A stretch of 64,000 nucleotides of DNA, taken from Lentisphaeria bacterium. GTDB lineage: Bacteria; Verrucomicrobiota; Lentisphaeria; Victivallales; UBA1829. The first letter of the stretch is position 1, and every line of letters starts with the position of its first letter. The DNA is taken from assembly GCA_017503375.1 (NCBI GenBank), contig JAFVTF010000074.1, positions 1-64,000 of the forward strand. The letters run 5' to 3'. Position numbers and translations under genes: made by a program. This document shows positions 1-64,000 of this stretch, one piece after another. The notes below the pieces were generated by a model. That model ran no database searches. It had not been told where the DNA came from and saw nothing but the letters and a program-made list of their open reading frames with translations.

Positions 1-10
1 CCAGATAATA

Positions 11-1246
11 TTGGAAGTCAAGTCTCCTGAATTGTCTTTAACCAGCACAATTTGCGGGGAGAGTGGCGATTATTGTTATGGTTGCGTAGCGCCGTGGTAT
101 ATTGACGGCTGTTTGCGAAATGGATTTCAATGCTCCAAAGATGAATTGACTGAATTGTTGTTGGTTTTTGTTGGTGAAGATCATTATTTTGACAATGGCG
201 GAGATTTCAGGTTGATTTGTACTTTACTTGAGTTGGGTGCCGATTGGAATTGCCAAGATGAAAAAGGGTTTTCATTGCTGGCTGCTATTGCGGGTGGAAC
301 AAGCCAAAATATAAACGAAGAGGATATTATCGACTGGCGTTACGAGATGCTTTGTGCATATTACAATGCCGGTGGTGATCTCTATGTCAAAAATAAAGCT
401 GGAAAATACGTTTGGCAATGTTGTTCTTTACCCTTGACGGCAACGGCATTTTTGCTTGAACACGGAATTGATATTGATAATGATTTCGGACGTGTTTTAG
501 ATGAGATTGAAGATTCTGCATATTATTCAGCCACAGAGACATATAATAAAAGATGGATCCTTACTCTTGATACTTACAACGGGATAAACACCCCGCTTAC
601 CGAACATCCTACTGATTTTTGCAGATACAAAAATGTTATAAATATCCTGCTTGATAATGAAGCAAAATATCAGGAAATTCCGGAAATATTTACAAGAATG
701 CTTCCCGGCTTTTTTGCAATTGACAACACGGCAGAAATCAAGCAGGATTTTTACAAGCCGACAGAAATTTATCTGCAACTCGTCAAAGAAAAGTATGGTG
801 ATTTGAAAAAAGTAATTGATAAAGTCATTGAATCATGCCGGAAAGATGAGTTTTATGATATTGGTGAATTTTTCAGTTTTGTACTGCCACTTTATCCTGA
901 AATCACAGAATATTTCCCATGGGAAAAACTTTCACAGCGCGCTTGGCGCTGCTTGCTTTATAAATATCCGGAATTTGCAGACAGATGCAATTTATGGGGT
1001 ACAATAGAGGATGATGATATTGAGGCTTGGGATAGCTTGATTTGCGAGCAGCCTGAAATTATGAATTATGTTCCTCTTGAAAAATTCAACGCCTGTCTTT
1101 GGGTTTCGATTTTGTTATATCATCCTCATTTTGCAGACAAATGTGATAAATGGAATGAAATAAGTAAAAAAGATTGGGATGATTTGTTGAGAGTACATCC
1201 TCAATTTGCAGATAAATGCCCTTTCAAAGAAAAATTGAATAAATAA
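11..1246 (+). CDS. Repeat protein: ankyrin-like N-terminus, PxFADKC repeats at C-terminus
   Basis: I do not recognise a function. The first visible start is a TTG at 11, and the frame stays open to the window edge, so the true start may lie upstream. Residues ~60-150 look ankyrin-like (a 'LELGADWNCQDEKGFSLL' stretch followed by 'LLEHGIDID'). The last ~115 residues carry about three copies of a 20-25 residue unit with core P-x-F-A-D-[KR]-C-x-x-W and an aromatic/DW-x-x-LL segment. The same unit recurs in the broken gene at 2714-2983. There is no signal peptide or membrane segment, so the protein is probably cytosolic and used for protein-protein contact. I have seen expanded 'PQFADKC'-type repeats in hypothetical proteins of gut bacteria; that is memory, not a search result. 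Confidence 0.75.
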   Translation: MEVKSPELSLTSTICGESGDYCYGCVAPWYIDGCLRNGFQCSKDELTELLLVFVGEDHYFDNGGDFRLICTLLELGADWNCQDEKGFSLLAAIAGGTSQNINEEDIIDWRYEMLCAYYNAGGDLYVKNKAGKYVWQCCSLPLTATAFLLEHGIDIDNDFGRVLDEIEDSAYYSATETYNKRWILTLDTYNGINTPLTEHPTDFCRYKNVINILLDNEAKYQEIPEIFTRMLPGFFAIDNTAEIKQDFYKPTEIYLQLVKEKYGDLKKVIDKVIESCRKDEFYDIGEFFSFVLPLYPEITEYFPWEKLSQRAWRCLLYKYPEFADRCNLWGTIEDDDIEAWDSLICEQPEIMNYVPLEKFNACLWVSILLYHPHFADKCDKWNEISKKDWDDLLRVHPQFADKCPFKEKLNK

Positions 1247-1323
1247 AATTCTGTTTTGAATAAAAATTACGAAAAACTCTTTTCTGTATGCCGTATATAT
1301 TTGCAAACAGAAAGGAGTTTCTC

Positions 1324-1575
1324 ATGTTTGAATTTGAAAAAGAGTTGTTGAAAAAGTTGTGTCAGAAAAGCAATCCTGCCCGGCAGGCGGCGTTGGAGGA
1401 TGAATTTTGCTTCAATGGAGTCCGTTACGAAAATTGGAATAATATGGCCCTGGTTGTTCCTTCTGCTGCGGAAAAGATGATTGTACTGTGCGCCCATTTT
1501 GATGCGGTTGAGATGATTTCCAGAGTCGGCAACGAAGTCAAAAAAGCAGTAGAACTGATGCAGATCGTAGCATAA
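1324..1575 (+). CDS. Small hypothetical protein (83 aa)
   Basis: I do not recognise this protein. The start at ATG 1324 is chosen because AAAGGAG lies 6-8 bases upstream; an earlier in-frame ATG at 1288 has no ribosome site. The protein is soluble. It has a charged N-terminal helix (MFEFEKELLKKL) and a hydrophobic centre around 'ALVVPSAAEKMIVLCAHF'. It is the first gene of a + strand run with the retropepsin-like gene (24 bases downstream) and the HExxH gene, so the three are probably co-transcribed. No catalytic motif is visible. Confidence 0.6.
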   Translation: MFEFEKELLKKLCQKSNPARQAALEDEFCFNGVRYENWNNMALVVPSAAEKMIVLCAHFDAVEMISRVGNEVKKAVELMQIVA

Positions 1576-1599
1576 AGTATAACAACAGGAGAATACATC

Positions 1600-2298
1600 A
1601 TGAAAGCAATCTATGACATCATTAAAAAAGATGACCGCATTTTCTTTAACGACGGCGAAAAGTATGTTTTGCTTGATACCGGATTTGTTGGAAATCCCTT
1701 CGGTAAAAATTCTGTTTCTGTAAACGGAAAAATTGGCGATATTGCCGCAAACACTATGCCGAAGAATTTCTTTGAGTCTTTCATTAATCTGAAAATGGAG
1801 GACGGGAGCAGCGTCGATGCAGTATTCAATCCTCTGGATGGATTCAACTGCTGGCTGAAATGCGGTCTGTTGACTATTTGCGATGAGGAAGCGGAATATG
1901 ACAGCAGCATTGAATACTTCTTTGAATTTACTGATTCCAAACTTCCCATTATCAATGGCAGGATCAACGGGCAGGATTGCCGTTTCTTCTTCGATTCCGG
2001 AGCACGAATGACCATGTTCGGCGAACGTTCTCTGACCTCGGAAAAACTTCGCACTTATCGCGAATGGATGGCTCTCAAACTGAAGTACGCTAATTTGGAG
2101 GTATTTAAGCTTAATCTTGCCTTCTCCAACGGATTCAACTTTACCGGCGAAGGAGCCTTGGTCGAAGATACGACTTATACCATGGCAGCACAAATGATGA
2201 ATATCCGGGCCATGCTTGGAATTGATATTTACAATTTCTATGATATGGCTATCATCACCAAAGGCGAAAAACGCGGTATCGGACTTTATAAAAAATAA
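1600..2298 (+). CDS. Retropepsin-like aspartyl protease domain protein, two DTG/DSG lobes
   Basis: The protein has 232 aa, with AGGAG 8 bases before the ATG. Two aspartyl-protease-like signatures are visible. The first is 'YVLLDTGFVG' with DTG at residues 26-28. The second is 'CRFFFDSGARMTMF' with DSG at 132-134, followed by 'MLGIDIYNFYD' at ~205-214, which matches the hydrophobic-hydrophobic-G-x-D element that follows the flap in retroviral-type proteases. The C-terminal half therefore looks like a complete retropepsin-like domain. The N-terminal half may be a diverged second lobe, as in a pepsin-like fold made of two halves. There is no signal peptide. It lies between a small unknown protein and a HExxH protein. 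Assignment to the retropepsin superfamily is moderately secure from the motifs; activity and substrate are unknown. Confidence 0.65.
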   Translation: MKAIYDIIKKDDRIFFNDGEKYVLLDTGFVGNPFGKNSVSVNGKIGDIAANTMPKNFFESFINLKMEDGSSVDAVFNPLDGFNCWLKCGLLTICDEEAEYDSSIEYFFEFTDSKLPIINGRINGQDCRFFFDSGARMTMFGERSLTSEKLRTYREWMALKLKYANLEVFKLNLAFSNGFNFTGEGALVEDTTYTMAAQMMNIRAMLGIDIYNFYDMAIITKGEKRGIGLYKK

Positions 2299-2308
2299 GA
2301 TGTGAAAA

Positions 2309-2689
2309 ATGAAAAATATTATCAGAAAACTCTGGGCACTGCCTGCCACACTTATCGGCATGACAGCTGGCTTGATCGGGGTGTGCTTTGCCCCCCATAA
2401 AGTCCGTATCTGCATTGCGCACAATGCGATTTGTTTTTACAATCACCCTTTTATGCGGGGAAATGCAATTGCTGTTACACTCGGTAATGTGATTCTGTTT
2501 CAGAAAGATACAGATTATTTTGCGGGGCTCAATATCGCTGAACATGAAAAACAGCACACGTTTCAAGCGGAAGTCCTCGGTCCTCTGTACATTCCGCTAC
2601 ATGCGTTTTATTTTTTGAAATACTGCAAAAAGCCCTGGAAAAATCCGCTTGAGCGTGGCCCGTATTCCAATCCTCCCCGTCCGTGGTGA
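2309..2689 (+). CDS. Small membrane-associated protein with HExxH zinc motif
   Basis: The protein has 126 aa and starts 10 bases after the retropepsin-like gene. A hydrophobic segment at residues 11-28 could anchor it. 'AEHEKQHTFQAEVLGPLYIP' contains HEKQH at 79-83, the zincin-type HExxH pattern, just before a second hydrophobic stretch. I recall small conserved proteins with a similar H-E-x-x-H plus 'LGPL' signature, annotated only as hypothetical. The short length argues against a full metallopeptidase; a minimal zincin or a degenerate remnant are both possible. The ribosome site is weak, which fits translational coupling to the upstream gene. Confidence 0.55.
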   Translation: MKNIIRKLWALPATLIGMTAGLIGVCFAPHKVRICIAHNAICFYNHPFMRGNAIAVTLGNVILFQKDTDYFAGLNIAEHEKQHTFQAEVLGPLYIPLHAFYFLKYCKKPWKNPLERGPYSNPPRPW

Positions 2690-2713
2690 TTATCAGAACA
2701 GGAGAAAACAAAA

Positions 2714-2983
2714 ATGAAAAATTCAAAATCCGGTAAAGAATGAGTGGAAATCCTCATAAATAATCCTGCGGCAGCAGATCAATGCGAATGGGAAACTCTT
2801 GATGGGCATGATTGGAAAATCCTGCTTGAATGGCAGGTGAAATTCGTCGACCGTTGTCCTTGGGAAAAATTGACTATGCTGCCGCACGTACATCCTGAAT
2901 TCGCAGAAAAATACCATTATCCTTTTGAAAAATTCACCTCTTGGGATTGGGCTGAATTACTTGACCATTGTCCCCACGTTTGA
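2714..2983 (+). pseudogene. Broken PxFADKC-repeat protein with in-frame TGA
   Basis: AGGAG at 2700-2704 sits at the right distance from ATG 2714, but the tenth codon is TGA (2741-2743). The same frame then continues for 79 codons to 2983 and encodes the repeat type seen at the C-terminus of the first gene: 'CPWEKL', 'HPEFAEKY', 'SWDWAELL'. One repeat is shortened ('WEKLTMLPHVHPEF'), consistent with an internal deletion. A GTG at 2744 could restart translation but has no clear ribosome site. The most likely reading is a nonsense-mutated remnant of a longer repeat gene. Confidence 0.6.
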
Positions 2984-3118
2984 GCATAAGCAGAGATTTT
3001 TTACAGCACTTGAGTTCTGTCTGCTATTATCTCCGACCGAACCATAAAACAATTCCGCGACCTTCTCCTACCTCAAAAAATCTCTTTTGCTGAATTTTTC
3101 AAACCTCCAGGAATTAAC

Positions 3119-3147
3119 TTGACAATTTGCGCAAGTACTGTCATATT
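3119..3147 (+). promoter_or_regulatory. Sigma-70 promoter facing a lone hairpin
   Basis: TTGACA at 3119-3124, a 17-base spacer and CATATT at 3142-3147 make a near-canonical promoter. The expected start (~3154) is directly before the inverted repeat at 3156-3214, and no gene follows on this strand. Confidence 0.5.
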
Positions 3148-3153
3148 ACTCTT

Positions 3154-3221
3154 TTGAAGATCCATGTGTTTTTCCTTTCGTCTTGTCGCAAAGAAAAAGG
3201 CAGCATGGATCTTCTTTTTTG
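3154..3221 (+). ncRNA. Candidate ~66-nt hairpin RNA ending at its own terminator
   Basis: GAAGATCCATG (3156-3166) pairs perfectly with CATGGATCTTC (3204-3214), and TTTTTT follows at 3215-3220. The inner arms, rich in U on the left and A on the right, can extend the stem nearly to a small loop. A good promoter ends 6-7 bases upstream, so the predicted transcript is a single rod-like hairpin. It could instead serve as the intrinsic terminator of the 1324-2983 genes. The T-run exists only on the + strand, so it does not terminate the convergent gene ending at 3230. Confidence 0.4.
3156..3220 (+). terminator. Rho-independent terminator, 11-bp perfect outer stem
   Basis: This is an inverted repeat of 11 bp with a partly paired inner region and six T on the + strand. 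It closes the accessory gene run before the convergent Sel1-repeat gene. Confidence 0.65.
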
Positions 3222-3229
3222 TCAAATTT

Positions 3230-5008
3230 TCAAAATTTTACGGGATGGCTGTGATTTTTTTCGTTTTTTGAATATTCCTTTGCCAGCTTGAAGTATTTTT
3301 CAGCCAAGTCGTTTTTCCCGCGCTGCTGATAAAATACTGCCAGATTGTATGTGCCAACGGCATTTTTGTGTTGTTCCAGCAATTTAAAAAGCTCTTCGGC
3401 TTCATCATCATTTCTTTCAATAATATCCATTTCTCCGGAGGCATACTTTACCGCAAGATTATTGATGCAGTTATTGTCGAATCTGGAAACGCCCAGAATC
3501 ATGTCCGCATCTTCCTGAGCAGGCGGATTTCCGAATTGCGCTATAAAAAATACCTTATCTCCGTTTTTCATAATGAATTGATAATACCGCATCTGCCAGC
3601 GGCCGGAGAAATCGGAGAAAATATTGAAATACAAACTGTCATTGAGTTTCCAGGTTTTGTTTTCTGCATTTTCATTGACTTGGAACGGTTCAATTTTTTT
3701 GATAAGAGTATCCGTTTCTTTTTGGGAAAGTTTTTTGAATATGGATTTGTTCAGAGCTTTTTCAAGTTCCTCCACATAAGTCGCATTGATATACCGTATT
3801 GTAGGATTCGGAGCAACAAGATTGCTTTGCAGAGGTTCCTGCTTGAACTCATCTGTAACCAATTGCTGAAAACCCATTCTTCCTGTCCAAAGCTCTTTGC
3901 TGAGTTTCTGTTCCACAGCCTGATGGTCATAAATCCAGCCGCTCATCCGGATTTTTTCCGGCTGAGGTAAACGGATCATCTTCAGGTCTTTTTTGATTTT
4001 CGGAAGTTTTTTTATTTCTGCCAAAACTTCACGGGCATTTGTTCCAAGCATTTTATCGGATGCTTCAAGATGTGATTGGATATGTTTCTGCAGGGAATTT
4101 CCCTGATTTTTCTTCTCTTTTTTGAGTGAAGCGATTCTTTTATGTTCGTCTTTGTCATTCAGGAAGATTGTTGCTCCGGCATATTTTCTTTTTTCAGCCG
4201 TTTTCATCCATTTGAGGGCTCCGTCAAGATTTCCGAGATATCCTTCTGTAATACCGATATTATACGCAGCCTCTCCGGAATGCGTCATCCGTTCTTCCGC
4301 AAGAAAACAGAGTTTTGCCCATTCAAAATCCGGTTTGGAAATTCCCATGCCTTTAGAATACATCACACCAAGTTTCCGCCATGCTTCGTGAACTTTCTGC
4401 TCAGCAGCTGCTTCCAGATAAAAATATGCCTTTTCAGAATTTTTCCTGTCCAGATAATAAACACCAAGCAGGAGCTGGGCAAATTTCATTCCTTTCGGTT
4501 CTTCTGCTTTTTCATCAGGCGATGCAGCTTTTTTCAGAAAATTGATAGATTCGTGATCCTCATTCGGATTTGGTTCCGAAACAAGCATAAGTCTGCCTGC
4601 ATGAAAGCATGCTTGCTGATATCCTGTCCGGACAGCGATATCTTTGAAAAGTTTGATTGCCTGCGGAATATCCTGTTTGAATCCATATCCCTCAGAAAGG
4701 GCTGCCGCATATATATAACGGGAATCCAAATTACCGAGTTCAGAGGCCTTTTTATGATATGAGATTCCCTTGTTGAGATCGTTTTTCTGCTGAAGGTAAA
4801 TACGTCCAAGATAATGATAGGCATCTGCAACATTTTTTTTTGAAAGAGATTGAAAAACTTTTTCCGCATCTTCTGTTTTATTCTCTTTCAGCAAGAGAAT
4901 TCCGCGTTCCAGTTCTTTATTTACGGTGTTATCAATACCTGATACACTGCCTGTAAAAATAAGACAGCAGAGGAGTGCCCGCCATTTCTTCTGATTTTTT
5001 TGTACCAT
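3230..5008 (-). CDS. Secreted Sel1/TPR-repeat protein
   Basis: The protein has 592 aa. AGGAG lies 7 bases before the ATG, and TATAAT is present on the minus strand at 5049-5044. Residues ~10-24 are hydrophobic ('ALLCCLIFTGSVSG'), giving a likely signal peptide; a cysteine pair there could also suit a lipoprotein. From ~30 to ~300 run Sel1/TPR-type helical repeats (e.g. 'DAYHYLGRIYLQQ', 'AWRKLGVMYSKGMGI', 'EAAYNIGITEGYLGN'). A middle region rich in Lys/Glu follows, then a ~150-residue domain I do not recognise, and a final TPR-like repeat ('GTYNLAVFYQQRGKNDLAEKYF'). Sel1 proteins usually act as scaffolds; the partner is unknown. Confidence 0.8.
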   Translation of the reverse strand: MVQKNQKKWRALLCCLIFTGSVSGIDNTVNKELERGILLLKENKTEDAEKVFQSLSKKNVADAYHYLGRIYLQQKNDLNKGISYHKKASELGNLDSRYIYAAALSEGYGFKQDIPQAIKLFKDIAVRTGYQQACFHAGRLMLVSEPNPNEDHESINFLKKAASPDEKAEEPKGMKFAQLLLGVYYLDRKNSEKAYFYLEAAAEQKVHEAWRKLGVMYSKGMGISKPDFEWAKLCFLAEERMTHSGEAAYNIGITEGYLGNLDGALKWMKTAEKRKYAGATIFLNDKDEHKRIASLKKEKKNQGNSLQKHIQSHLEASDKMLGTNAREVLAEIKKLPKIKKDLKMIRLPQPEKIRMSGWIYDHQAVEQKLSKELWTGRMGFQQLVTDEFKQEPLQSNLVAPNPTIRYINATYVEELEKALNKSIFKKLSQKETDTLIKKIEPFQVNENAENKTWKLNDSLYFNIFSDFSGRWQMRYYQFIMKNGDKVFFIAQFGNPPAQEDADMILGVSRFDNNCINNLAVKYASGEMDIIERNDDEAEELFKLLEQHKNAVGTYNLAVFYQQRGKNDLAEKYFKLAKEYSKNEKNHSHPVKF

Positions 5009-5088
5009 TCTTTTTCTCCTGAAAGGTTAGTGTTTCTTTTTGTATTATACGCGCTCTTTACAGAAAAATATCACATTACCTGCAGAAT

Positions 5089-6063
5089 TTATGCTTTTGT
5101 ACAAATCAGAATCAGACCGCCAATGCAAACCGCCAATGCCGCCAGCTGAATTGCACGGACTTTCTCTTTCAGGATCCAGATACTGGAAAGGGTGAAACTG
5201 ATAATGCAGGAACCTACCATCATGGGATAGCACATTCCACCCAGACCTTTCCCTGCCATGACATCCATCCCCGGATACAGGAGCGTGTAAGCAAATACAA
5301 GCCCGAACAGCTGAAGAATTGCGATATATTTCCACAATGTCAGATTTCTCACATTCTTTTTGATCTGTTCCCAGCGTTCCTGTGTCATCTGAACCGCATT
5401 CCAGACAATTGCCATAAACAGCGTTCCACCCGCTGCACTGAGCGACCGTACAATGCTGGGAACACCGCGGGAAACTTCAAAATAGGAAGGCATTGTGGCA
5501 AGGTTCTGCTGAATCGCTGCTATTGCCATGCAGGTAAATGCAAGAATCTTCCATTTTGCTCCTGTTGTTTTTTTGCTGTTATCTTTTGTAAAGGCAAAGA
5601 GAATCAATGCACCCAGAAGAAGGGCAATCCCGATTCCACGCAGAACCGTAAACTCAACATTGAAAAATACGATTCCCCCCATAAACGGAAAAACAAGTGC
5701 AGATTGAATAATGGACCAGATCACACCGTTCGGCCCAAGCTGCATCGCTTTCGACATCAGCTGAAGCATGACAAAGTTCATTGCGGAACCGATAAAATAG
5801 GTAAGGCAGATCAAAAATGTGGCTTTGAGCGGTGCCGTAGAATATGCTGACGTCACAAGCATGATCATCAGACTGAACAAAACTGAAAAAATTCCTCCGC
5901 CCATCTGAACAAGACTCGGTTCAATTCCACGCTTGGGCGCATCTCCCATCACCAGTCCAACCAGACACCAGGAACTGCCCACAATCACCATGGCTATGAT
6001 TCCGAACGCAACGGAACTGAAAAACGGAATGGTACTCAGAAAACCGGAAATTTGCTGAAACAT
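5089..6063 (-). CDS. DMT-superfamily (EamA-like) transporter, copy 2
   Basis: This is a 324-aa integral membrane protein with about ten hydrophobic segments and the internal two-half pattern of drug/metabolite transporters. AGGAG precedes the ATG. It is the second gene of a tandem pair with 6076-7041 (12-base gap). The first ~45 residues are almost the same in both, including 'SSVAFGIIAMVIVGSSWCLV' and 'LVMGDAPK', and DNA identity there is very high; the rest has diverged. Both share the central 'GPNGVIWSIIQSA' and the late 'YPMMVGSCI' motifs. The substrate is unknown. A sugar or rhamnose role is tempting because rhamnulokinase lies at 25.8 kb, but nothing in the sequence proves it. Confidence 0.8.
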   Translation of the reverse strand: MFQQISGFLSTIPFFSSVAFGIIAMVIVGSSWCLVGLVMGDAPKRGIEPSLVQMGGGIFSVLFSLMIMLVTSAYSTAPLKATFLICLTYFIGSAMNFVMLQLMSKAMQLGPNGVIWSIIQSALVFPFMGGIVFFNVEFTVLRGIGIALLLGALILFAFTKDNSKKTTGAKWKILAFTCMAIAAIQQNLATMPSYFEVSRGVPSIVRSLSAAGGTLFMAIVWNAVQMTQERWEQIKKNVRNLTLWKYIAILQLFGLVFAYTLLYPGMDVMAGKGLGGMCYPMMVGSCIISFTLSSIWILKEKVRAIQLAALAVCIGGLILICTKA

Positions 6064-6075
6064 CTGATACTCCTT

Positions 6076-7041
6076 TTATTTTGTGCAGATGAATACAAGT
6101 CCGCTGATGCAAACAATCAGCGCACCCAATTGGTAAAAATTAAACTTTTCTTTCAAAAGAAAAATACTTGACAGAGAAAAACTTACGATGCAGGAACCCA
6201 CCATCATCGGATAACTCATCCCGCCCATCCCGTGGTCAGCCATGACATTCATCCCAGGATAGTGCAGGGTGTAGGAGAAAAACAAATTGAAAAACTGAAG
6301 TGCAATCGTGTATTTCCAAAGCATCCCGTTTTTCAGATTGCTTTTGATTTTCTGCCAATGCTCTTTATTCATCCGCATAAGATTCCAGATGATCGCGGAA
6401 ATCATAAAGCCCATTTCAGTTGCAATCACCCGGACAATGCTTGGAACTTTATCAGCCTCAGCAAAATATGACGGAAGAACGGAAAGATTCTGCTGGATCG
6501 CCGTGATCACCAATCCCGCAAATGCAAGAAGTTTCCACTTTCCTCCGCTGTTGGAGTTATCTTTCGTTAATGCAAATAAAACCAATGCTGCAAGCAGTAA
6601 AACAATTCCAAGTCCGCGGAGAATTGTAAACTTTACATCAAAAAAGATCATGCCGACCATGAATGGAAAAACCATTGCAGACTGGATAATGGACCAGATC
6701 ACCCCGTTCGGTCCGCATTGCATGGCTCTTGACATCAATTCCAGCATCAGAAAGTTCAACGCCGCAGAGAACGCAAGAATCAAACAGACATACAGCGTGA
6801 CTTTCCAGGATGCCGTGGAATAATCCGATGTGGCAAACATAATGACAATACTGGATGTTGTGGCAATTACGGCTCCCCAGAGCTGTACCAGACTCGAATC
6901 AATCCCCTTTTTAGGAGCATCTCCCATCACCAGTCCAACCAGACACCAGGAACTGCCGACAATCACCATGGCAATGATTCCGAACGCAACGGAACTGAAA
7001 AACGGAATCGAACTGAAAAAATCTACAATTTGATGAAACAT
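6076..7041 (-). CDS. DMT-superfamily (EamA-like) transporter, copy 1
   Basis: This is a 321-aa paralogue of the next gene and the promoter-proximal member of the pair. The ten-helix topology and the conserved segments 'GPNGVIWSIIQSAMVFPFM', 'SIVRVIATEMGFM' and 'YPMMVGSCIVSFSLSSIFLL' match its neighbour. A promoter (TTGAAT-17-TATATT) overlaps the stop codon of yraN upstream, so the pair forms its own unit. Two adjacent copies could form a heterodimer, as paired small transporters sometimes do, or have split substrate ranges; both are inference. Confidence 0.8.
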   Translation of the reverse strand: MFHQIVDFFSSIPFFSSVAFGIIAMVIVGSSWCLVGLVMGDAPKKGIDSSLVQLWGAVIATTSSIVIMFATSDYSTASWKVTLYVCLILAFSAALNFLMLELMSRAMQCGPNGVIWSIIQSAMVFPFMVGMIFFDVKFTILRGLGIVLLLAALVLFALTKDNSNSGGKWKLLAFAGLVITAIQQNLSVLPSYFAEADKVPSIVRVIATEMGFMISAIIWNLMRMNKEHWQKIKSNLKNGMLWKYTIALQFFNLFFSYTLHYPGMNVMADHGMGGMSYPMMVGSCIVSFSLSSIFLLKEKFNFYQLGALIVCISGLVFICTK

Positions 7042-7068
7042 ATTTCAGACTCTCTTTTCATAAAAGAC

Positions 7069-7097
7069 AATATAAAGCTTTTGGAAAGTGTATTCAA
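7069..7097 (-). promoter_or_regulatory. Promoter of the DMT transporter pair
   Basis: On the minus strand TTGAAT (7097-7092), 17 bases, then TATATT (7074-7069). The -35 overlaps the yraN stop codon. Confidence 0.6.
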
Positions 7098-7552
7098 GCT
7101 TCATAACCTTTTTTACCCGGTTTTAATGAGAAAGGAACACTATTCTTTTTCCGGAATGATTTGTGGGTAAACCAGTTTTCGTGACGTTTCACCTTTTCCG
7201 GAAAGAAACGCCCCATCACAACTTCCACAAAATCACAGCGGATCGGAAAATCTTCCGCATTATATTTTCTCCGGAATTCTGATACCGCATCAAGCAAACG
7301 GTCTTTTTGTGCCTGATGCAGCTGTAATTCCGGTTTGACTTCCACATCTGTTCTAGCCCGTAAGGTTTTGACTTCCACAATCACAAAATATCTTCCGTCA
7401 CGGGCAACGATATCGATCTGTGCAGCATCCAGTCTCAAATCCCGGAAATAGATTTCCATTCCTTCAGATTTGAGAAAACGGGCTGCGATTTTCTCTCCGG
7501 TCTCTCCCAGCCGGAGATGCTGTGCTTTACGCTTTTTGAGAATACCTGGCAT
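7094..7552 (-). CDS. yraN: YraN / UPF0102 family endonuclease-like protein
   Basis: The protein has 152 aa from ATG 7552, preferred because GGGGA lies just upstream; ATG 7576 would add eight residues with no ribosome site. Family features are 'RLGETGEKIAARFLKSEGM', 'DAAQIDIVARDGRYFVIVEV' followed by K-T, and a downstream Gln-rich helix. D..(I/V)EVK is the PD-(D/E)XK nuclease core. In other bacteria yraN lies near rnhB or rsmI; here it is the last gene of the dapB operon and overlaps the previous gene by 26 bases. The C-terminus is longer and more basic than usual (~120 aa is typical). The cellular role is poorly known, possibly Holliday-junction or DNA processing. Confidence 0.85.
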   Translation of the reverse strand: MPGILKKRKAQHLRLGETGEKIAARFLKSEGMEIYFRDLRLDAAQIDIVARDGRYFVIVEVKTLRARTDVEVKPELQLHQAQKDRLLDAVSEFRRKYNAEDFPIRCDFVEVVMGRFFPEKVKRHENWFTHKSFRKKNSVPFSLKPGKKGYEA

Positions 7553-7880
7553 AAAATCCCCAGAGTGTCCGGTCATCGACTTTGAATGTTCCGATCAGTG
7601 TTAAGCCGTGCATGTGACGGACCTGCAATTCAGCGGCAATCCCTTCAAAACTTGCATCCGGAAGCGGCGCAAAACGGTATCCCGTTGGAACTTCCACATC
7701 CTTTCCCACCGTTTCCATCGGTAAAACAATTGTGCCGTCCCCGCTGTCGCAAACCCCTGTGATCCGCCGGACAATGCCATTCCGGAAGCAGGCTTTTGCA
7801 AGCATCTCAGACTCAGTATCAGGATCGAAGAGAATATCTTCCACTTCGATCCTGACAATTTTCAACGGATGAGTCTTCAT
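7527..7880 (-). CDS. Hypothetical protein, 117 aa
   Basis: I do not recognise this protein. It overlaps the UAP stop codon by ATGA and the yraN start by 26 bases, so it is translated with them. It is predicted soluble and beta-rich: 'PLKIVRIEVEDILFDPD', 'GDGTIVLPMETVGKDVEVPT', 'GFYARYSQ'. The position between a nucleotide-sugar enzyme and a nuclease-like protein gives no firm hint. Confidence 0.7.
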   Translation of the reverse strand: MKTHPLKIVRIEVEDILFDPDTESEMLAKACFRNGIVRRITGVCDSGDGTIVLPMETVGKDVEVPTGYRFAPLPDASFEGIAAELQVRHMHGLTLIGTFKVDDRTLWGFYARYSQKA

Positions 7881-9253
7881 CTTCCGTATGCCGTGGGAAC
7901 CTTGTTCCTGAAGAAGTTTGCAGCATCTTCATCATCAAAGACATCTCTGGGGGAGAGTTCAACAACTGCACCTTCCGGAACTTGGATTCCGGCAAGACGC
8001 AATCTTCTTGCATCACGGGCAGCGAGCATTTCCCGACAGGATTCCACTGAGTCAACTCCCGTTTTATTCTTTGTCGGCGCAAAACATTCCTTCCGGTCTG
8101 CTTCAAGGATCATCGTCCGCGAAGCAAACGGCAATGCATCAAAAATAAATGCTTCCAGTTTTACTGCATTGGGTTCTTCCGGTGTAACGACAATGCCGTT
8201 TTCAAAGTATGCCACTTTTTTATCAGCACGATGCCAGGGCAGTTCCAATCTTCCCGCTGCAGTCAGCCGTTCTATAAAATCAAGGGAAATTACATGAATC
8301 GCCGGACTTCCTGCAAGGAAGGATAATGTTCCATCCGGATTTGTCCGTTCCGCAAGTTCTTTCGGCATATCGCTGTATTCAATGATTTGAAGTTTGCCGC
8401 CGGTAATGCAGAAATTTCCCAGCTTTTCAAATGCGTTGGTTTTTGCCAGCATGATACTGCTCATTTCTGATTTTTCCAATGCATGCAATCCGATAAAGAA
8501 CGGATTCACAACCGGAACAAGCGGATTATCCACCTGAAAATAGGAGATATATTCCACTCCGGCTTTTTTCATGGTATCCAGCAAACCGGATTTCCGGAGA
8601 GCAAGCAAGGTTCCTCCATGACCATCCGGTGCAAGAGCAAGTGAACCGGATTCCGCAGGAAAACATTTTCCGTCGTAGCGGATCGCAGGCATTGTTCCCT
8701 GGGTGAAAAAGTGAACACTCTCTTCCGGCAATCCGAAAAATTCATTCTTCTTGAAAAATGCACGTGTATCCGCATCATTCAATTCACTGGTCATAATGAG
8801 CCAGGGAATCTGATATCCGTATTTTTCCGAAACTCTTGCAAGACTTTCGGCGAAATACTGGAACAGAGTTTTCTTTCTGACCGGGGTGATGGGGAATGTT
8901 CCTTTCGGGGCATTGTATCCCAAACGGGTTCCCTGTCCGCCGGCAACGGTCAATGCCGCAACTTTACCGGAGGAAATAAGTGCCTTCCCGGTTTCTTTTG
9001 CTTTCGCATAAAGCTCTTTCTGTTCATCTGTCCGGGGAACAAGGGGGAAAAACGGGGCAGGGGAAAGGTCAGCAGGAATTTCTGTGACAGGTTTCTGAAG
9101 AACATATTCTTTTGTCAGCTCAGAAATATAATCCCAGTCAACAGCTTGCAGCTGTTTCTTGAAATGTTCCAGTTTCTCTCCGGAAAGAGATTTCAAATGT
9201 TCCAACAGAATAGTCTGCTGATTCCGTTCCAATATTGTTTCAAGTGCTTCCAT
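7877..9253 (-). CDS. UDP-N-acetylhexosamine pyrophosphorylase-type uridylyltransferase
   Basis: The 458-aa protein belongs to the UDPGP family (eukaryote-type UAP1/AGX rather than GlmU). It would make UDP-GlcNAc, or a related UDP-sugar, from UTP and sugar-1-phosphate. The nucleotide loop is 'ALTVAGGQGTRLGYNAPKGT' (L-x-G-G-x-G-T-R-L-G). Further motifs are 'WLIMTSELND', 'PDGHGGTLLAL' (typically P-x-G-[NH]-G), 'YFQVDNPLVPVVNPFFIG' and 'KTNAFEKLGNFC'. The final ~80 residues form the usual C-terminal domain. Length is near the family norm (450-500). It is third in the dapB-rlm-dut-UAP operon and probably feeds cell-wall or glycan synthesis. Sugar specificity cannot be read from motifs alone. Confidence 0.9.
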   Translation of the reverse strand: MEALETILERNQQTILLEHLKSLSGEKLEHFKKQLQAVDWDYISELTKEYVLQKPVTEIPADLSPAPFFPLVPRTDEQKELYAKAKETGKALISSGKVAALTVAGGQGTRLGYNAPKGTFPITPVRKKTLFQYFAESLARVSEKYGYQIPWLIMTSELNDADTRAFFKKNEFFGLPEESVHFFTQGTMPAIRYDGKCFPAESGSLALAPDGHGGTLLALRKSGLLDTMKKAGVEYISYFQVDNPLVPVVNPFFIGLHALEKSEMSSIMLAKTNAFEKLGNFCITGGKLQIIEYSDMPKELAERTNPDGTLSFLAGSPAIHVISLDFIERLTAAGRLELPWHRADKKVAYFENGIVVTPEEPNAVKLEAFIFDALPFASRTMILEADRKECFAPTKNKTGVDSVESCREMLAARDARRLRLAGIQVPEGAVVELSPRDVFDDEDAANFFRNKVPTAYGR

Positions 9254-9264
9254 GCCGGAACTCC

Positions 9265-9705
9265 TTATTTTTTTCCAGTACTTCCAAAACCTCCGGCACC
9301 GCGCTGGGTGTCGGAAAGTTTGTCAACAAGTGTCATTTTTACATCGGGCAGGGCGGCGATAACCATCTGGGAAATCCGGTCCCCGCGATGAATTTCAAAG
9401 GCTGTATTCCCTGCGTTGAAAAGAATGGAACCGACTTCGCCGCGGTATCCGGCGTCCACTGTTCCGGGGCTGTTGAGGACGGTGATATAGTGTTTGGCCG
9501 CCAATCCGCTGCGGGGTCTGACCTGTGCTTCATACCCCACCGGGAGTTCCAGAAAAAGTCCGGTCGGAACAATTGCTGCTTTTCCGGGTTCAAGAATCAG
9601 ATCGACTCTGGAACGGAGATCAAATGCCGCATCGTCCGGATGAGCCTTCGCCGGAATTAAATCTTCACATCCTTCAGCCATTGTAAATTTTACTTCAATT
9701 GTCAT
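9265..9705 (-). CDS. dut: dUTP diphosphatase
   Basis: The 146-aa trimeric-type dUTPase hydrolyses dUTP to dUMP and PPi, keeping uracil out of DNA and supplying dTMP synthesis. All five motifs are visible: 'AHPDDAAFDLRS', 'PRSGLAAKH', 'NSPGTVDAGYRGEVG' (catalytic Asp in the GTVDAGYRGE core), 'RGDRISQMVI' and the C-terminal 'RGAGGFGSTGK' loop that closes on the nucleotide. The AAGGA ribosome site lies in the end of the preceding methyltransferase gene, with only two bases between stop and start. Confidence 0.97.
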   Translation of the reverse strand: MTIEVKFTMAEGCEDLIPAKAHPDDAAFDLRSRVDLILEPGKAAIVPTGLFLELPVGYEAQVRPRSGLAAKHYITVLNSPGTVDAGYRGEVGSILFNAGNTAFEIHRGDRISQMVIAALPDVKMTLVDKLSDTQRGAGGFGSTGKK

Positions 9706-9707
9706 AA

Positions 9708-10910
9708 TTAATCCTTTGTGTTTTCTGTCATTTTCGGCTCAAACAACAGGAACGTTTCCAGTCCGGCTGTTCCGGGGAACATGTCGACCGGACGGATCTG
9801 TTTGAGCTGATAACCATATTTCTTCCACTCTGCAACTTCCCGGGGAATTTCATCTGTTCCGCAAACAATATGCAGAACCCGTTCCGGTGTCCGTTTCGCC
9901 AATTCTCTGATCACGCCTCCTGCGGTTCCCATCCGCGGAGGGTCAAGAACGATCAGTTCATTCCGTTCAATATCTCTGGCAGGAAGTTTGTTCCGGAGCA
10001 GGGCAGGTGATATTTCCCCTTTGACAAAACGCATATTTTTCTGCTTGAAAAGGAATGATGCGTTGGCTGATGCCGCTTTGACTGCCGGCCCATCAATTTC
10101 AACACCGATCACACTCTTGACCGCATCAGCCATGGAAAGACCGAGCAATCCATATCCGCAATACAAATCAAGCAGAATATCATTTTTTTCCGGTTTCAGC
10201 ATTTCCCGTGCAATCCGGGCAAACATCGGCAGCATAGCCTCATTCACCTGCGAAAAAACAACCGGCGGATACATGAGTTTCAAATTGTCCAGTTTTACAG
10301 ACAGATTTTCCGGCCCGAACATCTTTTTGATTCCCATTCGCCCTTCCGGACGTTTGGATTCCAGATAATATTTTGAATCCGATTCGTCCAGATAAAGGAA
10401 AAATGCTCCGGTCTTCGGGGATTCTTTTTTGAGAACATTTGCAAAATTTTTCGCAGCATGAATCACTTTTGAATCAAATCTGTCAACATTCAGAACCAAT
10501 GCCTGATATGCTCCTGCTCCACGGATAATACAGAAATTGACATGTCCGGCAAGAACGTGATACGGTTTTGCCGCAAATGTTCTGCTGATCAAATCATAAA
10601 GTTCTTTATGGGAATCCGGTTCCAATGCAGAAACTCCTGCAAGGGTGGAATCCATATTCATCAGTTTGAATTTTCCCCGGTTGAACTCCGCTTTCCGTTT
10701 GGAATTTGCACGGTATTTCCGCGGCAGAATTGCAGGGACAGGGGAGGTCGGTTTCACTTCTTTCATCAGATTGCTCCGGCAAAACATCTCAAAAGCCCTG
10801 CGTTTCAAGTCCAGCTCTTCCGTATAATTCATCCCCGCCAGCGGTTCGGCATTCTTCGGAAGATCAGCTCCGGCACAGACGGAAAGCGCATCAAAAAAAG
10901 ATAATTGCAT
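9708..10910 (-). CDS. TrmA/RlmD-family RNA m5U methyltransferase
   Basis: The 400-aa SAM-dependent (uracil-C5) RNA methyltransferase carries a C-terminal Rossmann core: 'ILLDLYCGYGLLGLSMAD' (SAM loop), 'VIGVEIDGPAVKAA', 'LIVLDPPRMG' and the nucleophile region 'LHIVCGTDEIPRE' with the family Cys, then 'GLETFLLFEP' with the base Glu. The N-terminal half lacks the four-cysteine Fe-S cluster of RlmD and shows no clear TRAM domain, so it is closer to TrmA/RlmC in build. Whether the target is tRNA U54 or 23S rRNA cannot be told. It is second in the dapB operon. Confidence 0.88.
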   Translation of the reverse strand: MQLSFFDALSVCAGADLPKNAEPLAGMNYTEELDLKRRAFEMFCRSNLMKEVKPTSPVPAILPRKYRANSKRKAEFNRGKFKLMNMDSTLAGVSALEPDSHKELYDLISRTFAAKPYHVLAGHVNFCIIRGAGAYQALVLNVDRFDSKVIHAAKNFANVLKKESPKTGAFFLYLDESDSKYYLESKRPEGRMGIKKMFGPENLSVKLDNLKLMYPPVVFSQVNEAMLPMFARIAREMLKPEKNDILLDLYCGYGLLGLSMADAVKSVIGVEIDGPAVKAASANASFLFKQKNMRFVKGEISPALLRNKLPARDIERNELIVLDPPRMGTAGGVIRELAKRTPERVLHIVCGTDEIPREVAEWKKYGYQLKQIRPVDMFPGTAGLETFLLFEPKMTENTKD

Positions 10911-10933
10911 TGTGAACTGTTCTTCCGTATTGA

Positions 10934-11737
10934 TTATTTCAGACCGAGTACATCGCGCATATCATAGAACCCGGGTTTTGCTGTTTCCAGAAATGCAACA
11001 GCCCGGACAGCTCCCTTTGCAAATGTGTTGCGGCTGGAGGCTTTGTGTGTCAATTCAAAACGTTCCCCGATTCCGCAGAACATCAGGGTGTGATCTCCGA
11101 CAATATCGCCGCCGCGAACTGCATGCATACCGATTTCATGATCTGTTCTGGCTCCGGTGATTCCTTCTCTGCCGTGACGGATCACTTCGTCATACTTCCA
11201 GCCTTTTGCATTGCATACTGTTTGGGCAAGAGTGACAGCCGTACCGCTGGGCGCATCTTTCTTCTGATTGTGATGTCCTTCCACGATTTCAATATCGAAA
11301 CCATCAAGAACTTTTGCTGCAATTTCGGAAAGATAGAACAGCAGGTTTACGCCGATACTGTAATTTGATGCAAGAATGATTCTGGCTCCGTTATCTGCCA
11401 GGTTATGGATTTTCTGAACAGCTTCAGCTGGCAGGGCAGTCGTTCCAATCACAATAGCACAGTTCTTTGCCGCCGCAGCAGAGGCTATGGCAACAGTATC
11501 TCCGCCAACGGAAAAGTCAATAATTGCATCCGCATCCTTCAATGCTTCTTCCAGGGAGGCTGTAATCAACACTCCGCATGCAGGATGTCCGGCAACTTCG
11601 GCAGCATCTTTTCCGATAAAGGGACATGCAGGATGTTCCAGCGCACCCGCCAGAGTCATGCCGGGATGTTCCAGAACATTGGATACAAGAAGTCTGCCCA
11701 TTCTTCCGGCAGCACCGATAATTGCTACTTTAGCCAT
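10934..11737 (-). CDS. dapB: 4-hydroxy-tetrahydrodipicolinate reductase
   Basis: The 267-aa enzyme reduces 4-hydroxy-tetrahydrodipicolinate with NAD(P)H in the lysine/diaminopimelate pathway. It shows the dinucleotide fold 'VAIIGAAGRMGRLL', 'IDFSVGGDT', 'VIGTTALPAEA' and 'ASNYSIGVNLLF', and the family signature 'EGHHNQKKDAPSGTA' holding the catalytic His-His and Lys. Length is typical. AAAGGA precedes the ATG and a strong promoter lies ~85 bases upstream. It heads the operon running to 7094. No other dap gene is adjacent. Confidence 0.97.
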   Translation of the reverse strand: MAKVAIIGAAGRMGRLLVSNVLEHPGMTLAGALEHPACPFIGKDAAEVAGHPACGVLITASLEEALKDADAIIDFSVGGDTVAIASAAAAKNCAIVIGTTALPAEAVQKIHNLADNGARIILASNYSIGVNLLFYLSEIAAKVLDGFDIEIVEGHHNQKKDAPSGTAVTLAQTVCNAKGWKYDEVIRHGREGITGARTDHEIGMHAVRGGDIVGDHTLMFCGIGERFELTHKASSRNTFAKGAVRAVAFLETAKPGFYDMRDVLGLK

Positions 11738-11822
11738 AATAACGTTCCTTTCAATATTGTAGTTCGAGAATTTCCGTCAGAATATCCACTCTCTTTGATA
11801 TGCACTTATCGTTACATCTGGT

Positions 11823-11851
11823 AATGTACCATTCTATTCCTGTTTTGTCAA
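11823..11851 (-). promoter_or_regulatory. Promoter of the dapB operon
   Basis: On the minus strand TTGACA (11851-11846), 17 bases, TACATT (11828-11823). The -35 is perfect. It lies in the 373-base gap between dapB and the ECF sigma gene. Confidence 0.65.
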
Positions 11852-11984
11852 GGCGGAAACAGCGGAAATCTCAAGTAGTTTTCTGTCAAATCCGGCATAG
11901 AGAGATTTTTTTTAGCAGAGGCTTTTCCGTTAAAAACAGCTGATAAAAACAGTATATTCATACTTTTTTTGAAAAAATACTGAC

Positions 11985-12012
11985 TTGAAAAAATCTTTTT
12001 CGAGTGTATTGT
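11985..12012 (+). promoter_or_regulatory. Promoter and structured leader of the ECF sigma/anti-sigma pair
   Basis: TTGAAA (11985-11990), 16 bases, TATTGT (12007-12012). TTGAAAAAAT also occurs 15 bases further upstream, so the element is partly duplicated. The ~95-base leader to ATG 12111 contains a CCCAA/TTGGG hairpin near 12025-12043 and the palindrome TTTCTATAGAAA at 12062-12073. Nothing else is seen in the gap. Confidence 0.45.
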
Positions 12013-12110
12013 GTAAGCTAAATCCCCAACGTTATCTTGGGAAAGCAAGTATCCGGCAGCTTTTCTATAGAAATTACCGGAAAAAACTTTTTCATAAAAG
12101 GTTGTGTTTT

Positions 12111-12746
12111 ATGCAGACAGAAGAAGAAAAGAAACTACAGATGCAGGAAACAGCAGAACTGATTGCAGCATTCAAAGATGGAAAACTGGAAAGCTTCGAT
12201 AAGCTGGTTATCATGTATTCTCCCCAATTGTACCGTACAGCTTATGGTCTGCTGGGGTCAAAGCAGGATGCCGAAGAAGTCGTACAGGATGCTTTTGTCC
12301 GTGCGTTTCGCGCATTGAATAATTTCAGAGGGGATTCAAGTTTTGAAACATGGATGCACAGAATTACTGTCAATCTGGCAAGAAACAAGTTTCATTGGAA
12401 CCGCCGCAGAGGCGAAGGACAGATGACCAGCATCTCCCATGTGTCCGATGATGAACGCGAACAGCGCGATCTTTTGTTTCCCGATGATCGGCTGCGTCCG
12501 GATTTTTCTTTGGAAAATTCAGAAATTGAACACGAAATTATGGATGGTCTATCCCGTTTGCCGGAATCTCTCCGTGAAACAATGGTGCTCCGTCATCTTT
12601 CTGATCTTCCATACGAAAAGATAGCGGAACAGCTCTCCTGCAAGGTGGGGACTGTCAAATCAAGGCTTGCAAGAGGCAGGGAACTGCTCAGAGAATATTT
12701 AGTCTCAAAAGAAATACCGGAAAATCAAACAAAAAGGAGTATCTGA
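12111..12746 (+). CDS. ECF-type RNA polymerase sigma factor
   Basis: The 211-aa sigma factor starts at ATG 12111 with AAAGG upstream; a longer frame from 11985 would run through the promoter. Region 2 spans ~25-95 with 'FDKLVIMYSPQLYRTAYGLL', 'DAEEVVQDAFVRAFRAL' and 'FETWMHRITVNLARNKF'. Region 4 spans ~140-200 with 'LSRLPESLRETMVLRHLSDL', 'YEKIAEQLSCKVGTVKSRLA' and 'RGRELLREYL'. It lies three bases before an anti-sigma factor, the usual arrangement for membrane-controlled stress response. The stimulus and regulon are unknown. Confidence 0.95.
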   Translation: MQTEEEKKLQMQETAELIAAFKDGKLESFDKLVIMYSPQLYRTAYGLLGSKQDAEEVVQDAFVRAFRALNNFRGDSSFETWMHRITVNLARNKFHWNRRRGEGQMTSISHVSDDEREQRDLLFPDDRLRPDFSLENSEIEHEIMDGLSRLPESLRETMVLRHLSDLPYEKIAEQLSCKVGTVKSRLARGRELLREYLVSKEIPENQTKRSI

Positions 12747-12748
12747 AA

Positions 12749-13489
12749 ATGAAAAATAATCCCCTGTTTCATAACTGTCCTTCAGAAGAACAGCTTTCTG
12801 AATATTTCGACAGGGAAAGCTCCCTTCAGAGTGAAATTGAACAGCATGTGAAAGATTGTCTCCTTTGCCGTGCATATCTCGACTCTCTTGAAAAATTAGA
12901 TCAATCAATGAAAAATGCTGTTAACAGAAGTTGCGGAACTGATAAAGAAATTGCAGCAAAAATTTCAACAAGAGTCAAGACTTCATTGAAAGAAAACAAT
13001 ATAAAAAGAACTGGTATATTTTTCTTATCTCCTGTTGTTTGGCGGGCTGGTGTTTTGCTTGTAATCGGTTGCGGCATTGGTTTTCTGCTCTGGAAAGAAT
13101 CCTCTCAGACAAAAGAAAATCAACTTTCTCAGAATAATAAAATTCAAAAATCAGCCTATGTCTCCGCTGCATTTGTTCCTTCGGGCAATGTTTCAAAGAA
13201 AAATTCACAGGGAGATGATATAAAAAATGCAGAAATAAAGCACCATTGGAAAGCCTCAAAAAATATTGGTGCTTGTCTGCCAAATATTTTGAAGCAATGC
13301 GGAATTCCTGAAAAATCTTTAAGAAAAACAAACGCCGGATGGATTCTTGCGTGTAAACTTAATATGAAAGATTTGAACAGATTTAAAACGTTTTGTCTTG
13401 ATACCGGCTGTCAGTTGATTTATTCTGATAGTTCCAATATTAATGATTCTGATAAAACGTTCGATTATGAAGCTGTCTTTGTTGAGTAA
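12749..13489 (+). CDS. Membrane-anchored anti-sigma factor with zinc-binding ZAS motif
   Basis: The 246-aa protein has an N-terminal cytosolic domain with 'HVKDCLLC' (H33-x3-C37-x2-C40), the zinc-binding anti-sigma signature. One membrane helix follows at ~93-112 ('GVLLVIGCGIGFLLW'), then a Ser/Asn/Lys-rich linker and a ~100-residue C-terminal sensor-like domain ('NILKQCGIPEKSLRKTNAGW') that I do not recognise. It should hold the upstream ECF sigma factor inactive until an envelope signal releases it. An AGGAG site overlaps the sigma stop, so the two are translationally linked. Confidence 0.9.
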   Translation: MKNNPLFHNCPSEEQLSEYFDRESSLQSEIEQHVKDCLLCRAYLDSLEKLDQSMKNAVNRSCGTDKEIAAKISTRVKTSLKENNIKRTGIFFLSPVVWRAGVLLVIGCGIGFLLWKESSQTKENQLSQNNKIQKSAYVSAAFVPSGNVSKKNSQGDDIKNAEIKHHWKASKNIGACLPNILKQCGIPEKSLRKTNAGWILACKLNMKDLNRFKTFCLDTGCQLIYSDSSNINDSDKTFDYEAVFVE

Positions 13490-13511
13490 CTTTTACTGAA
13501 GATTTTTATTA

Positions 13512-13537
13512 AGTATCAATAAGTATCGTCTAGTATC
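13512..13537 (+). repeat. Three AGTATC direct repeats on a 10-bp period
   Basis: AGTATC starts at 13512, 13522 and 13532, one helical turn apart, and TTTTTTT follows. It lies between the convergent anti-sigma and radical SAM genes. The spacing would place the three copies on one face of the helix. Confidence 0.5.
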
Positions 13538-13637
13538 GTTTTTTTATGGAATTATTCTGCATTTCTCTTCGCCAGCCATCTTTCTTTATAGGGCGTTTTG
13601 ATGAGCTTTACAAATTATTGCCGGAGTCTTTTTTGTG

Positions 13638-14372
13638 TTATCTGGCTTTGCTGATAAATGTAACCGGAACAATATTGTTCAATGCAGCTGCAAATTTTTC
13701 CATTGTTTCATCATCTGCGGGTGCAAGATCAGCGATTACTCCGGGACGATCAAGGGTATTGAGTTGAATTGCATCCGGATGGATTTTCTCAACCAGCTTT
13801 TCAAACCGCGCCAGACTTTCATCGGAATCATTGATTCCAGGGGCAATAAACATTTCCAAAGCCATATAGATTCCCGGATAAATCCGATGAAATTCCGCAA
13901 TGCCATCCACCAGTTTTTCCAACGTTTCACCCCGTACCGGACGGTTGATTTTAAGGTATTCCTCTTCATTGGAAGCGTCCAGCGATGGAATGATCATATC
14001 CAATCCGGCAAGTTCCTGCTGAAGCACTTTATCTTTCAAAAGCAATCCGTTTGTGAGCAGGCAGACCTTGCTGCGGGAATGGAATTGTTTCAAATGATTG
14101 ATGACTCTTCCAATACCGGAATTGAGTGTTGGTTCTCCAGCCCCGGAAAATGTAATATAATCCGGCATTGGAATTTCAGACAAGACCTGATCAATTTCCT
14201 CAAGAACCTCATTGATATCAACATATTCCTTGCGTTCAATCGTCAGGTTGGTTGTAGCTCGCGCTTCGCAGTAAATACAGTCCAAAGGACAAACTTTCGG
14301 AATGATTAAATCCACACCCAGAGATTTTCCCAGCCGGCGGGAGTTTATCGGCCCGTAAATATGTTTTCTCAT
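13638..14372 (-). CDS. Radical SAM protein (COG0731-like Fe-S oxidoreductase)
   Basis: The 244-aa protein starts at ATG 14372, chosen for its GGAG nine bases upstream and because family members begin near 'KHIYGPINSRRLGKSLGVDL'. The cluster motif is 'CPLDCIYCEA' (C-x3-C-x2-C), followed by 'ITFSGAGEPTLN' (the GGE-type SAM contact) and 'LLTNGLLL'. The late 'NTLDRPGVIADLAP' is typical of this group, which is related to wyosine-type TYW1 proteins but shorter. The substrate is unknown. It stands alone, convergent with the anti-sigma gene. Confidence 0.88.
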   Translation of the reverse strand: MRKHIYGPINSRRLGKSLGVDLIIPKVCPLDCIYCEARATTNLTIERKEYVDINEVLEEIDQVLSEIPMPDYITFSGAGEPTLNSGIGRVINHLKQFHSRSKVCLLTNGLLLKDKVLQQELAGLDMIIPSLDASNEEEYLKINRPVRGETLEKLVDGIAEFHRIYPGIYMALEMFIAPGINDSDESLARFEKLVEKIHPDAIQLNTLDRPGVIADLAPADDETMEKFAAALNNIVPVTFISKAR

Positions 14373-14512
14373 CAAGAAACACTCCGTAATTTTTCTATCT
14401 TCAAACAGGAACAATACCTGAGTAAGAACGTATCGTATAACTGGGTAATATATCTCTGTTGCGGTCGATTTGCAAATGAAAAGTGATTTTTATGGTTATA
14501 TTTTTCTCTGAA

Positions 14513-14713
14513 TCTCTGTTTCCCATAAGTGCTGGTAAACTTTTCTGATCTTTTAACCCAAAGATGATATTTCGATTTTGTATCGCAAAAACCGGAATGA
14601 CGCAAAAAAAAAGGTTTGAACAAGGGATGGGGGAGGGGAAGAAGGGAAAACTTTCCGGAAAAGTTCTTTTCTTCTTCCCCGATCACAAATCAATCTTTAG
14701 GAGGAACTGTGCC
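14513..14713 (+). repeat. Dispersed intergenic hairpin repeat, copy A
   Basis: The 343-base gap between the radical SAM gene and the FAD oxidoreductase holds a copy of an element also found at 19868-20018. Shared blocks are CTCTGT..TGGTAAA, the hairpin core (left arm ending ATTTTG at 14580, loop TATCG, right arm CAAAAACCGGAATGAC at 14586-14601), a following CGCAAAAA, and an end block like CAATCTTTAGGAGGAACTG. The stem has one bulge and two mismatches but keeps G-U pairs. A purine-rich insert makes it longer than copy B. Confidence 0.5.
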
Positions 14714-14715
14714 TG

Positions 14716-16023
14716 TTATGAAAGAAAGGCTCCAATCGCTTCCAGCTGTTTGTGAATTTCAACTCCGGAAATTTCCGGAACAGGAATATTTTCTTTTACA
14801 GAATATGCTGCCGCGATACCGGCAGCCTGTCCGATGGAGCATACCGGAGGCATCACGCGGATACTGCTGTGAAGCGCATGGTCTACTGAAATTGCACGGC
14901 AGGCCATCAACAGGTTTTTGCTGCCTTCCGGAACAATCGCTCCAAAGCGGATTTCATACCAGTCTTTTCCGTCAATGCGCTGAATTTCCGTTCCTGTCCC
15001 GCTGGGATTATGAATATCAATCATATAATTGCAGCGGACGATGGAATCGGGATACTTTGCCCGATTGAAGAAGTCTTCCTGCGTCTGATAAACCATTCCG
15101 CGGATTCTGCGGCTTTCCCGGATTCCCACATGAGATGCAATGGAATGAAGTCTTGCATTTTCAAAACCGGAGACATATTTCCGGAAGAATGCAAGATATT
15201 CCCGGATCTGTTTTCTTCCTTCAATTTCCGCTTCGGAAAGTTCAACTGCATTGACACCGCTCTTTTTGACAATACGGGTTGTATTGAAGTGGATCACATC
15301 GTTATCCAGCATATAGAAGTAGAGAACATTTTCGCGGAGACAGTCAATTTCTCCTCTTGCTTTTGCTTCATCATACAGACGGTTGATTTCTGTGCGTTCA
15401 GGCATCCGGTCTTTATCAACATGACTGAGTTTGAAGCAGGTTGTCATTGGCTGACAGTAGCCTTCTTCATTCCCGAATTCCTGTTTGCATCCGGCAAGAA
15501 CTGCCAGGTCTCCATCGCCTGTGGCATCAATAAAAACTTTGCTTTCGATTGCAGCTAATCCGGATTTTGACTGGAAAACAGCATATTTGATTTTCCCATC
15601 TTCTTTGATAACATCAGCCAATGTATGATGATAAAGAATTTTTGCTCCTGCTTCAAAGATCATATCTTCCATTGCAAGCATGGCATCTTCTTTGACGATG
15701 GGGAATACTCTGTATTCCTGAATGGGAGGAACGTTTTTCCGTTCTTTATCTGTCCGGTATTTTTCCATCTGTCTGCACCATTCAAGGTAAACAGGTCTGT
15801 CCAGGGCTTTTCCATCGCAATGATTGGGCATGAAGGGGGTGACTTCACCATGGAAAGCCATGCCTCCGAGGCATCCGTAACGTTCCACGAGCAAAGTTTT
15901 TGCTCCGTTTCTGGCAGCCATCACCGCGGCACCGAGACCGCCCGGTCCACCGCCGACAACCAGAACATCTGTTTCAGCAATAACGGGAATCTGCATATCT
16001 TTGTTGTAGGAAATTTTTTTCAT
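14716..16023 (-). CDS. FAD-dependent oxidoreductase (FAD_oxidored family)
   Basis: The 435-aa protein has 'ETDVLVVGGGPGGLGAAVMA' (GxGxxG dinucleotide fold) at ~17-36, 'LLVERYGCLGGMAFHGEV' typical of the family, 'KVFIDATGDGDLAVLAGC' at ~165 and 'IGQAAGIAAAYSV' near the end. It has no signal peptide. These proteins are abundant in Lentisphaerota, Planctomycetota and Bacteroidota near polysaccharide genes; the substrate is generally unknown, with sugar-derived or xanthan-like roles suggested. AAGGAG precedes the ATG, and the promoter at 16057-16085 separates it from the DUF4838 gene upstream. Confidence 0.88.
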   Translation of the reverse strand: MKKISYNKDMQIPVIAETDVLVVGGGPGGLGAAVMAARNGAKTLLVERYGCLGGMAFHGEVTPFMPNHCDGKALDRPVYLEWCRQMEKYRTDKERKNVPPIQEYRVFPIVKEDAMLAMEDMIFEAGAKILYHHTLADVIKEDGKIKYAVFQSKSGLAAIESKVFIDATGDGDLAVLAGCKQEFGNEEGYCQPMTTCFKLSHVDKDRMPERTEINRLYDEAKARGEIDCLRENVLYFYMLDNDVIHFNTTRIVKKSGVNAVELSEAEIEGRKQIREYLAFFRKYVSGFENARLHSIASHVGIRESRRIRGMVYQTQEDFFNRAKYPDSIVRCNYMIDIHNPSGTGTEIQRIDGKDWYEIRFGAIVPEGSKNLLMACRAISVDHALHSSIRVMPPVCSIGQAAGIAAAYSVKENIPVPEISGVEIHKQLEAIGAFLS

Positions 16024-16056
16024 TTCAACTCCTTTTTGTATAATTGTGTCGGAACT

Positions 16057-16096
16057 AATATATAACAGCGGGAGGACTTTTTCAAGTGATCCCGCT
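16057..16096 (-). promoter_or_regulatory. Promoter of the FAD oxidoreductase with overlapping inverted repeat
   Basis: On the minus strand TTGAAA (16085-16080), 17 bases, TATATT (16062-16057). A perfect 7-bp inverted repeat, AGCGGGA (16067-16073) and TCCCGCT (16090-16096), brackets the -35. It may be an operator, or the weak terminator of the DUF4838 gene just upstream. Confidence 0.5.
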
Positions 16097-16105
16097 ACGG
16101 AATTA

Positions 16106-18958
16106 TTATTTTTTTACCGGAATAATGCAAGCTCTGTCAAGAAATACCCGGTTTTTCTTTTTTGAACCTTGAACATATGCCGGTCCTTCAAACTTTACGG
16201 ATGTCCAGATTTGATATTTACCAGGTTTGACGGATGAATCTTTCAGTCTTACTCCGATATGCCAGCTTGAAGTTGCCCAGATTTGAGTGTTTGTTCCAAT
16301 TTCAAATTCTCCAAGTGAAACCCAATGATATTTTTCATCGGTTGGTACTTTATTCAGAGAGATTGTTTTCTGCCGTTTCGCTTTGCTGTCATACAATCCC
16401 AGGCGAACAGGCATTTTGTGGAACGTCTGATCCGCCGGCTGAAAAACGGCAGCTGTTGCAAGAATGGAATCCACATCGGTTTTGATTTGGCTTGTTGTTT
16501 TATGTGCGATTAAAGCCTTTGTTCCGAAACAGAACACATTCTGCCTGTCAATACCTGATGGAAGATCAGCGAAGACTTCTGTGACGGTTGAGCCTGCCGG
16601 TTGCTGTTTTTCCCGGGCAAGAAATGCTCTGTCAAAGTAAATCGCATTCGGTTTTGAGGAACCTTTGACATAAGTTGGTCCTTCAAATTTCAAAGAAACC
16701 CAGATTTCATAGAAATTCGGATTTTCTTCGTCCTTTAATCCGTCAGAGGAAATGAAAGTATCACGCAGAGTCATTGTGATATGCCAGAACTCTGTCAGCC
16801 AGATTTTTGTGCTGGTGCCGATCTTGAATGTTCCTATCTTGTGCCAATGATATTTTTCATCCTGCGGAATATCGGTTATCGAAGTTGTCATCTGCCGTTT
16901 TGTTGAACCATCGAACATTCCGATTTTGACAGGTGTTTTATGATATTTCTTATTTACCGGATTGAAGACTGCAGCTTTTCCTAGAGATGATTCCGGATCC
17001 GCTTTGATCTTGGATGTGTCACGGTAGGCACTCAGACAGTTAGTCCCGAACAGTTTCAAGGTGTCAGCTTTGTATTTTTTATACTTTACTGGCAGGTCAT
17101 CGAACTTGAGCTGCATGGAATATATCTCATCATTTTCCAGAAAATTGAGTGCTTTTTTCCGGAAGTTGTCTGTCAGAAGCTCAGTTTCCGCAATATAGTT
17201 TTTGATACAATCTGTATATTCCTTGACGTATTTATCCATAGAAACACCTTCAATCGGAGTGTTTTTCAGGAATCTCAACCAGGCATAGCTCACAACAGCC
17301 AATTCATTTTTGATACGGGCCTGAACTATTTTTGAGGTTGTTTTTGTCAGGGCTGTACGAAGATAATTTTCACTTTTTTTCAGGAATTCAGCAGAGATGT
17401 AAGGAAAGTATTTGCTGTGAACGTCCGCAGCTGTAATATCGCATTCTCTGATGGATTTCCGCAGAAGAGCCAGATACTCTTTCATTTGCGGCGCGGCTTT
17501 TTCATAATAAGCGTCCATGAATTCATTTACAATTTCTTCCAGATCGCGGTCGGGGTTTTCCTGGAGTTTATAGCTGACATAATACTGGAGCCAGATAAAA
17601 CTCTGAGGACGAAGCGAATAACGTGCTTCCCCGATTTCACACTCATTCATGATATGCAGAACGCCCAAATCGCGGAAGGTTCTGATATCAGAAGCAATAG
17701 CATCAATACAAACTTCCGGCTGATCTCCGGTCGTCATATTCCAATAATCCCAGATTGCCATGCGCGGAGAAAGTTTGCACCATCCTTTGATGTATTCCAG
17801 CTGGGCAGCATTTGTCTTATCTGTCAATGGTTTCAAACGGTTGGAACGGACATAGAGGTCACACCACCAGACAATGACATTCGGTTCCGGTTTGATTCCT
17901 TGAGGCGGTTTTTCGGAATGCATGTACGCAAATGTCAAAATGGCGATTTCCGGATGTTTTTTGCCGACTTCACGGGCAACACCATTCACAAATTCCAGCA
18001 GCAATCCGGAGTCCGTTCCATATTTTTTGATGATTGCCTGACATTTATCGCAAAAACAGTAGAAATCCGCACAATCCTCTTGGGATAAATCATAGACCAA
18101 TGCGTAATTATCCGGATTTTTTGCCTTATCTTCTTCAATCCAGCCAAGCAGCTGCTTTATGATCAGCTGTTGCATTTCTTTATTGGAAAGACAAAGCTGT
18201 CCGTTGGGCAGATATGCCCGTTTTCCTTCCGGAGTGACAGAGAAATATTCGGGATGCGTTTTGAAAAACTTTGCCGGGGGAACATGACGGTAAAAGCTGT
18301 GGCAAAGTCCGGTTTTTCTGGAATTTTTTCTGATGTAAGTTGAGTCTTCCCGGCGTTCACCGGAACGCTGTTTGAATTCATAAAGTTTGATATTTTCCAA
18401 TCCTTTTTTGCCGGAAGGGTTGATTCCTGTGGCATTCCGGAACATTCCGTGGAAATTCCAGTATGCAAGGAATACGTATTTCTGGTCTTTCCGGAAAGCA
18501 GGAATGACAATGGTTTTCTTTTGCGGAACGGTTTCCGCTTCCGGTGAGAGATAACGGACTCCCAGCGCGTTTTCGAGAAAGTAATAAAGCGCATACATAT
18601 CTCCGGTCAGAGAACCGCCGAAGAGATAAAGAGCTTTGTCATTGCAAAGAACAGACCAGTCCCGTTTTTTCATTCCGGAACGTTTGAATCCGGCTTTTGC
18701 AGCGGCTTTTGTATTTCCAAGAAAAACAGCAGGCTGTTTTCCGGAATATTCACTTTCTTTAAGAACCTTGAAATCAGCACCTGTGATTTTTTTCAGATAA
18801 TCTGCAGCTTCTCTGGGCAGAATATTGATTCCTTCCCAGAGTTCAGGGGAGTCCGGATAAACAATCACACATTCAGCTTTTCCATTCTTTGCAATAGGAA
18901 ATGCTGCAAAAACGGAAAATGACAGAACAGAAAAAATAAGCAATAAAAAATGTTTCAT
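16106..18958 (-). CDS. Secreted DUF4838-type glycan-related protein with duplicated C-terminal domain
   Basis: The 950-aa protein starts at ATG 18958 (GGAG nine bases upstream; the in-frame TTG at 18973 overlaps that site). A signal peptide 'MKHFLLLIFSVLSFSVFA' is clear. 'REAADYLKKITGADF', 'VFLGNTKAA' and 'YALYYFLENALGVRYLSP' form the N-terminal GH-associated alpha/beta domain. DUF4838 follows with 'SQEDCADFYCFCDKC', 'NVIVWWCDLYVRSN' and 'WDYWNMTTG'. The last ~290 residues are two tandem copies of a beta-rich domain (~660-800 and ~805-950), sharing 'DEKYHW..IG.F.IGT.T.IW' and 'FEGP.YV.GS'; it is probably carbohydrate binding. The partner gene upstream is a pseudopilin 15 bases away. Enzymatic activity of the family is not established to my knowledge. 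Confidence 0.88.
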   Translation of the reverse strand: MKHFLLLIFSVLSFSVFAAFPIAKNGKAECVIVYPDSPELWEGINILPREAADYLKKITGADFKVLKESEYSGKQPAVFLGNTKAAAKAGFKRSGMKKRDWSVLCNDKALYLFGGSLTGDMYALYYFLENALGVRYLSPEAETVPQKKTIVIPAFRKDQKYVFLAYWNFHGMFRNATGINPSGKKGLENIKLYEFKQRSGERREDSTYIRKNSRKTGLCHSFYRHVPPAKFFKTHPEYFSVTPEGKRAYLPNGQLCLSNKEMQQLIIKQLLGWIEEDKAKNPDNYALVYDLSQEDCADFYCFCDKCQAIIKKYGTDSGLLLEFVNGVAREVGKKHPEIAILTFAYMHSEKPPQGIKPEPNVIVWWCDLYVRSNRLKPLTDKTNAAQLEYIKGWCKLSPRMAIWDYWNMTTGDQPEVCIDAIASDIRTFRDLGVLHIMNECEIGEARYSLRPQSFIWLQYYVSYKLQENPDRDLEEIVNEFMDAYYEKAAPQMKEYLALLRKSIRECDITAADVHSKYFPYISAEFLKKSENYLRTALTKTTSKIVQARIKNELAVVSYAWLRFLKNTPIEGVSMDKYVKEYTDCIKNYIAETELLTDNFRKKALNFLENDEIYSMQLKFDDLPVKYKKYKADTLKLFGTNCLSAYRDTSKIKADPESSLGKAAVFNPVNKKYHKTPVKIGMFDGSTKRQMTTSITDIPQDEKYHWHKIGTFKIGTSTKIWLTEFWHITMTLRDTFISSDGLKDEENPNFYEIWVSLKFEGPTYVKGSSKPNAIYFDRAFLAREKQQPAGSTVTEVFADLPSGIDRQNVFCFGTKALIAHKTTSQIKTDVDSILATAAVFQPADQTFHKMPVRLGLYDSKAKRQKTISLNKVPTDEKYHWVSLGEFEIGTNTQIWATSSWHIGVRLKDSSVKPGKYQIWTSVKFEGPAYVQGSKKKNRVFLDRACIIPVKK

Positions 18959-18973
18959 ATTGCGAGTCTCCAA

Positions 18974-19705
18974 TTATAACCAGTATCCGGAAATTTCATT
19001 TCTGTAAGCATCAAGGTAAACCAGAGTATAATAAGCATTCAGGTACTTATACTCGGCAAGAAATGTTGCTGCAAGTTCCTGCGGAGTAGAAACGGGCTCT
19101 GCATGACCATCAAGAAAAATTTGGTTTGCTGCCTTGGAATGTGCCATATAGACACGTCCATCACTTTTGGCTTTCAAACTGTTAATGATTGCGACTGTTG
19201 CAATCTGTTCGTTTTTTGTAACGTTCATAGAATCGGTGGCATAGAAGAAATGATGAGGTTCGCGGACTTTTTTTGCAATGATAAAAACATTATTGTCAGC
19301 CCCCTTGACGCGCATTCCTGTTGGAATGAAATCAAATGTTCTTGCTCCGTAAGAATACCAGATATTCCACTTGGAACTGTTTCCGCCTATAACAGCTTTG
19401 TAAGGATGAGAAGATGGACAGAGCATCATATCAGCCTGATTTGGAATGAAGCCTTTGTCGACATAAAAACCAGCCCACTGACCGTTGCTTTCGAGAGAAA
19501 TAATATAACCATCGTTATCATTTGCGTACATGCTGGCAAAGAGTCCGATCTGTTTCAAGTTGTTCAAACATGCACTTGCCTGACCTTTTGCTCTGGCATT
19601 GTTCAATGCGGGCAGGAGCATTCCGGCAAGAATTGCAATGATTGCAATCACGACGAGCAGCTCAATCAAAGTAAATTGTTTTCTTTGCCACAGTTTCTTT
19701 TTCAT
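18974..19705 (-). CDS. Type II secretion-like pseudopilin, H-X9-DG type
   Basis: The 243-aa protein has the N-terminal class III signal '[19 protein letters not shown]' at ~10-28 and '[10 protein letters not shown]' after it, the prepilin helix. The residue before the cleavage site is Gln, not the usual Gly. The C-terminal body has '[16 protein letters not shown]', an exact H-x9-D-G motif. Such proteins are multiplied in PVC bacteria and are usually annotated as DUF1559 or prepilin-type processing-associated. It is first in an operon with the DUF4838 protein and divergent from an AraC regulator, so expression is probably glycan-controlled. Confidence 0.92.
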
Positions 19706-19775
19706 GATTTTTCCTTTCTTTGAAAAAAATCTTTTTTTGTGATTCTAAAGAGGTGTTTGTTTTTGCTTATATTTA

Positions 19776-19804
19776 AGTATACATCAACTTTCTTGATTTG
19801 TAAA
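19776..19804 (-). promoter_or_regulatory. Promoter of the pseudopilin-DUF4838 operon
   Basis: On the minus strand TTTACA (19804-19799), 17 bases, TATACT (19781-19776). Confidence 0.6.
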
Positions 19805-19867
19805 TGGTAATTTTGTGATAAAAACAGATAATTTTGTTACAATCCATATTCAACGCAATTTTTTTAG

Positions 19868-20018
19868 CTCTGTCCACATATGGGTTGGTAAATCCTTCCA
19901 CTTAACTTTAAGATGGCATTTTGATTTTTGTACTGCAAAAATCGGAATGCCGCAAAAAGGTTGGGGGAATCCTCCTCCGCACAAGGCTAAGGAACAACCT
20001 TTATTGGGAACTGAGCCA
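19868..20018 (+). repeat. Dispersed intergenic hairpin repeat, copy B
   Basis: The 402-base gap between the divergent pseudopilin and AraC genes holds this element plus the two promoters. Its core is a 16-bp stem: GGCATTTTGATTTTTG (19915-19930), loop TACTG, CAAAAATCGGAATGCC (19936-19951). The only imperfections are two T-G pairs, which are allowed in RNA. The end block CAACCTTTATTGGGAACTG resembles the end of copy A. The arrangement suggests a mobile, MITE-like or RNA-level element. Confidence 0.55.
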
Positions 20019-20047
20019 TTTTTTTTTAGCGGTTTTTCTGATTTCAC

Positions 20048-20075
20048 TTGAAATTTTCCGGCTTCTGATTATATT
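20048..20075 (+). promoter_or_regulatory. Promoter of the AraC-family regulator
   Basis: TTGAAA (20048-20053), 16 bases, TATATT (20070-20075), then AAGGA six bases before ATG 20108. Confidence 0.6.
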
Positions 20076-20107
20076 TTGTCAGTAAATATTTCCCGGAAGG
20101 AAAACTT

Positions 20108-20968
20108 ATGTCTGATCAAAAAATAATTGCAAAAGCGTATGACACAATGGAAAAAAAGCATATACCGTTTTCTGTCAGAGTTCCGGTAAACCGGCAGGCT
20201 CGATTTACAATGGTTGCCCTGTTCCGGGAGAGTGTTGAGTTCATCCGGGATTATACTCTTCCATTTAATTTGATTTCTGTCTGTATCCGTTCAGAAGGAG
20301 CAAATGCTTCTGTTGTCCGGAATTTGAAGACGAACGAAGAATATTCAAGCGAACCGGGAGTGATTACGTTATGTCCATGCAATTTGTCGCAACGTTATCA
20401 TCATACACTGAGGAACGAACATATTGCAATTCATTTCAAACTGGAACTGTTCCCGGGGGTGGATGTGTTTTCCGGACAGCAGCATGTCTATTTTGAACGA
20501 TCTCCGGAGATGATGCATGAAGTTCAGGAGATTTTTGAAACCGAGGATCCTGTTCTGAAAATTTCCAGAAGTCAGGAGTTCGCATTACGGTTCTGTCACC
20601 GGCATTGGCCGGAATATTATGCGTTTGAAATCAAAGAGATGCAGCGTTTTTGCGATGTTCTCTGGTTTATCCGGGAAAAGGCTGATGCTTCAACATCTGT
20701 TGCTGAATTGGCGAAGATCATGCACATGCCGGAATCAAGTTTTTTCCGGGAGTTCCATGAAGTGTTCAATATTTCTCCGAAAAAATTTCTTCAACAGGAA
20801 ATTTTCAACAAAGCGGCTCAGCTTCTTCTGATGCCGGAAGTGTCCGTTAAACTGACTGCTGCTCAATTGAATTTTTCCAATGAGTTTTATTTTTCACATT
20901 TCTTCAAGCGTCACAGCGGAGTTTCTCCTAAAAAATATAGGGAAACTCATACAGATTCTATTCAATAA
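20108..20968 (+). CDS. AraC-family transcriptional regulator
   Basis: The 286-aa protein has an N-terminal ~170 residues resembling a cupin-like sensor. The C-terminal ~100 residues carry two helix-turn-helix units: 'SVAELAKIMHMPESSFFREF' followed by 'FNISPKKFLQQ', then 'LTAAQLNFSNEFYFSHFFKR' and the signature end 'GVSPKKYRE'. It is divergent from the pseudopilin-DUF4838 operon and 112 bases upstream of the glycyl radical enzyme gene in the same direction, so it may control either or both. The ligand is probably a sugar, by family analogy. Confidence 0.93.
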   Translation: MSDQKIIAKAYDTMEKKHIPFSVRVPVNRQARFTMVALFRESVEFIRDYTLPFNLISVCIRSEGANASVVRNLKTNEEYSSEPGVITLCPCNLSQRYHHTLRNEHIAIHFKLELFPGVDVFSGQQHVYFERSPEMMHEVQEIFETEDPVLKISRSQEFALRFCHRHWPEYYAFEIKEMQRFCDVLWFIREKADASTSVAELAKIMHMPESSFFREFHEVFNISPKKFLQQEIFNKAAQLLLMPEVSVKLTAAQLNFSNEFYFSHFFKRHSGVSPKKYRETHTDSIQ

Positions 20969-21080
20969 CTCATTTGTTTGATAGAAAATCGTATGCTTTT
21001 TTAGGAAAAAAACATTCCAATATCCGTAATCCCAATGTATATTATTCTCAGAAAAAAAATATTACAGGGAGGATTTTTTC

Positions 21081-23327
21081 ATGAATAAATATCAGAATTT
21101 GCGTGATGAAGTTAGAGCATATTGTCCGGATGCAGTTGTTTTTGAACGGTGTAAAGAGAAAGAACAATTGGATGCATTTGCCCGTATCAAAGAGAAAATG
21201 GATGATTATTACAGGAAATATCCTGATTCCAATGCAATGGAAATGCGGCGGAAATATTATCAGATCGCAAGTGATGAAATCATTCCGAAACTGTTTCTCA
21301 ATTCTCCTTTTTATTTTTCCCTTGGAATCAATGGAGGTTGGCTGGAACATCCCGGAACGTGGTTCCATGAAAATTTTCAAAGCGAAGTCCTGGCAAAAAA
21401 TGTTCCGCAGGAAGATTTGAATCATTTTATGAATCGTCGTAATGAACATTTCATGCTTTGCTGCGGAGCTTATGTAGATTCTATTCATCATCTGCTGCCC
21501 TTGACAAAAATGCTGAAAAAAGGGATTTCCGGAATTTATGCCGAAGTTCAGGAAGAGTTGCAAAACGTGATGTCTGAAGAAGAACGTTTGTTTCTGGAAA
21601 CCGCTGCAGACGGACTTTTGGCTGTGCAGAAAATTCAATTGAAATTTCATAAAAAAGCCCTTGAAAAACTTCAGGATCCGACTCTTACAGCAGATCAGAA
21701 AAAATTCATGCAGATGGCTGCCGATGCTTCCAAACGCGTTCCGTGGGAAGCACCCCGAACCTTCTTTGAAGGTTTGAACCTTTTCTTCTTTGCACGGGAA
21801 TGTTTCGGCTTGCTTGATTCTCTGAAAGTTTATTCCCTCGGCAATCCGGACAGTATGCTTTATGATTTTTATCAGGCGGATCTTGCCGCCGGAAGAATTA
21901 CGAAAGATGAGGCGTACGATCTCCTTTGCCGATTTATGGTCATCAGCGATGCTCATTATGATGGAATGAGAACAGTTTCTCTTTACGGAGACCATGAACT
22001 GGAACAGCCGGTAACAATCGGCGGCTGTGATAAAGATGGAATCCCTGTCTTCAATGAACTCACCAGAATGATCATAGAAGGACACCGGGAAAATGATCTG
22101 GTTTTCCCGAAGCTTCATTGCCGGATCGGAAAAAATTCCCCGAAAGAGTATTTCGATGAACTGGCAAAAGATGTCGGCAACAGCCGCTGCGTGCATACTC
22201 TTTTCAATGATGATGTCATTATTCCCGGTTTGATCAGCCGGGGACGGACTCCGGAAGAGGCACGCCGTTACTGTTGCTGCGGTTGTTGGGATGGTTTTGT
22301 TGATGGTGTGGAAAATGCTGATGTTGCCAATTATTACAGTCTTGCACGTGTTTTAGAGGCAATGATTTATCAAGATCCCGGTTTGAATGAAAAAATCGGA
22401 TATGTTTTTGAACCGCTTGATGATGCCGCATCCCCTGTAGAGTTCCGCGACCGGGTTTGTCGTGCTATCAGAGAATGTCTGCGGTGTATGTTGAAGGATT
22501 TGACGGAATATGGAAAACTTTATTCTCAAATCTCTCCGCATCCGGCATATTCTGTCGGTCTTGACGGCTGCATTAAGAACCGGAAAGACGATACTGCCGG
22601 CGGCGCAGATGTCAATACCCGCGTGATCACTTTGGCATTTCTTCCCAATGTTATTGATTCCATCCTTGCAGTAAAACGTATTTGTTTTGACTTGAAACTT
22701 TGTTCAGTCAAAGATTTTCTGGATGTTGTCCGGAACAATTGGGAGGGCAGGGAAGAGCTCCGTCAGGAAGCAATGCGTGCATCCTACTGGGGCGATGATA
22801 AAACAGAATCCAAAGAGTTGGGAAAATATATTCTGGATGTTCTGTTTGACAGTGTCAAAGATTTGAAAAATGAGCGCGGCGGAACCTATGAATTTTCCAT
22901 TTGGATTTACCGGGAATTCCGTTACTGGGGAGAACAGATGAGAGCTTTGCCGGATGGCAGACGGAACGGAGATCCCCTCGCACAGGCGTTGAATCCTTCT
23001 GATTTCCGTAACCATGAAGAAATCACTACGACGATGAATGCATTGACTTGTCTTGATTATTCAAAGCTCATTTCCAGTAATCTCAATTTGACTTTTTCCA
23101 AAGAAAAGATCACTCCGCCGATTCTTTCCGCTTTGTTCAAAACCTTTATCGACAAGGAGTTGCATCTGTTACAGCCAAACTGTTTTTCAAAAGCGGAACT
23201 GGAAGATGCCATGATTCATCCGGAAGATCACAAGAATCTGATTGTGAAAGTCTGCGGATTCTCAGCCAGATTCGTTGCACTGGAACCTCAATGGCAGAAA
23301 ATCATCCTGAATCGTTATCAGTATTGA
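21081..23327 (+). CDS. Glycyl radical enzyme of unassigned substrate
   Basis: The 748-aa protein is PFL-like and shaped like a lyase/dehydratase. The radical site near the C-terminus is 'IVKVCGFSARFVAL' with Gly726, in place of the common R-V-x-G-[YF]. The thiyl region is 'RRYCCCGCWDGFVDG' (Cys398-400 and Cys402), where diol and choline enzymes have GCxE; here the Glu position is Asp404. It also has 'PVTIGGCDKDG', 'NELTRMIIEG', 'LPDGRRNGDPLAQALNPS' and 'TTTMNALTCLDYSKLISSN', all normal family landmarks. AGGGAGG precedes the ATG. The activase gene follows 12 bases on. PFL is unlikely because the Cys-Cys context and C-terminal loop differ. It needs strict anaerobiosis. The substrate may come from sugar breakdown, given the AraC neighbour. 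Confidence 0.93.
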   Translation: MNKYQNLRDEVRAYCPDAVVFERCKEKEQLDAFARIKEKMDDYYRKYPDSNAMEMRRKYYQIASDEIIPKLFLNSPFYFSLGINGGWLEHPGTWFHENFQSEVLAKNVPQEDLNHFMNRRNEHFMLCCGAYVDSIHHLLPLTKMLKKGISGIYAEVQEELQNVMSEEERLFLETAADGLLAVQKIQLKFHKKALEKLQDPTLTADQKKFMQMAADASKRVPWEAPRTFFEGLNLFFFARECFGLLDSLKVYSLGNPDSMLYDFYQADLAAGRITKDEAYDLLCRFMVISDAHYDGMRTVSLYGDHELEQPVTIGGCDKDGIPVFNELTRMIIEGHRENDLVFPKLHCRIGKNSPKEYFDELAKDVGNSRCVHTLFNDDVIIPGLISRGRTPEEARRYCCCGCWDGFVDGVENADVANYYSLARVLEAMIYQDPGLNEKIGYVFEPLDDAASPVEFRDRVCRAIRECLRCMLKDLTEYGKLYSQISPHPAYSVGLDGCIKNRKDDTAGGADVNTRVITLAFLPNVIDSILAVKRICFDLKLCSVKDFLDVVRNNWEGREELRQEAMRASYWGDDKTESKELGKYILDVLFDSVKDLKNERGGTYEFSIWIYREFRYWGEQMRALPDGRRNGDPLAQALNPSDFRNHEEITTTMNALTCLDYSKLISSNLNLTFSKEKITPPILSALFKTFIDKELHLLQPNCFSKAELEDAMIHPEDHKNLIVKVCGFSARFVALEPQWQKIILNRYQY

Positions 23328-23339
23328 GGTTTTGAATCA

Positions 23340-24251
23340 ATGGAAAAAAGCGAAACTTTGGTCTTTGATATAGAAAAATTTTCCGTTCAGGATGGTCCCG
23401 GAATCCGGAGCGTTGTTTTTCTGAAAGGCTGTCCATTGCATTGTCTCTGGTGTCATAATCCGGAATCACAATCTTTTCAGAAAGAAATCATGTTTTCAGA
23501 ACGTCTCTGCATCTATTGCGGAGGGTGTCAGTCAGTCTGTCCTGAACATTGTCACTCAATCACTGAAAATAATCATTTGTTTCACCGTAAAAACTGCATT
23601 TTCTGCGGAAAATGTACAGAAAAATGTTATTCGGCCGCATTGGGAATTTGCGGAAAAGAGATGTCTGTGGACGAAGTTCTGACTGAAGTTATGAAGGATA
23701 AGCTTTTTTATGATAATTCCGGCGGCGGGGTAACTCTTTCAGGAGGGGAACCTTTGGCTCATCCGGTTTTTACAGAAGACTTTTTGAAGAAAGCGAAAGA
23801 TTCCGGTTTGCATACAGCGGTAGAAACATCCGGCTTCGCTGCAGTTCATTCTATCGAAAAAATATTCCCCTTTGTTGATTTATGGCTGTGGGATATCAAA
23901 GCTTTGCCGTCACAATACAAGGATTTGACCGGAGCTGATTGGAATATCGTTGCAGAAAATCTGCATTTCATTTCAGAACATGGAGGTAGTATTATTCTCC
24001 GGTGTCCAATGATTCCGGGCATAAATGATTCTGAAGAAAATTTGAATTTTATAGCAGCTCTGGCAACATCAACCTCCGGTGTGAAGCAGGTCGATTTGGA
24101 ACCGTATCATCCGCTCGGAACAGAAAAACGCTGCAAATTGGGAAAAGGAAACCAATTTGCAGCTGAAATGTACGGCAAAGGTGAACTGGAAATAAAAGCT
24201 GAACAGCTCCGGAATCTTACAGATATTCCGGTTTCTGTTTTTACCATTTAG
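23340..24251 (+). CDS. Glycyl radical enzyme activating protein (radical SAM)
   Basis: The 303-aa protein has radical SAM motif 'GCPLHCLWCHNPES' with Cys31, 35 and 38. Two ferredoxin-like clusters follow, 'CIYCGGCQSVCPEHC' (57-67) and 'CIFCGKCTEKC' (86-96), then 'GGGVTLSGGEPLAHP' and 'VETSGFA'. The two extra clusters are typical of activases for dehydratase/decarboxylase-type glycyl radical enzymes and absent from PFL activase, which supports a non-PFL partner. It would generate the Gly726 radical of the upstream enzyme. Its stop codon overlaps that of the convergent esterase gene. Confidence 0.95.
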   Translation: MEKSETLVFDIEKFSVQDGPGIRSVVFLKGCPLHCLWCHNPESQSFQKEIMFSERLCIYCGGCQSVCPEHCHSITENNHLFHRKNCIFCGKCTEKCYSAALGICGKEMSVDEVLTEVMKDKLFYDNSGGGVTLSGGEPLAHPVFTEDFLKKAKDSGLHTAVETSGFAAVHSIEKIFPFVDLWLWDIKALPSQYKDLTGADWNIVAENLHFISEHGGSIILRCPMIPGINDSEENLNFIAALATSTSGVKQVDLEPYHPLGTEKRCKLGKGNQFAAEMYGKGELEIKAEQLRNLTDIPVSVFTI

Positions 24252-25054
24252 CCTTTGACAGCTTTTTCGTAAACAGAATAATACCGTTCTCCGAGGGTAT
24301 GAAGAGATTCTGTATCAAAGTGAAGATTGTCTCCGCGATGATTCAAATCTTTTGTCTCTACGGAATAGAATGACGGCATTTCATTGGATAAATCACGGAT
24401 TGCATCATCCACGATATCAACATGTTTTGCGATAGCTTCTTCATAGAAGGATGCCAGAAAACCTGCGATAAACGGGACGGAATCATCCAAGTTCAGATCT
24501 TTCCGGAAATTGTTTACAACTGTCTGCAATTTTTCTTTATAATCAGCAGTTTGAGCACCGGCATCATTTTCGCCCTGATGCCAGAGTATGGCAACAATCT
24601 TTCCGCTTTTCTGAGCTTCTTTTGCCAGTTTGATTGCATCGTCATAAGGATGTTTTGAGGTATCCCACTTGTCTACTCCACCGGGAAGCCAGGATTCAAT
24701 CCCTGTTCCGCCGACAGCTGTCGGAATCAAACCGACAGTACAATCGGGGTTGGCACCGGCAAGAAGTTTTCCAAAAGTTCTGCCGGGACCAACGCCTACG
24801 ACCTGTTGATCTTTTCCGGGAAGTACCGTTTCAAACGGATCAGCAGATATTACTTTTTTTCCATCGGCACCGAATGTTCCGATGAATGCCCGGTCTTTTG
24901 TAATAGGTTCGATTGCGGGAGCCCAAACAAGATCGGGGCGGATATACTCCACCCCGGGGATTGGCAGCAGGTCATCCGGTCCGGCATAACCGCGGCCAGC
25001 CATATTGGATTGTCCGGCAAGAAGAACAAGAAGCTTTTCAGGCATTTCCAACAC
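24248..25054 (-). CDS. SASA-type carbohydrate esterase (sialate O-acetylesterase-like)
   Basis: The 268-aa SGNH-like esterase has 'VLLAGQSNMAGRG' with nucleophile Ser16, 'TAVGGTGIESWLPGG', 'AILWHQGEND' (oxyanion/catalytic block) and a late 'GDNLHFDTES' with the Asp-x-x-His pair. There is no signal peptide, so it probably acts in the cytosol on imported sugars, removing O-acetyl groups. GTG 25054 is used as the start; ATG 25045 is equally possible. It is the last gene of the rhaB-deacetylase-esterase unit, two bases after the deacetylase stop. Its stop overlaps the convergent activase stop. Confidence 0.88.
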   Translation of the reverse strand: MLEMPEKLLVLLAGQSNMAGRGYAGPDDLLPIPGVEYIRPDLVWAPAIEPITKDRAFIGTFGADGKKVISADPFETVLPGKDQQVVGVGPGRTFGKLLAGANPDCTVGLIPTAVGGTGIESWLPGGVDKWDTSKHPYDDAIKLAKEAQKSGKIVAILWHQGENDAGAQTADYKEKLQTVVNNFRKDLNLDDSVPFIAGFLASFYEEAIAKHVDIVDDAIRDLSNEMPSFYSVETKDLNHRGDNLHFDTESLHTLGERYYSVYEKAVKG

Positions 25055-25056
25055 CG

Positions 25057-25752
25057 TTATTTGACCAGATCAACAACATTGACCCATTCCGCTTCTGGGT
25101 CGTTGCTGATGTAAGCGATCATGTCATTGAAGTTATTCCAGTACGGATCAAAATCTGCCATTTCATAGGAGTGTCCCCAGAAATAGAAGACACCTGTCGT
25201 TTTCTTCGCCTGTTCATATTTCTGCCAGAACAGACGGTTCATGAAATGGCATGAAGATGCCAGCATAAGGGGATCTTTACAGGCTGTAACATCATCTGTA
25301 TTTTCAGTGGTACGACCATACGCGAATCCGGCTTCATTCAGGAGTTTCACTGTTTCATCGGTATAGGCTCCGTAGGGCCATGCAAAACCGCGGCATTCTT
25401 TCTGGAAGAAATCCTCCAGGAATTTGCGGCTTGTTACAGCGGATTTCAGAAAAGCCTGCGGATCTGTTGTTCTGGCATCTTCATGCAGATCACAGTGAGA
25501 GGCAACTTCAAAATCTCCGTAAACTTCCAACATGCGGTCTTTTCCGACTCTTCCGGAATGGAACGTATTGATCGGGGCAGGGGGCTGACCAGGTTCCGGT
25601 TTCATCCATTTGACAGGAACAGATTCTTCGCAGTGAAGTCCCGAGCAAAGGTTGAACGTAGCTTTTGCTTTATGTTTTCTGAGAATCTCAGCCAGACGGA
25701 TATCTGTAAAAACTCCGTCATCCCAGCACTGGGCGACTCTGACTTTTATCAT
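25057..25752 (-). CDS. Polysaccharide deacetylase-family protein
   Basis: The 231-aa protein has NodB-homology signs: 'VAQCWDDGVFTDIRLAEIL' (the WDDG equals the metal/base T-F-D-D motif), 'VASHCDLHED' (His-x3-His metal ligands) and 'GFAWPYGAYTDETVKLLNEA' (motif 3). There is no signal peptide. Probable reactions are N- or O-deacetylation of a sugar chain or an oligosaccharide. It sits between rhamnulokinase and a sugar acetylesterase, so deacylation of an imported acetylated, perhaps rhamnose-containing, glycan is a reasonable inference. AAGGGA precedes the ATG. Confidence 0.88.
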   Translation of the reverse strand: MIKVRVAQCWDDGVFTDIRLAEILRKHKAKATFNLCSGLHCEESVPVKWMKPEPGQPPAPINTFHSGRVGKDRMLEVYGDFEVASHCDLHEDARTTDPQAFLKSAVTSRKFLEDFFQKECRGFAWPYGAYTDETVKLLNEAGFAYGRTTENTDDVTACKDPLMLASSCHFMNRLFWQKYEQAKKTTGVFYFWGHSYEMADFDPYWNNFNDMIAYISNDPEAEWVNVVDLVK

Positions 25753-25783
25753 AGTATCATTCCCTTTTGGTAATTCCCGGCAC

Positions 25784-27232
25784 TCAGCAGAGTGTCAGGA
25801 ATTTTTCGTATGCTTTGTTCCATTCTTCTGTTGTATTGGGCAGGAACTGTGCGGGCTGGAAGGATTCTCTCACGAGAGCGCGGGCTTCTTCAATGGAAGC
25901 AAGTTTTCCAACAGCCACAGCCTGCAGCATGGAGTTACCGATTGCAGTAGCTTCCACAGGTCCGGCAAGAACTTCACATCCGGTCGCATCTGCTGCGAAC
26001 TGGCAGAGTGTCGGGTTCTGGGCTCCGCCGCCGAGAAGATGGATTGTCCTGGTCTTCTTTCCGGAGAGGGAATCTGCTTCCTGAATGGTTTTACGGAAGA
26101 GCAGAACGAGACTTTCCAGGAATGCTCTTGTGTAAGCTCCGGCAGATTCGGGCAGGGGCTGTCCGGTTTTCTTCAAATATTCATCAATGGCATCTTTCAT
26201 GGATGCCGGGTTGAAAAATGCGGCATCATTGGGGTTGAAGAGTGCCTGGAAGGGCTTTGCTTCTCTTGCCTGAGCCATGAGTTCATCATAGGAAATATCG
26301 CTTGCAACAGCGGCTTTGATTCCGCGGAGAATCCAGAATCCGGTCAGGTTTTTGAGAACGCGCCATGTTCCGGCAACACCGCCTTCATTTGTGAAGTTGA
26401 GAGCAGCAGATTCTTTGGAGGCAAGGGCAACTTTGGATTCGATTCCGACCAGACACCATGTTCCGGAGGAAACGTATGCCCATTCATTTCCGACTGCGGG
26501 AGAAGAGGCAACAGCGGATGCGGTATCATGAGAGCCGACCATCACGACAGGCACGCCTTCCAATCCGGGAACGCCGGAGAAGTCTGCTGTACCGACAACT
26601 GTTCCGGGGCGGGTCAGGGGCTGTACGCAGCTGCGGGGAAGTCCGACTTCTTTCAACAGTTCATCGCACCAGTCTTCTTTGGAGCAGTCGAGCATCTGGG
26701 AGGTACTTGCAATGGTGAATTCATTTGCTTTCTTTCCGGTCAGACAATAGGTGATATAATCCGGTGTAAAGAGTAATGTTCCGCACTTTGCAGCATAATC
26801 CGGGTTGACTTTGAATTCAGAATAAAGCTGAAAAAGTGTGTTGATATCCATGATCTGAGTTCCGGTGAGAAGCTGAAGCTTTTCACGACCGAACTTTGCA
26901 GTGAATTCATCGGAAAGACCATTTGTTCTGGGATCGCGGTAGCAGACAGGATCATCAATCAGCTGATCGTTTTTATCAAGCATGACATAGTCAACGCCCC
27001 AGGTATCAACAGCAATGGCATCGGGTTTGCCGAGAGCTGCTGCTTTCGCAAGTCCGGCTTTGATATCAGATACAAGCTGGCTGATGTTCCAGCGCAGAAA
27101 ACCATTCTTTTCCCGGCTTTCATTTCCAAATCTTGCGATTTCATCCAGAGTGATCTTTTTGTTGTCGTCAATAACACAACGCATGATTCTGCCGCTTCCG
27201 GCACCGATATCTACTGCGAGACACTGAAACAT
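25784..27232 (-). CDS. rhaB: Rhamnulokinase
   Basis: The 482-aa FGGY-family sugar kinase phosphorylates L-rhamnulose to rhamnulose-1-phosphate. It has an N-terminal ATPase fold 'CLAVDIGAGSGRIMRCVI', 'DAIAVDTWGVDYVMLD', 'YRDPRT' and 'LLFTPDYITYCLTGKKANEF', the RhaB-type 'GSHDTASAVASSP', 'SSGTWCLVGIE' and the C-terminal 'IHLLGGGAQNPTLCQFAADA'. AGGAGAG precedes the ATG, and TATAAT lies 47 bases upstream. No rhamnose isomerase or aldolase is in the window. Confidence 0.93.
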   Translation of the reverse strand: MFQCLAVDIGAGSGRIMRCVIDDNKKITLDEIARFGNESREKNGFLRWNISQLVSDIKAGLAKAAALGKPDAIAVDTWGVDYVMLDKNDQLIDDPVCYRDPRTNGLSDEFTAKFGREKLQLLTGTQIMDINTLFQLYSEFKVNPDYAAKCGTLLFTPDYITYCLTGKKANEFTIASTSQMLDCSKEDWCDELLKEVGLPRSCVQPLTRPGTVVGTADFSGVPGLEGVPVVMVGSHDTASAVASSPAVGNEWAYVSSGTWCLVGIESKVALASKESAALNFTNEGGVAGTWRVLKNLTGFWILRGIKAAVASDISYDELMAQAREAKPFQALFNPNDAAFFNPASMKDAIDEYLKKTGQPLPESAGAYTRAFLESLVLLFRKTIQEADSLSGKKTRTIHLLGGGAQNPTLCQFAADATGCEVLAGPVEATAIGNSMLQAVAVGKLASIEEARALVRESFQPAQFLPNTTEEWNKAYEKFLTLC

Positions 27233-27278
27233 TTTTTCTCTCCTACTGTGGTTTATGTAAAAATGTGAATTTTCTCTT

Positions 27279-27284
27279 ATTATA
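27279..27284 (-). promoter_or_regulatory. -10 element of the rhaB unit
   Basis: A perfect TATAAT on the minus strand. The -35 region (just after the rfbH stop codon) is poor, so an activator may be needed. A CCTG/CAGG mini-hairpin lies in the spacer. Confidence 0.45.
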
Positions 27285-27293
27285 GCCTGCTTT

Positions 27294-28628
27294 TCAGGAA
27301 TTTAAAGCCCCGGAAACAAAATCTCTGATATTTTTTATCATATAATCCAGTTTTTCTTTGCTCATTCCCGGATAAACTCCGATCCAGCAGGTATTGTTCA
27401 TGATAAAATCTGTTTCTGTCAATGCAGAAGCAATACGGAAATCTACGCCTTCTTTCATGCCTTCAAAGCAGGGGTGCTTCAAAATATTTCCGGCAAACAG
27501 ATTCCGTGTCTGGATTTTTTTCGATTCCAGATATTTGGTCAGATCATTCCGTGTAAACGGAGCATTTTCTAAAACATTGATAAGAAAACCGAACCAGGAA
27601 GGTTCTGCTCCGGGAATGTGTTTGAAATAACTCAAATATGGAATTCCCTGCAAACCATCCAATAAATATTGAAAATTTTCTCTCCGTTTCCGGGTGAATG
27701 AATCCAGTTTTTTCAACTGAACACAACCGATTGCCGCCTGCATATCTGTTGCTTTCAAGTTGCAGCCGAAATGACTGTAAACATATTTGTGGTCATAGCC
27801 CACGGGCAGGGAACCGAATTGTTTTGTAAACCTGTGTCCGCAAAGGTTATCCACTCCGGAAGGACACATACAGTCGCGTCCCCAATCCCGAATAGACAGT
27901 GCAATTTTTGCCAGGAGGGGATCATTTGTGTAAACTGCACCGCCTTCTCCGGTCGTCAAATGGTGCGGCGGATAAAAACTGGATGTGCCGATATCGCCGA
28001 ACGTTCCGGTCATTTTTCCCTGATAAGTGGACCCCAGTGCATCGCAGTTATCTTCGATCAGCCAGAGATTATGCTTTTTACAGAAATTTGAAGTTTTTTC
28101 AATATCAAAAGGATTGCCCAGTGTATGCGCCAGAAAAATTGCCTTGGTCTTCGGAGACAGAGCCTGTTCCAGATATGACGGATTGATATTTGCCGTATCC
28201 CGTTCCACATCAACAAAAACCGGAATTGCTCCGAATTGGATGATCGGTGCAATCGTTGTTGGAAATCCCGCAGCAACCGTAATCACTTCGTCACCGCGCC
28301 GGATTGCACGTTCTTTTAATAGAGGTGAGGTCAAAGTTAAAAAAGCCAGCAGATTTGCTGATGAACCGGAATTGACAAAATAAGCATTTCTGACATTCAG
28401 TTTTTTGGCAAGTTCCGTTTCAAACTGCCGGGAATATCTTCCATGGGTAAGCCAGAAATCCAGTGAAGAATCAATCAATGCAGTAACTTCTTCAGAATCG
28501 AAAACACGTCCCGCATAAGGGACCCGGGATTCTCCGGGAATGAACCCCTTGTTTTCCTGAGAAAGAAGTTCTCCATATTCTTTTGTCAATGCAAGAATCT
28601 GTTCCCGCAACTGCTTCAATTTATCCAT
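27294..28628 (-). CDS. rfbH: CDP-4-keto-6-deoxyglucose 3-dehydrase (E1/DdhC type)
   Basis: The 444-aa PMP-dependent [2Fe-2S] enzyme removes the 3-OH of CDP-4-keto-6-deoxyglucose on the way to 3,6-dideoxyhexoses. Two signs set it apart from ordinary DegT aminotransferases. The internal-aldimine Lys is replaced by His in 'SFYPPHHLTTGEGG' (His222/223). The cluster cysteines follow the exact C-x57-C-x1-C-x7-C spacing (Cys195, 253, 255, 263; 'DCMCPSGVDNLC'). It is last in the nifU-nifS-rfbG-rfbH operon and overlaps rfbG by 13 bases. The reductase partner (E3/DdhD) and the cytidylyltransferase are not in the window. Confidence 0.95.
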   Translation of the reverse strand: MDKLKQLREQILALTKEYGELLSQENKGFIPGESRVPYAGRVFDSEEVTALIDSSLDFWLTHGRYSRQFETELAKKLNVRNAYFVNSGSSANLLAFLTLTSPLLKERAIRRGDEVITVAAGFPTTIAPIIQFGAIPVFVDVERDTANINPSYLEQALSPKTKAIFLAHTLGNPFDIEKTSNFCKKHNLWLIEDNCDALGSTYQGKMTGTFGDIGTSSFYPPHHLTTGEGGAVYTNDPLLAKIALSIRDWGRDCMCPSGVDNLCGHRFTKQFGSLPVGYDHKYVYSHFGCNLKATDMQAAIGCVQLKKLDSFTRKRRENFQYLLDGLQGIPYLSYFKHIPGAEPSWFGFLINVLENAPFTRNDLTKYLESKKIQTRNLFAGNILKHPCFEGMKEGVDFRIASALTETDFIMNNTCWIGVYPGMSKEKLDYMIKNIRDFVSGALNS

Positions 28629-29686
28629 GATAAGCCCTTTTTCTCTGCATCCAGAATGTAATCTTCCAGATCTTTCTCAGTTAAAAGCTGATATGCTGTA
28701 TAAAATTCCCTGTACCAGACGGCTGTCTTCCTGAATGCTGTTTCCGCATTCCAAACAGGTTCCCAGAAAAGTTCATTATGGGCTTTTGCACAATTCAACT
28801 GGAGAATTTTTGCTTCATGGGGAGCATTTGTCTCAGGAATATAGGAATATTGAACAGCATTCCAGCCTTTCTGGAGTAATTTCAACGCATGTTCAGTTGT
28901 GATAAAACTGTCTTCAGCCGGACCGAAATTCCATGCAGACGCATAGTTGTTTTCTCCTTCAAACAGCTTTTGTCCAAGCAGAAGATATCCGGAAAGAGGT
29001 TCCAGAACATGCTGCCACGGCCGGACGGAAGCAGGATTCCGCAGCTGCATTTCTTCTCCCTCGGCAGCAGCTCTCATAGCATCCGGAATCAAACGGTCCG
29101 CTGCCCAGTCTCCGCCGCCGATTACATTGCCGGAACGGGCAGTCGCCATCAATATTCCGGCTTCTTCCAGAAACGATTTCCGGTACGATGCCGCAACCAG
29201 TTCTGTGCAGCCTTTGGAGGCACTGTAAGGATCATGGCCGCCCATGGGATCATTTTCGGTATAACCGGACATCTGTTCCCGGTTCTCATAACACTTATCA
29301 CTGGAAACAACAATAATCGCCTTGACGGAATCTGTCTTCCGGCAGACTTCCAGAATATTGGCGGTTCCCATGACATTGATTTCAAAGGTGTCCAGAGGAT
29401 TTTTGTAAGATTTTCTGACAATCGGCTGTGCGGCAAGGTGGAAAACGATTTCCGGACGGTATGCTGAAAATACGGTGTCCAGCACTTCCCTGTTCCGGAT
29501 ATCCTCCTCCACAGAACGCACAGCAGGTTTCAGAAGCTGATAATGATTCGGTTCACTTTCCGGGGGCAGGGCGATTCCGCATACATGCGCGCCCAATTGT
29601 TTCAGCCAGAAGGAAAGCCAGGAACCTTTAAATCCGGTATGTCCGGTGATCAGAACCCTGCGTCCATTGTAAATATCCCCGAACAT
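28616..29686 (-). CDS. rfbG: CDP-glucose 4,6-dehydratase
   Basis: The 356-aa extended SDR enzyme converts CDP-glucose to CDP-4-keto-6-deoxyglucose, the substrate of the next gene. The NAD fold is 'RRVLITGHTGFKGSWLSFWL'. Other motifs are 'IVFHLAAQPIVRKSY', 'VVSSDKCYENRE', the catalytic 'DPYSASKGCTEL' (Y-x3-K) and 'RPWQHVLEPLSGYLLLG', typical of RfbG. ATG 29686 is chosen over an upstream TTG that lies inside nifS; AAGGA stands 11 bases before it. Confidence 0.94.
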   Translation of the reverse strand: MFGDIYNGRRVLITGHTGFKGSWLSFWLKQLGAHVCGIALPPESEPNHYQLLKPAVRSVEEDIRNREVLDTVFSAYRPEIVFHLAAQPIVRKSYKNPLDTFEINVMGTANILEVCRKTDSVKAIIVVSSDKCYENREQMSGYTENDPMGGHDPYSASKGCTELVAASYRKSFLEEAGILMATARSGNVIGGGDWAADRLIPDAMRAAAEGEEMQLRNPASVRPWQHVLEPLSGYLLLGQKLFEGENNYASAWNFGPAEDSFITTEHALKLLQKGWNAVQYSYIPETNAPHEAKILQLNCAKAHNELFWEPVWNAETAFRKTAVWYREFYTAYQLLTEKDLEDYILDAEKKGLSWIN

Positions 29687-29694
29687 AACAGGTT

Positions 29695-30864
29695 TTATCC
29701 TTTCCAATAGGGTGAAATCTGACGGAGCCGTTCAATCACGGGCGGCAGTTTTTCCAGCACAAAATCAACATCTTTTTCTGTATTGTAACGGGAGAAACTG
29801 AACCGGATCGCTCCATGTGCAGCTGTGTAGGGAACACCCATTGCACGGAGAACATGTGACGGTTCCAGACTTCCGGTTGTACATGCACTTCCACTGGATG
29901 CACAGATTCCGAACCTATCAAGAAGCATCAGAATGGATTCCCCTTCGATGAACTCAAAAGAGATGTTGCTTGTATTGGGCAATCTGTGTTCAATATCACC
30001 GTTCAATCGGGTTGCTTTGATCTTCAGAAGATTTTCTTCCAGACGGTCACGCATTGCTTTGACTCTGGTGTTTTCTTCTGCAATACCCGCATACGCAAGC
30101 TCAGCGGCTTTTCCAAGACCGACAATAGAAGCAACGTTTTCTGTTCCGGCACGGCGGCCGCGTTCCTGGTGTCCGCCAACAATAAACGGACGGAACCGGA
30201 CTCCGCGTTTCACATAAAGAGCACCGACTCCTTTGGGTGCATGAAGTTTATGTCCGGAAAGACTCAGCATGTCAATATTCATTTTGGAAAGCTCCATGGG
30301 GACTTTTCCAACGGCTTGAACAGCATCTGTATGGAACAATGCACCCTGTTTATGGGCAAGTTCCGCAAGTTTTTCCACCGGCTGAATATTTCCGGTTTCA
30401 TTGTTAGCCCACATCACGGAAACAACAGCAGTGTCTGTATCAATCACCTGTTCTGCAAATTCCATATCCAAACGGCCTTTTGCATCAACGGGAATCCGGA
30501 CGATTTCATAACCTTTCCGTTCCAGTTCCTGCGCAAGATTCAGAATCGCAGCATGTTCGATTGTGGAACAGACAATTTTATTTTTCTTCCGGCAGATTCC
30601 AAGCGCACTCAGAATTGCGGCGCTGTCGCTTTCCGTTCCGCAGCTGGTGAAAATGATTTCGCTGGAGGCGGCTCCCAGAAGTTTTGCAACACTTTCCCGG
30701 GCAGCTTCAATGTGAGAAGCAACCTGTCCGCCGAAGGTATGAATACTTGACGGATTCCCATAAAACTTTGTCAAAAACGGAGTCATTGCCTCAAAGACTT
30801 CAGGGGCAATTGCCGTCGTTGCATTATTGTCAAGATAAATGATCTGTTCAGGTGCAGCTGTCAT
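29695..30864 (-). CDS. nifS: Cysteine desulfurase
   Basis: The 389-aa class-V PLP enzyme supplies sulfur from cysteine for Fe-S clusters. Motifs are 'YLDNNATTAIAPEV', 'EHAAILNLAQ', 'ALFHTDAVQAVGKVP', 'MLSLSGHKLHAPKGVGALYV' with the PLP Lys in SGHK, and 'ICASSGSACTTGSLEPSHVL' with the catalytic Cys loop. The group-I type fits NifS/IscS. It overlaps nifU by four bases, so it serves that scaffold. rfbG follows nine bases on. Confidence 0.95.
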   Translation of the reverse strand: MTAAPEQIIYLDNNATTAIAPEVFEAMTPFLTKFYGNPSSIHTFGGQVASHIEAARESVAKLLGAASSEIIFTSCGTESDSAAILSALGICRKKNKIVCSTIEHAAILNLAQELERKGYEIVRIPVDAKGRLDMEFAEQVIDTDTAVVSVMWANNETGNIQPVEKLAELAHKQGALFHTDAVQAVGKVPMELSKMNIDMLSLSGHKLHAPKGVGALYVKRGVRFRPFIVGGHQERGRRAGTENVASIVGLGKAAELAYAGIAEENTRVKAMRDRLEENLLKIKATRLNGDIEHRLPNTSNISFEFIEGESILMLLDRFGICASSGSACTTGSLEPSHVLRAMGVPYTAAHGAIRFSFSRYNTEKDVDFVLEKLPPVIERLRQISPYWKG

Positions 30865-31739
30865 TTCTTTGCATCCTCCACAACAATTTTCGGGGAGACA
30901 AATTCATTCAGTTTCCCCTGGACCAGATTTTTCAGAGTGACCTGAGAAGCAGGACACATCTGGCAATGACCTTTCATGCGGATATAAGCTGTATTTCCCT
31001 GAATATCCACAAGTTCACAGTCTCCGCCGTCGCGTTCCAGAACTGGGCGGACTTCACGGTCGATCACAGATTGAACTTTGATAACTTTCTGAACGACGGA
31101 AAGTGTTTCAAAATCATCAATTTCCTGTGCTTCAGCCGGAGCGGCTTCCACTTTTTCCTTCCAGAGAGAATCCAGAATTGTCTGAATCTGATCAAGACAG
31201 GTTCCGCAAGCTCCGCCGGCTTTTGTGTATTGCGTGATCTGTTCCGCTGTATGAAGGTCATTTTCTTTTGCCACTTTGCGGATTTTTACATCGGTGATAC
31301 CGAAACAGCGGCAGACGATGCGTCCTTCATGGTCATCATCTTCAGCGATTTCTTCCACAGCTTCGCCATGGCGTTTCTTATAATCAGCGATTGCCGCCTG
31401 AAGAGCTTCCATTCCCATAACGGAACAATGCATTTTTTCTTCGGGCAGGGTGCCGAGATGAGCGACGATATCTTTGTTTGTGACTTTAGCAGCTTCTTCC
31501 AATGTCATACCGATAACCAGTTCGGTCAGAACAGAGCTGGAAGCAATAGCACTGGCACAGCCGAATGTTTTGAATTTGCACTCGCAGATTTTTCCTTCAT
31601 CATCCAGTTTTATGGTGATTTTCAATGCGTCTCCGCAAGTGATATTTCCGACTTCTGCAACAGCATCCGGTTCCTGAACTTCACCCACATTCCGGGGGTT
31701 CAGAAAGTGATCCATAACTTTCTTTGTGTAATCCCACAT
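30861..31739 (-). CDS. nifU: Fe-S cluster scaffold NifU, three-domain form
   Basis: The 292-aa protein has an IscU-like N-domain (~1-125) with 'GNITCGDALKITIKL', 'FKTFGCASAIASSSVLTEL' and 'EEKMHCSVMG' (three cluster cysteines). A BFD-type [2Fe-2S] domain (~140-195) has 'IVCRCFGITD' and 'GGACGTCLDQI'. A NifU C-terminal domain (~220-290) has 'DGGDCELVDI' and 'GHCQMCPASQ'. All three are intact. AAGGAG precedes the ATG. In non-diazotrophs it acts as a general Fe-S scaffold. It heads the operon that ends with the [2Fe-2S] enzyme RfbH. Confidence 0.95.
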   Translation of the reverse strand: MWDYTKKVMDHFLNPRNVGEVQEPDAVAEVGNITCGDALKITIKLDDEGKICECKFKTFGCASAIASSSVLTELVIGMTLEEAAKVTNKDIVAHLGTLPEEKMHCSVMGMEALQAAIADYKKRHGEAVEEIAEDDDHEGRIVCRCFGITDVKIRKVAKENDLHTAEQITQYTKAGGACGTCLDQIQTILDSLWKEKVEAAPAEAQEIDDFETLSVVQKVIKVQSVIDREVRPVLERDGGDCELVDIQGNTAYIRMKGHCQMCPASQVTLKNLVQGKLNEFVSPKIVVEDAKK

Positions 31740-31766
31740 GATATATTCTCCTTATCATTTCCGGTT

Positions 31767-31794
31767 AATATATCACAAAACACGGATTAAACAA
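31767..31794 (-). promoter_or_regulatory. Promoter of the nifU-nifS-rfbG-rfbH operon
   Basis: On the minus strand TTGTTT (31794-31789), 16 bases, TATATT (31772-31767). I see no IscR-like site. Confidence 0.55.
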
Positions 31795-31897
31795 ATAAAG
31801 TTCAGCGAAAAAATGAAGATAAACGCAAGTTTTTTTGAAGATATCTGTTTTTTCGGCTGTATTTTACCTGTATTGCCGGAACTGAGCTGTTTCCGGT

Positions 31898-32035
31898 TCA
31901 GAAAATTTCAATTTCATCAACATCGGAATCGGAAGAAATATCATTGATTTTATTTTCAATTTCATTAACCGTCTGACCGGAAACTGTTCTGAGATTCTCA
32001 ATCAATGCGATCATCTGACTGATAAATTCCTGCAT
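31898..32035 (-). CDS. Mini-protein, 45 aa, acidic C-terminus
   Basis: ATG 32035 has a perfect-looking AAGGAG seven bases upstream. The product begins MQEFISQMIALIENLR, an amphipathic helix, and ends in an acidic tail (SSDSDVDEIEIF). It is divergent from a second mini-gene at 32116, with 80 bases and a palindrome between their starts. I do not recognise it. The strong ribosome site is the main evidence. Confidence 0.5.
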   Translation of the reverse strand: MQEFISQMIALIENLRTVSGQTVNEIENKINDISSDSDVDEIEIF

Positions 32036-32066
32036 AAATGCTCCTTGTTTTTTGCCGGATTGGAAC

Positions 32067-32081
32067 GTCAACCGGGTTGAC
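32067..32081. promoter_or_regulatory. Palindrome between divergent mini-genes
   Basis: GTCAAC-CGG-GTTGAC is a perfect 6-bp inverted repeat with a 3-base centre, roughly midway between the two starts. It is a candidate operator shared by both. No clear -10 is seen on either side. Confidence 0.4.
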
Positions 32082-32115
32082 AATGAAAGTCCGGGCCAGG
32101 AAAGGAGAATCTTTT

Positions 32116-32259
32116 ATGGAAGAGATTATTAAAGAAGCGGAATTTCTGTTGGAACAGGAAAAAGCAGATGTTGCGGAGCTGGAAAAACTTTTGGAAAAAC
32201 TGCGGAAAATCAAAGAAAAAAATCATCCAGATAAGTTTGCGGGTCTGAATGTTTCCTGA
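32116..32259 (+). CDS. Mini-protein, 47 aa, coiled-coil
   Basis: AAAGGAG lies eight bases before ATG 32116. The sequence is a highly charged helix with a heptad-like Leu pattern ('EAEFLLEQEKADVAELEKLL'), then 'HPDKFAGLNVS'. Its last 50 bases overlap the 3' end of the sigma factor gene on the other strand. It could be a small regulator or adaptor pairing with the divergent mini-protein; no homologue is recognised. Confidence 0.5.
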   Translation: MEEIIKEAEFLLEQEKADVAELEKLLEKLRKIKEKNHPDKFAGLNVS

Positions 32260-33586
32260 GTTTATCCAACGTTTTCAACTCAATCTGTCTGACGCGTTCC
32301 CTGGTGATGTGGAACGCATCACTTACTTCTGTCAAAGATTTCGGCTGCCCGCCGTCGAGGCCGTATCTCATGGAAATGACCTGTCTCTGCCGTTCAGAAA
32401 GCTGGGCTAACGCTTCATCCAGTCTTTGGCGCAAGGCTTTTTTGGCATAAACCTTCATTGGATCTTCTGTTTGCTGATCCATCAGATAATCTTCAAATCT
32501 TGCACTGTCCTGTTCATCACTTACAGGTGCTTGAAGAGAGATGCATTGCAGTGACATTTTCCGGATTGCCCGAACCTTTTCAACAGACAATCCCAATATC
32601 TGAGAGACATCCGCATCATCCGGATCGCGTCCGTTCACCTGAATAAAATTCTGTTCAGCACTGTGCATTTTCCGGATGGTTGTGATCATGTGAAGCGGCA
32701 GGCGTATCGTTCTTGACTGTCCGGAAAGAGCCCGGGCAACCCCCTGTTTTATCCACCATGAAGCATAGGTGCAGAACCGGTGTCCGAGTTTATAATTAAA
32801 CTTATCAAGGGCTTTCATCAGCCCCAGATTTCCCTCCTGGATCAAATCTCCGAAAGGCAAACCTTTATTCTGATAATGTTTTGCAATATTGATAACCAGC
32901 CGGAGATTTGTTTCCAGCATTTTGACTTTCCACCGTTCAAATTCATCTCTTGTTTCTGAAGCAACCTGAACATCCCGGATGAAATCATTTACGGAACAGA
33001 GTGTTTTTTCTTCGATATCCTGAGCTGAAAGAGTGCCTTCCCGGTAAAGCTGAAGGTAACGCAAAGCCACATCATGCCATTCAAGAAGCTGAACAGGAAG
33101 AGCCGGATGTTTCAAGAGAATATTGATTCCTTCCTGCCGGAACTGTTCCATCTTTTTTGCAGATCTTTTCCCGGAATATTGAAGAACCATTTTTTCATGT
33201 ATCAGAGAAATTTCTCCCAGCCACCGGTTTCTTTCTTCGGCATCAAGAGAGAAATTCCGTTTCAGATTGGTCGGATCGACTGGAAAAATATCACTGAGTT
33301 CATCCAGATCAGGATCTGAAAGAATTCTGATATGTTCTTTAAAAATAAACCCGAAACGGTACATTGCATTCCGGGTCTTCTGTAAACATTTATCTATTTT
33401 CAACCAGGCGTCTGCTTCCTGAGCAGCGGTCATCTGGGGAACTTCCCCCATTTCCCGGAAATAGCTTTTCAAAACATCCTGATTGTCTTTGCCGGACCGT
33501 TTTACGGAACCTGTGTCAAATTCATTCTCCGCAGGGAATGAATCATCTGATTTGCCGTTATAAGTCTTTTCTTTTGCCGGACCCAT
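32210..33586 (-). CDS. RpoD-like sigma-70 factor (primary or group 2)
   Basis: The 458-aa sigma factor starts at ATG 33586 with AGG six bases upstream; an in-frame TTG at 33622 lacks a site and lies in the inverted repeat. Region 1.2 is 'LKSYFREMGEVPQMTAAQEA'. Region 2 is 'LRLVINIAKHYQNKGLPFGD', 'IQEGNLGLMKALDKF', 'HRFCTYASWWIKQGVARAL'. Region 3 begins 'LSVEKVRAIRKM'. Region 4 is 'LSERQRQVISMRYGLDGG' and 'FHITRERVRQIELKTLDKL'. Regions 2.3/2.4 differ from the canonical 'FSTYATWWIRQAITRAI', so it may be a group 2 factor rather than the housekeeping one. Its 5' region holds the 33616-33780 inverted repeat and the RNA at 33808-33914. Confidence 0.92.
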   Translation of the reverse strand: MGPAKEKTYNGKSDDSFPAENEFDTGSVKRSGKDNQDVLKSYFREMGEVPQMTAAQEADAWLKIDKCLQKTRNAMYRFGFIFKEHIRILSDPDLDELSDIFPVDPTNLKRNFSLDAEERNRWLGEISLIHEKMVLQYSGKRSAKKMEQFRQEGINILLKHPALPVQLLEWHDVALRYLQLYREGTLSAQDIEEKTLCSVNDFIRDVQVASETRDEFERWKVKMLETNLRLVINIAKHYQNKGLPFGDLIQEGNLGLMKALDKFNYKLGHRFCTYASWWIKQGVARALSGQSRTIRLPLHMITTIRKMHSAEQNFIQVNGRDPDDADVSQILGLSVEKVRAIRKMSLQCISLQAPVSDEQDSARFEDYLMDQQTEDPMKVYAKKALRQRLDEALAQLSERQRQVISMRYGLDGGQPKSLTEVSDAFHITRERVRQIELKTLDKLRKHSDPQTYLDDFFL

Positions 33587-33615
33587 AAGATACCTGTTTG
33601 ATTGAGGGGTTATCC

Positions 33616-33780
33616 GAGGCAATTTTGAAAGCCTTCAAAAATGTCTGAAAATTCTTGCAGAGATTTGAAAATGGAGCGTTTTCGGTGGTTACTCATTGAG
33701 CAGCCGCCCTCAAACTACCATTTCCATCTCATCAGCAATCTCTTTGCAGCCAAATTTTGCCGGACTTTTGAAATTGCCTC
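33616..33780. repeat. Long imperfect inverted repeat in the sigma factor leader
   Basis: GAGGCAATTT (33616-33625) is matched by AAATTGCCTC (33771-33780). Inside, the two halves remain similar when one is reversed (for example GCAGAGATT on the left against AATCTCTTTGC on the right, and AAAATGG against CCATTTCC), so the whole 165 bases can fold as one elongated stem with bulges. It abuts the start of the sigma gene. It could be a MITE-like remnant or a structured leader/6S-like RNA. Confidence 0.45.
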
Positions 33781-33807
33781 TATCCAATAAAATTTATTTA
33801 TTGAATT

Positions 33808-33914
33808 AAAAAACAGAGACAGGGGGGAACATTCGCTCCAACTTGATTCTACTGACAATAAGGCCTTGGCGGCCCCGATGTATTAAACGTTCAGAGGATG
33901 TAGGCCCTGTCTCC
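33808..33914 (-). ncRNA. Probable ~107-nt structured RNA with own promoter and terminator
   Basis: A closing stem joins GAGACAGGG (33913-33905, minus strand) to CCCTGTCTC (33824-33816), and TTTTTT follows at 33813-33808. A promoter places the start at ~33914, just before the stem. Inside, GGCC-GCCAA-GGCC and GGAGC-GAAT-GTTCC can form hairpins. The 547-base gap 33623-34169 otherwise holds only the inverted repeat at 33616-33780 and the GntR promoter. I cannot match it to SRP RNA, tmRNA or RNase P. A short 6S-like RNA is possible, as is a leader of the sigma gene, but its class is unassigned. Confidence 0.55.
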
Positions 33915-33921
33915 TGATAAC

Positions 33922-33949
33922 AATTTAGCATCTTTCCGGAAAAAAGCAA
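33922..33949 (-). promoter_or_regulatory. Promoter of the ~107-nt RNA
   Basis: On the minus strand TTGCTT (33949-33944), 16 bases, TAAATT (33927-33922). The predicted start falls 7-8 bases on, at the first base of the closing stem. Confidence 0.5.
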
Positions 33950-34084
33950 GCGTTTTTTTTATATTTTCATATCACTTTATTGTAAAATAAGAATTTTAAC
34001 TCAAAAAATGGAAAGAATTTTTACATGGTTTCCGGTAAAACTTAAAGCAGATGAGGCAATAATGAAAAAAAATTCAGATAATCC

Positions 34085-34113
34085 TTGAATTTTATAATTT
34101 CGCGTGATATATT
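34085..34113 (+). promoter_or_regulatory. Promoter of the GntR-led glycan operon
   Basis: TTGAAT (34085-34090), 17 bases, TATATT (34108-34113). An operator-like inverted repeat begins five bases downstream. Confidence 0.65.
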
Positions 34114-34117
34114 GATT

Positions 34118-34148
34118 ATTGTTGAACATATTGTACTTATTCAACAAT
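34118..34148. promoter_or_regulatory. Operator-like inverted repeat at the transcription start
   Basis: ATTGTTGAA (34118-34126) and TTCAACAAT (34140-34148) form a perfect 9-bp inverted repeat with a 13-base spacer, covering about +1 to +28. Its position would block transcription if bound, most simply by the GntR/FadR protein encoded next. Confidence 0.6.
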
Positions 34149-34169
34149 TAATAAAATGAAAGAAAAAAA

Positions 34170-34832
34170 ATGTTTACTGCAAAAATGACACCAATGACGT
34201 TGGCTGACTGTGTTGAAGATCAGCTGTTGAATTTCATGTGCTGCCATCAGTTGAAAGCCGGGGATGTTTTGCCACGTGAAGAGGAGTTGGCTGCTAATCT
34301 GAATGTCAGCCGGCATATCGTCCGGGAAGGAATCAGCCGTTTGAAGGCTCTTGATCTTGTGGAATCCAGAAAAAGAAAGGGGTTGGTCGTTAAGAAACCT
34401 CATGCATTCTCCGGATTCAGAAAACTGGCGGAAGTCAATCTTTTTACCCCCGAAGAACGGCGGGAACTGAATGAGATCCGTCTGGCTATGGAAATCGGAC
34501 TTTGCGATTTCATTTATATGCGGAAAACTCCGGAAAAAATAAAAGAATTGAGAACTTTAACCGGAAGTATCGGCACATACCGTTACACCCGTGAGCAGGA
34601 AGTGGAATTCCATTCCTGTCTGGTTGGGATCGCCGGAAACCGTCAGGTCATCCAGTTCAGAGATATTCTTGTCAAGATTTTTGCCGACAGAGATATATTC
34701 ACAAATCAGGAGCACAAACCGTCAACACATCTAGAGATATGCGACACTTTGGAGCATGGCACTATTGAGGAATTCCGCCAGGTTATGCGGCAGCATTTTG
34801 TGAACACATTCAATGAAATTTCCGGTAAATGA
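34170..34832 (+). CDS. GntR/FadR-family transcriptional regulator
   Basis: The 220-aa protein has an N-terminal winged helix at ~10-75 with 'CHQLKAGDVLPREEELAANL', 'NVSRHIVREGISRLKALDLV' and 'ESRKRKGLVV'. The C-terminal FCD-type all-helical domain has 'EIRLAMEIGLCDFIYMRK' and 'FHSCLVGIAGNRQVIQF', where the Asp/His metal-ligand pattern is plausible. It heads a seven-gene glycan operon and probably represses it through the inverted repeat at 34118-34148. The inducer is unknown; sialic acid or another acidic sugar is a guess from the neighbours. Confidence 0.9.
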   Translation: MFTAKMTPMTLADCVEDQLLNFMCCHQLKAGDVLPREEELAANLNVSRHIVREGISRLKALDLVESRKRKGLVVKKPHAFSGFRKLAEVNLFTPEERRELNEIRLAMEIGLCDFIYMRKTPEKIKELRTLTGSIGTYRYTREQEVEFHSCLVGIAGNRQVIQFRDILVKIFADRDIFTNQEHKPSTHLEICDTLEHGTIEEFRQVMRQHFVNTFNEISGK

Positions 34833-34855
34833 AAATTCAACAGAAGGGTTTTGAT

Positions 34856-37800
34856 ATGAAAACACAAAAAGCAGTAAGAAACTCAGGTTCGGGACTCATT
34901 GCAAAATTGAGTCTGCTCGTTGTTATGTTTATGGCTTTTGTATTTCCTATTCATGCAGAAATCACAAAAAAAATCCTTTTTGTCGATGATGATTATTACT
35001 CGAATTATGCCGGAAACGTCGAAGTCGCAGAGCGGTATTTCCTTGCACAGGGATTTACTCCGATGACAGCTCCGGAAATTCTGGATTTTATGAAAAACGG
35101 AAAAGCTCCCGGGTCTGTTATTTTAAGTTTGACAGATGTTAATCCCGCTATTTGGGCAGAACCTTTTGATAAAACCGGAGCTCTTTATCAGTACTGCAGC
35201 CGCGGCGGACGTTTTGTAAACCCCTGCGGAACTACATTGTTTTCGTTTATCGGAAAAAATGATTTGTTTGAAAAGAAGTTCAGCAGTCAGCAGGCAAAAA
35301 AATCCTACCTGTTTTCCGTGTTCGGGGTCAGAACTGCATATGGTTTGCGCGGCAAAGACCGCGTATTGACTGAAACAGGCAAGAAGTGGGGTTTGGATAA
35401 AAACTGGCCGCGCTGGGGTAATTATCTTGATCTGGCTGTTTATGCTGACACGGTAACACCTTTTGTTCTTGCGAAAAAAGGAACGGCAGCTTTGATCTGG
35501 CAGAAAAATATCAATAAAGAATATCCGTATTCCGGTTTGATCGGTGCCTGTTTCAATATGAGAGACTTTCTTCCCATGCTGGAAGCCGTTTATAAAGTCT
35601 GTCTTTTTGATGGAACTCCTATTGTCAAGGTTCCGAAGGTCAATTATAAAAAGACGGCTGTCAAAGCAAAAGATTATGAATTAAAAATTGAAATCAACGG
35701 CGTTCCCAGAACAGTTTTTGAATGCGGTGAAACAATTCCTGTAAAAGTTGTCACTCAGAAAAGAGTTCCGTTCAAAGTGGAAGCCGCTGATTCAAACGGA
35801 AAAATCTTTACAAACCTGAACACCGCTCTCTGGAAAGAGGGCGAATATACAGTCCGCTGTATTGCCGGAGGAAAAAAGGTTGCAGAAAAGAAAATTTTTG
35901 TCGCGGCAAAACGGAAAGTTCAGGAATATCCGATCTTTATCTGGAAACATTCACGCCGGCATCTCAAACGTGAAAACGTTGCAGCCGAATTTGTTGCAAA
36001 AAGTCAGCTGAATACTGTGATCGATGATATTCATGAAATGGTCGGCAGCAAACTTGACCGGTTTGGAAATGTTGTGGATCATACACTGAAAACTCATCAG
36101 CGTTTCACAGCCAGACCGAGCATTATCAAGATGTTTACAGATAAGAAAGATGATCAGCTGGTTCTTTATACCGGAAAAGTTCATTCTCATGGAGTCAACC
36201 ACAATTCCAGGAGCAGCCGTGCTCTTGCTTCTGATTTTTCAGAAACTGCAGACCGCATGTCAAAACAGGTGAAACAGCTGCTTGATGCAGAGGCTCCGAA
36301 CTTCTATAAATATGTGACTGTCAATGATGATGGTTCCATGCTCGGAAATTTTGACTTCAACCCCAGGACAATGGCTGATTTTGAAGCAAAAACGGGGATG
36401 AAACGTTCCCGGCTCCCCAAATTTATCAAGCAGAAACATGGTTATCACGTTTATCTTCCTGTTGTGGATAAAGGAATCGTTTCCTGGGATCATCCGTTTC
36501 TTGTCTATTACAGATACCACACCTCAAACTATAATAAAATTGCAGAGCAGACAACGAAAGCAGCAAAGGGGGTTCTTGTCGGTGATATCGGCTTGATGGC
36601 AGGACCGCTCTATCCGGGCCGCGGTTTCTATCCGCCCCTGTCACACAGCAATTATCCGACAGTCACGTTCTACAACTATACTTTCTGGTACTCCGCGATA
36701 GCTTTCAACATTGAAACCGCAAAGATGGCAGGTCGCGAGAAGCCGTGGGGGGCTGTCGTTTCGGCTCATTATACGCCGTGGGGAGAAGAATTTCAGCGTG
36801 GAATCCTTTTGCGGCTTATCGCAAATGCACCGCAATTCATCGGTCTCTGGCATCTGGATTATGGAACAGACTTTACCTCTCCAATGGTCAAGAGTACCTG
36901 GAAAGGAACAACAGAGCTGACCGCACAGCTTGCCAAAGCCGGAGAATTTTATCAGCTCCAGAAAAGAACACCACGCAAAGCCGCTCTGCTTTATGATATC
37001 GCTCAGATCTGTTTCCAGATCGACCAGACAAATGCATATCCTTATTCCCGGTACAGCGCATTGGAAAATTTCCGTCGGGCAGGTGGCTCCGCTGATGTGA
37101 TCAGCTCAGAGGAAGTCGTTTCCGGTGCTCTCAAAAATTATGATCTTGTCATTCTTCATGACTGTCAGTGGATGACGGATAAAGTCCGTAATCTTCTGAT
37201 TGATTACATCAAAAAAGGCGGAAAAGTAATTGGTGACAAGACTGTAACAATTGACATTCCGGGAATGGAAAAGAATCCGAATGCTTTCGGTTCCGGTTTG
37301 GCACATATCGGGGCAAATTACTGTATAGTTCAACTTGCTCCGGTGGTCAAAAAATATCTGAAACCGGAACCTGTCACCTCAATGGGGATCAATGGCGTTG
37401 TCTACAACAATGAAATGCCGGACAAAACCCCCATTGCATGGGTTCTTGACTGCGAAACGAACAAAGAACGCAGAGATTGTCAGACTGCGATGAGTAAAAA
37501 ATGGGATATCGGTGCTTATGAGTTTCTGAAAGCAACCGCAGAAAAGACCGGATTGCGGGAACATAAACTTAAAATCCGTGATAATGCTGTTGTATATGAC
37601 CTCTTCAATCACAGGGAAGTACCTGTAGTAAACGGCGTTGCAACGGTCAAACTCCGCTTGCTTGACGGCGTTCCTCTGCTTCTTCTGAAAGACCGGATTC
37701 AGTCTCTTAAAGCATCTGTAAAAACTCCGTCTGTTGTCCGTGGAAAACAGTTCACTGTTGATCTTGTTCTGGAAGGAACCGGGAAAAAATTGATTCGCGG

Positions 37801-37996
37801 AATGGTTCCTGCTCAGATCAAAGTCATGAAAGACGGGAAAGAACTCTGGAATTACGGCGGAAATGTTGTTTTGAAAGATGGAAAAGCCTCTTTCACCGTC
37901 ACAGTTCCGAAAAACGAATCTGCCGGAATCTGGAATATTGCAGCAACAGAACTTGCATCCGGAAAAACAAGTACAGCCAAAATCAACTTAAAATAA
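34856..37996 (+). CDS. Large secreted glycoside-hydrolase-like protein (1046 aa)
   Basis: The start ATG 34856 follows AGAAGGG by seven bases. The signal peptide is '[17 protein letters not shown]'. A first alpha/beta segment ('[18 protein letters not shown]') resembles a glutamine-amidotransferase-like fold. A beta-sandwich follows, then a central TIM-barrel-like region with '[15 protein letters not shown]' and '[16 protein letters not shown]'. At ~715-830 a Rossmann-like segment ('[20 protein letters not shown]', '[18 protein letters not shown]', '[10 protein letters not shown]') looks like the beta-galactosidase trimerisation domain of GH42-type enzymes. The C-terminus is a beta-rich domain. 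I cannot assign a GH family. It probably acts on the glycan whose products the later operon genes handle. It starts 24 bases after the regulator. Confidence 0.82.
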
Positions 37997-38007
37997 GGAA
38001 TAGAAAA

Positions 38008-38733
38008 ATGAGTCGTTCTGAACAAACTGTGTCCGGAAGAAAAGCTCCTGAATTCTTCACCCTGATCGAATTGCTTGTCGTTATTGCAATCATTGCGGTG
38101 CTTGCCGGAATGCTGCTGCCTGCGTTGAATAATGCAAGGTCAACAGCTCAATCAGCAAATTGTACAAACAACATGAAACAGTGCGGTTTGGGATCTCTCC
38201 AGTATCTTGATGACCATGATGGTTGGCATCCGACTGCTCATGTAGGGAATACGTATGGTTACAATTTTCTGACAGGACTTTCCGGGAAAAAGCCACCGTA
38301 CATCAATGCTTTTGTGAATGGCGGAAGTTTCAGTGCCGGAACAGCTGCTACATGGCTGAATACTTATTCTGTTTACAGAAAACATGTCGGTGTGCTGGGG
38401 TGTCAGGCTGTGACCACTCCGAAAACCTATGTAATCGATTATGCTTTGAATACTTATCTCAAAGAATGGGCTGGACATCCCTATGATTCTGCTGATCTCA
38501 CAACGGAGCGCGGATACTGGAGATCCTCCAGAATCAAAAAATCCTCATCCGCCGTTCTCTGGGGGGAAGTCAAAAACGATTACAGACTCCGTTTTACAGG
38601 GGATAATATCGCAGGAAGTTTTGCTCCGCGCCATGCCGGAATGAAGGGAAATGTCGTTTATCTTGATGGGCATGCCGCAACTCATCGGGCTTCACAATTT
38701 GAACTCAGACTCCCAGCTTCTGAAAGACCATGA
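38008..38733 (+). CDS. Pseudopilin in the GntR glycan operon
   Basis: The 241-aa protein has an unusually long leader (16 residues) before '[18 protein letters not shown]' and '[10 protein letters not shown]'. The residue before the cleavage site is Phe, not Gly. The C-terminus has '[19 protein letters not shown]', a variant (H-x10-DG) of the H-x9-DG motif. It lies between the secreted GH-like protein (11 bases upstream) and the sialidase-like gene (3 bases downstream), so it is expressed with the degradation enzymes. It is probably exported by a type II secretion-like assembly, to help present or transport glycan. Confidence 0.9.
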
Positions 38734-38736
38734 CTG

Positions 38737-39789
38737 ATGAATCTTATCTTTGAACACGAAAACTTTTTTCATCCGTGTGTGATTCCGTTCCGGGGAAAAC
38801 TGATCCTGCTTATGAGCAAGATCACCGCAATGGACCGCTTCACTCCGCCGTATTTCTGTTTTTCCGAAGACGGCGGAAAAACATGGACCAAGCCGGAACA
38901 GATCCCGACTTTGAAAGATTTTGAAAAATGTGCAGACTTCCGTCCGATAAAACTTTCTGATGATAATAAGATAATGATTATCGGGCTGGTTTCAAACGGT
39001 GCAGATAAAGATGCCGCATACAGCGGTTATAAAACTGTTTATCTGATCTTTGACGGAGAATGGTCGAAACCGCAGGATCTTCTCGGGAAAGAGGAATATA
39101 ATCATCGGGTTGCATGTGCTCAGACAGAGCTTGCAGCTGATGGTTCCATCATTATTCCCATCTATTTTGACTCTCCTAAAAAAGGCGGATTCAAGGTTCA
39201 GACCCGGAAGTTTATCCTGAAAGATGGAACGTTGATTCAGACCGAAAGCGGAAATGTATTGAACAGCGGAATCGGCAACGGTTGGCATGAACCTTCCGTA
39301 ACAGCTTTCAAGGGAAAATACTATCTTACTTTGCGCTGTACAACCGGCTGTGCATGGCTGGCTGTCAGTAATGACGGTTTGAATTGGAACGAACCGAAAA
39401 AATGGACTTTTTCTGATGGAACTTTATTGGAAACAGGTCCGACGCAGCAGCACTGGATGCATCTTGACAACAAGCTCTGGCTCGTTTACACCCGGAAAGA
39501 TGAATCTAATGAAGATTGTTTCAGATGGCGGACTCCCATGTTTGCCGCACCGTTCGATCCGGAAAAAATGCAGCTGGTGAAAGAAAAGGAAATCCTTGTT
39601 CTCCCCAGAACAGATTACAAAAACAGACCCGGTTTGTACGGCAACTTCCATGTTGAAAATTGTAAGGGTAAGGTGTATATTTCCGATGCCCCTCTTTGGT
39701 TTGACTGGACTGCCGACAAAGAAGCCATTGCATGGTTTTCCACTTCCGTGGTCATCAGAGAAATAAAATTTGGAGAATTTACAAAATGA
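38737..39789 (+). CDS. Sialidase-like (BNR/Asp-box) protein, no signal peptide
   Basis: The 350-aa protein has two Asp boxes, 'SEDGGKTW' (43-50) and 'SNDGLNW' (~212), with the spacing of a six-bladed propeller. 'RPIKLSDDNKIMI', 'GNGWHEPSVTAFKGKYYLTL' and 'RTDYKNRPGLYGNFHVENCK' resemble the exo-alpha-sialidase-like superfamily. It lacks an obvious R-I-P arginine motif and a signal peptide, so it may act in the cytosol or be a non-sialidase member. Four bases of its end overlap the aldolase start. Confidence 0.85.
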   Translation: MNLIFEHENFFHPCVIPFRGKLILLMSKITAMDRFTPPYFCFSEDGGKTWTKPEQIPTLKDFEKCADFRPIKLSDDNKIMIIGLVSNGADKDAAYSGYKTVYLIFDGEWSKPQDLLGKEEYNHRVACAQTELAADGSIIIPIYFDSPKKGGFKVQTRKFILKDGTLIQTESGNVLNSGIGNGWHEPSVTAFKGKYYLTLRCTTGCAWLAVSNDGLNWNEPKKWTFSDGTLLETGPTQQHWMHLDNKLWLVYTRKDESNEDCFRWRTPMFAAPFDPEKMQLVKEKEILVLPRTDYKNRPGLYGNFHVENCKGKVYISDAPLWFDWTADKEAIAWFSTSVVIREIKFGEFTK

Positions 39790-40685
39790 AAAAGACAATC
39801 ATCAGTGCAAGCATTACCCCTTTGCTGGAAAATGGGGAACTTGATTCCGAAGGTTTCAAAAAACTTCTGGACCGGAATATCAGACACGGTTTGGATGGAA
39901 TTTTTATTTTCGGAACAATGGGAGAATGGTATAACTTTACAGAAGAATTCAAGGAACAAACTGTTAAGTTCGCTTCTGAATATGTTCAGAACAGAACGGA
40001 ACTCATGGTTGGAATTACAACCACAAGTCTGCCTCTCTCTCTGCGTTTGATGGAATCTTACAAAAAATATAATTTCGGTGCGTATGTTTATATGCTTCCG
40101 GCAAAACCCGTTGCCACCAATCCGCTGAAATCTGTTCTCTCAATTCTTGATAACTCTGATCGTCCGGTTTATTTCTACTATAATCCGCCGTTAAGTCATG
40201 CACCACTGAGCTTGCAGCAGTTTGAAGAACTGTTCAAGCATCCGAACCTGAAAGGAATCAAGAACTCCGCCTGCAATATGTGGCAGAGAAAAGAACTGCT
40301 GCTTCTCCGGGAAGAAAAGGGGTACAACGTGAAATTCCTGGAAGGACAGGAATGGTCTGTTGATGAAGCCGCTTTGCTGGATTTGGATGGTTCTGTTTGC
40401 GGAATCGGCGCACTTGCTTCCAATATGCTGGTCAAAGTTTTGAGATCTTTTGAACAGGGCGATATCGCAACAGCAAAGGAAACTCAGAAGAAGCTGATCA
40501 AACTTTACCATGGTGTTTATGGCGAAGATTTTGCAACAATCTGGTCCGGACAGAAATATGCTCTGTACAAAATGGGTATCATTTCCAGTCCGTTCACCTA
40601 CGCAGAAGAAATGTCTGTTCTGACAGAGCCGGTCAAAGCACGTATCGAAAAATGCATTGAAACTTTCCGCGAAGATTTGGATTGA
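39786..40685 (+). CDS. DapA/NanA-family class I aldolase
   Basis: The 299-aa TIM-barrel lyase starts at ATG 39786, overlapping the previous stop as ATGA, with GGAG upstream. Family landmarks are 'IFIFGTMGEWYNFTEEF' (the G-T-x-G-E loop, with Met in place of Thr/Ser at the third position), 'YFYYNPPL' with Tyr132, and 'LKGIKNSACN' with Schiff-base Lys159. It could be N-acetylneuraminate lyase or a 2-keto-3-deoxy sugar acid aldolase. The sialidase-like neighbour favours the first, but the loop change leaves this open. dapB at 10.9 kb is not linked. Confidence 0.9.
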   Translation: MKKTIISASITPLLENGELDSEGFKKLLDRNIRHGLDGIFIFGTMGEWYNFTEEFKEQTVKFASEYVQNRTELMVGITTTSLPLSLRLMESYKKYNFGAYVYMLPAKPVATNPLKSVLSILDNSDRPVYFYYNPPLSHAPLSLQQFEELFKHPNLKGIKNSACNMWQRKELLLLREEKGYNVKFLEGQEWSVDEAALLDLDGSVCGIGALASNMLVKVLRSFEQGDIATAKETQKKLIKLYHGVYGEDFATIWSGQKYALYKMGIISSPFTYAEEMSVLTEPVKARIEKCIETFREDLD

Positions 40686-40687
40686 TC

Positions 40688-41128
40688 ATGCTGCGATATC
40701 AGGAATATAACGAACTTCATCTGGATTTTCACGGCACGACGAATACCACTCTGAATTATATTGCAGAAAAGTATGGCGTGGATGCCTTGAAGATGATTCT
40801 GCGGAAAACCGGACGGGATGTTTACCGTTCCATTCATGATAAACTCGCTGCCGGCGATGCCTCTGAGTTGATCGAACACCTGAACTGGTTTTTCTATCGT
40901 GAAAAAGGAAAATACCGTTTGAGCGTGACTGAAAACGAGATCATTCTGGAAGTTCTGGAATGTCCGGCTCATAGACATTTGAAAAAACTGGGAATGGAGA
41001 TTTCTCAATATTCCTGTCTGCAAACGGCTGAAATCAATGCCGGAATGTGTGAAGATACCCCTTGGCACTCAAAGGTTGAAGTGCTGGGGGAAGGTCATTG
41101 CATTCAGACATTCACAAAGGAGGCTTGA
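40688..41128 (+). CDS. Small unknown protein of the glycan operon, ATC-hydrolase-like
   Basis: The 146-aa protein starts at ATG 40688, two bases after the aldolase stop. Conserved-looking features are 'HGTTNTTLNYIAEKYGVDAL', 'EVLECPAHRHLKKLG' and 'EVLGEGHCIQTF'. The Cys-Pro and late G-x-x-x-C pattern recalls the L-2-amino-thiazoline-4-carboxylic acid hydrolase-like family, but this is weak. Linkage to sialidase and aldolase genes suggests a role in handling the released sugar acid. Confidence 0.72.
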   Translation: MLRYQEYNELHLDFHGTTNTTLNYIAEKYGVDALKMILRKTGRDVYRSIHDKLAAGDASELIEHLNWFFYREKGKYRLSVTENEIILEVLECPAHRHLKKLGMEISQYSCLQTAEINAGMCEDTPWHSKVEVLGEGHCIQTFTKEA

Positions 41129-41131
41129 TTT

Positions 41132-41623
41132 ATGATTCCCAGTGACCATTTCGTTCGCTTTTATAATGAGGTTTTCAAGTTCCTGGATGAAAAAGACGGT
41201 TTGCAGGAATATTATCTTGAAATCAGCCGCCATCAGGAATTTCACTGTCTGAAAGATTTCCGGGAAAAGGGACTTCGGGGCGTTTATGATTATTACCTGA
41301 AAATCCGGAAAGAGGAAAACTGCGACTTGGATATCATTCTGAATGACGGCGAACTGATTCTGAAAATGAATACATGTCCGAGTCTTTCAAAAGCAATTGA
41401 TAACGATGCCGGAGTCTGCCCGAAATATTGCCTCCATTGTCCGGGCTGGACCGCGCCGTTATATCAGAAAGCAGGATTGTATCAAATCTTTGATGTCATG
41501 GGGATCGAAAATCCTCAATGCATAGAATGGATCTATGAAGCCCCGGAGCGGGCAAAAGCAAAGTATAAAGAATTGCTGAAATCCCGTCCTGCGGAAGAAT
41601 TGAGAATCAATTTTGAGCTTTGA
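41132..41623 (+). CDS. Unknown protein of the glycan operon, paired with 40688-41128
   Basis: The 163-aa protein follows its neighbour by three bases. Shared style includes 'DLDIILNDGELILKMNTCPS' matching 'ENEIILEVLECPAHRHL' in the previous protein, so the two may be diverged paralogues. 'GVCPKYCLHCPGWTAPLYQK' adds a Cys-rich stretch (C-x3-C-x2-C) that could hold a metal. The 3' end overlaps the convergent ADP-ribosylglycohydrolase gene by 17 bases. Function unknown. Confidence 0.75.
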   Translation: MIPSDHFVRFYNEVFKFLDEKDGLQEYYLEISRHQEFHCLKDFREKGLRGVYDYYLKIRKEENCDLDIILNDGELILKMNTCPSLSKAIDNDAGVCPKYCLHCPGWTAPLYQKAGLYQIFDVMGIENPQCIEWIYEAPERAKAKYKELLKSRPAEELRINFEL

Positions 41624-42413
41624 GGCAATTTTCAGTATATACCTGAAACGCATCGCAGATTTCCCGGATCGTATCAGGTAATCTGCGTTCAATATCCTGT
41701 ATGATATTGTAAGGCATATCCTTATAATACGCAAGCGCGATTCCTCCGGTGATCGCTGCGATCGTATCACTGTCGCCGCCAACGCTGATAGCGTTTCTGA
41801 GAGCATCTTCATAATCCGTTGATTCCAGAAATGCCAGAAGTGCAACCGGCAAGGTTCCCTGACAGGAAACATCAAACGTATAATCCGGACGGATATCATC
41901 CAGTGTTTGAGATGAAAGATCATATCCGAACCGGAGTTCCATTTCATTTTTAATTTCTTCTTTTGAAGCATTTTCTTTTGCCATAAATACAGCAAGAGCG
42001 GTCGCCTGAGCTCCTTTGATTCCTTCCGGATGATTATGGGTGACTTCAGCAGAAGCCTTCGCTTCACTCAACACTTCATCAAAACTTTTTGCCACGAATC
42101 CGACGGGACTGACCCGCATGGCAGACCCGTTTCCCCAGCTGTTGTACGGTTGAGGATTTCTGCTCTTCAGCCACTTCCGGAAACTGCCGCCGTAACCGGC
42201 GCGCGGATACATATTTCCCCATTTGTAATAGGCTTCTTTATATGAAATTTTATTTATGATTGCATCGGCTGTCGCGATTGTCAGCACAGAATCATCTGTT
42301 AACTGAGATTCCTCATCAAACAAGAGAAAATCCTTATGTTTAATATTATTCCATTCAAATCTTGAACCGGCAATATCTCCACCCAATGCTCCGTATAAAA
42401 AACAAGTTTTCAT
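41607..42413 (-). CDS. ADP-ribosylglycohydrolase-family protein
   Basis: The 268-aa protein is a DraG/ARH-type hydrolase that removes ADP-ribose from protein or other targets. The dinuclear Mg sites are visible: 'GALGGDIAGSRFEW', 'LTDDSVLTIATADA' (T-D-D), 'NSWGNGSAMRVSPVGF' and 'AISVGGDSDTIAAITGGIA' (G-D-x-D-T). 'EVTHNHPEGIKGAQATALAV' is a further family block. Length is normal. No ADP-ribosyltransferase is visible in the window. Confidence 0.94.
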   Translation of the reverse strand: MKTCFLYGALGGDIAGSRFEWNNIKHKDFLLFDEESQLTDDSVLTIATADAIINKISYKEAYYKWGNMYPRAGYGGSFRKWLKSRNPQPYNSWGNGSAMRVSPVGFVAKSFDEVLSEAKASAEVTHNHPEGIKGAQATALAVFMAKENASKEEIKNEMELRFGYDLSSQTLDDIRPDYTFDVSCQGTLPVALLAFLESTDYEDALRNAISVGGDSDTIAAITGGIALAYYKDMPYNIIQDIERRLPDTIREICDAFQVYTENCLKAQN

Positions 42414-42429
42414 TTTGCTCCAACCTTAA

Positions 42430-43158
42430 TTACAAACTCTGATCAAACAGCCAGCGGAATACCTCTTCATCGGAATAAGCAGGCGTCCAGGAGGCATGTT
42501 TCACACCGGGAAATTCTGTATATCTGACAGGCGCATTCAACCTGTTCAGTTCAGCATAAAGTTTTCTTGAATTTTCTACCGGAACGACATCATCGGCATC
42601 GCCGTGAAAAATCCAGACTGGCAGATCAGAGATTTTTTTCATGGATTGCACATCCCCGCCGCCGCAGACAGGGATAGCCGCTGCAGTAATATTGCGGTAA
42701 CGTGTGATAAAATCCCATGTACCGAATCCGCCCATAGATTGACCTATGATATAAACCCGCTTTGCATCGATTCTCTCATCGGTCTTTAGGATATGCAGAA
42801 CAAGTTCGTATGCGGCTTCCAGAGAGGGCAGGGGATCTGCTGTCTGGTGATGCTCTGTCAAAGTCCAGTCATGATCAGCCCATTTCATCGGATAATGTGT
42901 TTTCGGAACCAGAACTACAGCCGGGTAATCTTTTTTGACCATACAGAGACATTGTCCCGGCAGTTCATGAAAATCCGGAACCCAGCTGCCTGCTCCATGC
43001 AAATGGAGTATCAACGGATATTTCTGTCCGTCTTTCATTTCCGGCAACAACAGCGTATACGGGAGGACATGTCCGCTTTTTGCAGTAAATTCACTCTTGA
43101 TTATTTGATCGGGAACCGCGGAAATACATTCCGGTTTTTCGCAATATTCAGGTTTCAT
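42430..43158 (-). CDS. Alpha/beta hydrolase, esterase/peptidase-like
   Basis: The 242-aa protein has 'YPLILHLHGAGSWVPDF' (oxyanion region), nucleophile elbow 'YIIGQSMGGFGTWDF' (G-x-S-x-G), acid 'WIFHGDADDVVPVENS' and catalytic His in 'FPGVKHASWTP'. It matches the PHB-depolymerase/feruloyl-esterase-like group often seen in glycan clusters. There is no signal peptide. The upstream gene ends three bases before it with AAAGGA in between, so it is co-transcribed with the lytic transglycosylase gene. Confidence 0.87.
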   Translation of the reverse strand: MKPEYCEKPECISAVPDQIIKSEFTAKSGHVLPYTLLLPEMKDGQKYPLILHLHGAGSWVPDFHELPGQCLCMVKKDYPAVVLVPKTHYPMKWADHDWTLTEHHQTADPLPSLEAAYELVLHILKTDERIDAKRVYIIGQSMGGFGTWDFITRYRNITAAAIPVCGGGDVQSMKKISDLPVWIFHGDADDVVPVENSRKLYAELNRLNAPVRYTEFPGVKHASWTPAYSDEEVFRWLFDQSL

Positions 43159-43161
43159 TTC

Positions 43162-43803
43162 TCAATCCTTTTGAGCTATTTTCTTTCCGGGCTCTTTCGG
43201 AATTTTCAGTTTTTCATTCAGAATAACATATTCCACATATTTCCTGCAAACTTTTTCTGCGTATCTTCCCACAGGTTTGTGAGCCATTACCATATCGGTA
43301 TCATCATTATACAAAGCCATCCATTCCAGCAGGCGTGATCTTCCTGCATTATATTCAGCCAATGCCATTCTCAGAAAATCAGGATTTTTATACCAGCGTC
43401 TCAACGCTCTGGTAATGTACCATGTTCCGATTTCAATATTCAGCTCCGGCTGATACATTTCTTCAGGTGTCGGTTGTTTCACACCTTTGGATTCTGCCCA
43501 ATCAGCGGCTGCTGCATGACGGATCTGCATCAAACCGATTTCACCATCCTTTCCGACTTTTTGCGGACAGAATGAACTTTCTGTAAAAATGATCGCTTTG
43601 ACCAGCATGGGGTCAACTCCATGCTTAGCAGCAGATGTTTCAATTATTTTTTCATATTTCAATTCTCTGTTTGACAGAGATTCCTGAGCATAAAGATTTG
43701 CCGAAAAGAAGAGCAATACGGCAGCAATGATGCACAGGAACATTCCGGCAGGAAATCTGAAAAAAGATACAGAACCCCTTCCGGTCCGAACCGGGTTACT
43801 CAT
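43162..43803 (-). CDS. Lytic transglycosylase (SLT family)
   Basis: The 213-aa protein has one N-terminal hydrophobic segment at ~18-36 (signal or anchor). The SLT fold has 'AAKHGVDPMLVKAIIFTESS' with catalytic Glu75, then 'GEIGLMQIRHAAAADWA', 'PELNIEIGTWYITRAL' and 'MALAEYNAGRSRLLEW'. It cleaves peptidoglycan glycan strands in the periplasm. The Cys after the Glu-Ser-Ser motif is normal variation. Confidence 0.93.
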   Translation of the reverse strand: MSNPVRTGRGSVSFFRFPAGMFLCIIAAVLLFFSANLYAQESLSNRELKYEKIIETSAAKHGVDPMLVKAIIFTESSFCPQKVGKDGEIGLMQIRHAAAADWAESKGVKQPTPEEMYQPELNIEIGTWYITRALRRWYKNPDFLRMALAEYNAGRSRLLEWMALYNDDTDMVMAHKPVGRYAEKVCRKYVEYVILNEKLKIPKEPGKKIAQKD

Positions 43804-43862
43804 TGAAAATCCTTTCTGTTTTCTTTCGGATTGTCATCTGTAAAACAGAACAGAGACAACAG

Positions 43863-43893
43863 AAGAGTCTGAATCTCAAAGACTCAGGCTCTT
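43863..43893 (-). terminator. 14-bp hairpin downstream of the HlyD/ABC operon
   Basis: AAGAGTCTGAATCT (43863-43876), loop CAA, AGACTCAGGCTCTT (43880-43893), with one mismatch and one G-U pair. The following minus-strand sequence is U-rich but interrupted, so it is a moderate terminator. Confidence 0.5.
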
Positions 43894-43933
43894 CTTATTA
43901 ATATAGCACAGTTTTTGAAAAATGCAAGAAATG

Positions 43934-45127
43934 TTACTTTTTCGGCTGATTCGCCTTTTCTCCGGTCTTTCCGGAAATGGCAGATTTCTTAAATGCTTCC
44001 ACTCTGCGTTTCAAACCTTTCATGCGCCGTTTGACATAATCTTCGCTCTTGATTCCGAGAAGAACAAAGAGAATCCGTTCACGTCCTGTCAGAATCGTAA
44101 TTTCACAGGAGGAACCGAAACGGAGAGGATAAGGTTCATCTGTCAAAATCAGTTTCACCGGATAAAAACGCCGTCCGTCAACTTCCACCGGCAGCTGATA
44201 AACATAATCAACTTCCCCATAGAAATATCCATAATCCAGATAATTATACTGGGTACTGATGATTCGGGCTTTCTGTCCGGATTTCACCTTGTAAACCTGA
44301 TTTTCATTCACCAGAGCGACGACTTTTTTGTATTGGTCTGCGGAAAATTTAACAACAACATCCCCTTTTGAATAGTAATTTCCGGGGCGCGGCGGGATAT
44401 CCGTCACGATTCCATGATCAGGAGCTAGAATGGTATAATCTTCCAAATGACGTTCTTCCATTTTAAGCTGATCTTTTTTATTGGCGAGCAGCTGCTTCAT
44501 CTGCTTGATCTCTTCTTCCGCTTTCTGGATAATTTCTTTTGCAAGACCGGTTTGCAGGGTTTTCCAGTCTTCTTTCAAACGTGCAAGACTCATCTTATTG
44601 GAAAGATGATCCATCTCAACTTTCAGGAATTCTTTTCTGGAAATAACTTTTTTCTGATAAAGATCACTGTAAACTTCCAACTCTTTTTCAGACCGCTGAA
44701 AGCGTTCATCCGCTTCCTGCAGCTGAATTTTTGTATGACGGTAATGAGTCGGAAGCGGGTCCCGTTTCAGAATAGCCAGGTCTTTACTCTTGACTTCAAG
44801 AGCAATTTCCATTTCTTTGATTTCATTTTTGATTTGTTTAATTGCGTCCAACTGATTCCGGTTATCGAACTGCAGCAGTTTTTCCCCACGCTGAACAGCC
44901 TCTCCGGAATGTTTGTAGACCTCTGTAATCTTGGCATTGACAAGCGTTTTTATTTCATACTGACGGACGCCTTCCACGTTTCCGATTCCATTGACTTCAT
45001 CATCCATGTGTCCGATAGTGATAACAACAACCAGAACAATGAACAGGAAGAGAACAAACCAGATAATATGACGGAAAAAGCGGAGCTGTTCCTTGATATT
45101 GATTTTCGGCGGAAGCTGATTACTCAT
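43934..45127 (-). CDS. HlyD-family membrane fusion protein
   Basis: The 397-aa protein has a single N-terminal membrane helix ('IIWFVLFLFIVLVVVITIG'). A barrel-sandwich part has 'YEIKTLVNAKITEVYKHSGE' and 'GEKLLQFDNRNQL'. A long coiled coil at ~90-225 follows, then 'YTILAPDHGIVTDIPPRPGN' (second lipoyl half) and a beta barrel. The C-terminus is basic ('VKRRMKGLKRRVEAFKK') and cytosolic or flexible. It overlaps the ABC gene by ATGA, so the two form one exporter; an outer-membrane channel is not encoded here. Confidence 0.92.
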   Translation of the reverse strand: MSNQLPPKINIKEQLRFFRHIIWFVLFLFIVLVVVITIGHMDDEVNGIGNVEGVRQYEIKTLVNAKITEVYKHSGEAVQRGEKLLQFDNRNQLDAIKQIKNEIKEMEIALEVKSKDLAILKRDPLPTHYRHTKIQLQEADERFQRSEKELEVYSDLYQKKVISRKEFLKVEMDHLSNKMSLARLKEDWKTLQTGLAKEIIQKAEEEIKQMKQLLANKKDQLKMEERHLEDYTILAPDHGIVTDIPPRPGNYYSKGDVVVKFSADQYKKVVALVNENQVYKVKSGQKARIISTQYNYLDYGYFYGEVDYVYQLPVEVDGRRFYPVKLILTDEPYPLRFGSSCEITILTGRERILFVLLGIKSEDYVKRRMKGLKRRVEAFKKSAISGKTGEKANQPKK

Positions 45128-46917
45128 GATAAGTCTCCTTTCGCCATTTTTTTCTGTTTTTCGTACAGGTCTTTATAAACCCCATTCTGAGCCATCAGCT
45201 CTTCATGGGTTCCTTTCTGAACCATCTTTCCTGCATCGATCACGATGATCTTATCTGCATTCTGGACTGTTGAAAGCCGGTGGGCAATAATAATCGTTGT
45301 TTTTCCTTCCATCAAGCGGTCAAGTGCCTGCTGGACCAATGCTTCAGAAAGGGTATCCAAAGCACTGGTGGCTTCGTCCAGAATCAGAATGCTGGGATTC
45401 TTCAGCACTGCACGGGCAATGGCAAGACGCTGCTTCTGTCCGCCGGAGAGGGTTGCACCGTTTTCTCCCAGGACTGTATCATAACCATTCGGCATACCGT
45501 AAACGAACTCTGCCACGTTCGCCAGTTCAGCGGCATGAATGATTTCATCCATTGTTGCATCCGGTTTTGCATACGCAATATTTTCCCGGATTGTTCCCGA
45601 GAACAGGAACGGTTCCTGAAGAACCACACCAATCTGTTTCCGATAGGCTTCCAATCCCATGCGGCGGACGTCTATGCCGTCAACCCGGATTGCTCCGCCT
45701 GTAACATCATAAAAACGGAGAAGCAGGTTTGTTACGGTAGATTTACCGGAACCGCTGGGCCCGACCAATGCGACTTTTTCACCGGGCTTCACATCCAGTG
45801 TAAAGTTGCTGATAGTGGGAACCGCAGCATCTTTCTTATAGGTAAAGGTGACATTATCGAATTCAATTCTTCCGACAAGAGACTGCGGTTGGACCGGATG
45901 TTCCACTTCTTTGATTTCCGGAATTGTATTCAGAATATTCATAATACGGGAGGCTCCGACCAAACCTTGAGAGAGTGTGAGAGAAAGACTTGAAATAATG
46001 GAAATAGGCTGAAGAAGCAATCCCACGTAACTGTAGAATGCAACAAATTCTCCGATCGTTACTGAGCCGTCCTGAACATATCGGATACCAAAACCGATGG
46101 TCAGCAGATAGGTGAAAACTGTCAGGATATCACTGCATGACACTTGCAGAATTCCGTCAACTGTAACTTTCATCTGCAATTCCACGATCGGACGCAATGT
46201 TTTGAAGAACCGGAGGGATTCCCCGTGTTCCCGGGCAAATGATTTCACAATTTTAACGCCCATGAGTGTTTCCGACAATGTGGCTGAAATTTCGGAAGTC
46301 TTTTCCTGAACATGCATAAAGTCTTTTCTAACAACCTTCTGAAAATACCGGAAGTTCAAAAAGTGAAGCGGCATGGTCAGGAATATAATCAAAGCCATCT
46401 GCCAGTTGATAAAGAACAGAAGCACAGAAATCAGCAGCAGCTGGAAGAACTGTTCACTGAACTGGGTAACTGTACGGATCAGCATATTCACCAGCGCAAC
46501 GTCACTGATCATATTGGAGATCAGTTTCCCGGTCCGGTATTCCTGATAAAATCTCAAAGAGAGACTCTGAAGATGTTTGAATACCTTCTGGCGCATATCC
46601 ACCACAATACGGACCCCGGTATAGTCCACCATATACATGGCAACATAACGCAGCAAGAATCTTGCCAGATAGATGATTGCCATCAATCCGCAAAGAATCC
46701 AGAACAACAGGTAGTCTGAGTTCGGAAGGATCCGGTCGATAGCAATCTTCAGCATCCATGGCATGACCAGACCAATCATATTGAACATGATGTAGGTCGT
46801 AGTTGCTGCAATCAGCATCCATTTATACTGTAAGAAAATAGGAATAACTTTCGCAAAAGTTTCTCTTTTGCTTCCGGCATGTGGCTCCTTTTCGGAAGGA
46901 GACGAATTTTTCATCAT
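45124..46917 (-). CDS. ABC exporter, fused permease and ATPase
   Basis: The 597-aa type I exporter half has a six-helix domain at ~25-320. The ATPase has 'ALVGPSGSGKSTVTNLLLRF' (Walker A), 'QIGVVLQEPFLFSGTIRENI' (Q-loop), 'GENGATLSGGQKQRLAIARA' (signature), 'SILILDEATSALD' (Walker B) and 'IIIAHRLSTVQNAD' (H-loop). There is no C39 peptidase domain, so the cargo is not a double-Gly peptide processed by this protein. Pairing with a HlyD protein suggests export across two membranes of a lipid, peptide or polymer. Confidence 0.95.
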   Translation of the reverse strand: MMKNSSPSEKEPHAGSKRETFAKVIPIFLQYKWMLIAATTTYIMFNMIGLVMPWMLKIAIDRILPNSDYLLFWILCGLMAIIYLARFLLRYVAMYMVDYTGVRIVVDMRQKVFKHLQSLSLRFYQEYRTGKLISNMISDVALVNMLIRTVTQFSEQFFQLLLISVLLFFINWQMALIIFLTMPLHFLNFRYFQKVVRKDFMHVQEKTSEISATLSETLMGVKIVKSFAREHGESLRFFKTLRPIVELQMKVTVDGILQVSCSDILTVFTYLLTIGFGIRYVQDGSVTIGEFVAFYSYVGLLLQPISIISSLSLTLSQGLVGASRIMNILNTIPEIKEVEHPVQPQSLVGRIEFDNVTFTYKKDAAVPTISNFTLDVKPGEKVALVGPSGSGKSTVTNLLLRFYDVTGGAIRVDGIDVRRMGLEAYRKQIGVVLQEPFLFSGTIRENIAYAKPDATMDEIIHAAELANVAEFVYGMPNGYDTVLGENGATLSGGQKQRLAIARAVLKNPSILILDEATSALDTLSEALVQQALDRLMEGKTTIIIAHRLSTVQNADKIIVIDAGKMVQKGTHEELMAQNGVYKDLYEKQKKMAKGDLS

Positions 46918-47095
46918 GACCTGTAAAACTCCAATTTTTATTTCAGGTTTTTGACGGGTTAGCCTATAAGAACGTGTAATCTAACTCCCCAAATGAATAT
47001 TTCAAGCGGATTTTTTTTACAAAAAGAAAAAACTTTCGACTTTTTTTGAGTTATATCGAACCTGTTCCCGGTTACAGTGTAAATTTCACCTGGTT

Positions 47096-47746
47096 TTACT
47101 TTACCGGCAGGGTATCTTCGACCAGATAGCGATCTGAATCTTTCATATTGACAAGTTTCTGCTGAAAAATCAGAATTTTCTCATAGATATCTTTTCTTTT
47201 TGATTTCGGGAATTTCTCTATCAATTCCGTTGCTTTTTCAAAATCTTCTGCCCTTCTTGCAATATCGATCATCTGCAGTTTATAATCCGTCGATTGTTTA
47301 TGATAACCTTTCTGCATCTTGCAGAATAAAGATTTTTTCCGCATTTCTTTTGCGAATTCTCTATCATGACGATCATCAGCAATCCATGCAGCTTTGAGAA
47401 ACAAATCGGCGGCTGCTTCGTAATCTTCCGGTGTATACAAAAGTTTTATCTGTGCCGCCAGTTCGTAGAGTTTTTCTGTTGCGGGATTATTTGAGTCCGA
47501 TGTGCAATCTTTCTTGATCAGTTTCTGAAAATCCGGATGCTCCGGCGGTTCTTTTGAAATGTCCATTCCTGTATAGCCGCATTCCGGGCAATGCTGAATC
47601 AGGTGATAAATAAGCGCTCGTCTCATCGGGGCAGGGCGCAAGTCAAGATCGGGAGAACCGAATTCATTCGTTGACATGACCTGCCTTGCAAAAACAGGAG
47701 AACCGCAATTTTTACAGATAACATTGAGAGGGTAAAGTGTTGTCAT
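47096..47746 (-). CDS. Zinc-ribbon/TPR-like protein, DUF2225-type
   Basis: The 216-aa protein starts at ATG 47746, with AAAGGA seven bases upstream. Two Cys pairs, 'VICKNCGSPVFARQV' and 'QHCPECGYTGMD', form a probable zinc ribbon. Helical repeats follow ('DYEAAADLFLKAAWIADDRH'), as in DUF2225 proteins of sporulating and other bacteria. Cytosolic. Function unknown. Confidence 0.8.
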   Translation of the reverse strand: MTTLYPLNVICKNCGSPVFARQVMSTNEFGSPDLDLRPAPMRRALIYHLIQHCPECGYTGMDISKEPPEHPDFQKLIKKDCTSDSNNPATEKLYELAAQIKLLYTPEDYEAAADLFLKAAWIADDRHDREFAKEMRKKSLFCKMQKGYHKQSTDYKLQMIDIARRAEDFEKATELIEKFPKSKRKDIYEKILIFQQKLVNMKDSDRYLVEDTLPVK

Positions 47747-47858
47747 AATTTTATCCTTTCTATTGGTTTGTTTATATATAGTACGCTGTCTTTTGAAAAA
47801 AATGCACAGATATCCCATAATTTTTCTGTAAAAAGCAGGGGGAAAGTCGTTTTTTTAT

Positions 47859-47886
47859 TTGCAAAAACAGGAAAAGCTGTTATTTT
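47859..47886 (+). promoter_or_regulatory. Promoter of the secreted protein gene
   Basis: TTGCAA (47859-47864), 16 bases, TATTTT (47881-47886). A 16-nt block CACAGATATCCCATAA at 47805-47820, shared with the palindrome at 52581-52630, lies upstream. Confidence 0.55.
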
Positions 47887-47920
47887 AACCATAACGTTAA
47901 AAACAAACGGAGAATAAACA

Positions 47921-48721
47921 ATGAATTCTTTCACAAAAATTGCTGTTTGTGCAATGGCTTTTGCCGGACTTTCCATTGCATCCGCTGAAACCGTAAATCT
48001 TGCAGATAAGACGTTTCTGAAGAAATCTTTCGGAGATTTTTCTGCAACAGGAAAAGAATTTACAACCAAGGGGATGACATATCTGTTTGGTTCAAAATCT
48101 TTTGATGTCGATCCCGCAAAGAAAATCAGTTTCAAACTTACAGTTTCCGGAAAACTTGAAAAAAATGCCCGTGTCTATGTCGGTTTCAACCTCATGGATG
48201 CAAAAGGACGTGGTTACCAGGCGATTGCATGGCAGGGAATTACAACATCTTTCACTCAGTTGACCCGTGCCGCCAAGAAGGGCGATACTGTCATTTACGT
48301 GAAGAACGGCGGCGCATGGTCTACAGCTTCAACTGTTTACATTGCACTTAATGCAAAAGAAGATGGTTCTGATTTGCCGAATACGAAAATTGCTATGAAC
48401 AATATCAAGACCAAAGTTAAAAAAGGTGATGAGTGGGAAATGACCCTGAAGACTCCTTTGAAGGTTGATATTGCAGCAGGAACAAATGTCCGTCAGCATA
48501 TTGCGGGCGGTTATTATTATTGCGCGATCAAAGATATCAAACCGACAGATAAGGAAGTTGTTCTGACCGGTGCTGTTCAGGGATTTGCGAAAACAGTCGG
48601 CGGTTTCAATGGTAAAAACTGGCCCATCGGTGTGAAAAAAGTTAATTTCCTGATTTTGGCTGACTGGGGAAAAACAGGCGCAGTTCTTAATTTCAAAGAT
48701 GCTTCTCTTGTTGTTGAATAA
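47921..48721 (+). CDS. Secreted beta-rich protein of unknown function
   Basis: The 266-aa protein has a clear signal peptide 'FTKIAVCAMAFAGLSIASA' with cleavage after ASA. The mature part is beta-rich and Lys-rich: 'KKISFKLTVSGKLEKNARVY', 'GFNLMDAKGRGYQAIAWQGI', 'GFNGKNWPIGVKKVNFLIL'. The pattern suggests a carbohydrate-binding-like sandwich, but no family is recognised. CGGAG precedes the ATG. With its own promoter and strong terminator it is a monocistronic, probably highly expressed gene. Confidence 0.82.
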   Translation: MNSFTKIAVCAMAFAGLSIASAETVNLADKTFLKKSFGDFSATGKEFTTKGMTYLFGSKSFDVDPAKKISFKLTVSGKLEKNARVYVGFNLMDAKGRGYQAIAWQGITTSFTQLTRAAKKGDTVIYVKNGGAWSTASTVYIALNAKEDGSDLPNTKIAMNNIKTKVKKGDEWEMTLKTPLKVDIAAGTNVRQHIAGGYYYCAIKDIKPTDKEVVLTGAVQGFAKTVGGFNGKNWPIGVKKVNFLILADWGKTGAVLNFKDASLVVE

Positions 48722-48742
48722 GATTCGTTTTTGATTGTACAT

Positions 48743-48777
48743 GGCTCTACTGTTTTTTTTCCAGTGGAGCCTTTTTT
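48743..48777 (+). terminator. Terminator of the secreted protein gene
   Basis: GGCTCTACTG (48743-48752) pairs with CAGTGGAGCC (48762-48771) through one G-U pair, and six T follow. Confidence 0.85.
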
Positions 48778-48796
48778 GTAAGTTGCAGGATTAAAA

Positions 48797-49636
48797 ATGA
48801 AAATTTATCATTATTGGCTCAAGAAAAAAGTTCGTTTGACAGATGAACCGGGTCTGGATGCTGTGGTATACGGAAAATCCAATCTTTCAGAAGAAGATGC
48901 TCTTAAAGATCTGATGGAAACGGCAAAAATGATCCGCAGCCGCATTTTGAACGGTGAACGTTTCATAAAAAGCGAGGATTATGTCGCTCCCATCCGGGAG
49001 GAGTTTCTGGAAGAAATCTCTCCGGGAAATATTATTACACGGAATTATTACGGGGCAGAAATCCTGAATACTGAAACCATGATTTTCGCAGATGTCGACT
49101 ATAAATGTTTTAAGCGTCGCTATGTTCCCGGTTTTTTCGGCAGATTATTCGGAAAAAAAGAAGAATCCGAGGCGGAATATCAAGATCGGGTTCAGACATC
49201 TGTCATAAATTCCATCAAGCAGGAATGGATTGAAAAATCCCATATCCGGGTTTACAGAACTCATTCCGGATACCGGGTTTTGTTTGCCGGACTTCAAATA
49301 CAGCCGGGGTCCCGGGAATGTTACGATTTGCTTTGTTATATGAATTCCGATATCTTGTACAACCTTTTATGCCGGAAACAACAGTGCTGCCGCGCAAGGC
49401 TGACTCCGAAGCCCGGCCGGATTAAACAGCGTTCTCTAAGATTGAGATATCCCTTTGAGGCAGAACAAACGGAAAAAATCAATGAATGGATTCAGGAGTA
49501 TAATCAGAAGTCTGCACAATTTGCTGTGTGCAAATTGATCGCAACATATGGACGGAATCCCGATGTTGAAGAGCAGAAGATCATAGCATATCACGATGAA
49601 AAGTGCAGGGCAAAAGAACGTCTTCCGCTGGCATAA
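48797..49636 (+). CDS. Conserved protein with primase-like signature
   Basis: The 279-aa protein resembles hypothetical proteins I know by the pattern 'GAEILNTETMIFADVDYKCF' followed by 'RVYRTHSGYRVLFAG'. The D-x-D and the H-S-G-Y-R block are placed as in archaeo-eukaryotic primase cores, so a nucleotidyltransferase fold is possible. Cys-rich 'NLLCRKQQCCRARLTPKPGR' sits after it. ATG 48797 follows TTGCAGGATTAAAA, a weak site. It is the only gene between two terminators. Confidence 0.75.
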   Translation: MKIYHYWLKKKVRLTDEPGLDAVVYGKSNLSEEDALKDLMETAKMIRSRILNGERFIKSEDYVAPIREEFLEEISPGNIITRNYYGAEILNTETMIFADVDYKCFKRRYVPGFFGRLFGKKEESEAEYQDRVQTSVINSIKQEWIEKSHIRVYRTHSGYRVLFAGLQIQPGSRECYDLLCYMNSDILYNLLCRKQQCCRARLTPKPGRIKQRSLRLRYPFEAEQTEKINEWIQEYNQKSAQFAVCKLIATYGRNPDVEEQKIIAYHDEKCRAKERLPLA

Positions 49637-49658
49637 TATCTGAAAATAAAACTTCTTC

Positions 49659-49700
49659 AGCATGGCAAAGGCAAATAGCTTTTTCCATGCTTTTTATTTT
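49659..49700 (+). terminator. Terminator after the primase-like gene
   Basis: AGCATGG (49659-49665) pairs with CCATGCT (49685-49691), followed by TTTTATTTTT. Confidence 0.7.
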
Positions 49701-49736
49701 TGAATCGATTTGATAATTATTCTCTCATCCCAAGAC

Positions 49737-49764
49737 TTGATTTTTTGTGATTTTGAGGTATATT
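49737..49764 (+). promoter_or_regulatory. Promoter of the EamA transporter gene
   Basis: TTGATT (49737-49742), 16 bases, TATATT (49759-49764). Confidence 0.6.
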
Positions 49765-49800
49765 AATAAGATTGTCTGGAACTCAACAAGGATATTTATT

Positions 49801-50724
49801 ATGACACTTACAGCTTTTGCTTTGATCGTTTTTTCTGCGGTCCTTCACGCTTCATGGAATCTGATTGCAAAGAAAAATCGCATGAGATTTGCTTTTTATA
49901 CTCTGCTTTGTATTCCCGGTTCCCTGTTCTGGTCCAATGTTCAGTTCTGGACACCGATCCCGCTCTCCGGACTTCCCTGGACATTCTGGCTGATCATCGC
50001 AGCAACCATTTTTTCAGATGTTTTCATCTATTGTATCGGCGTAACGCAATCTTATAAACGCATGGATATGGCTTCAGCATATCCGATGATGCGTGCTCTG
50101 CCGATTCTGATGACCGCAGCCGCAACTGCAATTCTCGGCTGGGGAGCACCGCTTCCCTGGATTTCTGTTTTCGGTTTTCTTCTTGTTTTCTGCGGCTCCC
50201 TCATGATGCCGCTTCTGAAATTTTCTGATTTCAAAATTTCAAATTATCTTACACCTACGATTTTCTTTGTCTTCCTGGCTGCGTTGGGGACAACCGGATA
50301 TACGATCTTTGACAGCAAAGGTTTGGAGATCATCCGGGACTATTGTGCAGCAGAAGGGATGGAAATCCCCAAAGCAGTTCAGTCTCTGACTTATTATTCC
50401 ACCCGGAGTTTATGTTTGGTTTCAACCCTGCTTATTACAACATTTAGTTTGAAAGAAGAACGGAACGCCTTTTTTGAATATTGGAGGGAGCGGAATTTTA
50501 TGCCGTTCGTCGGCGGGATTTGTGCATCCGGCACGTACGTTCTTGTATTGATTGCAATGAATTATGTGACCAATGTTTCTTACGTACAGGTATGCCGTCA
50601 ATTGGGATTGCCGATTGGAATGGCTGCCGGAATCCTGGTTTTGAAGGAACGCAGCACTCCGGTCAAATGGGTTGGCGTTGCTTTAATTCTCATTGGTTTC
50701 GCAGTTGCGGTTCTTCTGAAATAA
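49801..50724 (+). CDS. EamA/DMT-family transporter
   Basis: The 307-aa protein starts at ATG 49801, with AAGGA eight bases upstream. It has about ten membrane helices in two EamA repeats, e.g. 'FALIVFSAVLHASWNLIAKK' at the N-terminus (the 'HASWN' block is typical) and 'VKWVGVALILIGFAVAVLLK' at the C-terminus. 'DMASAYPMMRALPILMTAAA' is the family's first-repeat end. It probably exports or imports a small metabolite; the substrate is unknown. It is unrelated in detail to the tandem pair at 5-7 kb. Confidence 0.88.
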   Translation: MTLTAFALIVFSAVLHASWNLIAKKNRMRFAFYTLLCIPGSLFWSNVQFWTPIPLSGLPWTFWLIIAATIFSDVFIYCIGVTQSYKRMDMASAYPMMRALPILMTAAATAILGWGAPLPWISVFGFLLVFCGSLMMPLLKFSDFKISNYLTPTIFFVFLAALGTTGYTIFDSKGLEIIRDYCAAEGMEIPKAVQSLTYYSTRSLCLVSTLLITTFSLKEERNAFFEYWRERNFMPFVGGICASGTYVLVLIAMNYVTNVSYVQVCRQLGLPIGMAAGILVLKERSTPVKWVGVALILIGFAVAVLLK

Positions 50725-50791
50725 TCATTTCAGATAGGGCAGGGGAGCTTTTCTGCCTTGTGATGCGGAGAACCGTATGTCAGCTGAAAAT

Positions 50792-52519
50792 TTACTTCAG
50801 CTTCTGTTCCGTTTCATCAAGAATTGAGTTCTCAGCGAGAATCAAAAGACCGTCATTGGCTTCGATAATCGTATCACCGTGGGGAACAAGATGTTTCTTT
50901 CCGCGGCGGATCAGCAATACCAAAGCGCCTCTGGGGAGTCCGGCAGCTGAAAGAGGAATGCCAACCAACGGGGAGTTCGGCAGAATTTCAAATTCTTTTG
51001 TATCCCCGTCAATTGTTCCGGTATTGTCAAATTCCAATGGAACTCTGGGGCATACCCGCAGCGGTTCATCCAGTTTCAGCAGACGGGCAAACGGCATAAG
51101 AGTCATTCCCTGCAGGATCACAGATGTCAAAACGATAAAAAACACGATATGGAACATCATATCATTGTGCGGAATATTCGCCATGAGCGGAAAGGTTGCA
51201 AGCATAATCGGAGCACCTCCGCGCAATCCGACCCAGGAAACCAGCAAGCGTTCACGGTAATTGAATTTGCTTTTGATCGTACAGAGAAAAACGGACAGCG
51301 GACGAGCAAAGACCATCAAAATCAGAGCGATTGCCAACCCCTGCCACCAGATATCCAAGAGTTTCGTCGGCGTAACCAGCAAGCCCAGCATTCCGAACAA
51401 TACCACCTGCATCAGCCATGCAATACCGTCACTGAAACGGCCTACACCGTTATGATAAATGAATTTACTGTTGCCCATGACCAGTCCTGCCACATAAACC
51501 GCCATAAAACCGTTTCCTTGAAGGAGTTCAGTTCCTCCGTAAGAGAGAATAACCGCTCCGATTCCGAGAACATAATACAAACCGTCATATTCAAAATCAA
51601 TTTTGTTGAAGAGCCAAACCAGCAGTTTTCCCCATGTGATTCCCAATACAACCCCCAACAGCATTTTCTGGATAAAGATTGGAACAATCATTTTATAGAG
51701 AGAAAAGTCTGCTGCAATACCCGTAGCATTTTCTGTCATTACAACGCCAATCATAAAAATCGTAAGAAACGCAGCCATCGGATCGTTGCTCCCCGATTCA
51801 AATTCCAGCAGAGAACGCAGGTCCCCTTTTAATCCGACATTCTTGGACCGCAGAATCGCAAACACTGCCGCTGCATCTGTGGAAGAGACGATAGAACCTA
51901 AGAGAAAGCACCAGGAAAACGGCACATTAATTCCCGGAACAGCCCATCTGAGGAAGTAAAAGGACACTGCACCAACGATCAGAGCCGTAAGAAGAACACC
52001 CAGACTGGACAAAAGTCCTCCGGTCGTACTGATCTTTTTAATGCTTCTCCAGCTGGTATCAAATCCCCCGGAAAACAGAATGAATGCCATCGCAATGGAA
52101 CCGATAATATTCGCTTCAATCGGATTATCAAACTTGATATGTCCGATTCCCTGTTCACCAGACAGCATACCAACGCCCAGAAACACCAGAAGACACGGCA
52201 TATTGATCCAGGCTGAAAGTTTACTTGCACATGCACAAAGCAGAATCAAGATGGCGACAATTGTCATTCCATTGCTCAGTTTATCCGGAAGAACCTTCCA
52301 AACCTGAGAGGAATCATCCTGGTCCTGTTTTTTTAAAACAGATTCTTTCTTTTCCGAAATCTTTGTTTGCGGCTTTTCAGCTTTTGCCGGAGTTTCTTTA
52401 ACAGCGACTTGTTCTATCTTATTTTTCTGCACAGCAGAACCGTCCGCTTCCGGAAGCTCAGTTGCAGCGGCAAAGAAAGTAACAATTGTAAAAAGAAGAG
52501 TAATAATCAGATTTTTCAT
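50792..52519 (-). CDS. CPA1-type K+/H+ (or Na+/H+) antiporter with RCK-C-like tail
   Basis: The 575-aa protein has an N-terminal signal-like helix, then a ~60-residue charged linker ('KAEKPQTKISEKKESVLKKQ') not usual in the family. About twelve membrane helices follow, with 'PCLLVFLGVGMLSGEQGIG', 'LGSIVSSTDAAAVFAILRSK', 'FESGSNDPMAAFLTIFMIG' (the ion-binding N-D pair), and 'LLVSWVGLRGGAPIMLATFP'. The C-terminal ~85 residues ('FEILPNSPLVGIPLSAAGLP') form a TrkA-C domain, as in NhaP2/CvrA potassium-proton antiporters. There is no operon partner. Confidence 0.93.
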   Translation of the reverse strand: MKNLIITLLFTIVTFFAAATELPEADGSAVQKNKIEQVAVKETPAKAEKPQTKISEKKESVLKKQDQDDSSQVWKVLPDKLSNGMTIVAILILLCACASKLSAWINMPCLLVFLGVGMLSGEQGIGHIKFDNPIEANIIGSIAMAFILFSGGFDTSWRSIKKISTTGGLLSSLGVLLTALIVGAVSFYFLRWAVPGINVPFSWCFLLGSIVSSTDAAAVFAILRSKNVGLKGDLRSLLEFESGSNDPMAAFLTIFMIGVVMTENATGIAADFSLYKMIVPIFIQKMLLGVVLGITWGKLLVWLFNKIDFEYDGLYYVLGIGAVILSYGGTELLQGNGFMAVYVAGLVMGNSKFIYHNGVGRFSDGIAWLMQVVLFGMLGLLVTPTKLLDIWWQGLAIALILMVFARPLSVFLCTIKSKFNYRERLLVSWVGLRGGAPIMLATFPLMANIPHNDMMFHIVFFIVLTSVILQGMTLMPFARLLKLDEPLRVCPRVPLEFDNTGTIDGDTKEFEILPNSPLVGIPLSAAGLPRGALVLLIRRGKKHLVPHGDTIIEANDGLLILAENSILDETEQKLK

Positions 52520-52528
52520 AATGAACGA

Positions 52529-52556
52529 AATGTAATACGGATAATTAAATTTTCAA
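52529..52556 (-). promoter_or_regulatory. Promoter of the antiporter gene
   Basis: On the minus strand TTGAAA (52556-52551), 16 bases, TACATT (52534-52529), very close to the start codon. Confidence 0.5.
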
Positions 52557-52580
52557 GTAAGAAAAAAATTTTTTTACATA

Positions 52581-52630
52581 TTTTTCCACAGATATCCCAT
52601 AAAAGGTTTTATGGGATGTCTGTGGAAAAA
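52581..52630. repeat. 50-bp near-perfect palindrome with DnaA-box-like ends
   Basis: Arms of 24 bases (52581-52604 and 52607-52630) match with a single T-G pair around a central GG. Each end carries TTTTCCACA (52582-52590 and the complement of 52621-52629), which fits the relaxed DnaA box TTWTNCACA. It is in the gap between divergent antiporter and membrane protein genes. It is not an intrinsic terminator: T lies before and A after the stem on both strands. The 16-nt CACAGATATCCCATAA recurs at 47805-47820. Confidence 0.7.
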
Positions 52631-52656
52631 ATCCGGGATTGAATGATTTTATTTTC

Positions 52657-52684
52657 TTGTATTTCGTATTTATAGAGTTATATT
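52657..52684 (+). promoter_or_regulatory. Promoter of the membrane protein gene
   Basis: TTGTAT (52657-52662), 16 bases, TATATT (52679-52684), then AGGAGG before ATG 52706. Confidence 0.55.
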
Positions 52685-52705
52685 TACTTCAGGAGGAATA
52701 AAAAA

Positions 52706-53629
52706 ATGCTTTCAGATATTGTTACAATCGTATTACTGCTTGTGTTTGCTGCGGTATTCTGGATCATTCCGAAAACAAGATCAGCGAATGGTAACTGGAT
52801 GATCGCGCTCAAAACATTTCCGCTTGGATTTATTGCACTCATTTTAAGTGATAAACTGTTGGGAGCCGTTTGCTGTTTTATAAGTGAATACAGAATGGAA
52901 AATATTACTATTCCTTTCTGGTCAGAAATTGTAATTACGATTGCTGCGGCTTTCGTGGTAATGATTGGGGCAGGTATTTTCATTAAACACCGCTGGGGAA
53001 CGGAAAAAAGATACAATCCTTTACCGTCAGTTGTTCTTTTTTTCGCATTTTTGGTTCCTTTTATGATTTTCTTTGTACTTTTGTCTCTGGGATTATCTCT
53101 GCTCTCAATAAAAGATTACCGTTCCGATTGGTACAGCATCTGGCTGAAACTGGGAACGGAAGATCATGTTGCATTTGAACAACAGTCGATTCATCCTTAT
53201 CTGGCAGAATATAACTACCGTTTGCGGTTTGTGCGAGATGGAAAAGTTTCCCGCAGATTGCTTTTTGTAAATACCGGAGGTAAGACTCACTTCAATATTT
53301 ATAAATTGCAGGATGGGCGTTTTCTTTTCCGGGATAAAGATTGGGATTATCTGGTCGATGTTTCCAAACAGGACGTTTCTGTTTTAAGAACTCTGGACAA
53401 GAGACTTTATGCAATTCCAGTTCCGAATGAAGATGTAAATTCCTGGAGCGGATTATATAAAATTGACGGGAAAGTTTATATGGAAGTCGGCTCAGAGAAA
53501 ATTCCTGCAAATGATGTTACAGGAATTTTGGATCGAATGAAATACATTGGATGTATCCGGGATAAGTTTTATTCAGCCGAAGTTCCGGAAGGTGCATTCA
53601 GGGAAATCAAATATTTTCAGAGAAGGTGA
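52706..53629 (+). CDS. Membrane protein of unknown function (307 aa)
   Basis: Four N-terminal hydrophobic segments are seen: ~5-20, 35-60, 72-92, and 108-133 ('FAFLVPFMIFFVLLSLGLSL'). A soluble ~170-residue C-terminal domain follows, rich in Asp, Arg and Tyr ('YRLRFVRDGKVSRRLLFVNT', 'GRFLFRDKDWDYLVDVSK'), which looks like a beta-propeller or WG-like fold. The AGGAGG site is near perfect. I do not recognise a family. Confidence 0.8.
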   Translation: MLSDIVTIVLLLVFAAVFWIIPKTRSANGNWMIALKTFPLGFIALILSDKLLGAVCCFISEYRMENITIPFWSEIVITIAAAFVVMIGAGIFIKHRWGTEKRYNPLPSVVLFFAFLVPFMIFFVLLSLGLSLLSIKDYRSDWYSIWLKLGTEDHVAFEQQSIHPYLAEYNYRLRFVRDGKVSRRLLFVNTGGKTHFNIYKLQDGRFLFRDKDWDYLVDVSKQDVSVLRTLDKRLYAIPVPNEDVNSWSGLYKIDGKVYMEVGSEKIPANDVTGILDRMKYIGCIRDKFYSAEVPEGAFREIKYFQRR

Positions 53630-53707
53630 TTGTATTTTTGAATACGGAAGAATTCAAAAATATCAAGATTTCCGGATTTTTCCGCTTTGAAAAGTCTGCA
53701 TGAAAAC

Positions 53708-53750
53708 AAGGCTGCGGCAGAATTGAATTACCGCAGCCTTATTGCTTTTT
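53708..53750. terminator. Bidirectional terminator between convergent genes
   Basis: AAGGCTGCGG (53708-53717) pairs perfectly with CCGCAGCCTT (53731-53740). A T-run follows on the + strand (53746-53750) and a TTGTTTTC run on the minus strand. It serves both the membrane protein gene and the ankyrin operon. Confidence 0.8.
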
Positions 53751-53778
53751 GAAATTGCCTCGGAAAAAGATTTTGTTT

Positions 53779-56700
53779 TTATTTTTGTTTTTGATTTTTC
53801 TCTTTCATTTTCCTTCTCAGGTACTGTACAACATCATTCTTTGTTGCATAATCTGCAGCTGTTTTTCCGAAGTTATCTTTATATACCGGATCTGCTCCAT
53901 GAATTTCACAGAGATTTTTAACAATATCATCATCCTGCCTATCTCCTTTACAGGCTGCAATCAATGTTTTGTTGACATATTTCGGATCATTGCCAAGCCG
54001 GTCGAGCAAATAATGAACAGCTTTTTGGTTATTTTCTGTTGCAGCATATTCCCAAACGGTCAAATTGTTATCATCCGTTCTGTCATCCAGCACGATATTA
54101 TGTTTTTCAATCAAATAGCGAAGAGCAAAAAGATTCCTTTGATTTCCTGCGGCGGCATGAAGCAATGTCGTTTTGAACAGTTCCGGGTTATATTTCCCCT
54201 GGCTGATTTCCAGAACAACATTTTCATTGTCTGTCATTTGAACGATTGTGTCAATTGTATCTGCAAAAATTTCAGGATAAGAATAATTTTTTAGCAGGTC
54301 ATAAACAACTGCCATAGGAAGTTCAGCCGGATCTATGCGGCATTTTTCCAGAAAATAGGACAAAATATCATCAAAAGAAAAACATCCCTTTAAAGTTGAA
54401 ATATGTTCTGAAAGTTTTTCGAGAATTTGTGAGGCTGACATTTCTTTGATGCCGATTTCTTCAAGCAATACTATCAGTACATTTGGGCTGTAACCGGAAA
54501 AATTGTCAATGAAATATTCCAAAAAGCTTTCTTCCCCGTCATTTTTTGCGGTCAGATATTCTCTGGGCCATTGCCATTCTATGAAGAAGAGGCGAAGCCA
54601 GGTTTCGGTATGCTCATTGATTTGCAATTTTTTCAGGATATCTTTGTCGGGGAAATAATTCCACAAATTCATTCCATTGGAAATAAGGTACTTCAATGTT
54701 TCGATTTTTCCACTATCCAAAAGAGATATAATGCAATCTGCATCAAGCTGAGCGATTAATCCTCTTGCATTTCCCATAAATCCCTGTTCAACGTATAATT
54801 TGACCAAAGAGATATCCTTTTCGGATATCCAATCAAATCTTCTGCAGCGAACCCCTTTGGAGAGAAAATATTCCAAACCTTCGCAAGTTGAGTTGCCGAA
54901 TGTAAGATATGTATCCAGAATCGTATCTCCATCATTCGGATTCTGCCAATTTATATCAGAATCATATTCTTCAATAAACTTTTTGATCAGCGGAAGATTC
55001 TCAGCATTATTATAAACCAATTTGAATAATGGTGATTCCCCGTCATTATTCAGCTGTTCAAATGCTTTGGGATTGGCATCCCGCAAAACTTTACACAGCT
55101 TTTCATTTCCATTGGAAGCCGCAATATGAAGAGGCCAGTCTCCATCCTTATTTGAAACTGAAACAGAATAGCCCTTCCGCTTGATGAGGTACTCTGCTGT
55201 ATCCGCAGCCATCTCTTCATTCGTGTTTGCCAGCAGATGCAGCAGTGTATTACCTTTGCGGTCTGTATCCGGACAACGCATACCGGGCATTGTCCACAAA
55301 ATATCCAATATTTTTTTTGTTTCCGGGAAAATTTCTTTCACAGCATATTGCATGATATGGATGCTGTCGCCCCAAGATATTTTCTCTCTGTTGATATCAA
55401 GTCCATGTTCAATACACAAGCGGCACAGTTTATCAAACCTTTCCAGAGACAAATCTCCCCGTTTTACCTTGTCAAGAAGCTCAAACACAATTGTTCCGTC
55501 TTCAGAAATAATGCTGGTATCGAGATGGTATTCTGTAACAAGCTTTTCAAAAAGATCGAAATTACTGTTTTGGGCTGCTTTCCAGAGTAAATTTTTATTC
55601 TCGTTATTTTTTTTATGGAGATCGACCCCTTTTTTGACAAGATAGTTGAAGAAATCTGCTTTTGCTTTCTTCGTTACATGAAAGAGCAAATTTTCGCCAT
55701 TCTCATCAACCGCATTGACAGGAAGTTTCAATGTCTCTGTCAAATATTTGAGTTTGTTGTATCCTCCCACACCGCTGAAAAGAGCATTTTTTCCATCAGA
55801 TGCTTTTTTTTCGGGATCTGCCCCAAGCTTTAACAGAATATTCCATGCGGCAATATCTCCATTTTCCACTGCTGTCATAAAAACAGTTTGATCTCTGATG
55901 TTTACTGCATTGATATCGACACCGAACTCCTGAACCAGTTTCCGGGTTATTTTTTCCAATTTCTTCAGCTTTTGCGGAGTATCAAATTCATCACAGTTTT
56001 CATACAGACAATGAAGAACTGTCTGTCCATCATCGTTTGCTTTTTTTACAGTTTCATGATTCGCCCTGTTCAATAATTTTTCAAATAAATCCAGGTTGTT
56101 ATCACTGAAACTGTATTGGTTGAATATCGTATTGCCGTTTTCATCAGATACATTGACATCCGCTTTTTTCTTTATCAGCGTTTGTATAAATTTGGATACA
56201 TTATCCCGAGATAACCAGACCTTAATCAGCGGTCCTCCGGCTTTGACAGAATTGTGTATATTTATTTCAGCACCTGATTCCAGAAGATACCGGGCAATAT
56301 CAATTTCCGATTTTCTGACAGCAATGGCCAGTGGCGTTCCTTGAGAACTGATTGCATTCAATAATTCCGGATCCAAAGAACCATCTTCTTTTTTTCCGCA
56401 GAGAATTGCCACACATTCCTTGATATCTTCAAAAGGGACATTGCTGTCATGGCCTTTTACCGCATTATGTATGGGAAGCAATCCGGAATCATCCCGTGTC
56501 CGGAGCATTTCCGGATAACGGTTCAGAATGAATTTCAGTACCTGGGATTTTCCTTTTTGTGCGGCTTTTGACAGAACATCTGCCTTACGACTCCACCGGC
56601 CTTTGTTTTTGCCTGTAATTGGAATCTTTAAAACATCCAGCATGTATTCAAGAAATTCCACCTTGCCGGACTCACTGGCAGCATCAAGACATCTGGAATC

Positions 56701-58620
56701 CGCCATGGAGTCATCTTTGACCAATGCGGCAAAATCTTCAAATTGCATATCTTTTATGAATCCGGCAATCATTTCATCATTCAACTGCAGAGATGAAATG
56801 ATCGACGCATCCAACAGTTTTTTGACATAGGAATATGGTGTATCATCAATGGAATCTTCAATTGTATCAGAATCTCCTTCCAGATATTCCGGCAATGCAA
56901 AAAGTTCTTTGGAAAAACGCATGAAAGTTTCTTCATACTGAACTTCTGCTAACGAGTTCAATATACTCTTGGCTTGCCTTGTGCAATCCCATTTGTCTCC
57001 GATCTGCCTTGTACGATGATATACGGAGATAAGAAAATCAGTCAGATTTTCCGGGGTATTGTTGGCTTTCAGACGATTTACCCAAACATTCAATTCCGGA
57101 GTGTCATCCTCATTCCATCTGTGTTTTAAGGAACCTGCAATTGTTTTTATAATATCATCAGATTCAAAATCATTTAACTGCTTATCCAAAAGTCCGCTTT
57201 TAACAAAAGCACAGATGATGTCAATAGAAAAACTGCTGTCTGATTTCTCTGCCAGACTTTTCAAGAGAATTTCCTGCTGATTATCCGTCAGCCAATCTTT
57301 TAATTTGATGTCGATAAAAGATGCTGCCACCTTTGCAGCTGTTCCACCCTGATGCAGACCGAATTGCAGCAGCTCAACGAATTGCCGGAACACTGCAGAT
57401 TCATTCTCTATATTTATTTTTTCTGTTTCCTCATCGTCCTCATCGTCCTCATCGTCCTCATCGTCTAAACGATCAAATTCATTTATCAACTTTTCAAGCT
57501 CATCGTCTTCATCGTCTTCATCGTCTTTGTCGTCTTCATTGTCTTCCTCGTACTCTTCATCATCCTCTTCATCACCGTCATCGTTTGAATTCAAAAGATC
57601 TTCTATCAGTCTATCCAAAAGGTCCTGATCATCGTCTTCTTTTCCGGAATTCAGAATATCTGCGAAGAGCTTATCCTTTTGAGATTCAGCCATAAGGAGC
57701 AGAAGGTTTTCATTCATACTGTCAGAGGCAAGCTGCTTTTTCCACTGAGCGAAATTCCAAGTGAGATCATGTTCGCTGCAGACGGCAAGTGCTCTTTTGA
57801 TTTTCACGATATCATCGTTGAAATTCAAAATCAATTCAAACAGGGATGTTCCGCCAATATTATCCGGCAACTCATCCATTCTTTCCGCAAGAGCAGTAAA
57901 AAAGCTGATATTATTATTGACAAGAAGAGGATTCAATGCGTAATAAAGGAGCGGTTTCTGCCCGATTTTCCGGGAGAGATCATCATTTCCATCGAGAAGA
58001 ATCCTCTTGAATGCCGGATAGTTCTGTCCGATCAAAGCATCAAAAAGAGTCAGATTTTCTGCGGAATCTTCCTGCTCTGCAACTTGTGGATTTTTCAGTA
58101 ATTCCACCAGATAGTCGAGCCATTCACGGAATTCTGCCAGCTGGATATAGAATTCATTCTGCATTAATTCTCTGCTGCCGAAATCCAGGGCAAGTTTTCT
58201 GGAAAGATATTTGATATTATCTTCCGAAAAAGGCAGCATGAAATCTTTACTCAATGTTGAAAGCCGATCTTGCAGAACTTGTTTTTCCTCATCAGAACCG
58301 AGCTTGTTTAATATTGTTTTTCCCTGCATTCCCTGCAGTTTTTTCAACGCTTCAAAGAATTTTTGCCAATTTCCCTGATCTGACACCTTGAAAACTCCTT
58401 TTTTCGGAGCCATATCTGCCAGTTCCATGACTTTCATCGGCGGCAGCGGAAGGTCCTGATCAATAAGCAGCAGGCATGACTGCAAACGCAGAGCCTTGCC
58501 GGTTTTTTCCAAATATTGATTCCCCGGAAGAGTATTTACAATATGAAAAACATCCTCAATTCTGAAATTTTCGGGGTCGGTAAATCTGTATGCAGCTTCA
58601 ACAGCAGTAAAAGTATCCAT
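53779..58620 (-). CDS. Giant ankyrin-repeat protein with acidic tract (1613 aa)
   Basis: GGAG lies six bases before the ATG. Residues 1-~330 are helical and unrecognised ('YRFTDPENFRIEDVFHIVNT'). Residues ~330-400 are an acidic Asp/Glu stretch encoded by 9-bp repeats. From ~670 to the end run many ankyrin repeats (e.g. 'GLLPIHNAVKGHD', 'TPLAIAVRKSEIDIARYLLE', 'GNTLLHLLANTNEEMAADTA', 'DGDWPLHIAASNGNEKLC', 'TLLHAAAGNQRNLFALRYLI'). There is no signal peptide. It ends 'LRRKMKEKNQKQK'. It is third in the operon with a MoxR-type ATPase and a metallopeptidase/VWA protein; a substrate, adaptor or scaffold role is inferred. Confidence 0.9.
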   Translation of the reverse strand: MDTFTAVEAAYRFTDPENFRIEDVFHIVNTLPGNQYLEKTGKALRLQSCLLLIDQDLPLPPMKVMELADMAPKKGVFKVSDQGNWQKFFEALKKLQGMQGKTILNKLGSDEEKQVLQDRLSTLSKDFMLPFSEDNIKYLSRKLALDFGSRELMQNEFYIQLAEFREWLDYLVELLKNPQVAEQEDSAENLTLFDALIGQNYPAFKRILLDGNDDLSRKIGQKPLLYYALNPLLVNNNISFFTALAERMDELPDNIGGTSLFELILNFNDDIVKIKRALAVCSEHDLTWNFAQWKKQLASDSMNENLLLLMAESQKDKLFADILNSGKEDDDQDLLDRLIEDLLNSNDDGDEEDDEEYEEDNEDDKDDEDDEDDELEKLINEFDRLDDEDDEDDEDDEETEKINIENESAVFRQFVELLQFGLHQGGTAAKVAASFIDIKLKDWLTDNQQEILLKSLAEKSDSSFSIDIICAFVKSGLLDKQLNDFESDDIIKTIAGSLKHRWNEDDTPELNVWVNRLKANNTPENLTDFLISVYHRTRQIGDKWDCTRQAKSILNSLAEVQYEETFMRFSKELFALPEYLEGDSDTIEDSIDDTPYSYVKKLLDASIISSLQLNDEMIAGFIKDMQFEDFAALVKDDSMADSRCLDAASESGKVEFLEYMLDVLKIPITGKNKGRWSRKADVLSKAAQKGKSQVLKFILNRYPEMLRTRDDSGLLPIHNAVKGHDSNVPFEDIKECVAILCGKKEDGSLDPELLNAISSQGTPLAIAVRKSEIDIARYLLESGAEINIHNSVKAGGPLIKVWLSRDNVSKFIQTLIKKKADVNVSDENGNTIFNQYSFSDNNLDLFEKLLNRANHETVKKANDDGQTVLHCLYENCDEFDTPQKLKKLEKITRKLVQEFGVDINAVNIRDQTVFMTAVENGDIAAWNILLKLGADPEKKASDGKNALFSGVGGYNKLKYLTETLKLPVNAVDENGENLLFHVTKKAKADFFNYLVKKGVDLHKKNNENKNLLWKAAQNSNFDLFEKLVTEYHLDTSIISEDGTIVFELLDKVKRGDLSLERFDKLCRLCIEHGLDINREKISWGDSIHIMQYAVKEIFPETKKILDILWTMPGMRCPDTDRKGNTLLHLLANTNEEMAADTAEYLIKRKGYSVSVSNKDGDWPLHIAASNGNEKLCKVLRDANPKAFEQLNNDGESPLFKLVYNNAENLPLIKKFIEEYDSDINWQNPNDGDTILDTYLTFGNSTCEGLEYFLSKGVRCRRFDWISEKDISLVKLYVEQGFMGNARGLIAQLDADCIISLLDSGKIETLKYLISNGMNLWNYFPDKDILKKLQINEHTETWLRLFFIEWQWPREYLTAKNDGEESFLEYFIDNFSGYSPNVLIVLLEEIGIKEMSASQILEKLSEHISTLKGCFSFDDILSYFLEKCRIDPAELPMAVVYDLLKNYSYPEIFADTIDTIVQMTDNENVVLEISQGKYNPELFKTTLLHAAAGNQRNLFALRYLIEKHNIVLDDRTDDNNLTVWEYAATENNQKAVHYLLDRLGNDPKYVNKTLIAACKGDRQDDDIVKNLCEIHGADPVYKDNFGKTAADYATKNDVVQYLRRKMKEKNQKQK
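57431..57535. repeat. 9-bp tandem arrays coding an Asp/Glu tract
   Basis: Two arrays of TCATCGTCC- or TCATCGTCT-type 9-mers (57431-57465, about four copies, and ~57499-57535, about four copies) encode D-D-E units in the ankyrin gene. The unit is a multiple of three, so slippage would change the length of the acidic tract without breaking the frame. Confidence 0.75.
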
Positions 58621-58635
58621 TTCTTTCTCCGGACA

Positions 58636-60516
58636 TTATTTGATGTGTACTTGTTTCCCGTATGGCACATTGATACGTTTTTGGGGGCCGACAAGACACC
58701 ACAAAACATCATACGGCAGACGCATTTGAGGTATATCTAACTTCGGGTTGAATTCCCCATCTGTAATTACAATCACGCCTTTTACATCGGGTTCATTCAA
58801 GTATGCCAGCATACCGGGGGTCATGTCTGTTCCGCCCATGCCTTTGATTGTATAATCACGCAACTCATCAGGTGTGATCTCTTTTATATCCTGAACAGCT
58901 TCATCGCATTCAATAATCTTGATCATATCAACAGCATTCCGTTCACAGAATGCAGCAATTGCACCAAGCGCATCCGGCAGATAATTTCCCATACTGCCGC
59001 TGGTATCAAGCACTATGTTGATACTGTAACCGCAGCGGGCATGTCCGGGAAGACAGCATCGCGGATCCGGCAGGTCGCCTCTGCGGCTTGCTCTGTTAAA
59101 GGTTCTTACAATCCGGGAATATCCATCAAGCCAGTTCTGGAGAAATGCCTGCCACGGCACATTGTAAAGTCCATCCCGGACTTCTACATCCTGAACAGTT
59201 CCCTGACCGGAGACAAGGGAGCTCGCCTGACGCCGGGCTTGTTCCATTTCCTGGATTCTCCGGTTGATTTCTTCATCGCTTAATCCCGGACAGCGTTCTT
59301 TTAACTCATCCTTACTCCGGAGATCTCCGCAGCCCAGACCTTTTTCCTGTCCCGTTCCTTGTCCTTGCCCCGATCCTTGTCCACCTTGATCTGCACATTG
59401 CTTTGTTCTGAAAGTCAGAATTCCGTTCAAAGAAAGAGTTCCATCTTCTGCATAACGGAGTGTCAATGAACCTTCGAGAACAAAAGGCGGATAGATTATT
59501 TGTGAAACATGAAAAACGCTTTCTCCGCCGGGAAGAAGGTGTCCTGTATCTGAATTATCATTCCAGCTTATTGGAATTTCAACATCAAGCTGCTGTCCAG
59601 TATTTTCAAAGATGTCAAGATTGAGTTTCAGTTTGGAAAGAACTTCTGTAATTTCCTTTTTGCCGGGATTCATTTTTTCAACATCAATGACAAACACTTT
59701 TTCCGGTCTGTTTTTCCCATTATCCGTCAGCGGATAAATTTCACCAACGGAAAGTATAAACGGGAAATTTTGTTTCTGCTTGCAGACGACACTCCCGTTC
59801 AAGGTGACATTTTTCAAAAAAATTTCCAGAGCCTTGCTTTCGGATTCACGGGAGAATATGAGCAGGGCTGCAACAATATCTTCCATACTCATTTCATCAA
59901 TGGAAACAAATCTTTCAGCCGGCAGAAGACTTTCACAGAGTTTTTCCAACTTATATTCTTCAGCCGTTTTTTTACATTTTACTTCCAGTCCGATTTCAAT
60001 TATATCCTCAGGCAAAGTGTCGGAACATCCGGGAGCTGTCAGGGAAATTACCTTTGAGAAGTTATCCCAGTAACGGTCTTTTTCCCACCACATTCCGTCC
60101 TTCATTTCTTCCCGGATCGTTTTGAAGTTATGAGCTTCAAAATAGGTTGCCACCATATGATTGATCTGAGTGTCACTGGCTATATTAACCAGCTTACACA
60201 AATCCGGATCAGCTGTTTTTACACGGGAAAAGGTTCCCATATAATGGTGCCCCAGTTCATGTGCAATGATAAATGCTGTTTGCTTTTCAGAAAGTTGGGT
60301 CAGAAAAGCGGACCCGAATTCCATGCTTCCATCGGGGTATGTTTGTGCTGTTGCAACATCATCTTTGACAGAGATTTTACGATACCTTTCCGCCATCTCC
60401 AGCAGGGGTGCGAAATGGGGCATCACCATAATCATCAATGTCCGGGCATCAGCCAACTTCTTTTCAAGCGCCTTCCGGCTGAGCAGGGTATTAGTTTTGG
60501 ATTTTTTATCAGCCAT
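58636..60516 (-). CDS. Zinc-metallopeptidase-like and VWA domain protein (DUF2201-type)
   Basis: The 626-aa protein has an N-terminal domain with 'AFIIAHELGHHYMGTFSR' (HExxH at 86-90 plus a following His), a zinc peptidase-like site. A middle linker rich in Gly/Gln ('GQGSGQGQGTGQEKG') is flexible. The C-terminal VWA has MIDAS residues 'DTSGS' (504-508), Thr in 'GGTDMTPG' (~563) and Asp in 'VIVITDGEF' (~586). The pattern matches COG3864-type proteins, often beside MoxR ATPases. Start ATG 60516 follows AGGA. It lies 27 bases after the AAA+ gene, so the two very likely work together. Confidence 0.92.
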   Translation of the reverse strand: MADKKSKTNTLLSRKALEKKLADARTLMIMVMPHFAPLLEMAERYRKISVKDDVATAQTYPDGSMEFGSAFLTQLSEKQTAFIIAHELGHHYMGTFSRVKTADPDLCKLVNIASDTQINHMVATYFEAHNFKTIREEMKDGMWWEKDRYWDNFSKVISLTAPGCSDTLPEDIIEIGLEVKCKKTAEEYKLEKLCESLLPAERFVSIDEMSMEDIVAALLIFSRESESKALEIFLKNVTLNGSVVCKQKQNFPFILSVGEIYPLTDNGKNRPEKVFVIDVEKMNPGKKEITEVLSKLKLNLDIFENTGQQLDVEIPISWNDNSDTGHLLPGGESVFHVSQIIYPPFVLEGSLTLRYAEDGTLSLNGILTFRTKQCADQGGQGSGQGQGTGQEKGLGCGDLRSKDELKERCPGLSDEEINRRIQEMEQARRQASSLVSGQGTVQDVEVRDGLYNVPWQAFLQNWLDGYSRIVRTFNRASRRGDLPDPRCCLPGHARCGYSINIVLDTSGSMGNYLPDALGAIAAFCERNAVDMIKIIECDEAVQDIKEITPDELRDYTIKGMGGTDMTPGMLAYLNEPDVKGVIVITDGEFNPKLDIPQMRLPYDVLWCLVGPQKRINVPYGKQVHIK

Positions 60517-60543
60517 AGCATCATTCCTGAATAAAGTGAAAGA

Positions 60544-61731
60544 TTACTGCAAACGCATACGGGCAATGGTTTCCGTTGCTCCGAATTGCTGAAGAGTTTT
60601 CAATACTTTTTCTGCAAGAATGATCATAAATTCTTTCGGCATGGAACAGAAAAATGCATCAATTTTCTTTCCACCGAGTTTTTTTATTGCTTTGTAGGAT
60701 GAACTGTCGGGATTTGCCAGAGCCTGCTGTATGCGGTCAAATATAATGGCTCGTTCAAAAATCTTGCTTGAATTTGTCAAATCTTCTCCGCTGGTCTGGG
60801 GAATGGCATCCGGATGTTCAATATAATATTCCGCAGGTTTCATTTCCTGAAAATTATATTTCTTATAGGTACAGAATGCATCTGCATGCTGGGCTGAAAT
60901 CGAACCGCGAGCCAAAACTTCCACATCTTTCTCTGTCAAACCGTCAGCCTCTGCGTTTTGCAGAAACGATACGGATTTATCCACTTTCTTTCCGTAAATG
61001 CTTTTGATTCGTGCAGCAGGATTTTTCCGGAATTCTTCCAGGGCATCCATTGCCGCACTCAAAGCAGCCCAGGAACGCGGTGTGGAAAACGGTTCATTGG
61101 CATTTGAAGGAACCTTTGAACCGGTATCCGGATCTTTGTACTGCAGACAGAAGTCGTTTGCTGCAATGAATGCGCGGATATCATCACGGACTTTTGTTTT
61201 TCCATTGTCATCTATTTGACTGCCCCATTCCAGCCATTCTTTCACACTGACCTTGATATGGAGTATGATAACCCGGTTGACCAATGCTGTGGACATCGCT
61301 CTGACCATGGCACTGTCTTCAATATTGTTTCCTGCTGCAACAACAATGGTTCCTTTGGGCAGTTTGCGTTCTCCGATTTTCCGGTCAAGCAGCAGAGAAT
61401 ACATTGCTTTCTGAACTTCCTGATTACAGATCGGCAGTTCATCCAAAAAAAGAACAAACGGCTTTCCATCCGCAGGAAGCAGGAGTTTCGGAGGATAAAA
61501 TACAGAACGCTGGTTGTCACCTTCTCCTTCAATACGGGGGATACCGCTGATATCTTCCGGGGCAATCTGTGTACCGAGCAGTGAGCGGCATTCGTATCCA
61601 AGGGTGTCTGCGATTTGCTGCACAATATCACTTTTACCAACTCCGGGAGACGCAAGCATCAGGATGCTCTGATTGGTTCCCATAGACATGATAATCTGTT
61701 TTGCTTCTGCCAAAGTGACTTCTGTTTTCAT
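60544..61731 (-). CDS. MoxR-type AAA+ ATPase
   Basis: The 395-aa protein has Walker A 'LASPGVGKSDIVQQI' (27-41), 'APEDISGIPRIEG' (pore-type loop region), Walker B 'PFVLFLDELPICNQEVQKAM' (91-110), sensor 1 'TIVVAAGNNIEDSA' and 'ALVNRVIILHIKVSVKEWLE' (arginine region). The C-terminal ~100 residues are unusual ('KIDAFFCSMPKEFMIILAEK'). It probably remodels a substrate or loads metal onto the adjacent VWA protein, as proposed for MoxR-VWA systems. AAGGGG stands before the ATG. It heads the three-gene operon. Confidence 0.94.
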   Translation of the reverse strand: MKTEVTLAEAKQIIMSMGTNQSILMLASPGVGKSDIVQQIADTLGYECRSLLGTQIAPEDISGIPRIEGEGDNQRSVFYPPKLLLPADGKPFVLFLDELPICNQEVQKAMYSLLLDRKIGERKLPKGTIVVAAGNNIEDSAMVRAMSTALVNRVIILHIKVSVKEWLEWGSQIDDNGKTKVRDDIRAFIAANDFCLQYKDPDTGSKVPSNANEPFSTPRSWAALSAAMDALEEFRKNPAARIKSIYGKKVDKSVSFLQNAEADGLTEKDVEVLARGSISAQHADAFCTYKKYNFQEMKPAEYYIEHPDAIPQTSGEDLTNSSKIFERAIIFDRIQQALANPDSSSYKAIKKLGGKKIDAFFCSMPKEFMIILAEKVLKTLQQFGATETIARMRLQ

Positions 61732-61785
61732 TCTCTACCCCTTCTTTGTATATTTCAGTTTGTTTTATATAAATATTTCAAACCT

Positions 61786-61813
61786 AATATAACAGGGATA
61801 TCGGGAATTTCAA
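61786..61813 (-). promoter_or_regulatory. Promoter of the AAA+/VWA/ankyrin operon
   Basis: On the minus strand TTGAAA (61813-61808), 16 bases, TATATT (61791-61786), 55 bases before the ATG. It lies in the ~200-base gap after the DUF89 gene. Confidence 0.6.
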
Positions 61814-61930
61814 ACATTTATTTCATAAAAAAGAAGTTTTTACAGACTTTAAATTGAAAAAAAACGAATGCATCTGCAGCAAAAAGTATAACGTTCGCAA
61901 AATTGCGCACTTTCTGAAAAACAGAGTCTG

Positions 61931-62791
61931 CTAGAAATTGATGGTCCGGATTTGAATTTCTTTTATTTTTGTATTCAGCAGTCTGGCAACAACCGGACAT
62001 TTTGAAAGAAAAAGAAAGGCTATTGGACGATCAGACTCGTTCAATGTTTCAAAATTGCCCTGACCTTTTGCAATAATCAGATCCGCTGATTGAAAGACTT
62101 CCTGAAATTCCGGACTGGTCTGTTCGATCATCGTTCCCGGTATCGTGGCAGAACCATTGCTGATAAATCCTTTTGCAAAGCCGTCCAGACCGCAATTCTT
62201 CAATTCATCTTCAGTCACATCATTGATCACATTGCCGCCGCGGACACCGATAATTGTTTTTTCACGATACGGTTCAATGAATATTCTGTCAAAGACAGCC
62301 TCTCCGCAATTATCCAGAAGGTACAGAATTGTTTTGGCAGAATCCATACGTTCCTTAATTTTACGGGCAGCTGCAAGGTCTATTTCTCTGGAAAAAGAGT
62401 CGCGGATAAGCTGGATTGCCTGTGCGATATCCAGATCAGAGAAAACTCCGAAGTCGATAATATTTCCGGCAACAGCCATGCGTATCCTGGATTCAAAACT
62501 GTCCGGGTCATACTCCGGTATTGACGGAAGATTTTCCACCAAACGCTGCGCCATACGGTTGGAACAGAGCTTTTCTTCACGGTAAAGATTTTTCTTTCCT
62601 GTATGTTTTTCCGCTATTTCCTGCAATTTGGAAAACAGGTATGGCGGCGGAACTGCCATAGAATGTTCCGCCAGCAGATGCAGAGATTCAGCCACAATTT
62701 TCTTTCTGATTACCGGATCATCTGTTGATCTTTGTGCCAGATCTACAGCATTTCTTGCGAGACAGGGAAGACATTCCAGGTGAGCGTTCAT
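61931..62791 (-). CDS. DUF89/ARMT1-like damage-control phosphatase
   Basis: The 286-aa protein has the family start 'LECLPCLARNAVDLAQRS' with the C-x2-C pair, then 'MAVAGNIIDFGVFSD', 'TILYLLDNCGEAVFDRIFIE' (metal-binding Asp-Asn block), 'GVRGGNVINDVTEDEL' and 'ADLIIAKGQGNFETLNES'. Length and Cys pair suit the archaeal/bacterial subfamily. Such proteins are metal-dependent phosphatases that clear damaged sugar phosphates or related metabolites. It starts three bases after the GH-like gene ends, so it is in that operon. Confidence 0.92.
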   Translation of the reverse strand: MNAHLECLPCLARNAVDLAQRSTDDPVIRKKIVAESLHLLAEHSMAVPPPYLFSKLQEIAEKHTGKKNLYREEKLCSNRMAQRLVENLPSIPEYDPDSFESRIRMAVAGNIIDFGVFSDLDIAQAIQLIRDSFSREIDLAAARKIKERMDSAKTILYLLDNCGEAVFDRIFIEPYREKTIIGVRGGNVINDVTEDELKNCGLDGFAKGFISNGSATIPGTMIEQTSPEFQEVFQSADLIIAKGQGNFETLNESDRPIAFLFLSKCPVVARLLNTKIKEIQIRTINF

Positions 62792-62794
62792 CGT

Positions 62795-63997
62795 TCATTC
62801 CACCTCAAGAGATATTAATGCAAAACCTTTGAAAACGGGAGCTGTAATTTCAACAGAATCTCCATTTACAGAATATTCCACAGAAGTTCCGGACGGCGCA
62901 AGTGTAACAGATTTCACGTTTTTACCGGGAAGGTTCAGACGGAATTTGCCATCTATTACAGCCATTGCATCTTCCACAACTGTCGTTTCTCCACGCCGTT
63001 CCGGTGAATATGCTATGAGATTGACATTGATCCGTCCTGGCTGTTCCTGGACAGTTACCCGCACAAATCCGGGCAGATTGATATTTTCCAGCAGCAGCGG
63101 GCCGGAAACGGTTTTGATATAATTTTCCAGCAATGTCCGCAAATGGAGCGCGCCTCTTTGATAATAACCGGAGAAGATATCACCGGAACACCAGATACGG
63201 TTCTGTTTTTTTGTCAAAAACGGAATATCTGTTTCTTTGTCAGGCGGGATATAATACTGAGCAAAGATACCGTTCCACTCCTGTTTGTAATAAGCTCTTA
63301 CAAGGGGAGCAACGAATTCTGCATCTGTTGTTTTTGCTTTTACGGCACGTGCATAAAGAGAGTGGATCATCTGTTCGATATTTTCAGTCATTGCTCCGGA
63401 AAGAGTAAAGTAGAATGTTGTTTCATCCAGTTCCCCTTCATAGGTAATACCGAGTTCATCTCCCAATGCTTCAGCAGCATTTTTACCGCATGCAATGATT
63501 GCTTTCCCGGCAGCAAGATGTTTCCGGATCCGCTCTTTCATACGGTCCGTAATGGTGATTTCTTCCGGCAGAATCAGCAGCTTGTACTGATCCCACTCTT
63601 TTTCATATTCTGAAAAGACAAGATCAAACTGGACTTTCAATTCATCCAGCATACGGACAGCACTGGTGATCGGCTTGCTTTGATGCAGAGTCAAACGATG
63701 TTCCGGATAGAGCAGGGCGACATCTGCAAGATTTTTTGCTCCGATGTGCCAGTCATCATAAATTCTCAGATGGGAATAAACTTCAGCAAGACGGTCGAAC
63801 ACAGCTTCATCTTTATCTCCGCGCGGATGGAAATGTCCGGCAAGATTAGGCCGCATTCCATGCGCCAGACCATAGAACATATCATAGTCCAGACTGTTTG
63901 CTCCGCGTAATCCGCCGAAATCACCCCAGGCATAGAAACGTCCGGTCATATTCAGAACCTGCTTTTCCGGTCTGATATTCCGGATACAGTGCGCCAT
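62795..63997 (-). CDS. Glycoside-hydrolase-like protein, C-terminal part (cut by window edge)
   Basis: At least 400 aa. The frame is still open at the window end, so the listed ATG is only the first in view. 'FYAWGDFGGLRGANSLDYDM' and 'MRPNLAGHFHPRGDKDE' look like the end of a TIM barrel. 'ADVALLYPEHRLTLHQSKPI' and 'DQYKLLILPEEITITDRMKE' then form the beta-galactosidase-trimerisation (GH42-type) Rossmann segment. The last ~100 residues are a beta domain ('GFVRVTVQEQPGRINVNLIA'). The same domain order is seen in the 34856-37996 protein. The GH family is not assignable from this part. Confidence 0.8.
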   Translation of the reverse strand: MAHCIRNIRPEKQVLNMTGRFYAWGDFGGLRGANSLDYDMFYGLAHGMRPNLAGHFHPRGDKDEAVFDRLAEVYSHLRIYDDWHIGAKNLADVALLYPEHRLTLHQSKPITSAVRMLDELKVQFDLVFSEYEKEWDQYKLLILPEEITITDRMKERIRKHLAAGKAIIACGKNAAEALGDELGITYEGELDETTFYFTLSGAMTENIEQMIHSLYARAVKAKTTDAEFVAPLVRAYYKQEWNGIFAQYYIPPDKETDIPFLTKKQNRIWCSGDIFSGYYQRGALHLRTLLENYIKTVSGPLLLENINLPGFVRVTVQEQPGRINVNLIAYSPERRGETTVVEDAMAVIDGKFRLNLPGKNVKSVTLAPSGTSVEYSVNGDSVEITAPVFKGFALISLEVE

Positions 63998-64000
63998 TGT

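Follow-up and report, generated by a model that had tools for sequence, protein, structure and literature searches.

The locus examined here raises the question of whether a giant ankyrin-repeat protein is a constant partner of a MoxR-type AAA+ ATPase and a putative metallopeptidase-vWA protein, and what such a partner might do. The three genes lie in a stretch of 64,000 nucleotides from a Lentisphaeria bacterium, hereafter called the window (Table 1). A preliminary description had placed them in one tight operon with its own promoter and a bidirectional terminator. The open reading frames were found exactly as described, co-directional and separated by gaps of 27 and 15 bases; the longest open reading frame in 20 shuffles of the region did not exceed 146 aa. 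Shine-Dalgarno-like sequences preceded the MoxR and ankyrin starts. Just 3' of the ankyrin stop, a long, symmetric inverted repeat (-25 kcal/mol, z = -5.8) separated the ankyrin gene from a convergent gene at 52706-53629, which agrees with a bidirectional terminator. The promoter fared less well: a site with 10 of 12 matches was present, so that a promoter ahead of the trio is plausible, but such sites were no commoner in the window than in shuffled sequence. Taken together, the layout suggests that the three genes form one co-transcribed unit. The trio was flanked in the window by genes for a DUF89/ARMT1-like phosphatase, glycoside-hydrolase-like, glycosyltransferase, MatE, Na+/H+ exchanger, EamA and ABC/HlyD proteins. 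The defence-island neighbours that had been considered for the trio were not found among these flank genes.

Table 1. Features of the three-gene locus in the window.
Feature	Position	Strand	Basis
MoxR-type AAA+ ATPase gene, P0001, 395 aa	60544-61731	-	ORF and domain models
Zincin-vWA gene, P0002, DUF2201 family, 626 aa	58636-60516	-	ORF and domain models
Giant ankyrin-repeat gene, P0003, 1613 aa (third-component slot)	53779-58620	-	ORF and ankyrin models
Candidate sigma-70 type promoter, extended -10, TTGAAA-16-TATATT, 10/12 matches	61786-61813	-	Pattern match
Beta-rich extra insert of P0002, aa 310-371	59404-59589	-	Alignment with nearest relatives
P0003 aa 80-107 (SDQGNWQKFFEALKKL...), weakly similar to the usual middle domain	58300-58383	-	Profile comparison, suggestive
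Acidic tract of P0003, aa 347-400	57421-57582	-	Composition; up to 83% Asp/Glu over 30 residues
Symmetric terminator-like inverted repeat AAGGCTGCGG...CCGCAGCCTT	53706-53744	unstranded	Folding

The domain assignments made earlier for the first two proteins were borne out by domain models above cut-off and by intact active-site residues. P0001 matched the Pfam models AAA_5 (33.8 bits) and AAA (24.0 bits) above cut-off; the MoxR-type models AAA_3 (19.7, cut-off 27) and bpMoxR (22.3, cut-off 27) remained below it. Its Walker A motif (PGVGKS), preceded by about 25 residues, was accompanied by Walker B (LFLDE), N135, R153 and R219, and residues G30, G32, K33, S34, D97, E98, N135, R153 and R219 were kept in nearly all relatives (n = 81), the signature of the subfamily being SLLGTQIAPEDxSGxPR. 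P0002 combined an N-terminal putative metallopeptidase domain (DUF2201_N, 37.8 bits; HELGH, D115, E191) with a C-terminal vWA-like domain (DUF2201, 53.9 bits) harboring an intact MIDAS (DTSGS...TDG), both above cut-off. The HExxH residues H86, E87 and H90 and the MIDAS residues D504, S506, S508 and D586 were conserved in 97-100% of 74 near relatives, and the same residues together with D115 and E191 were invariant across 44 zincin-vWA sequences. Considering that the ATPase, zincin and MIDAS residues were conserved in nearly all relatives, the three activities have probably been retained in the window pair. By sequence, no significant solved-structure relative was found for either the alignment of the P0001 subfamily or P0002. 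A fold search with the model of the zincin-vWA protein gave a single interpretable match, the minimal peptidase selecase (TM 0.60 on the target), which was non-significant (E 0.16). P0002 also contained a long, partly beta-rich insert that was absent from the nearest relatives aligned.

In the ATPase tree, the window sequence joined 80 others of the subfamily with support of 96/94, on a long branch for which, according to the warning of the program, such joins are unsure; 15-16 distant paralogs of the same order fell outside this group. Under a strict gap rule, 61 of the 80 nearest ATPase loci had the MoxR and zincin-vWA genes adjacent to each other, and the other 19 were mostly loci where the vWA ORF overlapped an ATPase with too early a start call, or contig edges. 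A close pair was detected in 3 of 388 genomes of the phylum of the window and in at least 1 of 392 genomes of a Planctomycetota sample, the latter count being a lower bound because few candidates were scored per genome. Close pairs also occurred in Rhizobiales, Burkholderiales, Acidobacteriota, Bacteroidota, Spirochaetota and Lentisphaerota, and none was present in the same-genus genomes. The pair is rare and patchily distributed. An empty-site comparison gave no clean site, as the flanks were rearranged in the same-genus genomes. In viral contigs, a pattern scan gave only distant matches, and no match was found for the N-terminus of P0003.

Several distant or unusual pairs were also observed. 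The genome of the window harbors a second, distant MoxR/zincin-vWA pair (L032:216-4779, G000:C109), which follows a UvrD-type helicase gene; this arrangement recurred within the same taxonomic order, at seven loci in all (L032, L038, L041, L042, L043, L046 and L047), and in L051 a different helicase-like gene occupied the place of the helicase. In three Thermoguttaceae loci (L065, L080 and L084), tandem MoxR-matching ORFs of about 250 and 345 aa were followed by one zincin-vWA gene and preceded by two genes of the headed third type described below. An unclassified short repeat, L..HPEL...CPW..L, was found in the pair neighbours L040:1346-2475, L044:3132-6341, L045:2620-3768 and L062:7287-9101, some of which end in a single ankyrin-like repeat; those of the neighbours that were scanned had no Pfam match.

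The genes next to the pair were then compared among the 80 nearest ATPase loci, and one large homologous group was found. A profile of the first 36 residues detected a third gene with a common head at 68 of the 80 loci, downstream at 52 and upstream at 16; several of the 12 negative loci were short contigs or contig ends. The head comprises 36 aa in two helices (MKVIxELVxYF...GxLSxxQ..LL..G). Usually, a disordered, acidic linker in which Asp, Glu and Tyr abound comes next and then a basic patch, and a helical middle domain is often present after the linker. The tail is variable and may be an LCCL (PF03815), FGE-sulfatase, BspA-type LRR or HEAT domain. In long third components, the most acidic 30 residues had a mean Asp/Glu fraction of 0.40 (background mean 0.21, 95th percentile 0.33); short LCCL-containing ones lacked the acidic linker and the middle domain. 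At L056:12249-12635 and at many Rhizobiales and Burkholderiales loci, the third gene encodes about 128 aa consisting of the head and LCCL, with no obvious signal peptide. The LCCL domain is best known from eukaryotic extracellular proteins.

When five genomes were searched with the third-component profile, the matches coincided with known close pairs (two in G013 and one each in G004 and G431) and adjoined them, except that the G431 match was not tied to the L128 copy. Two same-genus genomes without a close pair gave no match. The third component had no significant solved-structure relative by sequence, and a fold search with its AlphaFold2 model (pLDDT 70) found no PDB match. From these comparisons, the pair apparently has a third gene of its own that seems not to have been described. 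The recurrent feature is a third-protein slot whose occupant has a variable tail.

In the window, this slot is occupied by P0003, whose gene lies in the usual downstream position, on the same strand, 15 bases past the vWA gene. The description of P0003 as a 1613-residue ankyrin protein with an acidic tract was accurate: Ank_2 scored 174.5 bits over seven stretches, a non-ankyrin N-terminal region of about 680 aa precedes ankyrin repeats at about 683-1605, and the DNA of the acidic tract overlaps period-9 tandem repeats at 57428-57465 and 57500-57551. The acidic fraction over 30 residues (0.83) exceeded the means of both the long third components and the background given above, and the tract begins at residue 347, whereas that of the usual third components lies just after the N-terminus. 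The full third-component profile did not match P0003 even with filters off, and the 36-aa head was found neither in P0003 nor in the rest of the window. A whole-protein profile for which positive controls gave matches detected no usual headed third gene in the genome of the window, which is 94% complete. A weak similarity to the middle-domain profile was seen at residues 80-107 of P0003 (5.3 bits, single-test E 0.0011). This score was level with those of the accepted divergent members L104 and L123 and with the top of an unrelated set, and 1 of 10 shuffled controls scored better in the hhalign test.

The claim that the ankyrin protein is a fixed third partner did not survive the comparison of gene order. 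The fetched flanks of the 80 nearest ATPase loci, up to 10 kb long where contigs allowed, were free of ankyrin genes. The 137 genomes compared from the same order contained no ortholog of P0003; 53 of them gave matches, essentially all inside the ankyrin part. A fixed ankyrin partner is thereby ruled out, as the ankyrin gene is not conserved beside the pair and the same-genus genomes lack a close pair altogether. The genome of L128 gave a weak match to P0003 that turned out to be unrelated. A clear ankyrin neighbour was seen beside one other such pair only, at L037:932-4975 (G013:C329), where a 496-aa ankyrin protein and the start of a distant paralogous MoxR/zincin-vWA pair of the same family overlap. 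The ankyrin form of the system is a single case. Because the arrangement is a singleton, it is the operon-like structure that carries the argument for functional linkage. The insert of P0002 makes two of the three partners unusual here, which would fit co-evolution. P0003 is likely to be functionally equivalent to the usual third component; it looks like a one-off version, in the window species, of a swappable third part, and could be a recently acquired neighbour. It is best read as a client or a recogniser.

It is about evenly balanced whether the locus represents a divergent form of a rare, patchy ternary system composed of a MoxR AAA+ ring, a zincin-vWA co-chaperone/peptidase and a variable-tailed third protein, which here would be a giant ankyrin protein. 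A wider proposal is put forward with more hesitation, namely that such loci make up a hitherto undescribed class of ternary recognition systems, driven by ATP and armed with a peptidase, in which the target-binding tail (LCCL, LRR, HEAT, FGE lectin-like or ankyrin) is exchanged between lineages and that, in the window, the head was lost and the third protein was replaced by a 1613-aa ankyrin sensor. In such a system, the ankyrin array, or elsewhere the LRR, HEAT, LCCL or C-type-lectin-like FGE domains, would bind a target. Ligands of vWA and integrin I domains present an acidic residue that the MIDAS site coordinates; therefore, an acidic flexible tract on the third protein would be a natural handle. 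The vWA MIDAS may hold the third protein, or the MoxR ring may take it in via this tract; ATP hydrolysis would remodel that complex, and the zincin would cleave either the target or the third protein itself. The complex as such, the part played by the acidic tract, the cleavage and any function of the trio in conflict or stress are predictions. In the MoxR-vWA pairs studied, the vWA domain binds a peptide via MIDAS, and the peptide is remodelled by the ring (PMC7159879); C-type-lectin/FGE tails of MoxR-vWA systems have been proposed as sensors (PMC10907252).

The ternary reading must be weighed against simpler ones. It is possible, but rather unlikely, that the ankyrin gene has no relation to the pair or joined it only recently. 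The pair would then work alone, as in phages, and P0003 would be one ankyrin protein among the many of the order, lying downstream by chance. The abundance of ankyrin proteins in the order, the lack of any at the 80 nearest loci and the rearranged flanks of the same-genus genomes are all consistent with chance, as is the pair of phage KP8, which lacks a third gene and is followed by a dCTP deaminase gene. However, the 15-base gap with a Shine-Dalgarno-like sequence and the placing of the terminator only after the third gene count against a chance neighbour. The usual third gene, which stands beside the pair in most close relatives, was also not found in the window genome, and an acidic tract is common to P0003 and the third components.

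A housekeeping chaperone appears improbable. Here, maturation or repair by the pair would be directed at a single large client (P0003) or at a metalloenzyme, in the manner of RavA-ViaA and NorQ-NorD, with the zincin as a processing peptidase. Characterised MoxR-vWA pairs serve assembly or cofactor insertion (PMC7159879, PMC9976466), phage versions were proposed to act in virion assembly (PMC7824862), and the lack of defence neighbours in the flanks of the trio would also suit this function. Such a factor would not be expected to occur as sporadically as the counts given above for the phylum and the Planctomycetota sample indicate, nor to have swapped third-gene tails, and no conserved client gene was found beside the pair. 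Far less probable still is that the trio belongs to the described MoxR-vWA ternary conflict systems (VMAP, iSTAND, FtsH, beta-propeller, iSTAND2, TERNS3). These have the same two-part core, a variable third component and FGE domains in common with it, but P0001-P0003 matched no such Pfam model above cut-off (bpMoxR reaching 22.3 of 27), nor a propeller-vWA fusion; the vWA protein has a zincin in place of a C-terminal effector, and DUF2201, LCCL and ankyrin are absent from the main text of the founding paper. The divergent ternary system thus remains the preferred reading of the locus. MoxR-vWA machines are widespread, and a client is known for few of them. If a separate, exchangeable client-binding protein and a peptidase-bearing vWA subunit do exist, the target of the ring would become directly testable via one small gene, such as that for the 128-aa head-LCCL protein of the culturable Bosea; the giant ankyrin form would then be an extreme natural variant of the client-binding part.

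Searches of known defence and ternary families by Pfam, NCBIfam and PADLOC gave no specific match; with PADLOC profiles, the matches were marginal for P0001 and P0002 and confined to the ankyrin region for P0003. No paper on the bacterial three-gene form or on the third component was found within the main text of open-licence articles, none on the trio was found for DUF2201 by titles and abstracts, and none for COG3864 or for LCCL with MoxR in open-licence text. RavA-ViaA, NorQ-NorD, CbbQ-CbbO and further MoxR-vWA chaperone pairs likewise consist of a MoxR ring and a vWA cofactor using the MIDAS site. They have dedicated metabolic clients and are not known to have a peptidase domain or a swappable third gene.

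The closest known relatives of the pair are found in phages. The MoxR AAA+/metallopeptidase-vWA pair was reported in group 2.2 jumbo phages, where virion assembly was suggested as its function (PMC7824862), and the same two proteins, MoxR followed by zincin-vWA, occur in these and in N4-like phages (phrog_1297 and phrog_1314). P0001 matched phrog_1297 with E=7e-60 and P0002 matched phrog_1314 with E=3.5e-42, and the phage ATPases are about 28-38% identical. In the N4-like Klebsiella phage KP8 (gp35-gp36), gp36 has HELWH and DVSGS; unlike the bacterial loci, this one phage locus inspected has no such third gene. Both phrog_1314 and KP8 gp36 (L183:4471-5622) are annotated as 'HNH endonuclease', apparently a mis-annotation of a zincin-vWA protein. 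The zincin-vWA/MoxR pair of phages and the general idea of a MoxR-vWA ternary system are already known. As far as the available text of PMC7159879 (VMAP, iSTAND, FtsH and beta-propeller) and PMC8195603 (iSTAND2 and TERNS3) describes them, the ternary conflict systems share with the present loci the core, a third component and variable sensor- or effector-like domains, including FGE and repeat proteins. The head family of the third component is not among the families described there, and, in contrast to those systems, the window-type vWA domain is fused to a zincin and the variable domains are carried by the third protein.
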